A DNA stretch of 50,342 bases from Chitinophaga pinensis (GTDB taxonomy: Bacteria > Bacteroidota > Bacteroidia > Chitinophagales > Chitinophagaceae). Location of the stretch: positions 1 to 50,342 of the forward strand of contig CAMCQV010000002.1 of NCBI GenBank assembly GCA_945877085.1. The letters run 5' to 3'. Position numbers and translations under genes: made by a program. Shown piece after piece: positions 1 to 50,342 of this stretch (the stretch's first letter is position 1; each line of letters starts with the position of its first letter). Below the pieces are notes generated by a model. That model was not told where the DNA came from and ran no database searches. It saw only the letters and a program-made list of their open reading frames with translations.

Positions 1-585
1 TTTGAACACTATATTGCACCATTGCTTAAGATGGGTTATCGCGTTCTCGCTTTTGATGCACCTGCACATGGACAAAGCGAAGGAAAACACATTCATGTAG
101 TGGTGTATCAAGAAGCCATTCAACAAATCATGCGACAAGCCGGACCTGTGCATCATTTTATTGGTCATTCACTCGGAGCGCTCACTTTATCTATGATTGC
201 CGAACAAGTGGATCATGCGGATGCAAGAAAATTTGTTTTGATAGCACCAGCCACCAAAACCACCTCTACTTTTGCCAACTTTTTTAAAATGATGCATTTA
301 AATGAAGTCACTAAAGCTGCTTTCTTGAATGATGTAAGCAGCAAAACACATCATAAAGTTGAATTTTTTGCAGCGGATAGGGCTTTATCCAACTATAAAG
401 GTCCAGTACTATGGGTACATGATGAAAAAGATATGGTTTGTCCATTTGAGGATATCATTGAATTTAAAGAAAATGCGCCATCCAATATCAAATTTCTGAT
501 TACCAATGGATTAGGACATAATAAAGTATACAAAACAGCCGAAGTAATGGATCAAATCATGGCTTTTTTGGCCCCTTCCAAGTAG
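1..585 (+). CDS. alpha/beta hydrolase, 5'-truncated by window edge
   Basis: The frame is open from base 1 (FEHYIAPLLKMGYRVLAFDAPAHGQSEGK), so the ATG at 22 is probably internal. GHSLGA nucleophile elbow and a late H in GLGHNKV. Confidence 0.85.
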   Translation, partial: FEHYIAPLLKMGYRVLAFDAPAHGQSEGKHIHVVVYQEAIQQIMRQAGPVHHFIGHSLGALTLSMIAEQVDHADARKFVLIAPATKTTSTFANFFKMMHLNEVTKAAFLNDVSSKTHHKVEFFAADRALSNYKGPVLWVHDEKDMVCPFEDIIEFKENAPSNIKFLITNGLGHNKVYKTAEVMDQIMAFLAPSK

Positions 586-722
586 ATCATTTTTATTTTT
601 TAGGCGAAAGCTATAATATTGCATCACAGATATATATGAGTGTAGCGATACAACTTAGCTTATCTTAGCGTGTAAATAGTTGATTTTCAATATATAAATA
701 ACCCGTAGGAGCGGTTTGAACT

Positions 723-3083
723 ATGTCAAAGAACTTATTAATTGTGGAGTCGCCTGCAAAAGCAAAGACGATAGAGAAGATTTTAGGCGATGAATTTGAA
801 GTTAGAAGCTGTTACGGCCATATCAGAGATTTGGAGAAAAATGATATGGGTATAGATATGAAAAACCATTTTGCTCCTAGGTACATGGTACCTAGTGAAA
901 AGGAGAAAGTGGTGAAAGAACTTAAATCAATGACCAAGAAGGCAAAAGAAGTCTGGCTTGCGTCGGATGAGGACCGTGAAGGAGAAAGTATTAGTTGGCA
1001 TTTGGCAGAAGTATTGGGATTAGATCCAAAGAAAACTAAGCGTATTGTATTCCATGAAATCACCGCTCCAGCTATTAAAAAAGCGGTAGCGAATCCACGT
1101 TTAATCAATATGGATTTGGTGGACGCACAACAAGCAAGAAGAATTTTAGATAGAATAGTTGGTTTTGAATTGAGCCCAGTTTTATGGCGTAAAATTGGGA
1201 TGCAAAAAAGTTTGAGTGCTGGTCGTGTACAAAGCGTTGCAGTTAGATTGATTGCTGAAAGAGAAAGAGAGATCAACCATTTTATTCCTGAAAGTGTATT
1301 TAAAGTTTCGGCCCTATTTTCTGCATTAGACATCAATAAAAAGAAAGTTAAATTCAAAGCAGAAGGTCCACAGAAATTAACGACTGCAGGTGCTGCAGAA
1401 AAGTTTTTGAATGAATGTAAAGGAGCAAAATATACTGTCAAAGACATTACTGTAAAAGACGGGAAACGCACGCCATCCGCACCTTTCACAACTTCTACCC
1501 TACAACAAGAAGCTTCCAGAAAATTAGGATATAGCGTAAGTAAAACAATGTTACTTGCTCAAAAATTATATGAGAGTGGTAAGATCACTTACATGAGAAC
1601 AGATAGTATTAGTTTGAGTGAAACTGCTATTGACGCAATTAAAGCGGAAATCAATTCTAGCTTTGGCGAAAAATATTATCAACCAAGAAAGTTCAAGAAT
1701 AAAAACGAAAATGCACAAGAAGCGCACGAAGCCATTCGTCCTTCTTATATGAACGAGTCTAAAGTAGACGATGCAGATACCAATCGTTTATATGAACTAA
1801 TTTGGAAAAGAACGATTGCATCTCAAATGAGTGATGCGCAATTTGAAAAAACAACTGCTAAAATAGAAATATCTACCAATAAAGAAACTTTAACAGCTAG
1901 TGGTGAAGTGATGAAATTTGATGGCTTTTTAAAAGTGTATTTAGAAGGGAAAGATGACGACGATTTAGATGAAGAACCAGCATTAGGTGAAGGAGACGAA
2001 AGTTTATTGCCTCCTTTAGCAAAAGGCCAGGTACTTGAATTCCTTAGTATGACTGGATTAGAAAGATTCAGCCGTCCAGCATCTAGATTTACCGAAGCAA
2101 GTTTGGTGAAGAAACTAGAAGAATTAGGAATTGGAAGACCATCTACCTACGCGCCTACTATTACGACGATCATGAAACGTAATTATGTAGAGAAAAGAGA
2201 GAAAGAAGGTGTAAAAAGAAGCTATCAGATCCTTTCTCTAAACCCTAAGGATGAAATTAAAACAGAGTCTGCTTCTGAAATCACTGGAGCAGAAAAGAAT
2301 AAATTATCACCTACCGACTTAGGTTTGGTCGTGACTGACTTTTTGAAATTGCATTTTGAAAAAGTAATGGACTTTGGATTCACGGCAAAAATCGAAGGCG
2401 AATTTGATGAGATTGCAGATGGCAAATTAAAATGGAGTAAGATGTTGGAGAATTTCTACCAACCATTCCATGAAACCATTGAACATACATTAGAAACAGC
2501 TGAAAGAGCAAAAGGTGAACGTGAATTAGGATTTGACCCATTGAGTGGGAAAAAACTGATTGCACGTATGGGAAGATATGGCCCAATGGTTCAAATTGGC
2601 CACCAGGATGAAGAAGAAAAACCAAGATTTGCAAAATTAAAAGCTTCTCAAAGTATCGAAACCATCAGTTTTGATGAAGCCATGGAGCTATTTAAGCTAC
2701 CTAGAACCTTAGGTTTATTTGAGGAAGAAGAAGTGTCCGTAAATATTGGCCGATTTGGCCCTTATGCTGCCCATAGTAAGAAGTTCTACTCGTTGAACAA
2801 GGAAATGGACCCATACACCGTGACGCTCGAGGAATTGACGCCTATGATCGCTGAAAAGCGCAAGGCAAAAGATGAACGTACGATCAAAGTATTTGAAAAA
2901 GAGAAGATCCAACTATTAAGAGGCCCTTATGGTCCTTATATCAAGCAAGGCTTACGTAATTTCAAACTTACCAAAGAGCAACAAGAAAAAGTAGAAGACT
3001 TGTCGATTGATGAAGTGAAGGAGATTATTGAAGAATTGAAAAAGAATCCTCCACGTAAGACCGCAAGAAAGAAGAAGGCATAA
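723..3083 (+). CDS. topA: DNA topoisomerase I (type IA)
   Basis: N-terminal Toprim LLIVESPAKAKTIEKIL, DEDREGE motif, active site ITYMRTDS, C-terminal basic tail. Confidence 0.97.
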   Translation: MSKNLLIVESPAKAKTIEKILGDEFEVRSCYGHIRDLEKNDMGIDMKNHFAPRYMVPSEKEKVVKELKSMTKKAKEVWLASDEDREGESISWHLAEVLGLDPKKTKRIVFHEITAPAIKKAVANPRLINMDLVDAQQARRILDRIVGFELSPVLWRKIGMQKSLSAGRVQSVAVRLIAEREREINHFIPESVFKVSALFSALDINKKKVKFKAEGPQKLTTAGAAEKFLNECKGAKYTVKDITVKDGKRTPSAPFTTSTLQQEASRKLGYSVSKTMLLAQKLYESGKITYMRTDSISLSETAIDAIKAEINSSFGEKYYQPRKFKNKNENAQEAHEAIRPSYMNESKVDDADTNRLYELIWKRTIASQMSDAQFEKTTAKIEISTNKETLTASGEVMKFDGFLKVYLEGKDDDDLDEEPALGEGDESLLPPLAKGQVLEFLSMTGLERFSRPASRFTEASLVKKLEELGIGRPSTYAPTITTIMKRNYVEKREKEGVKRSYQILSLNPKDEIKTESASEITGAEKNKLSPTDLGLVVTDFLKLHFEKVMDFGFTAKIEGEFDEIADGKLKWSKMLENFYQPFHETIEHTLETAERAKGERELGFDPLSGKKLIARMGRYGPMVQIGHQDEEEKPRFAKLKASQSIETISFDEAMELFKLPRTLGLFEEEEVSVNIGRFGPYAAHSKKFYSLNKEMDPYTVTLEELTPMIAEKRKAKDERTIKVFEKEKIQLLRGPYGPYIKQGLRNFKLTKEQQEKVEDLSIDEVKEIIEELKKNPPRKTARKKKA

Positions 3084-3117
3084 AAAAAGAGCGCATCAAT
3101 GATGCGCTCTTTTTTTA
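3082..3117. terminator. bidirectional intrinsic terminator (topA / desaturase, convergent)
   Basis: AAAAAAAGAGCGCATC-aat-GATGCGCTCTTTTTTT, perfect stem with A/T tracts on both sides. Confidence 0.9.
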
Positions 3118-3128
3118 TGTATAAAATA

Positions 3129-4226
3129 CTAAGCTATCGACGGACTAGGTTGACCCATTGATTTTAAAAATTGAACGTGCGCTTTAACCGCCTCTAAGAC
3201 AGTTGGATATTCAATATAATTCAATTTAAATTCAGCACATGCTTCTTTCACAATCTTACTAATAGCAGGATAATGCACATGTGAAATTTTTGGAAATAAA
3301 TGATGCTCAATTTGAAAATTCAATCCACCGACTAACCAAGAAATAACTTTGCTCTTTGTAGCAAAATTAGCAGTGGTTTGAATTTGGTGAGCCGCAAATT
3401 CGTCTGGCAATCTATTTTCAGGTTGATTTGCAATAGGAAATTCAGTATGCTCTACGGTATGCGCCAACTGAAATACGATACTTAAAATAAAACCAGCAAA
3501 AAAGGTACTTACAATAAAACCTACTAACCACGCTTGCCAACCTAGCATAACGATAGGTACAACTACAAAAATGGCTGCATGATATACTTTAACAATCCAG
3601 AATTCAAAATGATCGGCAAAAGACATTTTTTTCAAAGGAATAGAACCAATTTTGCCCTTAAAGTATTTATTATAGTCTGTAAAGAAAATCCAGAATACAT
3701 ACAAAAGCATGTATAGGATGCTAAAATAAAGATGTTGAAAACGATGTAATACATAATGTTTTTGAGTTGGAGCCATGCGCATAAAAACACCCACTTCGAT
3801 ATCGTCATCTACCCCATCCACATTGGTATAGGTATGATGTATGGACACATGCTTCATACTCCACATAAAACGACTCGCGCCAAGAATACTGATAGAAGAT
3901 GATGCCAATTTATTTAACCAGGCATATTTACTAAAACTACCATGACTCCCATCATGCATGATATTGAATCCAATGGCAGCAATCAAGCCACCAAAAAATA
4001 AACACTCCACAATCGCAACGGCTGTTGGTGGGGTAAAAAATACTAAATGGACATAAGTAATAAAAAATAAACTTATTAAAATCACTGCTTTAGTAAACAA
4101 TTTATAATTACCTGTACCACGAATAGTATGTTCTTCAAGATACTGGTTCACTCTCCTCTTTAATTCGGCATGTAATGATTTTTGCACTACAGGGAATTTT
4201 GGAACGGCCACTGTTTGAGTTTGCAT
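3129..4226 (-). CDS. fatty acid desaturase, acyl-CoA / front-end-like
   Basis: Three His boxes: HDGSHG, HHTYTN and QIEHH; multiple TM segments. Confidence 0.9.
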   Translation of the reverse strand: MQTQTVAVPKFPVVQKSLHAELKRRVNQYLEEHTIRGTGNYKLFTKAVILISLFFITYVHLVFFTPPTAVAIVECLFFGGLIAAIGFNIMHDGSHGSFSKYAWLNKLASSSISILGASRFMWSMKHVSIHHTYTNVDGVDDDIEVGVFMRMAPTQKHYVLHRFQHLYFSILYMLLYVFWIFFTDYNKYFKGKIGSIPLKKMSFADHFEFWIVKVYHAAIFVVVPIVMLGWQAWLVGFIVSTFFAGFILSIVFQLAHTVEHTEFPIANQPENRLPDEFAAHQIQTTANFATKSKVISWLVGGLNFQIEHHLFPKISHVHYPAISKIVKEACAEFKLNYIEYPTVLEAVKAHVQFLKSMGQPSPSIA

Positions 4227-4454
4227 AGACTAGTTTAGAATTTAGTACACACAAAATACGCTTTTAATGACTCAATTAAGCCTAAATACTGCTAAATAAT
4301 GCACAATTATGGTTTTATAGCTTATAATGCCAACGTATAAACATTCTAAAAATTATATCATTTATAGATTTTTTATATCCACAAGGATTGTATAACTTAA
4401 ATCGTTTTTTTGGCATTTTTTTTGTCAATTTGAAAAAGATAAAGCAAGCCCTTA

Positions 4455-5333
4455 TTGCCTATGTTGCCTAAAAACGAAGAAATAAAAGCCTTATTTACCC
4501 TCATAGATGACCCAGATGAGGAAGTATTTAGTACCATCTCCGATAGATTATTGGATTATGGCACACCCATCATTCCCGACCTAGAAAATTTATGGGAAAA
4601 TACTTTAGAAGAAACCACATTGGATCGCATCGAAAAGATGATTTACAGGCTTCGTCTCAAGGACATACATCAACAATTGACGGATTGGGCTGCTTTGCCT
4701 AAGCCTTCTCTTTTTGAAGGTGCATTGATTTTGGTTAAATACCAGTTCCCAGAATTGGCATTGGATCCATTGAGGCATCAACTAGAAAAAATTAGACGCA
4801 ATACCTGGCTTGAATTAAATAATTATTTAACACCTTTAGAACAGGCCAATGTCATTCGAAATATTTTATTTAGTTATTATCAAATTAAAGGTATCGAAGT
4901 GAGCTATGAAAATCCAGAAGATTTTTTAGTATCCTCCCCGCTTCAAGCAAAACCAGGAAATGCATTCGCGAATTCATTGATCTATGCAGAACTATGCCAA
5001 CAATTAGAAATACATGCAGAATGGATCAATATTCCTAAGCAATGTATTCTTGCATATTTTAGTGCTGACTGGGAGCCACATGAGATTGTGCCTAACCCTC
5101 AAGAATTTATTCAATTTTATGTAGAAGGGACCTCTGGTCATCCTTTTTCTCAAAAAGATATGGACCAATATTTTTTAAGACATAATATTGAACCTAAAAC
5201 GGTTTATTATAAACGCCTTTCCAACCAGAGAGTGATTAAGAAATTGATTCTTGAATTTGCAAAATGTTTTAAAAGTCCAACACTCCAATTTAAACAGGAT
5301 GATTTAATCGAATTGGCGAAAATATTAGATTAA
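4455..5333 (+). CDS. transglutaminase-like / SirB1-like family protein
   Basis: Overall pattern of N-terminal helical repeats followed by a transglutaminase-like core (KPGNAFANSLIYAELCQQL). Family assignment by recognition only. Confidence 0.55.
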   Translation: MPMLPKNEEIKALFTLIDDPDEEVFSTISDRLLDYGTPIIPDLENLWENTLEETTLDRIEKMIYRLRLKDIHQQLTDWAALPKPSLFEGALILVKYQFPELALDPLRHQLEKIRRNTWLELNNYLTPLEQANVIRNILFSYYQIKGIEVSYENPEDFLVSSPLQAKPGNAFANSLIYAELCQQLEIHAEWINIPKQCILAYFSADWEPHEIVPNPQEFIQFYVEGTSGHPFSQKDMDQYFLRHNIEPKTVYYKRLSNQRVIKKLILEFAKCFKSPTLQFKQDDLIELAKILD

Positions 5334-5350
5334 ATATAATTTAAAATAGT

Positions 5351-5851
5351 ATGCAACAATTCGAACATATTTATACCAGTCCAATTGGTCGAATTAAAAT
5401 TGTTGCTAATAAGGATTGCATTCAAGCAATCACATTTATCGATGATGCTATGTCTACTTCAGAGAATGAAGGTGTTGAGAGCCCCGCTATCATTCATCAT
5501 TGCATCGATGAATTAATAGACTACTTCAATGGTAGTAGAACTCAATTCACAGTGCCCATTCATCAATCAGGAACTGATTTCCAACAAAAGGTATGGAGAG
5601 AATTATATGAAGTGCCATATGCTAAAACTATGAGTTATGCAGAACTCGCCAAGAAACTAGGTGACCCTAAAGTAATTAGAGCTGCAGCATCTGCAAATGG
5701 TAAAAATAAAATTGCCATCATTGTTCCATGCCACAGAATCATTGGTTCTGATAGTAATTTGACAGGATATGCATGGGGATTGGCCAGGAAAAAATGGCTA
5801 TTGCAACATGAATTTAGAATTGGACTTGGTGTTCAAACCTTATTTGCCTAA
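5351..5851 (+). CDS. ogt: methylated-DNA--[protein]-cysteine S-methyltransferase
   Basis: Active-site motif IVPCHRIIG and C-terminal GYAWGLARKKWLLQHE. Confidence 0.93.
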   Translation: MQQFEHIYTSPIGRIKIVANKDCIQAITFIDDAMSTSENEGVESPAIIHHCIDELIDYFNGSRTQFTVPIHQSGTDFQQKVWRELYEVPYAKTMSYAELAKKLGDPKVIRAAASANGKNKIAIIVPCHRIIGSDSNLTGYAWGLARKKWLLQHEFRIGLGVQTLFA

Positions 5852-6325
5852 AATAGACCCTGTAAACCCAAAAGGGATCATATTAGATGCAGAAGGTATC
5901 AATATGACCTTTCCTATTTTCCCTGCCAAAATAAGCTTGATTGGGCTTTTGTATCTAATCTCATAATCTAATAAGGATTGCCTGCACATGCCACATGGAG
6001 ACAATGGATGATCCGACTCAACACCATTTGGTATATAACTAATGGCAATTGCTTGAATAGTTTCATTTGGATATTGACTTCCAATACTATTTAAAAGGGT
6101 TCGCTCTGCACAAATACCTACAGGATAACTTGCACTCTCTTGATTGGAGCCTAGTATGATTTGTCCATTTGATAATCTAGCTGCAGCACCCACTTTGAAT
6201 TTTGAATAAGGCGCAAAAGCTGTATCCACTGCTTGGAATGCAGCTTTTAATAAAGCGAGGTCATCTGCTCCTAATGCTTCTAAATGATCTAACTCCTCGT
6301 ATTCAAATTCAAATTTCTTGTTCAT
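5840..6325 (-). CDS. cdd: cytidine deaminase
   Basis: CAERTLL and PCGMCRQ zinc-binding motifs, APYSKFKVGAA. Confidence 0.93.
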   Translation of the reverse strand: MNKKFEFEYEELDHLEALGADDLALLKAAFQAVDTAFAPYSKFKVGAAARLSNGQIILGSNQESASYPVGICAERTLLNSIGSQYPNETIQAIAISYIPNGVESDHPLSPCGMCRQSLLDYEIRYKSPIKLILAGKIGKVILIPSASNMIPFGFTGSILGK

Positions 6326-6329
6326 GTAA

Positions 6330-7841
6330 TTATTTGATCAAATTAAATAGCCTGTTCCACCTTATAGATTGACTATAGCTAAACCAAATCAATGCAGCTC
6401 TACCAACGATATGTGTTTCGGGAACAAAACCCCAATAGCGACTGTCCTGACTACGATGGCGATTGTCTCCCATCATCCAATAATAATTTCCTTGTATGGT
6501 ATAGGTACTAGTAGCTTTTCCATTGATAAAGTACTGTCCGTTTTCTGTCGTTAGTTTTTGTTGCTCATACCCTTCAATCACTCTTCTATACAATTCAATA
6601 GTGCTATCATTCAACTGTATTTGATCTCCTTTTTTTGGAATGCGAATAGGTCCATAATTATCTGCAGTCCATGGAAAATGCGTAATATCATTAGGGAAAG
6701 TATACCCCACATTTTGATCTTCAAATAAAACAACCAATTTTACATTCGGTAATCTTTTTAAACTTGCTGCAGCTGTTGCGGTGAGGTTTAATTTAAAGAC
6801 ATTTGGTTGCCCTTCTACAAATTGAAAATCGGCTGTAGCTTCATTGATATTGATGCCTAAACTGTCTTGGATAAAATCTTCCGCAAGTGGTCTTCCATCA
6901 GTTTCTACTAAATATTCTGTCTGCATAAATGGTGCTACCAAAGCAGGTTGACCATTTACCCATAATTGACTTTTTTTAATTTCAATCACATCGCCAGGAA
7001 TACCAACACATCTTTTAATATAGTTGTCTGTCTTATCCATTGGATGCACTAAAATTGGATAATCCGCCTGTAATTTTGATCGATCATTATTGTATTGAGG
7101 ACTTCTTAATACATCATAGTAAGGAATCTTAGAGCCAAATTCTGGAAGGTTTATGATGGTGTCGCCAGCTGGAAAATTAAATACAACCACATCGTTTCTA
7201 TTGACATCTCTTAATTTAGGAAACCGTTTATAATCTAACTGAATCCACTTTAAATAAGAAGGCGTTGTGGGTGCACCAGGTAAGGTGTTGTGTACAAAAG
7301 GAAATGATAAAGGCGTTTGTGGAATTCTTGCCCCATAGGTTACTTTATCTACGAATAAAAAATCATTCACTAATAAAGTCTTCTCCATACTCTCGGTAGG
7401 AATTACATAAGCTTCAAATAAAAATGTTCTAATTAAGGTTGCTGCAACAATTGCAAACACCCCTGCATCTAACCACTCTCTTGATGCTGGTTTATGGTAA
7501 TGTGCTAATGCGGCATCCCCATACCATTGTTCTTTTTGATTCAATCCAAGATAAGGTAAATATAAAAAGGGAACGATCACCGTTAATGTATGATGAATAA
7601 AATTGACTCTTTTGAAATGCATGACAAATAAAATAGTGATCCATAAACTTACAAATTGACCTACAATTGGAATCAATTGTATCCAAAACCAAAATTTTGG
7701 AATTTTACAAAGTTGGACAATTTCCCAAGTATTATAAATTGGAATGATGGCTTTATTTGCTGGCACGCCTGCTTTTCTCAACATCGTATAGATACCAATA
7801 TGCCAGCCTACCCAATAAAGAATAAAAAGAATCATGCCCAT
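6330..7841 (-). CDS. lepB: signal peptidase I with N-terminal multi-TM extension
   Basis: IPTESMEKTL (catalytic Ser), YIKRCVGIPGD (catalytic Lys), MGDNRHRSQDSRYWGFVP box; about 100-residue membrane domain before the peptidase core. Confidence 0.93.
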   Translation of the reverse strand: MGMILFILYWVGWHIGIYTMLRKAGVPANKAIIPIYNTWEIVQLCKIPKFWFWIQLIPIVGQFVSLWITILFVMHFKRVNFIHHTLTVIVPFLYLPYLGLNQKEQWYGDAALAHYHKPASREWLDAGVFAIVAATLIRTFLFEAYVIPTESMEKTLLVNDFLFVDKVTYGARIPQTPLSFPFVHNTLPGAPTTPSYLKWIQLDYKRFPKLRDVNRNDVVVFNFPAGDTIINLPEFGSKIPYYDVLRSPQYNNDRSKLQADYPILVHPMDKTDNYIKRCVGIPGDVIEIKKSQLWVNGQPALVAPFMQTEYLVETDGRPLAEDFIQDSLGININEATADFQFVEGQPNVFKLNLTATAAASLKRLPNVKLVVLFEDQNVGYTFPNDITHFPWTADNYGPIRIPKKGDQIQLNDSTIELYRRVIEGYEQQKLTTENGQYFINGKATSTYTIQGNYYWMMGDNRHRSQDSRYWGFVPETHIVGRAALIWFSYSQSIRWNRLFNLIK

Positions 7842-7862
7842 AATTGTAGAGTTATATAATAC

Positions 7863-7888
7863 AAAAATATCCCTTTGTAAGGGATATT
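7863..7888 (-). terminator. intrinsic terminator downstream of pdhB
   Basis: AATATCCCTT-tgt-AAGGGATATT inverted repeat with an A-run on its left, read as a U-tract on the minus strand. Confidence 0.75.
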
Positions 7889-7950
7889 ATATAAATTATT
7901 TATTAGTTGTAAAGCCTTTGTATAAATGGTCAAATACAAGGATTTAGAGC

Positions 7951-8937
7951 TTATTTGTATTGCTGTAAGACTTCTTTGACCAATTTCAAAGATCTGGTTA
8001 CATCAGGGATGGCTAATGCCGTCAAATTAGGTGCATAGTGCATAGGCGCATCAGCACTTGTGATTCTTCTAATTGGCGCATCTAAATAGTCAAACCCTTC
8101 TTTTTGAATACGGTAACTTAGTTCAGATGATACTGAAGCAAATGGCCATTGCTCTTCAATAATCACCAAACGGTTGGTCTTCTTCACACTTTCCAAAACT
8201 GTCATCCAGTCTAGAGGGCGAATGGTTCTTAGGTCAATCACTTCTGCACTGATCCCCTCTTTCTCTAATTCATCTGCAGTTGCTAAAGCCACCTTCATCA
8301 TTTTATTATAAGACACAATGGTAATGTCTCTACCTGGACGCTTCACATCGGCTTTGCCTAATGGGATATAATATTCTTCCTCTGGTACATCACATTTATC
8401 CCCATACATCACTTCGCTTTCCAGGAACATGATTGGATCTTCTTCGTATCTTATTGCTTGCTTCAATAAACCTTTTGCATCATATCCATTGGAAGGAGAT
8501 ACCACTTTAATACCAGGAATATTCGCTAAATAACTTTCAAATGCGGTGGAGTGTTGCGCGCCTAATTGACCGGCACTTCCATTAGGTCCTCTCATGATAA
8601 TTGGACATCCAATTTGACCACCACTCATTGCCAACATCTTACTAGCTGTATTTAAAATTTGGTCTAATGGTAAAACGGCAAAGTTCCAAGTCATGAATTC
8701 AACGATTGGTCTTAATCCATTTTGGGCTGCACCCACTGCAACTGCTGTGAAACCTAATTCAGAAATAGGTGTATCAATGACTCTTTTTGGCCCAAATTCA
8801 GCCAACATGCCTTGACTTACTTTGTAAGCCCCATTGTATTCAGCTACTTCCTCTCCCATTAAAAATACGCGCTCGTCTCTTCTCATCTCTTCGTTCATTG
8901 CTTCACGTAATGCTTCTCTAAAGGCTATTGATCGCAT
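7951..8937 (-). CDS. pdhB: pyruvate dehydrogenase E1 component, beta subunit
   Basis: REALREAMNEEMRRDERVFLMGEEVAEYNGAYKVSQGML, C-terminal transketolase domain; typical E1-beta length (328 aa). Confidence 0.93.
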   Translation of the reverse strand: MRSIAFREALREAMNEEMRRDERVFLMGEEVAEYNGAYKVSQGMLAEFGPKRVIDTPISELGFTAVAVGAAQNGLRPIVEFMTWNFAVLPLDQILNTASKMLAMSGGQIGCPIIMRGPNGSAGQLGAQHSTAFESYLANIPGIKVVSPSNGYDAKGLLKQAIRYEEDPIMFLESEVMYGDKCDVPEEEYYIPLGKADVKRPGRDITIVSYNKMMKVALATADELEKEGISAEVIDLRTIRPLDWMTVLESVKKTNRLVIIEEQWPFASVSSELSYRIQKEGFDYLDAPIRRITSADAPMHYAPNLTALAIPDVTRSLKLVKEVLQQYK

Positions 8938-9005
8938 GGAAAATTGTTTTTTAATTTGAAATGCAAAAATAGCATTTTATCAAGGAAAAAAGTAAGAATA
9001 GCGTC

Positions 9006-9041
9006 AAAAAAAATCCCCTCCCGAAAATCGGGAAGGGATTT
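9006..9041 (-). terminator. intrinsic terminator downstream of the TonB-dependent receptor gene
   Basis: AAAAAAAATCCC-ct-CCCGA-aaa-TCGGG-aa-GGGATTT; U-tract on the minus strand. Confidence 0.85.
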
Positions 9042-9063
9042 CTAACTAACCCATCTGAGTTGC

Positions 9064-11994
9064 TTAAAACACGTTATAAGCAAAGCTTACATAGTACAAT
9101 CCACCAATTGCTGGACTACCATGAGCTGTGTTATAATAAGTGTTCATAATATTAGTACCACCCATTTTAATCAATGACTTGATTGCAGGTAATTTGTATG
9201 TTAATACAGCATCCAATGTGTTGAATGAAGATACTTCACCTACGCCGAATGTTCCTTCGTAAGTAAAGCCGTCTTGGTAACGATAGATTGCACTAAATCC
9301 TAAACGATTCTTTAATGCAAAACCACTGTTGTTCAACCCAACGTTCGCTCTCATTTTAGGCGTATTGAAGTAAGCAATGAATCCTTGTTCTAAACCACCG
9401 ATCTTATCTCCATAAATACTACTAGAAACTGTGAAGTTAGCAGGCAAGATATAGTCTAAAGAAAGACCCCATCCTGAAGAATTCACTTTTTGAGTCGCGT
9501 TAGTAGAGATAGAATAAGCAATACGCTTATTTGCATCTAATACATCTAATGGACTAGGCGCTGCTGCATTTCTAGATTGTAATACAGTTACACCACTGAT
9601 GAAGTTTTCATATGCACCAAAATAGTAATAGAAATCGATCAATAATTTTTTAGCTACTAAACCCTTGTAACCCACTTCAAAAGAAGTCATAGACTCAGGT
9701 TTGAATTCTGGGAAAGCTTGTACTTTCAATAAACCTGGATTTGGCGCACCTGCTAATGCTGAAGCACCAAATGCATTCACACTAGCTAAAGAATAAGCAG
9801 GATTGGTATTGAAATTGTAAAAATTTCTTAACTGTGGCAATCCACCCATTAACCTTGTACCACCTCCAACTAATAAGTTGATCCATTGGTTTTGAGTGGT
9901 TGGGAAACGGTATGCTGTTTGATAAGAAACACGTAAATTATGATCTTCTTCTAATTTAACAACCATAGACGCTCTTGGTGTAAAACGACCTTGGAAGTTT
10001 TCATTTTTATCATAACGACCAGAGAATGAGAACTTGATTAAATCATCTAAGAAACGCTTAGACAATTGTGCATAAGCACCAGACTCATTAATCGTAATAT
10101 TTCCAGCTGTATCTGCAAACAAAGTACCTTGAGAATTCAAAATAAATTGTCTTGTACTTCCACCAACTAATAAGTCAGCATTGTACTTAGCAAGACCAAA
10201 AGCTTCTGTTAAATTGTATTGACCTTCAGCTGCACGCATTGAAGTTTTTTCTAAGAACATCGCACCACCTTTTGAAATTGGAGTGCTAACTAAATTTTTG
10301 AATAATTGATTATCCCCTAGGTAGCCTGTTGGTCTACCAACATCAGCGTTTGCTCTTGCACCTGCATGCGCAGCTTGCTGACTCAAACCATTACTTAACA
10401 AGGTAGAATAAGTTGCAGCGTAAGTTGGATACCATGTTGTGCTTGGCTTCCATGCTTCATTGAAATAACGTGCTGCAATTGTTGAGTTAAATGACGCACC
10501 TGAATTTTCTAAAGTTGTATAAGCTCTAACATACCAGTTTCTTGACTTTAATTCAAATTTGTATTGAGCCATGCTGAAATCCTTAATTGAATAACGGTCA
10601 CTTCCTGTATATACCGTATTTCCAGAACCATTGTAAGCAGCAAGAGAAGCTTCAATATTGTCATTAATTTTGTAATGGATAGAACCTTGGAATTTCACGT
10701 TCAATGCTGTTGGATCTACGACATCCTTTTCGGCATATCCAGTTCTACTAACATTTACATTATTGAAATAACCTCTTCTGTCACCCCATAAGAAAGCAGC
10801 ATTTGCTCCTAAAGCAGCACCACCAGCACCTGTTAAGAATGCTTGGTAAGAAGCTAATGTTGGATATAAAGCAGCAGCATTGTATAAACTATTGAAAGTG
10901 GCAGTACCCACTGCTGTGCCTAAAGAACCTACTAAAGATTGTAATACACCGCTTTTTACTGCACTACCAACACTAGCTAAATTACTAGTTGTTTCATCAC
11001 CATAAAAATTTACACCATCATAGTTCGGATCAGTCGCTCTAGTTCCAGGAATGGTTTGACCAAGTTGAGTCCCAGTTGTTCTAGAATAGTTTTGATCACT
11101 TGTTGCTCTCCAGTCATCTGCTTCTGTGTATTGCATACTGAATTTATAAGCAAAACGATCTCCAATTTTCTTAGCAAAACGAACAGTCCAGTCTTTGTAT
11201 GGAGCTAATGCGCGTTGTTTGTTGTCAACGTGATTAATACCTTGTTTTACCTGGAAACTTAATCCTTGGTACTTAAATGGATTTTTACTGTTAATTAAAA
11301 CAGTACCATTCATACCCCCTTGGCCATATAGAGCAGAAGAGGCACCTGGTAATAATTCAATATTGTCAACATCTAATTCTGTTAAACCAATAATACTAGC
11401 TACTGAGAAGTTTAAACCTGGCGCTTGGTTATCCATTCCATCAACGAATTGATTTAGACGGCTGTTACCACTACCATTGAAACCTCTTGTACTGATACTT
11501 TTAAAAGTTAAACTTGCAATGTTCACATCCACACCTTTTAAAGTACCCAATAAATCATAATAATTAGATACTGGCGCATTCTTAATTGTAGCATTGCTGA
11601 TTCTTTCAATCGTCACTGGAGATTCTAAAATACGCTCCGCAACTCTTGAAGCTGCAACAACAACTTCAGAACCTAAAGTAAATGCTTGTTTTAAGCTCAC
11701 ATCCACTTTAGATGTTCCAGCATTCACCAACTGCTCTTGGTTTTCAAAACCAACTGAGCTAAAAACCAATGTATATGGTGCTTTTTGAGCCACATTTAAT
11801 CTGAAAGTTCCTTTATCATCTGTATAAGTTCCAACAGATGTGCCTTTCACTGTAACAGATACTGCAGCAATCGTTTCACCGCTAGTTCCATTTTTTACAG
11901 TTCCTGTGATTGTTCCTGCATTTTGAGCCATTGCACTAATTGCTGTAAAAGCAAAGGCACAAAAAAGGCTAAAACGAGTTAATAATCTTGTCAT
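9064..11994 (-). CDS. TonB-dependent receptor with N-terminal carboxypeptidase-regulatory-like domain
   Basis: Signal peptide; GTITGTVKNGTSGETIAAVSVTVKGTSVGTYTDDKGTFRL; plug domain; long beta-barrel pattern with an aromatic C-terminus (YVSFAYNVF). Confidence 0.93.
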   Translation of the reverse strand: MTRLLTRFSLFCAFAFTAISAMAQNAGTITGTVKNGTSGETIAAVSVTVKGTSVGTYTDDKGTFRLNVAQKAPYTLVFSSVGFENQEQLVNAGTSKVDVSLKQAFTLGSEVVVAASRVAERILESPVTIERISNATIKNAPVSNYYDLLGTLKGVDVNIASLTFKSISTRGFNGSGNSRLNQFVDGMDNQAPGLNFSVASIIGLTELDVDNIELLPGASSALYGQGGMNGTVLINSKNPFKYQGLSFQVKQGINHVDNKQRALAPYKDWTVRFAKKIGDRFAYKFSMQYTEADDWRATSDQNYSRTTGTQLGQTIPGTRATDPNYDGVNFYGDETTSNLASVGSAVKSGVLQSLVGSLGTAVGTATFNSLYNAAALYPTLASYQAFLTGAGGAALGANAAFLWGDRRGYFNNVNVSRTGYAEKDVVDPTALNVKFQGSIHYKINDNIEASLAAYNGSGNTVYTGSDRYSIKDFSMAQYKFELKSRNWYVRAYTTLENSGASFNSTIAARYFNEAWKPSTTWYPTYAATYSTLLSNGLSQQAAHAGARANADVGRPTGYLGDNQLFKNLVSTPISKGGAMFLEKTSMRAAEGQYNLTEAFGLAKYNADLLVGGSTRQFILNSQGTLFADTAGNITINESGAYAQLSKRFLDDLIKFSFSGRYDKNENFQGRFTPRASMVVKLEEDHNLRVSYQTAYRFPTTQNQWINLLVGGGTRLMGGLPQLRNFYNFNTNPAYSLASVNAFGASALAGAPNPGLLKVQAFPEFKPESMTSFEVGYKGLVAKKLLIDFYYYFGAYENFISGVTVLQSRNAAAPSPLDVLDANKRIAYSISTNATQKVNSSGWGLSLDYILPANFTVSSSIYGDKIGGLEQGFIAYFNTPKMRANVGLNNSGFALKNRLGFSAIYRYQDGFTYEGTFGVGEVSSFNTLDAVLTYKLPAIKSLIKMGGTNIMNTYYNTAHGSPAIGGLYYVSFAYNVF

Positions 11995-12092
11995 AATAAA
12001 TTGTTTTAAATTGAATTGTAGCTAAAAATACCAAATTGTTAGCAAATCAGAAAAAATTATCAAAATACTGTTAAAGTTTTTATTTTCGTAGC

Positions 12093-13025
12093 ATGAACCC
12101 AAACACCATCCCAGGTCTTTTGAATACCTACCACGGCAAAGTAAGAGATGTCTATTACATTGAAAATGAACTACTTGTAATGATTGCAAGTGATCGAATC
12201 TCTGCATTTGACGTCATTTTACCAAAACCGATCCCTTATAAAGGACAGGTATTAAACCAAATTGCAGCTTATATGCTTGAAGCGACCAAGGATATTTGTC
12301 CAAATTGGCTCATTAGCACCCCTGCACCCAATGTGGCTATTGGTAAAAAATGTACCCCATTTAAGATCGAAATGGTGGTTAGAGGCAATTTAGTAGGGCA
12401 TGCCTGGAGAACTTATCAGGTTGGCGGAAGGACGCTTTGTGGCGTGTCGCTTCCAGAGGGATTAAAAGAAAATGACTTTTTCCCAAATCCGATTATCACC
12501 CCATCCACCAAAGCAAGTGAAGGTCATGACGAAGACATTTCTAAAGAAGCCATCATTGCAGAAGGATTGGCTTCGACCGAAGATTGGGCAATTTTGGAAA
12601 AATATGCACTTGCACTTTTTGAAAGAGGAAAAACCATTGCTGCAAAAAGAGGACTGATTTTAGTAGATACAAAATATGAGTTTGGAAAAATTGGGGATAC
12701 TATTTATTTAATGGATGAAATTCATACCCCAGATTCTTCTAGGTATTTTTATGCAGATGGATTTGAAGCAAGACAAGCCAGTCAAGAAAAGCAAAAACAA
12801 TTAAGTAAGGAATTCGTAAGAGAATGGTTGATTGAAAATAATTTTATGGGCAAGGAAGGACAAACTGTCCCAGAAATGTCGGAAGAATGGATTCAAACCA
12901 TTTCTAAAAGGTATATAGAATTGTATGAACAAATTATTGGAGAATCATTCAAACCTGAATCAAAAACGGAAGCTGAAACATTTGAATTAATTCGTGACAA
13001 TTTGAATATTTTAGGAATAAACTAA
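12093..13025 (+). CDS. purC: phosphoribosylaminoimidazolesuccinocarboxamide synthase
   Basis: [37 protein letters not shown] and [15 protein letters not shown] synthetase signatures. Confidence 0.96.
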
Positions 13026-13055
13026 ATAAAATCCCGGCCTTGGTCGGGATTTTAT
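13026..13055. terminator. bidirectional intrinsic terminator between convergent purC and trhO
   Basis: ATAAAATCCCG-gccttggt-CGGGATTTTAT, 11-bp perfect stem. Confidence 0.85.
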
Positions 13056-13065
13056 CATTCATCTA

Positions 13066-14115
13066 TTATTTGACTTCAATATCAATCCCTAATCTCGGCC
13101 TTAGTCTTTCTTTGGCTTTATTAAACACTTGCATCCCCTTCTTAACCCCTTTTCTCAATGCTTCTTGGGCTTCTAAAGGTAAATGATAAACTTCTTTACA
13201 AGCAGTGGTGCAACATCCATCAAAAGCTGTTGCGCATGCTTCGCATTGTATAAACAGCAAATGACATGCATCATTTTTACAATTGGTATGTGTATCTGCT
13301 GGTTGACCACATTGGTGGCAACTTGCAATAATATCATCGGTAATTTTTTCACCTAGACGATCATCGAACACGAAATTTTTTCCTTTGAATTTACTTTCTA
13401 ATCCAGATGCTTTAATTTCATTGGCATAATGAATCACACCCCCTTCTAAATGATATACATTTTTGAACCCCTCGTGTAACATATACGCACTTGCTTTCTC
13501 ACAACGAATTCCACCGGTACAATACATGATGATATTTTTATCCTTATGTGGTTGCATCATTTCTGCAGCCATTGGTAATTGATCTCTAAAAGTATCGGAA
13601 GGAATTTCAATGGCATTGTCAAAATGCCCTACTTCATATTCATAGTGATTGCGCATATCTATCACAATGGTATCAGAGGATGCCAATAATTGATTCATTT
13701 GTTCGGCATTCACATACTTCCCTTTATTTTCCATACTAAAATTGGGGTCTTCAATGCCGTCGGCAACCACTTTCTCTCTTACTTTAATTTTCAATACCCA
13801 AAAACTTTTTCCATTGTCATTCACTGCCTTGTTCAAACGAATGCCTTTGAGTGGTTGAATTGAAAAGAGGTAGGTTTTAAATACATCAAATAAATGAGTA
13901 GGCACACTAATTTGTGCATTGATCCCTTCTGTCGCAATATAGATTCGGCCAAATACCTGCATCGCATTCAATGCTTGGTACATTTCGTCTCTAAATAAAG
14001 CAGGATCTGGAATGGGGAAATACTGATAGAAACTAATTGTCGTACGCTCGAAATCCTCTTCGTAGAGTTTTTGTTTCAATTCTTTGTTTGAAACACGGTT
14101 GTGCAGTTGTGCCAT
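13066..14115 (-). CDS. trhO: rhodanese-family tRNA uridine(34) hydroxylase with Cys-rich C-terminal extension
   Basis: Rhodanese active site [14 protein letters not shown]-terminal [14 protein letters not shown]; Cys-rich C-terminus [29 protein letters not shown]. Confidence 0.9.
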
Positions 14116-14170
14116 GTGGATTTAATTTAAGCTCAATTACAGATTAAGCAAATTGACCCCAAAGGTAAAC

Positions 14171-14521
14171 TTATTCAGGTTTCCTAACAAATGATCCAGT
14201 CAAGGAAGCCAATCCTCCTAATAAAGCCCCTACAAATGCTGTAACAAGGATTAAAGCAATATAGGAACCACCAAGAGGAAGTATCTGTGCTACTTTGGTA
14301 GATAGAATATGGTTGTTCGCTAAGTCAATCCCAAAAGCCAAGCCAGCCCATAAAGCACCAACACCTAAGGCCCCTGCAATAAATGAATGTAATGGTTTAA
14401 TTGGCAATGCAATGGCGATGATTAGATTGGTTACCACAAAACTCCACCAAGGCAAGTTTCCATAAATGCCGATGGCGTATGTTACTAATGCGACTAATAA
14501 TATTGAGAGTATAAATTTCAT
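14171..14521 (-). CDS. hypothetical small integral membrane protein
   Basis: 116 aa, about four hydrophobic segments, no recognised family. Confidence 0.75.
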   Translation of the reverse strand: MKFILSILLVALVTYAIGIYGNLPWWSFVVTNLIIAIALPIKPLHSFIAGALGVGALWAGLAFGIDLANNHILSTKVAQILPLGGSYIALILVTAFVGALLGGLASLTGSFVRKPE

Positions 14522-14559
14522 TTGAATGCGTTTAAGTTGATCGATAAATTATAAATAAA

Positions 14560-17043
14560 TTAAGCAACTGCTTTTTTAAATTGAATATGCCATTTTGTTC
14601 TTTCGTGTTGCTTTAGATTTTCTTTTGGCAAGAACAGCAATCTGTAATATTTACCAGCTGCCCAATAATCCACAAAGCTATCATAATAAGGGCTACCGGG
14701 ATTACCACTTTGACCTCCAGGATACAATCCGTATGCTTCAATTTCGTCTGTTAAATGCACAATCATTCTCCAGCTTGGTCCATGATTTTCGCCAGTGGCA
14801 TTAATAATATTCACGCCTCCACCAATTGGTAAATTCAACCTGCTCAATGCTGGCATTTTTGTAAGGTGTAATACCCTAGTTGCTTTAAATGCTTCCCAAC
14901 TTAATTTGTTTTCTTTTTCTAATTCAAGACATTTCACAGTTGCTTTTTCTATACCCAATAGCACTTGGTCTTTCAAGCTTTCAATTTTGTCTTTTGTTCT
15001 AATATCGTCTGCTACTCTAAAATTGGTATCACGATTCATTTGCTCTAATAAAACAAAGGATTCAGGCTTAGTCAATGGAATGGTTGAACCTGCTAACTCA
15101 TCGCCCCAAACAGCATTCTCTACGCTATCCCAAATCAATTTAAAAATGGTGATGCCTTTTTCTGAAGGATCATTGAATAAATTCCATTGAGCCATAGTTC
15201 CAACCATTCTTTGAGCCTCTGTACTTAATTTATTCATTTCCACAAACTTCATTAAAGCTGGTCTTGCTTGTTGTGCAAACACATTATAGTTATTGGTTTG
15301 TAATGCTTGCATGTCTTGTGCAGTAATTTGTGTCTTACCAGCTAATTGTTGGTTGACACTGATCCCTCTATATAAAGGAAATGAACTTGCAGTCCCTAAA
15401 TAATAAGGATAGCTTGCATCAGTTGATTTTTGATTAGCACTACTTACAAAACCACGCGCAGGATTTAGGATCATAGGATTTTCTTCAAAAGGAATAATAC
15501 CCTGCCAATCATAACTACTATCTCCACCAGGCATGATAAAGTCCCCTTGTCTATCCCATCTTGCTACAAAATCACCTTGTTGTTTAATGGCGATATCGCC
15601 CGTCTTAGTTGCTACCACAAAATTTTGTCCAGGACATTTCCATAATTGAATAGCTTTAGAATAGTCCTCAATATTTTTTGCACGATTCAATTGATAAAAA
15701 GTTTCAACTCCTGTAGAAGCATTATGTGCTGTCCATTTAACTGCAAGATTTTTACCGTTGGATTGTGGGTTTTGATAAAAGGCATCAAACATCACTGGTC
15801 CCCAATGGCTCATTGCAATATTTTCAATCACATCTGAGCTATCTTTTACTTTAATCACTTCTACTCTTTTGGTCATCGACTTCCATGCGCCATTATACCA
15901 ATATTCATTTTGTGTAGTGTCCTTAAATTTCAATTCATAATAATCCAACACATCACGTCCTGCATTCGTTACACCCCAAGCTAAACTATCATTGAATCCA
16001 ATAATCACTGCTGGAGAACCAGGGAAGCTTGCACCATAGGTACTATGTGTAGGTGTGGTAATTTGAACCTCGTACCATAAAGAAGGAAGATTCAATCCCA
16101 AATGTGGATCACTCGCTAAAATTGGCTTTCCAGATTTTGTCATAGATCCCCCTACTGCCCAATTATTACTTCCATTGTTAGGATCTGGTGCTTCTGGCGT
16201 TTCAACCACTTTTGCAATATCTACATTAGGTGCTTTTTTCAAATAAACCATATCGGATTCTAATGGCTTCACTGGAACAATACTTGGATCGGCATAGGCA
16301 GTCCCTATTGGAATAATTGGATCTAAAGAATCTTGTTGGTTGGTATACAATTGATCAAATAAATCATAGCCTAAATAATCTCTTGTATTGGTTAACTGTA
16401 AATCTGCACTTGCAGATCTGCCTGTTAAATCATAAGACATAAACATTAAGAACAAATAAGTTTTTTTTGGAGACCAACTTTCTGGTTCAAAATTCATCAA
16501 CTTGTATTCAAATGGAAGATCTTCTGGTGCCAATTGTTTTAAATACGCATTCACGCCAGCAGTATAAGCATCCACTGTCGCCTTCATCACTGGATTATTT
16601 TCATTGATATAAGCCTCGGTTTGTTCAGCGCCATAGACCATGCCTAATCTTCTGAAAAAACGATCTATCGATAATTTATCAGCACCTGCTATTTCGCTCA
16701 ATCTACCTGCAGCCACACGCGTTTGAAAATCCATCTGCCATAGTCTGTATTTTGCATGTAAATAACCTTGCACATAGTAAGCATCTTCGTCATTGTCCGC
16801 ATAAATATGCGGCACTAATCGGTCATCCATATACACATCCACATCTCCTTTCAAATCATTCGCAAGGATGGTCGCATCAAAATTGGTATTTACTTTTTCA
16901 GCGTTTTTCCAAAATCCATGTTGTGGAGATAAAAAATAACCCAATCTTGGTGCTTTTGTGCCGCCTAATTTTAATTGGATATTCAGTGTAAATACAAGTC
17001 CAGCTGTTACAGTCGCTGACACTAATAATGGTACTATGCGCAT
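14560..17043 (-). CDS. penicillin acylase family protein (Ntn hydrolase)
   Basis: NNGSNNWAVGGSMTKSGKPILASDPHLGLNLPSLWYEV, with the catalytic Ser after the GSNNW-type cleavage region; C-terminal GGQSGNPGSPYYDSFVDYW. Confidence 0.95.
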   Translation of the reverse strand: MRIVPLLVSATVTAGLVFTLNIQLKLGGTKAPRLGYFLSPQHGFWKNAEKVNTNFDATILANDLKGDVDVYMDDRLVPHIYADNDEDAYYVQGYLHAKYRLWQMDFQTRVAAGRLSEIAGADKLSIDRFFRRLGMVYGAEQTEAYINENNPVMKATVDAYTAGVNAYLKQLAPEDLPFEYKLMNFEPESWSPKKTYLFLMFMSYDLTGRSASADLQLTNTRDYLGYDLFDQLYTNQQDSLDPIIPIGTAYADPSIVPVKPLESDMVYLKKAPNVDIAKVVETPEAPDPNNGSNNWAVGGSMTKSGKPILASDPHLGLNLPSLWYEVQITTPTHSTYGASFPGSPAVIIGFNDSLAWGVTNAGRDVLDYYELKFKDTTQNEYWYNGAWKSMTKRVEVIKVKDSSDVIENIAMSHWGPVMFDAFYQNPQSNGKNLAVKWTAHNASTGVETFYQLNRAKNIEDYSKAIQLWKCPGQNFVVATKTGDIAIKQQGDFVARWDRQGDFIMPGGDSSYDWQGIIPFEENPMILNPARGFVSSANQKSTDASYPYYLGTASSFPLYRGISVNQQLAGKTQITAQDMQALQTNNYNVFAQQARPALMKFVEMNKLSTEAQRMVGTMAQWNLFNDPSEKGITIFKLIWDSVENAVWGDELAGSTIPLTKPESFVLLEQMNRDTNFRVADDIRTKDKIESLKDQVLLGIEKATVKCLELEKENKLSWEAFKATRVLHLTKMPALSRLNLPIGGGVNIINATGENHGPSWRMIVHLTDEIEAYGLYPGGQSGNPGSPYYDSFVDYWAAGKYYRLLFLPKENLKQHERTKWHIQFKKAVA

Positions 17044-17072
17044 GGCAATAATTTAGACCACTAATGTAGCAA

Positions 17073-18074
17073 TTATTTACTTATGCCGGCCTTAAAAAAT
17101 GCTAAATGATCTTGAAGGGATAGGCCTGGGTGAGCTGCCATCAATGTTTCTGTTTTAAGAATACATGATTGGAGGAATTTTTGATGCTCGACCGAGCCAA
17201 TAAAAAAGGGCTTATGGTTCATTGCCAATTGAAGCTCGGCAATTTGTTTCATAATTGCTTGCGTTTTCGGTTCCATGTAAGTCTCCACTAATTTATCCCA
17301 AACGTAGCCAGAAGCTGCAAAATTTGGATGCACTAGGTCTTCAGCATAAAATCGGTAATCTCTTAAATCATCCATCACATATTCGTATGCAGGAAAATAA
17401 TCCACCTGATTAGATTGGCTAACTAATTCATGCACGGCATGAATTAAGACTGCTTTACTTCTATTATTCTCTATTAAGCCTTCTCTTAAATGTCGAACAG
17501 GACTGATGGTAAAAACAATGTGTAAGTTTGGATTAAAAGCCTGCAAACGATCCACTAAATCCTGTAAATTTTCTTGTAAAAGCTTTGGTTGCATCAAGGA
17601 TTTAAAAAACCAATTGATAGGACCTTTATGATTATTCGCTACCACCTGACCATTGCCCAATGGCGCTTCATTTGTAAGGTGATACAGCCATGCAGAACCT
17701 AATGTAATCACCAAACGATTGGCTGATTTTAAAAAATGATGTGCTTCAAAAATAGTATGATTGATATTTTTTAATGCCTCTCCATTTTCTATTGCAGAAA
17801 ATCGACTATGGTGGTTCCAGCTATGCCAAAGTTCATTGTGGTGAAATAAATCATCGGCCTTATAAGTGCTGAGCTCCATTATTTCCGTCAATGCATTGAT
17901 TACACTTACCGGATTGAATAATATACCAAAAGGATTTTCAGACAATTCAAATAAATGTGTCTTAAATTTTGCGCCAATATTTTCTGTAAAACAAGAACCA
18001 ATTAACATCAGCTTATCTCCATATTCAATGGGATATTTTGAGGGCTTAGCGTCTAATGTTAATTTGAATTTCAT
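17073..18074 (-). CDS. GSCFA domain-containing protein
   Basis: LMLIGSCFTENIGAKF gives the eponymous GSCFA-like motif. Confidence 0.92.
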   Translation of the reverse strand: MKFKLTLDAKPSKYPIEYGDKLMLIGSCFTENIGAKFKTHLFELSENPFGILFNPVSVINALTEIMELSTYKADDLFHHNELWHSWNHHSRFSAIENGEALKNINHTIFEAHHFLKSANRLVITLGSAWLYHLTNEAPLGNGQVVANNHKGPINWFFKSLMQPKLLQENLQDLVDRLQAFNPNLHIVFTISPVRHLREGLIENNRSKAVLIHAVHELVSQSNQVDYFPAYEYVMDDLRDYRFYAEDLVHPNFAASGYVWDKLVETYMEPKTQAIMKQIAELQLAMNHKPFFIGSVEHQKFLQSCILKTETLMAAHPGLSLQDHLAFFKAGISK

Positions 18075-18910
18075 TTGAATAATCTTTGCTTCATAGATTC
18101 GTACAAGATAATACCAGCAGCTACGGATACATTAAATGAATCAAAATTAGTTGCCATCGGAATCTTGAAAAAATAATCTGCCGCCTTGGCTAGATAAGGC
18201 TGAACCCCTTTTCCCTCGTCCCCCATAATGATACAACTTGGGATGGTTAAATCTAATTCATGCACATTTTTATCTGCACGCATTTCACTTGTAAAAACTT
18301 GAATGCCATTCATGTGTAAGTCATCCACTGCTTTTAATAAACTACTCACACGCACCACATGGATATACTCCAATGCGCCTGCACTACTTTTAAATGCTTC
18401 TTCATTCAAAGCACCAACGCCTTTGTCTGGAATGATCAATGCTTGCGCACCACAACAATGTATGCTTCTGCTAATAGCGCCAATGTTTCGAACATCTGTC
18501 ACACCATCCAACATCATAAATAAAGGCGTCTCCCCTTTTGCAACGACAAAGTCAATGACTTCTTGTAGGTCTAAATATTTTACATTGGAAATAAAAGCAA
18601 GCACCCCTTGGTGATTTGCTTTGGTCATGCCATTCAATTTTTCAATAGGCACCAATTGAACAGGAATGGTTTGTGTTTTTGCAAATTGCTTTATCTCATC
18701 CAATCCTTCCCCTTGTGCATTTTTTTGCAGTAAGATTTTTTCAATATTCGATCCTGAATTCAACGCTTCAATCAATGGTTGACGACCAATGATAAATTTA
18801 CGTTCTGTGGTAAAACTTGGCCTAGGGCTAAATCTTCTTTGTCCTGTAAATTTTCGATCGGGTCTTCCAGATCTATCTGATCGCTCTGGTCTATTGTTTC
18901 TTTCCTGCAT
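18071..18910 (-). CDS. rlmB: 23S rRNA (guanosine-2'-O)-methyltransferase, TrmH/RlmB family
   Basis: SpoU motifs DGVTDVRNIGAISRSIHCCGA, IIMGDEGKGV, FNVSVAAGIILYE; basic N-terminus. Confidence 0.93.
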   Translation of the reverse strand: MQERNNRPERSDRSGRPDRKFTGQRRFSPRPSFTTERKFIIGRQPLIEALNSGSNIEKILLQKNAQGEGLDEIKQFAKTQTIPVQLVPIEKLNGMTKANHQGVLAFISNVKYLDLQEVIDFVVAKGETPLFMMLDGVTDVRNIGAISRSIHCCGAQALIIPDKGVGALNEEAFKSSAGALEYIHVVRVSSLLKAVDDLHMNGIQVFTSEMRADKNVHELDLTIPSCIIMGDEGKGVQPYLAKAADYFFKIPMATNFDSFNVSVAAGIILYESMKQRLFK

Positions 18911-18930
18911 GGATCAAAGTTATGGATTAA

Positions 18931-18974
18931 AATAAAAATCCCGTCCCAATTTGTGTCGAGACGGGATTTTATTT
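18931..18974 (-). terminator. intrinsic terminator downstream of metK
   Basis: AAAATCCCGTC ... GACGGGATTTT inverted repeat. Confidence 0.75.
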
Positions 18975-18984
18975 AATCAATGAT

Positions 18985-20238
18985 TTATTTTAAACCAAAG
19001 GCCTTCTTAACCTTGGCAACATAATCTAATTTCTCCCAGGTAAACAATTCTACTTTCATAGTCTTTGTTTTACCATCTGGAGTAGTGAATGTTTTAGTCA
19101 CTGTCTCATTCTTACGACCCATATGGCCATATGCAGCAGTCTCACTATACATTGGTGTTCTTAATTTTAATCTTTGCTCGATAAAGTAAGGACGCATATC
19201 AAAAATGCCTTCTACTAACTTACCAATTTGACCATCTGTCATTTTCACTTTAGCAGTACCGTAAGTATTTACATTGATAGATGTTGGCTTCGCCACACCA
19301 ATCGCGTAAGAAACTTGAACCAATACTTCAGAAGCTACACCTGCAGCTACCAAGTTCTTAGCAATATGACGTGTTGCATAAGCAGCAGAACGGTCAACCT
19401 TACTTGGATCTTTACCAGAGAAAGCACCACCACCGTGAGCACCTTTACCACCGTAAGTATCAACGATGATCTTACGACCAGTTAATCCAGTGTCACCATG
19501 AGGACCACCAATTACAAACTTACCTGTTGGGTTAATATGGTACTTGATATCCTTGTTAAATAATTTTGCGTATTTCTTGTATTTCGCTTGTACTCTTGGG
19601 ATTAAAATTTCAATAATATCCTTTTTGATCTTCGCTAACATCTTCGCTTCTGAATCAAAATCATCGTGTTGAGTAGAAACCACAATCGCGTCGATTCTTA
19701 CTGGCTCATTTTTGTCGTTGTACTCTAAAGTCACCTGAGATTTTGCATCAGGACGTAAATATTTAATTGCTTTGTGCTCTCTTCTTAATGCAGCTAATTC
19801 AATTAAAATTTTGTGCGCTAAGTCCAAAGCCAATGGCATTAAGTCTTCTGTTTCATTGGTTGCATAACCAAACATCATCCCCTGATCTCCAGCACCTTGC
19901 TCTTCCTTCTTCTTTTTATCTACCCCTTGGTTGATATCAGCAGATTGTTCGTGGATTGCAGATAATACACCACAGCTATCCGCTTCAAACATATATTCAC
20001 TCTTCGTGTAACCAATTTTTTTGATCACATTACGTGCAATGGTTTGTACATCTAAATAAGCTTTAGATTTTACCTCACCAGCCAATACTACTTGACCAGT
20101 TGTTACTAAAGTTTCACAAGCCACTTTTGACTGAGGGTCAAAGGCTAAAAAGTTGTCGATCAATGCGTCAGAAATCTGATCCGCCACTTTGTCTGGATGT
20201 CCTTCAGAAACACTCTCAGATGTAAATAAATAAGGCAT
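18985..20238 (-). CDS. metK: S-adenosylmethionine synthetase
   Basis: [57 protein letters not shown]. Confidence 0.97.
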
Positions 20239-20344
20239 ATTGTTTTATTTTGATGTTATTATTAAAGTGCAAATATATTAAATAATCTTAATTAATATAG
20301 GGTATAATACAGTTTGTAATACAGATTGGATTAAATGAATTGAA

Positions 20345-21820
20345 CTAAAGATTGGTATAGTAAATACGCAACCTCATCCTGAACTTAGAATGAGATCCAC
20401 CACCCAATCTAACACGGCCTATAGCAGCTTGATTACCCAATGAAGTCGATAAATAATCTGTGGATTGTATTTTATTATATGGATATGGCTGAACGAATTT
20501 GATGGAATCATTTACTGGTGCATACAATCTAAAATCAAACAATGAATCCTTTCTTGCAATCAATCCTTGAACATACCTACTCACGTTAAAATTGTAAGTA
20601 GCTACATTACTATAGCCATTCAAGGATTTAGTAATTTTTTGTCCACCAAACTGCGCTAATAATTGAGTATTCATTACGCCTGGAAAATCATTTGGCACTG
20701 ACCTTAATTGCTTGGTTGCACTATCATATACACCTAAGAATAAATAATTTGGTGCAGTCATATAAGTTTCGGTAGTCGATAAACGTGCAGCATCTGGCAC
20801 TTGTTCTGCAATCAGTTCTGCCCTATGAATAATTTTCTTTTCAAACGTCTTCAAACCAGGTACTTTAATTTTAACCATCGTACCAGGACTTGTTTGTACA
20901 TAAACCAAAGAATCTTTAGCAAACCCATTTAGATGACTTGCAATTTCTGAGGCCGCTCTATTTCTTTGGATGAAGTTGGCATTTTGTGCCGTGTAGTAAT
21001 TGAATCTAAAATTGGTAACTAATGTATCTCTTGTTACGCTACCAGTTGCACTAGTAGAATAATATAGAGACAATTTTGTGTTAGAATCTAATAATGCCAA
21101 TTTGATCAAGGCATTGTGGTTGTCCGCTGGATTTGTAGATAAAGCAAAACCAGAAAAAGCATTACGGAATGTGGTGTCATTTCTGTAGGCCCCGATTGAA
21201 TCATACGTTTTTAAAAAAAGCTCCCCTAATGATTGATTCAATCTTATACGGATTTGTCTTGAAGCATTTTCAAAACGATCATTGATAGAATCTTTTGCAC
21301 TAGCAAAATCAAATAATTTTGGATTGCCAAGCGCAATTCCTTTTCTTATTCCATATGCATTTGGATAATTTGATGCATAAAATTTTCCAGTTTCCAAAGG
21401 TGTTGTTGGATCTATTTTGTTGACATAAATTTTAACTGGCTTTGATGAGTCTCCAAAAAAACCTTTATAACTTAAAATCAAGACCACCGAATCCACAATG
21501 ATACTGTCTAGTGTCCCTTTAATGAAAAAAGGATAAAAGCTAGGTTTTAATTGTAAAAATATAGATGCGCTTGTGGTTCCAAACATTGGATCATTGGTAA
21601 TATCTCCAAGCACATGTTGGTCTGTTGGGTAAATTCTTAATGAATCTTCCATCAACACTGTTTCTGTTTCTACCTCTAATATTGTGTCTCTAGTGCCAAT
21701 AGCGTCTTGGGACAAAAAGTCTATTCCGAGCTCAGAAGTACTAATCCTAGTACAAGAAAAAAGCAATGTAATTGCGATTGTAAAATAGGTAACCCTTCTA
21801 ACTATGTTGATAAATGCCAT
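20345..21820 (-). CDS. DUF4270-type secreted/lipoprotein
   Basis: N-terminal hydrophobic segment with LLFSC lipobox-like motif, and an overall pattern (GDITNDPMFGTTSASIFLQLKPSFYP, C-terminal RLRIYYTNL) matching DUF4270 proteins of Bacteroidota. Confidence 0.7.
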   Translation of the reverse strand: MAFINIVRRVTYFTIAITLLFSCTRISTSELGIDFLSQDAIGTRDTILEVETETVLMEDSLRIYPTDQHVLGDITNDPMFGTTSASIFLQLKPSFYPFFIKGTLDSIIVDSVVLILSYKGFFGDSSKPVKIYVNKIDPTTPLETGKFYASNYPNAYGIRKGIALGNPKLFDFASAKDSINDRFENASRQIRIRLNQSLGELFLKTYDSIGAYRNDTTFRNAFSGFALSTNPADNHNALIKLALLDSNTKLSLYYSTSATGSVTRDTLVTNFRFNYYTAQNANFIQRNRAASEIASHLNGFAKDSLVYVQTSPGTMVKIKVPGLKTFEKKIIHRAELIAEQVPDAARLSTTETYMTAPNYLFLGVYDSATKQLRSVPNDFPGVMNTQLLAQFGGQKITKSLNGYSNVATYNFNVSRYVQGLIARKDSLFDFRLYAPVNDSIKFVQPYPYNKIQSTDYLSTSLGNQAAIGRVRLGGGSHSKFRMRLRIYYTNL

Positions 21821-21831
21821 GTATAATTACT

Positions 21832-22650
21832 TTACTTGCCTGCAAGTTCGTTGTATAAATCTAAATACTCTGTTAAATCAGAATCCCATCCATTAAAAGG
21901 CACCACTTTCTTTCCTTTTACTGAGGCAAATTCAGTCACCAATTTTTTGTCAATCACATCTGAACCAAAAGAAATTGCATCAGCATAAGTTGCGCCTCCT
22001 CTGAACATAGCCGAGTTGGACAATTCTTTAAACGCTTCTAATTCTTTCTCCTTTACATTCGTATTGATCAAAGCCTTGGTCATAAAGTCTTTTGGAAACT
22101 GTTCTTCGAAAGTATTTTGTCCAATCGTGTACACCACTTTAGCGTTGGAGAATACGGGTTCTTTCTTAAAAGCAGTTTTAATATAAGCTGGGATTAAACC
22201 TGTCATCCAACCACTACAGTGAATGATGTCTGGAGGCCAACCGAATTTCTTCACGGTCTCTAGAGCTCCGCGGCAAAAGAAAATGGTTCTCATGGCATTG
22301 TCATCAAACCATGTTTCATTTTCATCGTGGAATATATGCTTACGCTTGAAAAAATCTTCGTTTTCTAAAAAATAGACCTGCAATCTTGCATTGGGTAAGG
22401 AAGCGACCTTAATTTGTAAAGGATAATCATCACTATCTACTTGAACATTGATCCCTGATAATCTAACTACTTCATGTAAACGGTGTCTTCTTTCATTGAT
22501 TACACCAAATCTTGGCATGATACAACGTACTTCTAACCCACTGTCATTGCTTTTAATTGCGAGTTTATTGATCACCTCTGCAAATTCTGTCATCTCTAAA
22601 TAAGGCGACATTTCTGTAGCAATATATAAGATTCGTTTTTTTTCTGACAT
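21832..22650 (-). CDS. glycogen/starch synthase N-terminal (GT5) domain-only protein
   Basis: RILYIATEMSPYLEMTEFAEVINKL, PPDIIHCSGWMTGLIPAYIK, VVYTIGQNTFEEQFP; about 270 aa, so the C-terminal GT-B half is missing. Confidence 0.8.
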   Translation of the reverse strand: MSEKKRILYIATEMSPYLEMTEFAEVINKLAIKSNDSGLEVRCIMPRFGVINERRHRLHEVVRLSGINVQVDSDDYPLQIKVASLPNARLQVYFLENEDFFKRKHIFHDENETWFDDNAMRTIFFCRGALETVKKFGWPPDIIHCSGWMTGLIPAYIKTAFKKEPVFSNAKVVYTIGQNTFEEQFPKDFMTKALINTNVKEKELEAFKELSNSAMFRGGATYADAISFGSDVIDKKLVTEFASVKGKKVVPFNGWDSDLTEYLDLYNELAGK

Positions 22651-22807
22651 TCCTTTAATAGTTTAACTAAGTAACCTCATCGAGTTGGCAAAGGTACGGA
22701 TTTTAAAGGACTTTATAAAACCCTAAAAAAGCCCAATTATTAAGTCTTTGTCAGGAGTATTCTAGACAATTGGTTGTAAATTGCGGGGCAACTGAAACCT
22801 TATAATA

Positions 22808-23791
22808 ATGGGAAAGTTTCTTAAAATCGGGTTCTTTTTTCTTTTAGGTATCGCCTTGATATGGTGGAGTTTACATCAAATTCCAGCCGAAGAATGGACA
22901 AAATTCACCCTCGCACTCAAGCAATCTAAACTTTGGATTGTATTCCCTGTGTTTATAATATTAGGACTTTCACATTTTTTACGTGCACTTAGATGGCGCT
23001 TAATCATGGAGCCATTGGGCTATCAACCAAGCATTGCAAATACCTACCTAGCTGTTCTGATTGGGTATTTAGCCAACCTAGCGATCCCCCGTCTTGGAGA
23101 GGTTTTAAAATGCACTTTATTGGCTAAGTACGAGAAGGTACCTGCCGAAAAAATAGTAGGTACCATTGTTGCAGAAAGGGCCTTTGATGTGATAAGCCTT
23201 GGCATTGTATTTTTAATGGCGCTTGGTTTACAATTTAATGTGATAGAAGCTGGATGGAACCAATTGAAAAATCAAACAGCTAAACCATTGATTGATTCCA
23301 ATGAGGTTAATTGGAAAATGTATTTGTTTGTTGGTATAGGTATTTTATTGGTGACAGTGTTTTTGATCCTCAGAAAACGTATCCCTACAATGGTTACCTC
23401 CATTAAACAAATTTTTAGTGGCATTTGGGAGGGTGTGATGAGTGCTACTAAATTAAAACAACAAAAATTATTCTTTGTATACTCCTTTGGTATTTGGTTT
23501 TTGTATTTATTAGCCACTTATGTAGGATTGTATGCCACAGCAGGAACTGAGAGTAGTTTTGCCACCGCAATTAGTTGTTTGGCATATGCGAGTATTGGTA
23601 TGATACTAACCCCAGGTGGCATTGGAGCTTATGCCTATTTTATGGCGAAAGTGCTAGAACTAAATGGTGTAGATTATACTTTGGGACTTGCCAATGGTAC
23701 TTTACAGTGGTTTTCACAGTTCCTAATTGTAATTGTATTGGGTGGATTGAGTTTAATTATATTACCTATCATTAATAAACAAGCTAAGTAA
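22808..23791 (+). CDS. lysylphosphatidylglycerol synthase TM-region / flippase-like membrane protein
   Basis: Multiple TMs, FLRALRWRLIMEPLG, AIPRLGEVLKCTLLAKYEKVPAEKIVGTIVAERAFDV, TPGGIGAYAYF. Confidence 0.88.
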   Translation: MGKFLKIGFFFLLGIALIWWSLHQIPAEEWTKFTLALKQSKLWIVFPVFIILGLSHFLRALRWRLIMEPLGYQPSIANTYLAVLIGYLANLAIPRLGEVLKCTLLAKYEKVPAEKIVGTIVAERAFDVISLGIVFLMALGLQFNVIEAGWNQLKNQTAKPLIDSNEVNWKMYLFVGIGILLVTVFLILRKRIPTMVTSIKQIFSGIWEGVMSATKLKQQKLFFVYSFGIWFLYLLATYVGLYATAGTESSFATAISCLAYASIGMILTPGGIGAYAYFMAKVLELNGVDYTLGLANGTLQWFSQFLIVIVLGGLSLIILPIINKQAK

Positions 23792-23792
23792 G

Positions 23793-24281
23793 ATGCGCGC
23801 AGTGGAACAAATAGCAAAAAAAATCATGACCATTGAACAAGCAAAAGCATTTATGCAAGCTTGTAAAACAATAGGAAAGACAGTTGCCTTTACGAATGGT
23901 TGCTTTGATATTTTACATCCAGGTCATTTATTTTCTCTAGCTCAAACTGCAAAAGAAGCAGATTATTTATTAGTAGGATTAAATAGTGACGCAAGTGTTA
24001 AAAAACTAAAAGGTCCAGAGCGTCCAATTAATACGACCGAAAGCAGGGCCTCTATTTTGGCCAATTTAGTATTGGTAGATGTGGTGGTGGTATTTGAAGA
24101 AGACACCCCTTTACAATTAATACAAACCCTCCTACCAGATGTACTTGTAAAAGGTGGAGATTATACGATTGATACCATTGTTGGGGCAAAAGAGGTTATC
24201 GCAAATGGAGGAAAAGTGGTGATCAATCCAATAGTGGAAGGTTTTTCCACAACCAATATCATTGAAAAAATAAAAAAATAA
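23793..24281 (+). CDS. rfaE2: D-glycero-beta-D-manno-heptose 1-phosphate adenylyltransferase-like nucleotidyltransferase
   Basis: FTNGCFDILHPGHLFSLAQTAKEADYLLVGLNSDASVKKLKGPERPIN, DVLVKGGDY. The kinase half of HldE is absent. Confidence 0.88.
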   Translation: MRAVEQIAKKIMTIEQAKAFMQACKTIGKTVAFTNGCFDILHPGHLFSLAQTAKEADYLLVGLNSDASVKKLKGPERPINTTESRASILANLVLVDVVVVFEEDTPLQLIQTLLPDVLVKGGDYTIDTIVGAKEVIANGGKVVINPIVEGFSTTNIIEKIKK

Positions 24282-24283
24282 AC

Positions 24284-25807
24284 ATGCAATTTTTACAAGA
24301 ATTAAAAATTCAAAAAGAAAACGAAGGCAGTTCAACAGGCGCAAAATGGATTCAAAGTAAGGGTGAGTTGATCTCCTCTTTTTCTCCAGTGGACAATCAA
24401 TTGATTGGTGCAGTTGTAACAACAGATGCTGCCGCGTATGAACAAGTGATTAAAACTGCAGAAGCTGCATTTATAGAATGGCGTAATTGGCCAGCACCTA
24501 AAAGAGGTGAAGTTGTAAGACAATTAGGTGAAGCATTAAGAAAAGATAAAACAGCACTAGGTCAATTAGTAAGCTATGAAATGGGAAAAAGTTTACAAGA
24601 AGGTTTAGGTGAAGTACAAGAGATGATTGATATCTGCGATTTTGCAGTTGGATTGTCAAGACAATTATATGGATTGACCATGCATAGTGAAAGACCATCC
24701 CATAGAATGTATGAACAATGGCATCCAATGGGTATTGTGGGTATCATTTCTGCATTTAACTTCCCTGTAGCAGTATGGAGTTGGAATGCAGCATTGGCAT
24801 GGGTTTGTGGTAATGTCACTGTATGGAAGCCAAGTGAGAAAACACCATTATGTGGCAATGCCATTCAAAAAATTGTTGAAAAAGTATTTGCAGAAAATGC
24901 TGTGCCAGAAGGTGTGAATAATTTAATTCAAGGAGGACGATCTGTAGGAGAATGGATGAGTAAGGACACAAGGATACCACTAGTTTCTGCAACAGGATCT
25001 ACACGTATGGGCAAAGAATTGAATAAAGAAGTGGCTGGCCGTTTAGGAAAAACCATTTTAGAATTAGGTGGGAATAATGCAATCATCATCACAGAACATG
25101 CAGACTTAGACATGTCCTTGATTGGAGCTGTGTTTGGAGCAGTGGGTACTGCAGGACAAAGATGCACAAGCACCAGAAGGTTGATCATTCATGAAAAAAT
25201 TTATGACCAATTTGTAGAAAAATTAGTGAAGGCTTACCAACAAATTAAAATTGGAGATCCATTGGATAACAATAACCATATGGGTCCATTGATTGATAAA
25301 GATGCAGTGAAAATGTATTTGCAATCTATTGAAGCTTGTAAAAATGAAGGTGGTAAATTTATTGTAGAAGGTGGCGTATTAGAAGGCGCTGCCTATGCAA
25401 GTGGTTGTTATGTGAAGCCATGTATTGCAGAAGCAAAACCACAATTTAAAATTGTACAACACGAAACTTTTGCTCCTATTTTATACCTTTTAAAATATAA
25501 GACCATCGAAGAAGCAATTGCCATGCAAAACGAAGTGCCTCAGGGATTGTCATCTGCGATCATGACTTTAAATATGAGAGAATCTGAATTATTTCTTTCC
25601 GCAAAAGGAAGTGATTGTGGTATTGCAAATGTAAATATTGGAACTAGTGGTGCTGAGATTGGTGGTGCCTTTGGTGGTGAAAAAGAAACTGGAGGCGGAA
25701 GAGAAAGTGGATCTGATGCATGGAAAGCTTATATGCGCAGACAAACCAATACAATTAACTGGAGCACACAATTACCACTTGCACAGGGTATCAAATTTGA
25801 TTTTTAA
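24284..25807 (+). CDS. aldehyde dehydrogenase, ALDH7 / piperideine-6-carboxylate (AASA) dehydrogenase-like
   Basis: LELGGNNAIIITEHADLDM, GAVGTAGQRCTSTRRLIIHEKIYD with catalytic Cys, C-terminal FGGEKETGGGRESGSDAWKAYMRRQT. Confidence 0.9.
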   Translation: MQFLQELKIQKENEGSSTGAKWIQSKGELISSFSPVDNQLIGAVVTTDAAAYEQVIKTAEAAFIEWRNWPAPKRGEVVRQLGEALRKDKTALGQLVSYEMGKSLQEGLGEVQEMIDICDFAVGLSRQLYGLTMHSERPSHRMYEQWHPMGIVGIISAFNFPVAVWSWNAALAWVCGNVTVWKPSEKTPLCGNAIQKIVEKVFAENAVPEGVNNLIQGGRSVGEWMSKDTRIPLVSATGSTRMGKELNKEVAGRLGKTILELGGNNAIIITEHADLDMSLIGAVFGAVGTAGQRCTSTRRLIIHEKIYDQFVEKLVKAYQQIKIGDPLDNNNHMGPLIDKDAVKMYLQSIEACKNEGGKFIVEGGVLEGAAYASGCYVKPCIAEAKPQFKIVQHETFAPILYLLKYKTIEEAIAMQNEVPQGLSSAIMTLNMRESELFLSAKGSDCGIANVNIGTSGAEIGGAFGGEKETGGGRESGSDAWKAYMRRQTNTINWSTQLPLAQGIKFDF

Positions 25808-25815
25808 TATTTACT

Positions 25816-27432
25816 ATGTCCCTTTGTACTATGCGTAGATTGATCCTTACTATATTTTTGTATACCTGCTACCAAATTGTATGGGGACAGGATGCAAAAT
25901 TTTGGCATTGGAAAGATCTTGATAAAGATGGCGTGCATGGTGTAAGCTTATTAAAAGCCCAACAACTATTAACAGATTTAAAGATAAAGCCCACGCCTAT
26001 TATCATTGCAGTATTAGATGGCGGTATTGATACAGCTCATCCTCAAATCAAACCATTGCTGTGGAATAATCCTAGAGAAATTCCAGGTAATGCGATAGAT
26101 GATGACAAAAACGGATACGTGGATGACCAACATGGATGGAATTTTTTAGGCAATGCTGCTGGTGAAAATATCAACAAAGCGTCTGACGAAAAATCAAGAA
26201 TCTACCACCGCTATAAAGAGGTATTCAAACAAGACAAATTAGATAGTACGTCTTGGGATGCAACAAAAAAACAGACCTATAAAATGTGGCAGCAAGCTGC
26301 TGATGAAATTGTTTTTTCAGACGAAGATGCAGGCAATTTATCCTTCATCAAAATGGCCAGAAATGCAGTGGTAAAGATGGGCCTTATTTTAATTAGAGAA
26401 ATGGAGGATAGTAATTTTTCAACAGAAAAATTAGAAACCTATCAACCCATTGGAAAAATCACTGCAGATACAAAAATTTCCTATTTAAGAACGATGCAGG
26501 CATTAGGTATTGACCGATCAAATGGCCATCAGTCTATTGTGGAAGATCTGAATGAATATATTACAGGAAAAGAAAAATCCTCAGTCTCCATTGATACACC
26601 TCCTGAAGATCTCAGAAAAAAGATCACCCAAGACCAATATGATAATTTGAATGACCAATTCTATGGTAATAATAATATCACTGGTCCAAATGCAAAACAC
26701 GGAACACATGTGGCAGGATTAGCCGCTGGTATGGTAGATACCCTATTCAACAAATCCAGCTTTAATAATCCAATTCAAATCATGGGCCTTCGCGTAGTTC
26801 CAGATGGAGATGAATATGATAAGGATGTTGCTTTAGGGATAAGATACGCCGTTAACAATGGTGCTAAAATTATCAATATGAGTTTTGGTAAATCTTTCTC
26901 GCCAGAACAACCATGGGTGGATAGTGCAATTCGATACGCAGCATCAAAAGATGTATTGATCATTCATTCTGCAGGAAATGAATCCTATGATTTAAATATT
27001 AAATCCGTCTACCCTAGCCCCTACTCAAATGTATTTGAGGATAAAGCAATGAATATGATTACAGTGGGCGCAAGTAGTGATCCATTGATTGCAGAAGGTC
27101 TATTAACCGAATTTAGTAATTATGGCAATAAAATAGTTGATCTATTAAGTCCTGGTAAAAAAATATATTCAAGTTTACCCAATCAAAAGTATGGCTTTTT
27201 AGATGGCACGAGTATGTCTGCGCCTATCTTATGTCATATTGCAGCATTGATAAGAGCTTATTTCCCTAAGCTGAGCGCAACAGAAGTAAAGACGATTCTT
27301 TTGCAAAGTTGTTGGAAGCCGAATGACCCATCCATAAAATTGAATGAACTAAGCACAGAAGGCGGCATCATCAATGCTGCATTAAGTGTTCAAAATGCAG
27401 TCCTATTTCAAAAAAATAAAAGTAAAAAATAA
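25816..27432 (+). CDS. S8 (subtilisin-like) serine peptidase
   Basis: VLDGGIDTAHP (Asp), HGTHVAGLAAG (His), LDGTSMSAPI (Ser); N-terminal signal peptide. Confidence 0.95.
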   Translation: MSLCTMRRLILTIFLYTCYQIVWGQDAKFWHWKDLDKDGVHGVSLLKAQQLLTDLKIKPTPIIIAVLDGGIDTAHPQIKPLLWNNPREIPGNAIDDDKNGYVDDQHGWNFLGNAAGENINKASDEKSRIYHRYKEVFKQDKLDSTSWDATKKQTYKMWQQAADEIVFSDEDAGNLSFIKMARNAVVKMGLILIREMEDSNFSTEKLETYQPIGKITADTKISYLRTMQALGIDRSNGHQSIVEDLNEYITGKEKSSVSIDTPPEDLRKKITQDQYDNLNDQFYGNNNITGPNAKHGTHVAGLAAGMVDTLFNKSSFNNPIQIMGLRVVPDGDEYDKDVALGIRYAVNNGAKIINMSFGKSFSPEQPWVDSAIRYAASKDVLIIHSAGNESYDLNIKSVYPSPYSNVFEDKAMNMITVGASSDPLIAEGLLTEFSNYGNKIVDLLSPGKKIYSSLPNQKYGFLDGTSMSAPILCHIAALIRAYFPKLSATEVKTILLQSCWKPNDPSIKLNELSTEGGIINAALSVQNAVLFQKNKSKK

Positions 27433-27945
27433 ATGTCTAGACCAAGCACCACAGAGTATGCACCATTTTTTCAAACCTATATCAATTATACAAGTGGTAA
27501 GGATTATGAAATTTTAGTAAAACAATACCATGACCGTTTAGTGGATTCATGGGATGCGATACCAATTGAGAAAATCAAGTATGCTTATGGGCTAGATAAA
27601 TGGACGATACAGCAGATGTTCCAACACGTGATAGATACAGAAAGAATCTTTGCATACCGTGCCCTTGCCATATCAAGACAAGATAAAACTGCATTGCCGG
27701 GCTTTGACGAGAATAGCTATGCTGCAAATGCAGATGCAAGCCACCGCAACTGGAAGGATATGTTAATTGAATGGAGAACAGTGAGACAAGCTACTAATTT
27801 ATTATTTGCATCCTTTACTCCAGATCAATTAAAAACAAAAGGTAATTGTAACGGACATGATGTGACTGTAAATGCTTTAGGCTTCATCCTTTTTGGTCAT
27901 GCATTGCACCACTTGCACGTATTGAAAGAGCGTTATGACGTTTAA
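27433..27945 (+). CDS. DinB family protein
   Basis: DinB_2-like four-helix pattern with GLDKWTIQQMFQHVIDTERIFAYRALAISR and GHALHHLHVLKERY metal-binding histidines. Confidence 0.88.
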   Translation: MSRPSTTEYAPFFQTYINYTSGKDYEILVKQYHDRLVDSWDAIPIEKIKYAYGLDKWTIQQMFQHVIDTERIFAYRALAISRQDKTALPGFDENSYAANADASHRNWKDMLIEWRTVRQATNLLFASFTPDQLKTKGNCNGHDVTVNALGFILFGHALHHLHVLKERYDV

Positions 27946-28003
27946 TATTTGAAATTGAGTCTCACCATGTTTGCCTCAATTAAAGAATTCAAAAATCTCG
28001 TAT

Positions 28004-28042
28004 AAAAAAAGAACCCCTAAATAAAATTAGGGGTTCTTTTTT
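28004..28042. terminator. bidirectional intrinsic terminator (dinB-like / yceI convergent)
   Basis: AAAAAAAGAACCCCTAA-ataaaa-TTAGGGGTTCTTTTTT. Confidence 0.9.
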
Positions 28043-28169
28043 GCCTGTCGGCCATACTCAATTTTTGAAGGGGAGTTATCCCTTTTAAATTAATTTATTT
28101 TTCGAATTTTTATATCAAAAAACGAATTCTTTAATTGACTTACACCTGTAACTCAATTTCAAATATTTA

Positions 28170-28742
28170 CTACTTTGTAGCGTAGATATGTACTGCTAAT
28201 TGAACTTGCGTATCAATAGCACCTACACCGTAATTGATTCCGAATAAAGTTCTATCAATTGGGAAGAATGCTTCTGCGAAGAAACCTTTTTCGTCTGCGT
28301 TTCTGATGATCGCTTCAAAGCTGATATCTTTAGTGATACCCTTTAAAGTTACTGAACCAGATAAAGTCGCTTTTTCTGCAGTGGTGTATTTTACAGCACT
28401 GATATTGAAAGTTGCTTCACCAAATTTAGCTACATCAAAAAAGTCAGCAGTAGATAAATGACCAGCTAATTTATCACCAGCAGCGTCTGTTACTTTCATA
28501 CCAGCAACATCCACTACAAATGATCCACCTACTAATTTACCACCGTCCACTTTTACTGAACCAGACTTCACTGGGAAATAACCAGTATGGAAATCGGACT
28601 TCTTAGAACCAGTAAAATCTACTTTACTCTTTTGAGCAGTTACTGTGAAAGTTTCAACTGTTTTTGTAGATCTAGGGTTGTTAAAAGAGAACAATACTAA
28701 CGTCGCTAATGCTAAAGCTGAAGAAAGAATGATTTTTTTCAT
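28170..28742 (-). CDS. YceI family protein
   Basis: Start revised to the internal MKKIILSSALALATLVLFSF signal peptide. VDFTGSKKSDFHTGYFPVKSGSVKVDGGKLVGGSFVVDVAGMKV is typical YceI. Confidence 0.9.
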   Translation of the reverse strand: MKKIILSSALALATLVLFSFNNPRSTKTVETFTVTAQKSKVDFTGSKKSDFHTGYFPVKSGSVKVDGGKLVGGSFVVDVAGMKVTDAAGDKLAGHLSTADFFDVAKFGEATFNISAVKYTTAEKATLSGSVTLKGITKDISFEAIIRNADEKGFFAEAFFPIDRTLFGINYGVGAIDTQVQLAVHIYATK

Positions 28743-28975
28743 ATTTGTTGTTTTAAATTTTAAAATTTGCTGAATGCTTGTATATAACAAAATAGGGCTC
28801 TTTTTGTTTAATTCGACCCTAAAATAGACACTTTTTTGTTTATTCTATTTGCAACAGCTCCATAAAGATATAAAACAATGTTTAAACAACGAAATAAATC
28901 ATTATAGCTATTTTTCAATCTATTTTCCCCTCATAATCTGCATATTATGAATTATCTTTGCCAAAATTTCAGATT

Positions 28976-30187
28976 ATGAACCTGCATGAATATCAAGCAA
29001 AAGAGTTGCTTAAAAAGTACAATGTTCCAGTTCAAGAAGGTGTAGCCGTTGATAACGTTAAAGATGCTGTAGCTGCCTACCAAAAAATTGCAACAGAAAC
29101 CAATAACAAATTTGCGGTTGTAAAAGCTCAAATTCACGCAGGTGGTCGTGGTAAGGGTAAAATAAATGGTTCAGAACAAAGAGGTGTTGCTGTTGGTAAA
29201 TCAGCTGAAGACATCGAAAATTTTGCAAAAAATATTCTTGGTGGCACTTTGGTGACCATTCAAACAGGCCCTGCCGGTAAAGTAGTGAGCAAAATTCTAG
29301 TGGCGCAAGACGTTTATTATGAAGGTCCTCAGCCAACTAAAGAATTATACTTGTCTATCTTATTAGATCGTGCAAAAGGCATGAATGTAGTCATGTATAG
29401 CACAGAAGGTGGTATGGATATCGAAGAGGTAGCACACAATACACCAGAAAAAATATTCAAAGAATGGGTGCACCCAGGTGGCGGTTTACAAGGTTTCCAA
29501 GCAAGAAAAATTGCATTCAACTTAGGTTTAAGTGGAGATGCATTTAAAAGCTGCGTGAAATTTGTAACTAATTTATACAATGCATACGTTGGTTTAGACT
29601 GCGGTATGTTAGAGATCAATCCTCTTTTCAAAACTGCTGATGACAAAATCATTGCAGTAGATTGTAAAATGAATATTGACGATAGCGCTTTAATGCGACA
29701 TCCAGATTTATTAGCAATGAGAGATGTTACTGAAGAAGATCCTACAGAAGTAGAAGCAGGTGAATTCAATTTAAACTTTGTGAAATTAGACGGCAACGTA
29801 GGTTGTATGGTGAACGGTGCTGGTTTAGCGATGGCCACAATGGATATGATTAAATTAAGTGGTGGTGAGCCAGCTAACTTCCTAGACGTTGGAGGTTCTG
29901 CGAACGCACAAACAGTGGAAGCAGGATTTAGAATTATCATGAAAGATCCTAATGTAAAAGCGATCTTGATCAATATTTTCGGTGGTATCGTACGTTGTGA
30001 TCGTGTTGCTGCTGGTGTGATTGAAGCATTCAATAAATTAGGCAATATCGACATTCCTATCATTGTTCGTTTACAAGGTACCAATGCGGTAGAAGCGAAG
30101 AAATTAATAGACGAGAGTGGATTGAAAGTTCAATCTGCAATCCTATTGAGCGAAGCGGCAGATTTGGTGAAGCAAGCTGTAGCATGA
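28976..30187 (+). CDS. sucC: succinyl-CoA ligase (ADP-forming) beta subunit
   Basis: Start revised to MNLHEYQAKELLKKYNVPV; HAGGRGKGK, GLDCGMLEINPL, ILINIFGGIVRCD. Confidence 0.96.
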   Translation: MNLHEYQAKELLKKYNVPVQEGVAVDNVKDAVAAYQKIATETNNKFAVVKAQIHAGGRGKGKINGSEQRGVAVGKSAEDIENFAKNILGGTLVTIQTGPAGKVVSKILVAQDVYYEGPQPTKELYLSILLDRAKGMNVVMYSTEGGMDIEEVAHNTPEKIFKEWVHPGGGLQGFQARKIAFNLGLSGDAFKSCVKFVTNLYNAYVGLDCGMLEINPLFKTADDKIIAVDCKMNIDDSALMRHPDLLAMRDVTEEDPTEVEAGEFNLNFVKLDGNVGCMVNGAGLAMATMDMIKLSGGEPANFLDVGGSANAQTVEAGFRIIMKDPNVKAILINIFGGIVRCDRVAAGVIEAFNKLGNIDIPIIVRLQGTNAVEAKKLIDESGLKVQSAILLSEAADLVKQAVA

Positions 30188-30257
30188 TAATATGGGCGCC
30201 TAGTTCCTTTGAAATTAATAGGCGCTTAATTATCATTAAAAAACGCTTAAAAATTTT

Positions 30258-30292
30258 AATAATGCCTCGAAATTCGAGGCATTATTATTTTA
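30258..30292. terminator. intrinsic terminator downstream of sucC
   Basis: AATAATGCCTCGAA-a-TTCGAGGCATTATT followed by ATTTT. Confidence 0.85.
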
Positions 30293-30336
30293 TAGTTGAC
30301 CCAAATAGCTTTTTTGTAAATTTCTAGTATAACAAT

Positions 30337-30960
30337 TTAATACACAACCCTCACTTCGGATAATCCACTAAATGAATAAATATATCCTGTGGCTAATTCT
30401 ACACATTCAATTCGGATACGACGTTTTTTAATTTTTTGAAAGCGCTTGCCTTTCTCTGTCTCAAACAAAGCACCATCAGGCAAATGCGCAACAAAAGCCA
30501 TCCCCTCTTTTTTAACAACATCATATTTTCTCAAAACCAACAATAGCGTGGTTTCCCCATTGGCAGTTGCCGCAGGATTAAGGATTGTTTTTTTAAGCGA
30601 CTTTTTAATGTCTAATGGGAAAATGTCTCTTTGGATAAAATCGGCTAATAATAAACCATATAAATATTTCCACTCTTTACCATGGGCATCCACCCTATTT
30701 TTATATTGCTCATAACATAACAAATGACCCAGTTCATGTAAAAGTGTAATTAGAAATTCATACTGATTTAAATTTCCATTGACTGATATTTTATGATTGG
30801 CCCCCATCTTAGGATGTCGATAATCTCCCAACACAGATTTTCTAGCCTTGGTGACTGTTAAATGCAGTTTATATTGATGGATCAAGGCCAAAACAGGTTC
30901 AAAAGCACCCTCCGGTAAATAGGCTTTTAATGCGTGCAGTGGATGTTCAACTTTTGACAA
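30337..30960 (-). CDS. SprT-like zinc-metalloprotease-domain protein
   Basis: LITLLHELGHLLCYEQYKNRVDAHGKEWKYL: HExxH plus downstream H typical of SprT-like domains. Confidence 0.85.
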   Translation of the reverse strand: MSKVEHPLHALKAYLPEGAFEPVLALIHQYKLHLTVTKARKSVLGDYRHPKMGANHKISVNGNLNQYEFLITLLHELGHLLCYEQYKNRVDAHGKEWKYLYGLLLADFIQRDIFPLDIKKSLKKTILNPAATANGETTLLLVLRKYDVVKKEGMAFVAHLPDGALFETEKGKRFQKIKKRRIRIECVELATGYIYSFSGLSEVRVVY

Positions 30961-30970
30961 ACGATTAAAT

Positions 30971-31357
30971 TTAAGCGTCTTTTTTGATTTTAGTCCAGCC
31001 TATTTCAATCCAGGTATACCATAAATATAACCCCATTGCAATCAATAAATTATAGATACCAATAGGTGCTTTTTTTTGTGTAGCATACCATAATGCTGCG
31101 CCACCAAACACAATAAACTTTAGCATTGTACCAGTCATTACAGATCGTACCATCCTATTTGGATTGCTTACATCCACTTGACTTATTCTTTTATAATTAA
31201 TTAAGGCGATAATAAACAAAATACTGTTTACTGTTATAATGAAACTGCTATTAATTGCACCATGAATAGGTAGCTTAAACTGAATGAGTGCCAAAATAAG
31301 CACTGCAAAAAACAAAGCAAATACAGATCGAAAGTTTTTTTGAAAATATAAATTCAT
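30971..31357 (-). CDS. hypothetical membrane protein, AtpI / ATP synthase subunit I-like
   Basis: 128 aa, about four TMs, immediately downstream of an AtpZ-like gene. Function inferred from position and topology. Confidence 0.5.
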   Translation of the reverse strand: MNLYFQKNFRSVFALFFAVLILALIQFKLPIHGAINSSFIITVNSILFIIALINYKRISQVDVSNPNRMVRSVMTGTMLKFIVFGGAALWYATQKKAPIGIYNLLIAMGLYLWYTWIEIGWTKIKKDA

Positions 31358-31573
31358 TTATTTTTTTGATTTAAGCTGGGTATCTCTAACGATTTTAAAA
31401 AGGGAAAATACAATAAATAACGAAGGCAGCATCCATAAAAAAAGCGGGGTTAACCTACCCATTTTTTGATCTATATATTTACCTATAAAAATCAAAAGGG
31501 TTAATACAATTGCCCATTGGCTGGCAAGCCCTGCAAACTTACCCCATTGTATTTGATTGGTATTGTTTTTCAT
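31358..31573 (-). CDS. AtpZ/AtpI family protein
   Basis: 71 aa, GKFAGLASQWAIVLTLLIFIGKYIDQKMGRLTPLFLWMLPSLFIVFSLFKIVRD; two TMs, AtpZ-like. Confidence 0.75.
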   Translation of the reverse strand: MKNNTNQIQWGKFAGLASQWAIVLTLLIFIGKYIDQKMGRLTPLFLWMLPSLFIVFSLFKIVRDTQLKSKK

Positions 31574-31583
31574 CTGTAATCAA

Positions 31584-31979
31584 TTAGTCTAAAGAAGGTA
31601 AACTTTCTGGAAGTTCAAGTGGAATCGTATCTAATTGTTGAGGATTCCCTTCTGACAAAACTTTTTTAATACCCTCAATATATTGTTCTTTAAAATGAAC
31701 GGCTTGTTCTAAGGAATCGGTGCGAATTTTGAGCAATTCTAATGCAGATCGGCTTTCCTTGGTACCATACCCCGGGATATAATATTTTAAGGGTGTGAAC
31801 GCAATTAAAGCAATGGTCAATCCGACTAAAAACATGAATGCAATACTTAATCCCACATATACTGATTTTCTAGATAACCTAAAGGCAATGACCTCGTCAT
31901 AAGTGTCGTCATTCGTAACTACTAAACGATAGTTACTACTACGTCTTTTAAAAGTATTGTTAATATCTAAGTTTGCCAT
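31584..31979 (-). CDS. membrane-anchored protein resembling the N-terminal segment of Bacteroidota M23 peptidases (no peptidase domain)
   Basis: YRLVVTNDDTYDEVIAFRLSRKSVYVGLSIAFMFLVGLTIALIAFTPLKYYIPGY then a coiled-coil-like stretch; ends at 131 aa. Confidence 0.5.
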   Translation of the reverse strand: MANLDINNTFKRRSSNYRLVVTNDDTYDEVIAFRLSRKSVYVGLSIAFMFLVGLTIALIAFTPLKYYIPGYGTKESRSALELLKIRTDSLEQAVHFKEQYIEGIKKVLSEGNPQQLDTIPLELPESLPSLD

Positions 31980-32058
31980 AATGTTTAATCTATATAAAGG
32001 TACAACCTTTGCTTTATTTAAACGGAATATGCTGTATTTTTAAGGCGCTTTTATCCCT

Positions 32059-35000
32059 ATGGCACAAGAATATATTTATCCTCAGTTCAAACGCTTCATT
32101 TGCCTCTTGGCAATGGCCCTGCTTTCCTTATGGGTGCGTCCAAGTTATGCCCAGGATACGACAAAATCTATCTTGGATATTAATAACTCAAAGCTTGTAA
32201 AAAAAGCAAACCAATTCTTAGATACCAACCAAAAAAAGATCAATAACTTTCTTAATAAAAAAATTGAGAAAGCCAAGGATGTATTAAATAAAAAATCAAA
32301 TGACCTCATTGATAAAACTGGGATAAAGGATATCGACAAGCAACTCCCTTATGAACGCTTATTAAATAAAAAATATACCCTTGGTCGACGTGCCTATCAA
32401 AATACGGTATCACAATTTAATTTTTTATTCCATGCAGCTATTTCATTAGAAGAAATCATTCAAAAAGCAAGGGACTTACATGAGGATGATTATACAGAAC
32501 TACTCCCTTTCTATGATTATGATTTAAGTGTTACTGCAAAGGAATCCATTGACTCCATTATTTATAGATGTAATGCAAATATTGTTTTACATGATTTAAG
32601 AAGCAATTATGTAGATGATGCTTATTTGTTATTGGCTAAATCCTATTTATTTCATAAAAATTTCGACACTGCTGCAAGTATCTTACAGTTCATAAATTAC
32701 TCATTTTTTGAAAAAGAAGATGGGGCTGATCTACCAATTGGAAGTAATATCAATAAATCAGGCAAATTCAGCATTGCTTCACCTGAAAATAACCGTGCTT
32801 GGGAAAATAAAAATGTAAGAAACGAAAGTATGATCTGGCAGGCCAGAAATTATTTCGAAGCGGGTGAAATCAACGAAGGGATTAGTTTATTACAATTATT
32901 GAAAACAGACGCTGGCTTTCCAAAACGCTTACAACCCTTTTTGCACGAACAAATGGCTTACGGTTATTATTTATCTGGTATGAATGATAGTACAGCAAAC
33001 TACCTTATAAAAGGCTTAGACAATGCGCAAGATCCATTAACCAAAGCTAGATGGTCTTTTCTGATTGCGCAATTGTATGAAAAGGAACAAAAAATTGACC
33101 TTGCCTATAACTGGTTCAGAAAAGCCGGAGCGATCCTGTCTAATCCTGTCATTGCAGTTTATGCAAGTATCTATATGGCTAGTATTGACGCAAATCGTGG
33201 AAAGAAATCATGGGAAAATTTAGCCAATGCTTTAGAGCGTATGTTAAAGAAAGATAAATACGCTGCCTTTGCAGATATTATCTATTATGAAATGGCGCAA
33301 CTTGCATTAAGGAATCAAGCTGTATCAAAAGCAAACCAATGGCTGATTGCTTCCATTCAGAAAAATGAAAAAAATACTAAACTAAAGCAAAAAACTTTAG
33401 TTCAACTAGGTGCGTTAAATTATAATATAGACCAATTTTCGGTTGCTAAAATAGCTTACGAAAACTTAAATGACTTATTAAAAACTTTTCCGAATTACGA
33501 TCAAATTACTTTAAGAAAAAAATGGATAGACAAAATAGCTGACTTAAACGAATTGATTAAAAATGAAGATAGTTTGCAATTCATTTATGCTGCCCCAGCA
33601 TTGTTACAAGTACAAATGGCCAAACAATGGCAAAAAAGAATAGCATTCATTAAATCCCAAGAAAAAGACTTATTCACTGACCCAAATAAGAAAACAGATG
33701 AATTTGTCATTGCGAATAAAAACAACCAGGCCAATAACCCTGGTTATTCATTTGGTAACGCATTCACAACTACGACAACAAAACAAAATGTGAAATCTGA
33801 CTTCTACTTTGAAAATCCTGAAAATGTAAGTATGGGTGTCGCCAACTTTATTAAAAAATGGGGTGATCGTCCAAATGTAGACAACTGGCGCAGAAAAACA
33901 ACAATTCAATTAGCTAAAACAAATGCTGCAATTACCAATATAGATAGTACTCAAAAAAATATACCATTGAATTCAAAGGTTGTTGAGAATACAAAGCCAG
34001 TTGGAAATAAAAAAAATAAAACAACCACTCCATCCCAAGATAGCACTGAGCAGCTTACCATCCAATTGATTCAAACTGAATCCGATTTAACAGCATCCAA
34101 AATCAGTTGGAATAAAAATAGCTTATCCATAGCAAAAATATTTTTGTACGAACTGAATGATTTTGAAAAAGCATTGCCTAGATACCAAGCGGTGATTCAA
34201 AATGATATTGAACCTTCTACAACTGAAGGTGCATTACTCGATCTAGCAAGCCATTATTTGCATATTGGACAAACAACTACTTCTGATAGCATTATAGCAG
34301 TTATTACAAGACAGTTTCCGGAGGGTATTTATGTACAAAAGAAGAAAGCTAAAGAAAATCTAGATCGTATAGATAAAAATAGTGCTGAGGCATATAAAGC
34401 TGTTTATTTTTTAGCACAAATTGGAGATTGGGATCAATTTGGGGCTCAAATGGAAACAGTACAAAAACAATTCAAGGGTACAAAATGGAATACCCCTTAC
34501 CAGTTTTTAAAAGTTAAAATGCATGCTCAATTAGGTAAAGACAGCCTTGCAATTGTATACTGTAACGACATTATAGCACAAAATAAAAGCGAGTCCATTA
34601 AGGCAAGGGCCAAAAACATTATTACAGAAATCAATAACAGAAAAGCAACCGAAGCCTATTTAGCTGCATTAGAAATAGTTAAACCAACTAAATTAGTCAA
34701 TACTAAAGAAGAAACCATTGTTCGAAGCAAAGCACCTGCTATCAATTTAAAGAATGATAGTACATTTATTGGCAATAGCAATCCAAATTTAAAAATGGCA
34801 GTCAATCCAAAAATTGACAGCACCCTTGTTAAAGCTGAAATCAATCAAATTGTATTTACCCATGATAGCTTAGAACAACATTATATTGCTTTACAAACAT
34901 TCAATGTTTCTACTGTATTTGTAAAAGAGATTCAAAATGCAATTAAAGACTTTAATACAGAAACATTCAGACAACTCAACCTTACAGTAACTTATGTTCA

Positions 35001-35232
35001 GTTTACAGACCAAAGTCATATTGTATGGATTGGACCATTTACAAACGCATCCGATGGACTAGCCTATATCAATAAAGTAAAGCCTAGATTAAGCACAGAA
35101 ATTATCTCCTTCATTGCTAAAAAACAATACGACTTAATTTTAATTGGAAAATCAAATATCCTTTTAATTAACAATCAGGAACAATTGGATCAATATAAGC
35201 GTGACAAATCAAATTATTATTTTAAACCTTAA
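32059..35232 (+). CDS. TPR-containing PorW/SprE-like type IX secretion system protein
   Basis: Signal peptide ending SYAQ; TPR-like helical repeats (YVDDAYLLLAKSYLFHKNFDTAASILQFI); C-terminal FIAKKQYDLILIGKSNILLINNQEQLDQYKRDKSNYYFKP resembles SprE/PorW C-termini. Confidence 0.68.
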   Translation: MAQEYIYPQFKRFICLLAMALLSLWVRPSYAQDTTKSILDINNSKLVKKANQFLDTNQKKINNFLNKKIEKAKDVLNKKSNDLIDKTGIKDIDKQLPYERLLNKKYTLGRRAYQNTVSQFNFLFHAAISLEEIIQKARDLHEDDYTELLPFYDYDLSVTAKESIDSIIYRCNANIVLHDLRSNYVDDAYLLLAKSYLFHKNFDTAASILQFINYSFFEKEDGADLPIGSNINKSGKFSIASPENNRAWENKNVRNESMIWQARNYFEAGEINEGISLLQLLKTDAGFPKRLQPFLHEQMAYGYYLSGMNDSTANYLIKGLDNAQDPLTKARWSFLIAQLYEKEQKIDLAYNWFRKAGAILSNPVIAVYASIYMASIDANRGKKSWENLANALERMLKKDKYAAFADIIYYEMAQLALRNQAVSKANQWLIASIQKNEKNTKLKQKTLVQLGALNYNIDQFSVAKIAYENLNDLLKTFPNYDQITLRKKWIDKIADLNELIKNEDSLQFIYAAPALLQVQMAKQWQKRIAFIKSQEKDLFTDPNKKTDEFVIANKNNQANNPGYSFGNAFTTTTTKQNVKSDFYFENPENVSMGVANFIKKWGDRPNVDNWRRKTTIQLAKTNAAITNIDSTQKNIPLNSKVVENTKPVGNKKNKTTTPSQDSTEQLTIQLIQTESDLTASKISWNKNSLSIAKIFLYELNDFEKALPRYQAVIQNDIEPSTTEGALLDLASHYLHIGQTTTSDSIIAVITRQFPEGIYVQKKKAKENLDRIDKNSAEAYKAVYFLAQIGDWDQFGAQMETVQKQFKGTKWNTPYQFLKVKMHAQLGKDSLAIVYCNDIIAQNKSESIKARAKNIITEINNRKATEAYLAALEIVKPTKLVNTKEETIVRSKAPAINLKNDSTFIGNSNPNLKMAVNPKIDSTLVKAEINQIVFTHDSLEQHYIALQTFNVSTVFVKEIQNAIKDFNTETFRQLNLTVTYVQFTDQSHIVWIGPFTNASDGLAYINKVKPRLSTEIISFIAKKQYDLILIGKSNILLINNQEQLDQYKRDKSNYYFKP

Positions 35233-35242
35233 ATGGTAAAAA

Positions 35243-37684
35243 GTGAATTCAGAAAATAAAACAACAGCAAAAGAGATTAAAAAAGGTCCAAGGAATTGGG
35301 TTAAACTATTTTGGAAATATTACCTCATTGCAGCAGGTATCTTTTTACTATTTATACTTATGCTCAATTTTGGGTGGATTGGAGATATGCCCGATCTAGA
35401 TGATATTGAAAATCCAACAGCTTCCTTGGCTAGTCAAGTCTATGCGCAAGATGGTACGCCAATGGGTAAGTTTTATTTAGAGGACAGAATTAGTGTAAAG
35501 TACAGAGATATAAGCCCCTACTTATTGCAAGCCTTGGTTGCTACAGAGGATAAACGTTTTTATGACCATTATGGGATTGACGGCGAAGGCTTATTAAGAG
35601 CTGTTGCTTTTCTTGGTAGTCAAGGTGGTGCATCTACCATCACTATGCAAACGGCAAAAAATTTATTTACAGATAATTGGGGTACCAAGAATAAACTCTT
35701 AAGAGTCATTCAAAAAATCAAAGAGAGTATCATTGCCATTAAATTAGAGCGCAATTTCACTAAACAAGAAATCATCACTTTATATTTGAATACAGTCCCT
35801 TTTAGTGAGAATCTTTTTGGTGTAAGCAATGCTTCTAGGTCTTTTTTCCAAAAGGAACCAGATCGTTTAACCATCGAAGAAGCTGCATTATTGATTGGCA
35901 TGATCAATGCACCTACTAAATACAATCCCAATAGGAATCCAAAATTAGCCATTGAAAGAAGAAACTTGGTATTGAATAGAATGGCTGGAGAAAAATACAT
36001 CACCAACGATCAAGCAATTGCATTAAAATCATTGCCTTTGGTGACTAATTTCAAAAAACTAGATGAAAACAATGGTCTAGGGCCTTACTTTAGAAGTTAC
36101 CTCGGGGAGTATATGAAAAAGTGGTGTAAAGAACATAAGAAGAACAATGGAGATGCATATAACTTATACAGAGACGGTTTAAAAATTTACACCACCATCA
36201 ATCCTCGTATGCAATTGTACGCAGAGGAAGCGGTTGCAAGACATATGGCCTACTTGCAAAGAGAATTTAACAAACAATCAAATATTAAAACAGGTACTGT
36301 TTGGAAAGACTTTAGTAGCCAATTGGAATTAGCGGTTAAACAAACCGATCGTTGGAGGAATTTGAAACGCGAGGATATGGAGGAAACAGACATCAGAAAA
36401 ACATTTGATGAGGTTTTGCCGATGCGTGTTTTTGCATGGAATAAAAACAGGTTCATTGATACGATTATGACGCCAATGGACTCTTTAAAGTACCATAAGC
36501 AAATGCTGCAAACTGGATTTTTAGCAGTGGACCCATTCACTGGTGAAGTCAAAGCATGGGTGGGTGGTATTGACTTTAAAACATTTAAATACGATCACGT
36601 TAATATCAATACAAGAAGACAGGTAGGATCTACCATGAAGCCTTTATTGTATTCTTTAGCGATAGAAAAAGCAGGATTCACCCCATTTAGTATAGTGCAG
36701 GATCAACAACAAAATTTTGAAGGATATGGGATGGTACCAAATACGCCAAAATCTTGTACAGGACAAGCTATGCCAATGGCACAAGCTTTGGCCGAATCTA
36801 GAAACTGTGCCACAGCTTATATCATGAAACAAATTAATGGGGATGGTAACGAAGCTGCAAAAGAATTGGTTGCTTATTTAAAAAAATCCAATATTCAAGC
36901 GGATATCCCTGCTTACCCTTCAATTGCTTTAGGTGCTTGCGAAGTGTCTCTGTTTGAAATGGTACAAGCTTATACCATGTTCCCAGGTGGCGGATACAAC
37001 GCTCAGCCATTTTTTATTAATCGTATCGAAGATAAAAATGGCAATGTATTAGAGAGCTTCTCACCACAAAGAAGAAAAGTGATTAGCGAATTAACCGCCT
37101 ATTCGATGGTGAGTATGATGGAGGGTGTGATTTCAAAAGGAACCGGTAGAAGTATGTATTCTTATGATATTGGAACACAAGCAGTCGCTGGTAAAACAGG
37201 TACCACCAATGACAATAGTGACTTATGGTTTATGGGATACACCCCACAAATACTTGCAGGTGCATGGGTGGGTGCAGATGATCGTTATATACGTTTTACA
37301 GATAATTATTTTGGACAAGGTGCACATGGCTCCTTACCTATTTGGGCTTATTTTATGAATAAGGTTGCAAATGATCCAGCAAGTAATTTAGACAGAAACG
37401 CAAGTTTTGTGAGACCTGATAATTTAAGTACAGACTTTAATGTCAATTTTGTTGGCAAGGATTCAAGTATAGATTTAACAGTGCCGGATACAGATGCAGA
37501 GGGCATTGCAGCAGAATCTGATTACAACTTAGTTACAAATGATGAACCAACAATTGAAACACCTGCAGTAAATAATACACCAATCAATAAATCTACATTG
37601 CCTAAAAAGCCAACAACAGAACCTAAACAAGCAACTACCCCTGCTAATAAACCAAAAGCAGTGATGCCTAAGAAACAGGAATAA
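35243..37684 (+). CDS. penicillin-binding protein 1A (transglycosylase/transpeptidase), GTG start
   Basis: GT51 motifs ATEDKRFYDHYGID and GGASTITMQTAKNLF; transpeptidase STMKPLLY, KTGTTND; K/P/T-rich tail. Start codon is GTG at 35243. Confidence 0.95.
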   Translation: MNSENKTTAKEIKKGPRNWVKLFWKYYLIAAGIFLLFILMLNFGWIGDMPDLDDIENPTASLASQVYAQDGTPMGKFYLEDRISVKYRDISPYLLQALVATEDKRFYDHYGIDGEGLLRAVAFLGSQGGASTITMQTAKNLFTDNWGTKNKLLRVIQKIKESIIAIKLERNFTKQEIITLYLNTVPFSENLFGVSNASRSFFQKEPDRLTIEEAALLIGMINAPTKYNPNRNPKLAIERRNLVLNRMAGEKYITNDQAIALKSLPLVTNFKKLDENNGLGPYFRSYLGEYMKKWCKEHKKNNGDAYNLYRDGLKIYTTINPRMQLYAEEAVARHMAYLQREFNKQSNIKTGTVWKDFSSQLELAVKQTDRWRNLKREDMEETDIRKTFDEVLPMRVFAWNKNRFIDTIMTPMDSLKYHKQMLQTGFLAVDPFTGEVKAWVGGIDFKTFKYDHVNINTRRQVGSTMKPLLYSLAIEKAGFTPFSIVQDQQQNFEGYGMVPNTPKSCTGQAMPMAQALAESRNCATAYIMKQINGDGNEAAKELVAYLKKSNIQADIPAYPSIALGACEVSLFEMVQAYTMFPGGGYNAQPFFINRIEDKNGNVLESFSPQRRKVISELTAYSMVSMMEGVISKGTGRSMYSYDIGTQAVAGKTGTTNDNSDLWFMGYTPQILAGAWVGADDRYIRFTDNYFGQGAHGSLPIWAYFMNKVANDPASNLDRNASFVRPDNLSTDFNVNFVGKDSSIDLTVPDTDAEGIAAESDYNLVTNDEPTIETPAVNNTPINKSTLPKKPTTEPKQATTPANKPKAVMPKKQE

Positions 37685-37731
37685 TCTTAATTTAGTATTT
37701 GTAGTAAGTAAAATAAATTGAACTTAACCTA

Positions 37732-37765
37732 AATAGGCTGAAATAAAATTCAGCCTATTCTTTTT
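37732..37765. terminator. bidirectional intrinsic terminator (PBP1A / porQ-like convergent)
   Basis: AATAGGCTGAA-ataaaa-TTCAGCCTATT followed by CTTTTT. Confidence 0.85.
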
Positions 37766-38798
37766 GCTTTAAAGCATATTGCAAGGTGAAATGGTGGAAA
37801 TTATTTCTTTGAAAAAAGCCTGTACCATATTGAAACTGTACTCTTTTAAATGGGAAACTGAAACCTGCACTTAGTCCATTTAAACTATTGGGCTGATTGG
37901 GCAGATTCAATTCGAATCTTCGTGCAAAATGATAGCCCAAATCTAATTCAAAACTTTCTCCAATATACAATTGCGTTCCTAGTATAAGGTGGTTAAAAAC
38001 ATTTTGAAGTGACCCAGGTTTTTTATACCCCTCTGCATTATAAAAATCCAAATCATAAAAGTTATCATTCCAAACAGATAATCGCTCTGCTGTTACAGAG
38101 AATTGTAAAGGCGCGTTGTCTAGTTTTTTGGACCAACCTAGAATTAAATTCAATGGTAGTTCTTCCTTTACTTGAAAATATTTTAATTGTGTTCCTACAT
38201 TTTGTAATAAGATACTTAATTGTGACAATCCATTTGGTGCAAAATAACTCACCCCTACATCCATTGCAATGCCATTGGATCGAAAAGGGCCATAGTTGCA
38301 TTGAATGAATTTTAATTGTGTACCAAATTGAAAATATTCTTGGTAAGTTTTTGCAATACCCACCTGAATCGAATATTCATTGGGATTGATTGACCCATAT
38401 TCATTGCCTATGATATCCGTTTGTGCAATACTACCATAATCCATAAAGTGCACACCCCATCCTACCACCCAATCAGATTTTAATTTATTTGCTCCATTTA
38501 AATCGTATTGCTGAATACCAGCAAAATAAGGCTTCACACTCACTTGTAACTCCCCGTCTAATTCGGTTGATAATAAAGCAGGTTGTGTCATTGCTAAACC
38601 TAAGTCATTCCCAATAGAACTAATATTAAGCCCGCCTAAACTTGTTGCTTTAGCAGAGTTAGGCAATTTTAAGAATTGATAGACTGCATTACCTGCTGTG
38701 GTTTGTGCAAAAATAGGATTGCCCCCCAAAAACCATCCGCTATTAAAATAGCAGGCAAATAAAAACCCTAGCCTGAAGGTGAATTTAAAAGCAGTCAT
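37755..38798 (-). CDS. PorQ-like type IX secretion system outer-membrane protein
   Basis: NAVYQFLKLPNSAKATSLGGLNISSIGNDLGLAMTQPALLS and PorV/PorQ-like beta-barrel pattern. Confidence 0.78.
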   Translation of the reverse strand: MTAFKFTFRLGFLFACYFNSGWFLGGNPIFAQTTAGNAVYQFLKLPNSAKATSLGGLNISSIGNDLGLAMTQPALLSTELDGELQVSVKPYFAGIQQYDLNGANKLKSDWVVGWGVHFMDYGSIAQTDIIGNEYGSINPNEYSIQVGIAKTYQEYFQFGTQLKFIQCNYGPFRSNGIAMDVGVSYFAPNGLSQLSILLQNVGTQLKYFQVKEELPLNLILGWSKKLDNAPLQFSVTAERLSVWNDNFYDLDFYNAEGYKKPGSLQNVFNHLILGTQLYIGESFELDLGYHFARRFELNLPNQPNSLNGLSAGFSFPFKRVQFQYGTGFFQRNNFHHFTLQYALKQKE

Positions 38799-38832
38799 GC
38801 AACAAAGCTAGGGTTTGAAATTTAAAAATCAA

Positions 38833-41262
38833 TTAAACAAGGGCTAAATCTAGCACCTGTTGCATATTTTTTACGTAATAGAACTTCACTCCTTTAATAA
38901 AAGCTTGGTCAATTTCATTCACATCTTTTTCGTTTTGCCAACAAAGAATAATTTCTTTCATGCCCGCTCTTTTGGCTGCTAAGATTTTTTCTTTAATACC
39001 TCCTACTGGCAAGACCTGGCCTCTAAGTGTAATCTCACCAGTCATAGCTAGGAATGGTTTTACTTTCCTTCCAGTATAGGCAGAACTTAAAGCAGTCAAA
39101 ATGGTGATGCCGGCACTAGGACCATCCTTAGGTACCGCTCCCTCTGGAACGTGCATATGAACAGACTTCATATTAAATAGCGCAGGATCTACCCCAATTT
39201 TTTTTGCGTTGGCTTGCAAATAGGTCATGGCCGTTGTCGCACTTTCTTTCATCACATTCCCTAAATTACCAGTTAATTTTAATTCCCCTTTCCCTTCTGA
39301 AAGCAAGGTCTCAATAAAAAGGATATCCCCTCCCACATAAGTCCAAGCAAGACCTACAGCTACCCCTGGCATATTCACAGTCTTGTAAATTTCATTGCTA
39401 TACCTAGGCTGTCCTAAAATTTTAAGTAGGTCTAATTTACTTACCGTGGGTTTTATTTTATGTTTGTAAGCAATTTGTTTTGCTTGATAACGCATGATCG
39501 AAGCCAATTGACGATCCAATTCACGCACACCACTTTCTCTTGTATAATCCTCAATCACTTTTTCTAATACATTGTCTTGTATTTTGAAATTATATTTCTC
39601 TAAACCATGCAATGATTTTTGCTTAGGGAACAAATGTCTTTTAGCAATTTCTACTTTCTCCTCTACTGCATAACCACTTAAATCAATGATTTCTAAACGG
39701 TCTCTTAATGCAGGTTGAATTTGACTGATATCATTTGCAGTAGCAATAAATAATGTCTTACTTAAATCATATTCTGATTCTAAGTAATTATCATAGAAAC
39801 TATGATTTTGTTCTGGATCCAATACTTCCAATAAAGCCGAAGAAGGATCTCCCCTTTGGTCTTTACCTATTTTATCTATCTCATCTAAAATCATGACAGG
39901 ATTGGATGTCTTTACTTTACGAATGCTTTGAATAATTCTTCCTGGCATGGCACCAATATATGTTTTACGATGTCCTCTGATTTCACTTTCATCATGAAGG
40001 CCGCCTAAACTAACGCGGGTATATTTTCTGCCAATCGCATGAGCAATGGACCTGCCTAAAGATGTTTTACCAATCCCTGGAGGGCCTAAGAAACAAAGTA
40101 TCGGACTCTTCATATCCCCCTTCAGTTTCAACACGGCAAGGTATTCTAAAATTCTATTTTTGATTTTACCCATTCCATAATGATCATCGTCTAACACTTT
40201 CTTAGCGTGTTTCAAATCATAGTTATCATCTGTGTAATCATCCCATGGAAGATCTAATAATAAATCAAGGTGGTTGTACACTACAGAATAGTCTGGCGTG
40301 CTTGGATGCATACGCTCCAATTTTTCTAAGCCGTTCTGAAATAATTTCTTTGCAGCTTCTGGCCATTTCTTACCTTCTGCCTTTTTTTTCATTTCAGCCA
40401 CTTCGCGTTCGTTAGGATCACCACCTAACTCATCCTTAATGCTCTTAAGTTGTTGCTGTAAAAAATAATCTCTTTGTTGTTTGTCAATTTCTGTTCTAGT
40501 CTTATTGGCAACTTTATTTTTAAGCTCTACAAATTGTAATTCTTTTTGTAAGTACTCCACTAATTTTTCGGCTTTCTCTTTAACGCCATTGATTTCTAAT
40601 AAGCCTTGCTTCTCTTCTAATTCAATATTTAAATTACTGCCTACAAAATTGACTAAGAAAATGGGGCTTTCAATATTTTTTAAAATCATCGTTGCCTCTG
40701 AAGGAAAATTAGGAGACAATTGAATGATCTGTGCTGCAAGATCTTTGATGGTAGACAATAAAGCTTCAAAATGTTTATCGTCTTTTTGTACAGGTGTATC
40801 TTCTATTAATTTTACTTTTCCTTTAAAGAATGGATCTTCCTCTACCATCTCTAATAATTCAAAACGCTTTTTGCCTTGAATGATAATAGTGGTGCCACCA
40901 TCTTGCATCTTGATCATTTTAATGATCTTTGCCACTGTTCCTATCGCACATAAATCTGCCGGATTTGGATCTTCAATATTGCCATCCTTCTGCGCCAACA
41001 CGCCCACTAATTTATCTTTAGCATAAGCCGCTTTCACTGCTTGAATACTTTTGTCTCTTCCCACAGTGATCGGAATAACTACCCCAGGAAACAAAACGGT
41101 GTTTCTTAAAGGCAGAATTGGAATCATTTCTTCAATCACAAGTGTAGGTTCATTCTCCATATCCTGCTCATTAAAAGTAAATAGTGGGATGAATTCGTTG
41201 TCTTCTTCTGTTTTAAATAAAAATTGTTTATCCAATGTCTTAAGTTTTATAATTCTAGTCAA
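38833..41262 (-). CDS. lon: ATP-dependent protease La
   Basis: ILPLRNTVLFPGVVIPI; Walker A LGPPGIGKTSLG; catalytic PKDGPSAGITI; LRGQVLPVGGIKEKILAAKRAG. Confidence 0.97.
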   Translation of the reverse strand: MTRIIKLKTLDKQFLFKTEEDNEFIPLFTFNEQDMENEPTLVIEEMIPILPLRNTVLFPGVVIPITVGRDKSIQAVKAAYAKDKLVGVLAQKDGNIEDPNPADLCAIGTVAKIIKMIKMQDGGTTIIIQGKKRFELLEMVEEDPFFKGKVKLIEDTPVQKDDKHFEALLSTIKDLAAQIIQLSPNFPSEATMILKNIESPIFLVNFVGSNLNIELEEKQGLLEINGVKEKAEKLVEYLQKELQFVELKNKVANKTRTEIDKQQRDYFLQQQLKSIKDELGGDPNEREVAEMKKKAEGKKWPEAAKKLFQNGLEKLERMHPSTPDYSVVYNHLDLLLDLPWDDYTDDNYDLKHAKKVLDDDHYGMGKIKNRILEYLAVLKLKGDMKSPILCFLGPPGIGKTSLGRSIAHAIGRKYTRVSLGGLHDESEIRGHRKTYIGAMPGRIIQSIRKVKTSNPVMILDEIDKIGKDQRGDPSSALLEVLDPEQNHSFYDNYLESEYDLSKTLFIATANDISQIQPALRDRLEIIDLSGYAVEEKVEIAKRHLFPKQKSLHGLEKYNFKIQDNVLEKVIEDYTRESGVRELDRQLASIMRYQAKQIAYKHKIKPTVSKLDLLKILGQPRYSNEIYKTVNMPGVAVGLAWTYVGGDILFIETLLSEGKGELKLTGNLGNVMKESATTAMTYLQANAKKIGVDPALFNMKSVHMHVPEGAVPKDGPSAGITILTALSSAYTGRKVKPFLAMTGEITLRGQVLPVGGIKEKILAAKRAGMKEIILCWQNEKDVNEIDQAFIKGVKFYYVKNMQQVLDLALV

Positions 41263-41370
41263 AATGACATAAGCCCCTGTGTACGAATAGGCTTAATCAG
41301 TCTTTATATATGTAGGCAATATTAATGCCAAAAGGAATCAAATGTAAGGAACCGACTTGAGTTAGGCATA

Positions 41371-41402
41371 AAAAAAATCCTTTCCGAAATTTCGGAAAGG
41401 AC
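41371..41402 (-). terminator. intrinsic terminator downstream of the small lipoprotein
   Basis: A-run then CCTTTCCGAAATTTCGGAAAGG (22-bp perfect palindrome, 41379-41400); U-tract on minus strand. Confidence 0.85.
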
Positions 41403-41436
41403 CTTCTTGCAAGAAGTTATATAAAAACTTCTAGAA

Positions 41437-41610
41437 CTACTTAGTAGCAGCAGAATCAGTAGCAGTTGAATCCATTGACATAGCAGCAGAATCAACAGCA
41501 ACTACAGCTGTATCAACAGTTGCAGCAGCAGAATCAGTTGTAGCTTCAGTAGAAGCACCACCACATGCAGTTAAAGCAGCGATAGCGAAGATTGCGAATA
41601 CTTTTTTCAT
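41437..41610 (-). CDS. small Ala/Thr/Ser/Asp-rich putative lipoprotein (57 aa), not in supplied ORF track
   Basis: Manual translation: MKKVFAIFAIAALTACGGASTEATTDSAAATVDTAVVAVDSAAMSMDSTATDSAATK*. Lipobox LTAC, terminator downstream, promoter-like motifs upstream. Confidence 0.82.
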   Translation of the reverse strand: MKKVFAIFAIAALTACGGASTEATTDSAAATVDTAVVAVDSAAMSMDSTATDSAATK

Positions 41611-41647
41611 TTTTAATGTTTTAAGTTTAGTATAAAAAATACGAAAG

Positions 41648-41679
41648 CGAAGATAGGTTTTAACGAAACATTCACCAAA
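41648..41679 (-). promoter_or_regulatory. candidate Bacteroidota-type promoter for the small lipoprotein
   Basis: Minus-strand TTTG-N20-TATCTTCG, close to the Bacteroidota consensus TTTG/TTG ... TAnnTTTG. Confidence 0.45.
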
Positions 41680-41744
41680 TATTAACTAATTAATTTCTCT
41701 ATTTTTGAAATAATGGCTCAAAATCATAGTTTTGGCCTTCATAA

Positions 41745-43064
41745 CTACTTCTTTCTGAAGTAAATACGAACTGGCACCCCGGTAAATTTGAAATTAGCCC
41801 TTACCTGGTTTTCGAGGTAATTTCTATAAGGCGTCTTTACGTCATCTGGGAAATTGGTGAAAAAGGCAAAACTTGGTACACGGGTTGGTAATTGCTGTAC
41901 AAATTTGATTTTGATCACGTGTCCCCTCACTACTGGCGCCTGGTATTTCTCGATTGCCTTAAGCATAATATCATTCAACTTAGAAGTTGGGATTTTACGG
42001 GTCTTATTCTCAAATACATCCAATGCCATTTCAATCGCCTTGAAAATACGGGTCTTTTCAACCGCCGAGATAAACAGGATCGGCACATCTGTAAAAGGTG
42101 CCAGTTTGTCTTTTAGCCTTTTTTCATAGTCTCTAGCCGTATTCGTTTCCTTAGGTACTAAATCCCATTTATTGACTAAAAACACGATACCCTTACCCTT
42201 TTTAGCGGCAAGACTAAAGATGCTTAAATCCTGCGCTGTGATTCCTTTAACTGCATCAATCACCATCAAACATACATCTGCCTCGTCCATTGCTTTAATG
42301 GCACGAATCACAGAATAGAACTCTAAATCGTCCTTCTCTTTATTCTTTCTTCTGATTCCAGCAGTATCAATTAAAATAAACTCCTTTTGGAACATATTGT
42401 AGTGTGTGTGAATCGTATCTCTGGTTGTTCCAGCGATATCACTAACAATTGTTCTTTCTTGACCTATAAAAGCATTTAGTAAGGATGACTTGCCCACGTT
42501 TGGTTGACCTATAATTGCAATTTTAGGCACATTGTTTGCCGCTTCCAATTCCTCGTCCGTTGGTTGAACTTCTGTAATAAATGTGGTTACTGCATCCAAT
42601 AATTCCCCAGTGCCACTTCCAGAAATAGAACTCACAAAATAATTATGCTCAAAACCCATACTATAAAACTCAGTGGCGTCTAATGCTCTGTTTGAATTAT
42701 CTACTTTATTTGCCACTACTAAAACAGGCTTAGTTGTTCTTCTCAACATATCTGCCATGGAAGCATCTAAATCCGTCATGCCCACGGCTGCGTCCACCAT
42801 AAAAATGATGCAATTGGCCTCATCTATCGCAATTTTAACCTGCTTTCTGATTTCAGTCTCAAACATATCGCTTGAATCAGGTACAAATCCGCCAGTATCA
42901 ATCACGTTGAAATTTTTACCATTCCATTCTGTTACACCATATTGACGGTCTCTGGTTACGCCACTAACATCATCTACAATGGCCTTACGCTCTTCTAATA
43001 AGCGATTGAACAGCGTGCTTTTGCCCACATTGGGCCTTCCTACTATAGCGACTGTAAAACTCAT
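41745..43064 (-). CDS. der: ribosome biogenesis GTPase Der (EngA)
   Basis: Two G-domains: GRPNVGKSTLFNRL and GQPNVGKSSLLNAF, DTGGF and DTAGIRRK. Confidence 0.97.
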   Translation of the reverse strand: MSFTVAIVGRPNVGKSTLFNRLLEERKAIVDDVSGVTRDRQYGVTEWNGKNFNVIDTGGFVPDSSDMFETEIRKQVKIAIDEANCIIFMVDAAVGMTDLDASMADMLRRTTKPVLVVANKVDNSNRALDATEFYSMGFEHNYFVSSISGSGTGELLDAVTTFITEVQPTDEELEAANNVPKIAIIGQPNVGKSSLLNAFIGQERTIVSDIAGTTRDTIHTHYNMFQKEFILIDTAGIRRKNKEKDDLEFYSVIRAIKAMDEADVCLMVIDAVKGITAQDLSIFSLAAKKGKGIVFLVNKWDLVPKETNTARDYEKRLKDKLAPFTDVPILFISAVEKTRIFKAIEMALDVFENKTRKIPTSKLNDIMLKAIEKYQAPVVRGHVIKIKFVQQLPTRVPSFAFFTNFPDDVKTPYRNYLENQVRANFKFTGVPVRIYFRKK

Positions 43065-43141
43065 AAAAATTAAATTTAATAATCAAATAAACTATTTTAA
43101 AATACTTTATTATAATAACTTATGTTATTATATATAAAATA

Positions 43142-44017
43142 TTACTGGTATCCAAATTCTTTCAACTTCAACTCATTGTCTCTCCACTTAGGCTTGACCT
43201 TGACTAGTAATTCTAGGTAAACCTTTGAACCAATGAACTCCTCAATATCCTTTCTTGCCAAAGTGCCAATTTCCTTGATTAACTTGCCCTTCTCTCCAAT
43301 AATGATGGCCTTTTGCGATTCTCTATTCACCACGATGTCTGCTTGGATCTTCACTAAAAGGGGTTGTTCCTTGAATGAGTTCACCAACACGGCTGTGTGG
43401 TATGGGATCTCCTCCCCAAACAACTGATAGATCTTCTCTCTAATGATCTCACTCACAAAGAACTTGGTTGGCATATCACTCAGGTCCTCCTGGTCAAAGA
43501 AGGGATGACCACCTTCTGGAATTAATTCCAATATAACTTTCAACAACCTGTCTATATCACTGTTATTCAATGCACTAATAGAAATTATCTTAGAACAATA
43601 AGGCTTAGATTTAAAATAACTATTTGCATCTTTTACCCTGCCGCCTTCTGCTAAATCCGACTTATTCATCACCACAATACAAGGCACTTTAAGCCTTAAT
43701 GCAGTAAACATGGCGTCAATTTCGTCAAAATCATCGCGTACATCCACCATTAAAAGGCCTAAATCTGCGTCTTCCAAGGCCGATTTAACTGCCCCCATCA
43801 TCTTCTCATGAAGCTTATACTTAGGATCGATGATGCCTGGCGTGTCCGAAAAGATAATTTGGTATTCGTCTTGCTTGTTTAAAAAGGCCTTAATTCTATG
43901 CCTAGTTGTTTGGACCTTAGAGGATACAATAGCCATCTTCTCGCCCATAATGGCGTTCAGTAAAGTGCTTTTACCCGCGTTTGGCTTCCCAAATATGTTT
44001 ACAAACCCAACTTTCAT
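43142..44017 (-). CDS. era: GTPase Era
   Basis: GKPNAGKSTLLNAIMGEKMAIVSSKVQTTRHRI, DTPGI, C-terminal KH domain (QKAIIIGEKGKLIKEIGTLARKDIEEFIGSKVYLELLVKVK). Confidence 0.97.
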   Translation of the reverse strand: MKVGFVNIFGKPNAGKSTLLNAIMGEKMAIVSSKVQTTRHRIKAFLNKQDEYQIIFSDTPGIIDPKYKLHEKMMGAVKSALEDADLGLLMVDVRDDFDEIDAMFTALRLKVPCIVVMNKSDLAEGGRVKDANSYFKSKPYCSKIISISALNNSDIDRLLKVILELIPEGGHPFFDQEDLSDMPTKFFVSEIIREKIYQLFGEEIPYHTAVLVNSFKEQPLLVKIQADIVVNRESQKAIIIGEKGKLIKEIGTLARKDIEEFIGSKVYLELLVKVKPKWRDNELKLKEFGYQ

Positions 44018-44049
44018 GCCTTTCCTTTAATTATACAAACTTACAACAA

Positions 44050-44083
44050 AAAAAATCCGCTCTCGATAGGAATCGGGAGCGGG
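44050..44083 (-). terminator. intrinsic terminator downstream of tRNA-fMet
   Basis: A-run then CCGCTCtCGAT-agga-ATCGgGAGCGG; U-tract on the minus strand. Confidence 0.8.
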
Positions 44084-44091
44084 ATTAAGTG

Positions 44092-44163
<72 letters not shown>

Positions 44164-44313
44164 ATGTTTGGAGGGCAAAGATAGGCGTTTATTGCTTCTT
44201 GACCAAGTTTATTGCTGTTAAATTGAAACTAGCGCAGAAAGGGGAAATATAGGGTTTTCGAGGGATTAGTTAGCGCAATAATTAACACGGCTAATAAATA
44301 ACAGATGGGCTAG

Positions 44314-45198
44314 TTAATACTTAAGCGATACTGCAATTGCCAAATTTGAATTTAAATAATCCGGGAATTTACCCCAAACATTATTTAATCCAAGTTGCCA
44401 TATATCCATTTTAGTTGCTTGATTTTTAGACCATCCAATGCTTGGAGAATAATGCGTAACAGTTTTTCGATTTATTTTAGTTTCCGTTGCATTGTATGGA
44501 ATTCTGAGCCACTCGATTGCAATGAAAAACTCATTATTGGGTAAGTAAATCTTGTACTTTTCCAAATTCAATTCAACAATTTTACTTGAGGACTTTACTT
44601 CTATTACCTCATCTGTTAAATCATAAGATGGCGCTTTTGAGATAGAATCTACAGCGTAAACTCTTATTCTAAAAATTGCTTTTTGAGGCATAAGAATTGG
44701 TATACTAAATTTAGCAATCTTAATATCTTTTAAAATGGCATTTTCCGATGGGGAAACAAAATGTTGTGCTAGCTGAGCGATAAAGTTACCACTGCCATAG
44801 TATTGACCAGGTAATTCATCAAATTGGTTTAGTGTAATGCTATTCTTGAAATTATTATTATGTACAACAACTTCTTCAAGATTATGACCCAATTCGGTTA
44901 ATTCAATATTAGCACTTGCACTCCACAATTTATCAGCACTTTGAACCGGGTATTTCATTGGTGCGTAACCCATACAAGTGATAATTAAACTGTCATCTAT
45001 TTCTCTATTTGTAATTTCAATTTTAAAAAAACCATTTTCGTCCGCATTAACTCCAACTTTCCCTTTCATTAAAAAAATTGATGTATAAGGTATGGGTACT
45101 TTGGTAGATTTATTTATTATAACACCTTCAAATATGTTTTGTGCACTTGCAATATGAAAAGACAAGAGTAAAACTGTTAAGATGAATTGATTTTTCAT
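44314..45198 (-). CDS. carboxypeptidase-regulatory-like (CarboxypepD_reg-like) domain secreted protein
   Basis: Signal peptide; NIFEGVIINKSTKVPIPYTSIFLMKGKVGVNADENGFFKIEI. Confidence 0.8.
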   Translation of the reverse strand: MKNQFILTVLLLSFHIASAQNIFEGVIINKSTKVPIPYTSIFLMKGKVGVNADENGFFKIEITNREIDDSLIITCMGYAPMKYPVQSADKLWSASANIELTELGHNLEEVVVHNNNFKNSITLNQFDELPGQYYGSGNFIAQLAQHFVSPSENAILKDIKIAKFSIPILMPQKAIFRIRVYAVDSISKAPSYDLTDEVIEVKSSSKIVELNLEKYKIYLPNNEFFIAIEWLRIPYNATETKINRKTVTHYSPSIGWSKNQATKMDIWQLGLNNVWGKFPDYLNSNLAIAVSLKY

Positions 45199-45246
45199 GA
45201 TAGAAAGTTAATGAAATTCGATTAAAAAATCTTTTTTGGGAAATTA

Positions 45247-45278
45247 AAACAAAACCCCCACATAAAAATGCAGGGGTG
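45247..45278 (-). terminator. probable intrinsic terminator downstream of the BlaR1/TonB gene
   Basis: Minus-strand CCCCTGCAT-tttt-ATGTGGGGG (two G-U wobbles) followed by TTTTGTTTT. Confidence 0.6.
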
Positions 45279-45314
45279 TAGATTAGAAACAAATTAGATG
45301 TCGTATTAATTAAT

Positions 45315-47441
45315 CTAATCCTTGTCTGACACATTAAACACGATAGTTTGTTTCACTAAATAATTTACCTTCTTTCCATTTTGTTCTGCTGGAATCCATT
45401 TAGGGCCTTTTTCAATAACACGAATTGCTTCTGATTCAGTTCCATAACCAGGATTATTAATAGTTTCTACATTCGTAACTTCACCGTTACTTTGCACAAC
45501 AAAATTTAATACTACAGTATAAATTCCTGCTGGTGCTCCATTCTTTACAGGTAAATCAACGTTTAAATTTTTGATTAAATATTTTCGCCAACCATGAGAC
45601 CCTCCCGGAAATTCTGCAGGCTTCTCAACCGTATAAAAAATTGGGTCATTATTTTTTTTTGGATCTAAATCTTTTTGAATCTTAGGTGCAATGAATAATG
45701 CTGGCCCTTCATCATTATCTTCTTTACCATTACTAATTGAACTGTAGTTACCCACATTAGATTGAAGATTTGTTTTATTAACTTTCTCAGCAGGAATAGC
45801 ATCTAATTGATTTGGTTTCCTAATATTTTGAACACTTGGAATACCTAGTATAGTGCCATATCCAGTAACTGTAACTTCTTCCATTTTATTTTGAACATAC
45901 ACATTTCCCAATCCTTTTTTAGTTGTAATTAAAATAACACCATTTTTTCCTGCATCACCATATAATGATATTGATGAAGGACTTTTTAAAACATTAATAG
46001 TTTCAATATCTTTTGGCGAAATATCATTTAAAGATTTTATGGGAACTCCATTTAATACATAGAGGGGTGTGTTTGTAATTTCATTTTTACCATCTGCCCC
46101 TTTAAGATCAACTTTAACCCCATTTGCTAAAACCAATGATCTTACTTCAGTTAAATCCAATCCTGTATTATCTTGAAAAATAATATTATTCAACTCCTTA
46201 TTAGGTGTATGCTCTTTGCTTTGCTTATCTTTTAAAATTATTTCCACAACACCATTTTTGCCATCTTCACGGTATTTTTTTATTGCTTGTTCTCCTTTCA
46301 AGACATTTATTGATGCAATACCATTTATTGAAATATCTTTCATTTCCTTTTCATTAATTTTTACACCATCTAAATAATATGAAGGATTTGTCAATGGTGG
46401 CGGAGGAGGTGCTCCTTCCGCAATCTTAACACCATTTATATAATAATCTGGTTTCGCTAATGAAGGATTTGGCGGCGTTGGAGGCGTTAGCTTTTTGGGC
46501 TTTGTAGTATCACTAATTAATTGTGAAATATTATTTTTAATTTCTTCTACTTTGTTTTCAATTCTTTCACTTGCATGAACCTTAATTGATACTATACATA
46601 CCGCGGCAATTAAAATTGGCAATACCATCACCCTTCTTAGGTAAGAGTATTTTGTGTTGGTTGATTTGGTTAACATAGTTAATCTTCGTTTAATAGATGA
46701 ATAAAAAAATTGGTGTGTTGGATTTAAAAAATGATCCCCATAATGGGTCTGTAATAACATTTTAGCAAACGCTTCTACATTACTATCTCCAACCGCCGAT
46801 TCATCTGCTATAAACTCATGAATAGTAACTAACTCCTTTTGAATAACCCAATTAAATGGATTCATCCAAAATATTGAAGCAACTATTTGACAATATATTC
46901 TGTCCCAGGTATGCTTTTGTTGTATATGAGTAATTTCGTGTTTAAATATTTGCTGTCCTCCTTCTTCTTGTAATGAAATAGATTGTTTCCAAAATAAATT
47001 ATTTAAAAAAGAGAAGGGCGCGTTATCATCATTAGTATTAATAAAGTCAAACCCATCCATTTGTGTTACTTCACTCTTCCTTTTTAATAATTGAATTTTT
47101 ATTACATTTAAAAGTAGTATACTAAACAAAGTAATGGCTACAATACCTGCTATAATCAAAGAATAATCCACCCAATCATATTGAATACTCTTATTCACAT
47201 TAGATATTGGTAAAATAAATTGTACGATTTCATTTGAACTATATAAAACAGGTTTCTCCACTATAAACCAATCAAACTTCAACAAGGGAATGACTAAACT
47301 CATTATTGATGCAGTTAATAAATAAAATCTGTTGTAATAGTGAAATTTCTTATCTCTTAATGCAATCCAATAATAAGCCAAGAATATGCCTGATATTAAT
47401 ATTATTTTAAGAATATATGTAATCACAATTTGACTAGTCAT
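45315..47441 (-). CDS. BlaR1-type M56 metallopeptidase fused to TonB-plug-like segments and a TonB C-terminal domain
   Basis: HEITHIQQKHTWDRI (HExxH) in an N-terminal multi-TM region; ASINVLKGEQAIKKYREDGKNGVVEIIL and ETINVLKSPSSISLYGDAGKNGVILITTKKG (plug-like); C-terminal FVVQSNGEVTNVETINNPGYGTESEAIRVIEKGPKWIPAEQNGKKVNYLVKQTIVF (TonB_C). Confidence 0.9.
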   Translation of the reverse strand: MTSQIVITYILKIILISGIFLAYYWIALRDKKFHYYNRFYLLTASIMSLVIPLLKFDWFIVEKPVLYSSNEIVQFILPISNVNKSIQYDWVDYSLIIAGIVAITLFSILLLNVIKIQLLKRKSEVTQMDGFDFINTNDDNAPFSFLNNLFWKQSISLQEEGGQQIFKHEITHIQQKHTWDRIYCQIVASIFWMNPFNWVIQKELVTIHEFIADESAVGDSNVEAFAKMLLQTHYGDHFLNPTHQFFYSSIKRRLTMLTKSTNTKYSYLRRVMVLPILIAAVCIVSIKVHASERIENKVEEIKNNISQLISDTTKPKKLTPPTPPNPSLAKPDYYINGVKIAEGAPPPPPLTNPSYYLDGVKINEKEMKDISINGIASINVLKGEQAIKKYREDGKNGVVEIILKDKQSKEHTPNKELNNIIFQDNTGLDLTEVRSLVLANGVKVDLKGADGKNEITNTPLYVLNGVPIKSLNDISPKDIETINVLKSPSSISLYGDAGKNGVILITTKKGLGNVYVQNKMEEVTVTGYGTILGIPSVQNIRKPNQLDAIPAEKVNKTNLQSNVGNYSSISNGKEDNDEGPALFIAPKIQKDLDPKKNNDPIFYTVEKPAEFPGGSHGWRKYLIKNLNVDLPVKNGAPAGIYTVVLNFVVQSNGEVTNVETINNPGYGTESEAIRVIEKGPKWIPAEQNGKKVNYLVKQTIVFNVSDKD

Positions 47442-47470
47442 GATTTTTGTTTTTTTATTGTTTTAAAATA

Positions 47471-48094
47471 TTATCCTTTTTTTGCAGGCGCTTTAGCAGC
47501 AGGAGCCGAAGTAGGTGCAACACCTGTAGCCACTCTAAATGCTTCTTCCACTTGCTTTGGCAAAGGTAATTTCAACTTCATTGCAACATGAATGGTTAAA
47601 TTGTATTTGTCTGTAATTGAAGGGTTGGTATAAGGGGATAAAGATTCTTGCTTTAAAACAAAATCATATTTTTGTTCTTTAATTACTTCAGCTAATGCTG
47701 CTGCAATTTTTTGTCTGTAAGGCAATAACAATGATTCTTGTTTTTGTTCCATAGATTGTTGTTGATATTGTTGCCAGTTAATCAATTTATATTTTAAACG
47801 ATTTAAATCGTCAGTCGCCATTTGTAATGCTTTTGGACGTTTAGACAAGTCAACAGAATCTCTTTTATAGATGCTATCTTTTATTTGATAATCCTTTAAA
47901 GTGTAATTATACTCATCTTGTAAAGAATCTTGTGCGTAAGATTTAAGAACAGTGTCTAATTTTTCTTGGATACCTGGGAATAAAGCAATTACGCTTTGAT
48001 CATCAAAATAACCAATTTTAACCTGTGCAGATGCTGTGTTATTAAATGAGGCTGCAACTAATAAAATGGCTGCAACTAATAAACCTTTTTTCAT
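47471..48094 (-). CDS. OmpH/Skp family periplasmic chaperone-like protein
   Basis: Signal peptide, AQVKIGYFDDQSVIALFPG, long Lys/Gln-rich helix, AEVIKEQKYDFVLKQE. Confidence 0.82.
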   Translation of the reverse strand: MKKGLLVAAILLVAASFNNTASAQVKIGYFDDQSVIALFPGIQEKLDTVLKSYAQDSLQDEYNYTLKDYQIKDSIYKRDSVDLSKRPKALQMATDDLNRLKYKLINWQQYQQQSMEQKQESLLLPYRQKIAAALAEVIKEQKYDFVLKQESLSPYTNPSITDKYNLTIHVAMKLKLPLPKQVEEAFRVATGVAPTSAPAAKAPAKKG

Positions 48095-48456
48095 AACTTA
48101 TTGTTTTTTAATTGTTTTAAAAGCAATTCCAAATCTTCGATTGTCATTTGTTTTCTATCTACTAAAAAGGAAACTACATTAGAATAAGATCCTTCAAAGT
48201 AGCTTTCAGTCAAACCCTCAATTCTTTTAGCAGAATATGATCCCTTACTCACCAAAGGATAATAAAAATTGTTTCTGTTTGGATTTTGAATACCCACAAA
48301 CTCTTTCTCCACTAAAATCTTTAAAAGTGTTGCCACTGTATTATGATGTGGTTTTGGCTCATCTATTGCCTCTAAAACATCTTTAATAAATCCGCCCTTA
48401 TCCAATGCCCATAAGGCTTGCATAATTTGTTCTTCGGCTTGTGTCAGTTTTTTCAT
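48091..48456 (-). CDS. BlaI/MecI/CopY family transcriptional repressor
   Basis: LTQAEEQIMQALWALDKGGFIKDVLEAI..PKPHHNTVATLLKILVEKEFVG: BlaI winged helix. 4-bp ATGA overlap with the OmpH gene. Confidence 0.93.
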   Translation of the reverse strand: MKKLTQAEEQIMQALWALDKGGFIKDVLEAIDEPKPHHNTVATLLKILVEKEFVGIQNPNRNNFYYPLVSKGSYSAKRIEGLTESYFEGSYSNVVSFLVDRKQMTIEDLELLLKQLKNNKL

Positions 48457-48475
48457 AGTTTAATATTTTACTTTA

Positions 48476-48517
48476 TAACTAAATTCTTAGTCAATATTAT
48501 AACTATATTTTTAGTTA
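48476..48517. promoter_or_regulatory. two tandem 18-bp dyads, candidate BlaI operators
   Basis: TAACTAAATTCTTAGTCA (48476-48493) and TAACTATATTTTTAGTTA (48500-48517), immediately upstream of blaI. Confidence 0.65.
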
Positions 48518-48552
48518 AACAAATAAATTTTGGAAAAAAATAAAAAAATATT

Positions 48553-48576
48553 TAACTATTGTAAATCAATTAGTTA
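48553..48576. promoter_or_regulatory. third TAACTA-N12-TAGTTA dyad between blaI and the recombinase gene
   Basis: TAACTATTGTAAATCAATTAGTTA has the same half-sites as the two blaI-proximal dyads but a longer spacer. Confidence 0.35.
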
Positions 48577-48589
48577 TCAGATACAAATA

Positions 48590-49159
48590 CTAAAGTAAAA
48601 TATCAAACCCAGCGTAAACATCTGAAATCTCCTCCTTTGTAATTCCTAAATAGCGCCTTGATACCTGTGTGCTTGAGTGATTCAATATCATTGAAATTTT
48701 TAAGAAAACGTCTTCTGACCTGTTATTCTCATCATACAAGAAACGAGCTCCCGATTTACGTAGCGAGTGCGTAGATACCCTCTTTTTACGGATGCCAACA
48801 AACCTTGAACCAAACTGCAATAATCTATTTGTGTGGCGAAGTGAGTAAGTGAAGATGGTACAATCCAAGTTTGGATGTCCTATCAATTCATAGTATTCAA
48901 GTAATAATGACTTAAGAACAGAACCCACTTTAATACTCCGTTTCTTACCTGTTTTCTTTTCATTTAGGACGAGTTCGTCTTTATTTAATACACTCTCCCA
49001 AGTGAACCTTGATATGTCTGAATAACGAAGCAGTGTTCGAAATCCGAACTCTATTAATAGCGCCATCTGGTAGTTCTGCTCCTTTTGGAAGTACCTATTC
49101 AAACGTTTCAATTCGTCAGTGGTTAAATAATCACTCGTTTTTTCAATAGTGGTGGTCAT
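48590..49159 (-). CDS. short tyrosine recombinase (catalytic domain only)
   Basis: FRTLLRYSDI (Arg I), KKTGKKRSIKV (Lys), STHSLRKSGAR (HxxR), LNHSSTQVSRRYLG (H..Y); no N-terminal core-binding domain in 189 aa; in-frame TGA 30 nt upstream of the ATG. Confidence 0.88.
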   Translation of the reverse strand: MTTTIEKTSDYLTTDELKRLNRYFQKEQNYQMALLIEFGFRTLLRYSDISRFTWESVLNKDELVLNEKKTGKKRSIKVGSVLKSLLLEYYELIGHPNLDCTIFTYSLRHTNRLLQFGSRFVGIRKKRVSTHSLRKSGARFLYDENNRSEDVFLKISMILNHSSTQVSRRYLGITKEEISDVYAGFDILL

Positions 49160-49315
49160 AAAATGTGTTTTGGCTAATGTAGAGCCTCAAAGTCTCAAAA
49201 CCAGCTTTTTACCTCACTTTTGGTCATAAAAATGCGCTAAAATTAAACTGCCATTGAATATCAATTAGATGCATGTCTCTTAATATCTTTAACGGACATT
49301 TTATAAAAAAGAACC

Positions 49316-49333
49316 TTCTGACAGTTTTCAGAA
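49316..49333. repeat. hairpin containing CTGACAG
   Basis: TTCTGA-cagttt-TCAGAA within CTTCTGACAGTTTTCAGAAAG. Confidence 0.6.
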
Positions 49334-49451
49334 AGTCATAAACACAAATGCCATTCAAATTCTCAACTGTGATCAGGATTGAATATTTATTGGCAATGCA
49401 CAAATAATTGGAATGCTTGCTGTTATGTGTTAGGAATAAATTTAGGATCCG

Positions 49452-49763
49452 CTAGCGATACTTGTTTGGCATAATATCAGGGTCATATTCATTAATATCA
49501 TCCATCAGTTTTATCTCAAGGTCTTTGAAAAGGTATACCTCCAAGTAAAATGAAAGATATGCAGCAACATCCTCTTTGTACCCTGATATTCCAAACTTAT
49601 CACTCTTAACATTATTCATCCTCATCATTTGCTCAATCTTGTCTAACATGTAATAGTAGCAATCACTTTTATGGATATTATCGTTCATTTGAGATCCTTT
49701 TGATAATGCAAACACTGCAATTTCAGGGTACTTAATTTCTGGTCTATTTCTTTTTCTGTGCAT
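49452..49763 (-). CDS. hypothetical protein (103 aa)
   Basis: Open frame, acidic/Met-rich, no recognised family; overlaps the preceding small ORF by 20 nt. Confidence 0.55.
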   Translation of the reverse strand: MHRKRNRPEIKYPEIAVFALSKGSQMNDNIHKSDCYYYMLDKIEQMMRMNNVKSDKFGISGYKEDVAAYLSFYLEVYLFKDLEIKLMDDINEYDPDIMPNKYR

Positions 49764-49914
49764 GGGTGTTTGTTTTGATTAAATGGGTGTTCTTTATTTG
49801 TTTTTCCTCTTGGAGGGTTAGTACATTATTAGCTAGGGCTTTAAATTGGGTTTCACTAATAATCATCTTCAGTTTCCTGTTTGGACTGTCTTGTACAAGC
49901 GTTCTTAATTTCAT
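49744..49914 (-). CDS. hypothetical small protein (56 aa), not in supplied ORF track
   Basis: Manual translation MKLRTLVQDSPNRKLKMIISETQFKALANNVLTLQEEKQIKNTHLIKTNTHAQKKK*; overlaps the downstream ORF, same strand. Confidence 0.4.
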   Translation of the reverse strand: MKLRTLVQDSPNRKLKMIISETQFKALANNVLTLQEEKQIKNTHLIKTNTHAQKKK

Positions 49915-49980
49915 AAAATATCTTTAATAATAAATACACCCAACCCATGTAAGAAAGTCCCGCCAGTCGTCTTATTTTAA

Positions 49981-50332
49981 GAATAAATGGGGTTTATTCA
50001 CGAAAGGGATAGTATTTTCATAACTAGCAAAAACACTTAAACGCTAGTATTATTTGGGATAGTATTACACCCATACCGAAAAGATGGGGGTTGATCTTAT
50101 TATAGGTCTCCCAACTTCTCACGACAAATAAATTTTATTTTGAGGGTAGTTCTGCAAGGAACTTCCTGACAGATGGCAGGAAGTTGAGTACCAAAAATAA
50201 ATCACTAGTCCCCATTTCACCTTTACCGAAACAAGACAAGGTTGAAAATGAATTTTACTTTTACCGAAAACAGAAAAGGTGCAGAATATCTCCGAAACTA
50301 CCGGAGATTTCTTTATTTCAGGTAGTACCTGA
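49981..50332. repeat. dense non-coding array of eight inverted repeats, several sharing a (T)ACCGAAA loop
   Basis: Hairpins at 49981-49999, 50023-50048, 50070-50088, 50160-50185, 50219-50242, 50258-50278, 50288-50308 and 50318-50332, read directly from the sequence. Confidence 0.7.
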
Positions 50333-50342
50333 GGAGGTAATT

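Follow-up and report, generated by a model that had tools for sequence, protein, structure and literature searches.

A ~140-bp repeat-flanked, possibly origin-like unit in small mobile elements of a freshwater Chitinophagaceae genus

Do hairpins that share a loop motif at the end of a contig form an RNA family, or do they belong to something larger? The question is raised by the 3' end of the window, i.e., the whole stretch of 50,342 nucleotides analysed here, which spans contig C2 of an 84%-complete MAG (1.76 Mb) from end to end. The original prediction read three hairpins with a constant ACCGAAA loop, and a fourth with CCGAAAC across its stem/loop junction, all within 300 bases of the contig end, as having stems that look covarying. 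The four strings were verified at their positions, and ACCGAAA occurs on the + strand at 50075, 50225 and 50263, three times within 195 bases. A DNA search over 147 genomes of the genus returned pieces of this stretch in other mobile elements, and comparison with these identifies the second and third hairpins as the arms, H2 and H1, of a larger unit. The features of the region are as follows:

50070..50088, + strand: hairpin 1, in the upstream region of a recombinase module and outside the unit; kept only in genome G066
50132..50146, + strand: ATTTTATTTTGAGGG, segment of the unit's core adjoining the edge of the recombinase module (comparison with intact units)
50160..50185, + strand: strong hairpin (-12.5 kcal/mol) inserted in the unit's right half, missing from intact units
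50185..50243, + strand: right half of the unit, covering model positions 82-141 and including ATCACTAGTCCCCATTTC (match to model R1, E 1.1e-6)
50218..50243, + strand: H2, right arm repeat of the unit, CACCTTTACCGAAACAAGACAAGGTT (sequence comparison); hairpin 2 (50219-50242)
50256..50281, + strand: H1, left arm repeat of the unit, TACTTTTACCGAAAACAGAAAAGGTG (sequence comparison); hairpin 3 (50258-50278)
50257..50340, + strand: left half of the unit, covering model positions 2-66 and including GGTAGTACCTGAGGAGGTAA; the halves are permuted (match to R1, E 6.7e-4)
50288..50308, + strand: hairpin 4, perfect 7-bp stem; kept in G066, missing from intact units

First, we consider whether the hairpins stand out from chance. 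Three ACCGAAA hairpins were observed vs 0.0045 expected per dinucleotide shuffle of a 1.2-kb region with this 7-mer fixed, a motif picked after inspection of the sequence; with any 7-mer permitted, three hairpins were attained in 17 of 200 shuffles. Window-wide, ACCGAAA is not enriched (8 vs 4.4 expected; 10 of 100 shuffles). Stems are moderately abundant in the surrounding 403-nt stretch (13 vs 6.2, 7 of 500 shuffles), with fold z-scores of -2.1 and -2.7. A direct repeat underlies hairpins 2 and 3, which are its diverged copies (50214-50249 and 50252-50287; 78% identity over 36 nt, 38 bases apart); its length can be set at 26-36 nt. Hence, the three ACCGAAA hairpins count as no more than about two independent events. 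This repeat has no relationship to hairpins 1 and 4, and hairpin 4 is an addition seen only in the window and G066.

The closest homologue, on contig C28 of G066 (locus L026), is 98% identical over 418 bp and extends past the end of the window. Here the supposedly conserved loop is mutated in two of the three hairpins (ACTGAAA in hairpin 2, ACCAAAA in hairpin 1), with zero substitutions in stem bases, and loops also differ among other H1/H2 copies. The 26-nt repeat is represented by nine H1/H2 copies in five elements; 84.7% of their cells are paired vs 85.4% after shuffling, and double changes in the local stems number 2 vs 1.7. Folded locally, neither window copy does better than shuffled letters (P 0.27 and 0.23). 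With a covariance model built on the 26-nt hairpin, only the two window copies were recovered at E<1 in their own genome, and weak background matches only in 20 relatives; two of three matches inspected resemble ordinary terminators, with loops TTTCGG or TGTTTGGG. For the hairpins as drawn, the outcome is largely what the original prediction had named as evidence against itself, neither more hits than in shuffled sequence nor covarying pairs in homologues. Hairpins with differing stems are indeed present, but a dispersed family under structural selection is not supported, given the lack of covariation and of further copies and a loop motif that itself mutates. The four do not form one RNA family with covarying stems.

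What the repeat does belong to is a non-coding unit of ~140 bp that is intact in four further mobile elements within the genus (genomes G069, G159, G164 and G034), where alignment gives the layout H1-GGTAGTACCTGAGGAGGT-AT-rich/polyA-CTAGTCCCCATTTC-H2. H1 and H2 are ~26-bp direct repeats, each an imperfect palindrome of the form AACCTTTACC-GAAACA-GGATAAGGTT. The core stretch between the arms is 76-79% A+T and includes a poly-A or poly-T tract, and its best-conserved parts are GC-containing motifs rather than the AT tract. In G034 both arms are replaced by a different, nearly perfectly complementary pair, inverted rather than direct, while the core is kept. With its conserved interior and variable ends, the unit was rejected as a transposon with terminal inverted repeats. 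Model R1, built from the sequence of the unit only, scores 98-120 bits at the four intact loci, and in a scan of 147 genus and 399 family genomes six loci alone rise above background, four intact and two split, with nothing comparable in the 399 family genomes. In viral contigs, exact core patterns gave unrelated matches only and the core-to-core pattern gave none; phage and plasmid collections held no match to the unit, nor did Rfam for the window region and the intact units.

Two further explanations were weighed. In the first, the hairpins are ordinary terminators of the intrinsic type or arose by chance in AT-rich DNA; this would fit the unremarkable folding of the window copies, the terminator-like matches of the covariance model and the shuffles in which any 7-mer was permitted; moreover, H1 and H2 resemble terminators with UUCG-like loops in their short stem and in TTTCGG/CCGAAA in the loop region. 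However, the order and sequence of H1, core and H2 are conserved in four other elements, the two repeats are paired around a conserved core, and no T run follows H1 or H2 of the window on either strand, leaving this explanation very unlikely. The unit might also be the remnant of a decayed gene. In G159 a frame is open across H1, core and H2 (TSSKTGKGG...SLVPISTFSETG), and VVPEEV / SLVPIS can be read through in some other copies. Against such a pseudogene, stops or homopolymer indels break the frame in the three other intact copies, the peptide occurs in no longer gene in the 147 genomes, Pfam or PHROGs, and where the core DNA is identical between the most distant copies, third positions are identical too; we consider a protein-coding ancestry most unlikely.

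In the window, the unit is broken and permuted, in the order right half, H2, H1, left half. The unit of G066 is similarly split, its left half matching model positions 2-84, and in both genomes the split halves abut a small tyrosine-recombinase module. The split order could conceivably be an assembly error at the contig end; the same split order is found in G066. Because its arms pair poorly, the window copy is probably rearranged or decayed, and being split and permuted it may therefore be non-functional. The adjoining rep gene would lie beyond the end of the window's contig, as judged from G066.

Next, we turn to pairing between the two arms. Each of the four intact copies has an H1 complementary to its own H2 across the core, with matched duplex energies of -16 to -31 kcal/mol, and the arms of G034 reach -31.2 kcal/mol with their own partner vs -4.1 to -14.5 with any other locus. 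In the A3 alignment, 91.9% of cells in the H1-H2 stem are paired vs 80.7% in shuffles (0 of 500), and six pairs are changed on both sides, in an alignment of four sequences where mostly one carries the changes and from which the structure itself was predicted. The signal is thin, and suggestive of selection on H1-H2 pairing. Hence, while the selection on structure proposed for the local stems has found no footing, there is some support for another pairing.

These data would fit a structured non-coding RNA or folded single-stranded DNA, in which an H1-H2 stem would close a core of ~85 nt with GGTAGTACCTGAGGAGGT and CTAGTCCCCATTTC and the window copy would be a circular permutation. The duplex energies, the exclusive fit of the G034 arms, the double changes and a core that stays fixed while the arms vary, unlike a transposon with terminal repeats, all argue for it. 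On the other hand, arms that bind one protein would co-change too, the changes lie mainly in one of four sequences with the structure drawn from the same alignment, the duplex of the window is weak (-8.3, P 0.11), and the unit has no Rfam match. We regard a structured molecule as unlikely overall, yet as the main rival to the origin-like reading developed below. In retron ncRNAs, a long terminal stem closes a structured RNA. As in retron-type RNAs, variable but complementary ends surround a conserved core; unlike them, the putative RNA has no Rfam match, and no reverse transcriptase was seen among the ORFs read. That the unit is an undescribed mobile-element RNA with a covarying closing stem and a fixed core, circularly permuted in the window and G066, seems quite unlikely.

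The recombinase module next to the split unit raises the possibility of a recombination site. Its features in the window are:

48590..49159, - strand: 189-aa tyrosine recombinase (PF00589; family match), at the end of a mobile element
49452..49763, - strand: 103-aa ORF of the module, no known family (ORF and family search)
49744..49914, - strand: 56-aa ORF of the module, no known family; 94.6% to L026
49997..50128, - strand: upstream region of the module, bounded by TTTGTCGTRA (50121-50128) and CCCTTTCGTGAAT (49997-50009); common to ~14 loci

The 189-aa recombinase has ten relatives at 88-96% identity. A noncoding stretch of the same kind precedes every one of them, as do two small ORFs in most cases. 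In the homologues of the upstream region (L022-L031, L074-L076) the borders TTTGTCGTRA and CCCTTTCGTGAA are conserved and the interior is variable. A second, longer tyrosine recombinase is present at many such loci too, along with a replication-type gene and ParB-methylase genes. The long recombinase of G069 adjoins a tRNA-Met gene, and a 26-bp duplicate of this tRNA's 3' end and flank lies after the 3' end of the 189-aa recombinase gene in G066, so that integration with recombinases at both ends holds for at least one case. On contig C28 of G066 (L066, ~2212-7728), two outward-pointing tyrosine recombinases lie at opposite ends of a small element, with half an initiator-tRNA sequence after the long recombinase and the tRNA-Met 3'-end copy after the short one. 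The chromosome of the window resembles unoccupied relatives up to ~48531. A 13-bp direct repeat, ACAAATAAATTTT, lies at this end of similarity (48519-48531) and at the module edge (50124-50136); its interpretation as the ends of a 1.6-kb mobile module was dropped, because G066 has just one copy and the element there extends further. An intact tRNA-Met (CAT) is present at 44091-44163; its 5' half exactly matches the half tRNA that G066 has at the end with the long recombinase, and the window's element might reach to it.

Under a recombination or cargo-junction model, H1 and H2 would be core sites of a tyrosine recombinase, with inverted arms of ~10 bp around the 6-bp GAAACA, and the split would stem from recombination at the core. 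The repeat layout invites this interpretation, as do the split halves abutting the module in the window and G066, the copies of ACAAATAAATTTT at 48519 and 50124, and the genes past the unit, which differ in every copy and in two cases match restriction or predicted defence models, suggesting a putative defence cargo zone next to the unit. The PADLOC matches beside the unit are NsnA, a type IIG restriction-methyltransferase, and PDC-S11, a type I methyltransferase (L105:11846-17931, L103:776-3614). The short tyrosine recombinase, to which the original prediction had tied the hairpins, is however linked by neighbourhood only: in the regions fetched, four of the six unit copies are without a close relative of the 189-aa recombinase alongside. 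Furthermore, ACAAATAAATTTT does not flank the module in G066, and the element's own integrase end maps to tRNA-Met rather than to the unit. A role in recombination is thus quite unlikely. The unit was also rejected as an att site, sharing no core with the tRNA-bounded element ends, and as an integron attC, with no integron integrase seen and end motifs that, judged by eye, do not fit.

We tentatively favour, at somewhat less than even chances, a different explanation: the unit might serve a satellite-like mobile element as an origin-like cis element. The elements that house it encode a replication-type gene as well as integrases located at a tRNA-Met gene, in keeping with this view. An initiator encoded by the element would bind the two repeats H1 and H2, and the AT-rich stretch between them would melt, as at a replication origin. 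All four intact units lie 3' of a rep-type gene, at 79 bp in G069, 102 bp in G159, 10 bp in G034 and 590 bp in G164, where one small ORF intervenes. The position expected of an origin, immediately 3' of a replication initiation gene, is therefore found at 10-102 bp in three copies and at 590 bp in the fourth, the genes being called initiators by family matches only. Repeats flanking an AT-rich region are likewise found, though as one repeat per side and not as a set. Counting against an origin, the neighbouring rep-type genes are of three unrelated kinds (HTH_36/DnaD-like, DUF6291 and BT4734-like), the core is best conserved in its GC-containing motifs, and the G034 arms are inverted. As to whether the repeats are specific to a cognate initiator, the same repeats beside unrelated rep genes speak against it, and different arms beside a 32%-identical BT4734 homologue speak for it.

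Published origin layouts offer a comparison. A pair of semi-palindromic repeats on either side of an AT-rich, poly-A tract, 3' of an initiator-type gene, agrees with the layout published for satellite origins (PICI, PMC6092414; PLE, PMC7145576). As in the PICI/SaPI and PLE origins (RepA_N iterons), the unit lies 3' of an initiator-type gene in a small integrase-carrying element, its repeats (semi-palindromic in PLE) flank an AT-rich, poly-A stretch, and interference or defence genes follow further along. Unlike these origins, the unit has two long repeats instead of sets of short iterons, the repeats are inverted in one copy, and it occurs in a minority of element copies and beside unrelated rep genes. 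Because only six of ~15 copies of the element family, counted by eye, carry it, the unit is not a universal origin of the family. Directly 3' of rep, ACGAA short repeats and a GAAGTC/GACTTC hairpin occur at L022, L024, L025, L028 and L089; this stretch is common to elements with and without the unit and could be another origin candidate. The element of G069 also contains a SAM-I/IV riboswitch (L089:251-346; contig C50, ~1187-1282; 58.6 bits, E 8.6e-8), with small ORFs of unknown function close by.

The hairpin-family reading, attractive but wrong, gives way to a testable one, a conserved cis element of ~140 bp. It resides in a family of small freshwater Bacteroidota elements with a replication-type gene, tyrosine recombinases and variable cargo that is apparently undescribed. 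Should the unit be an RNA, it would represent a new family that includes a permuted form; should it be an origin, it would provide a handle on the replication of such small freshwater Bacteroidota elements.
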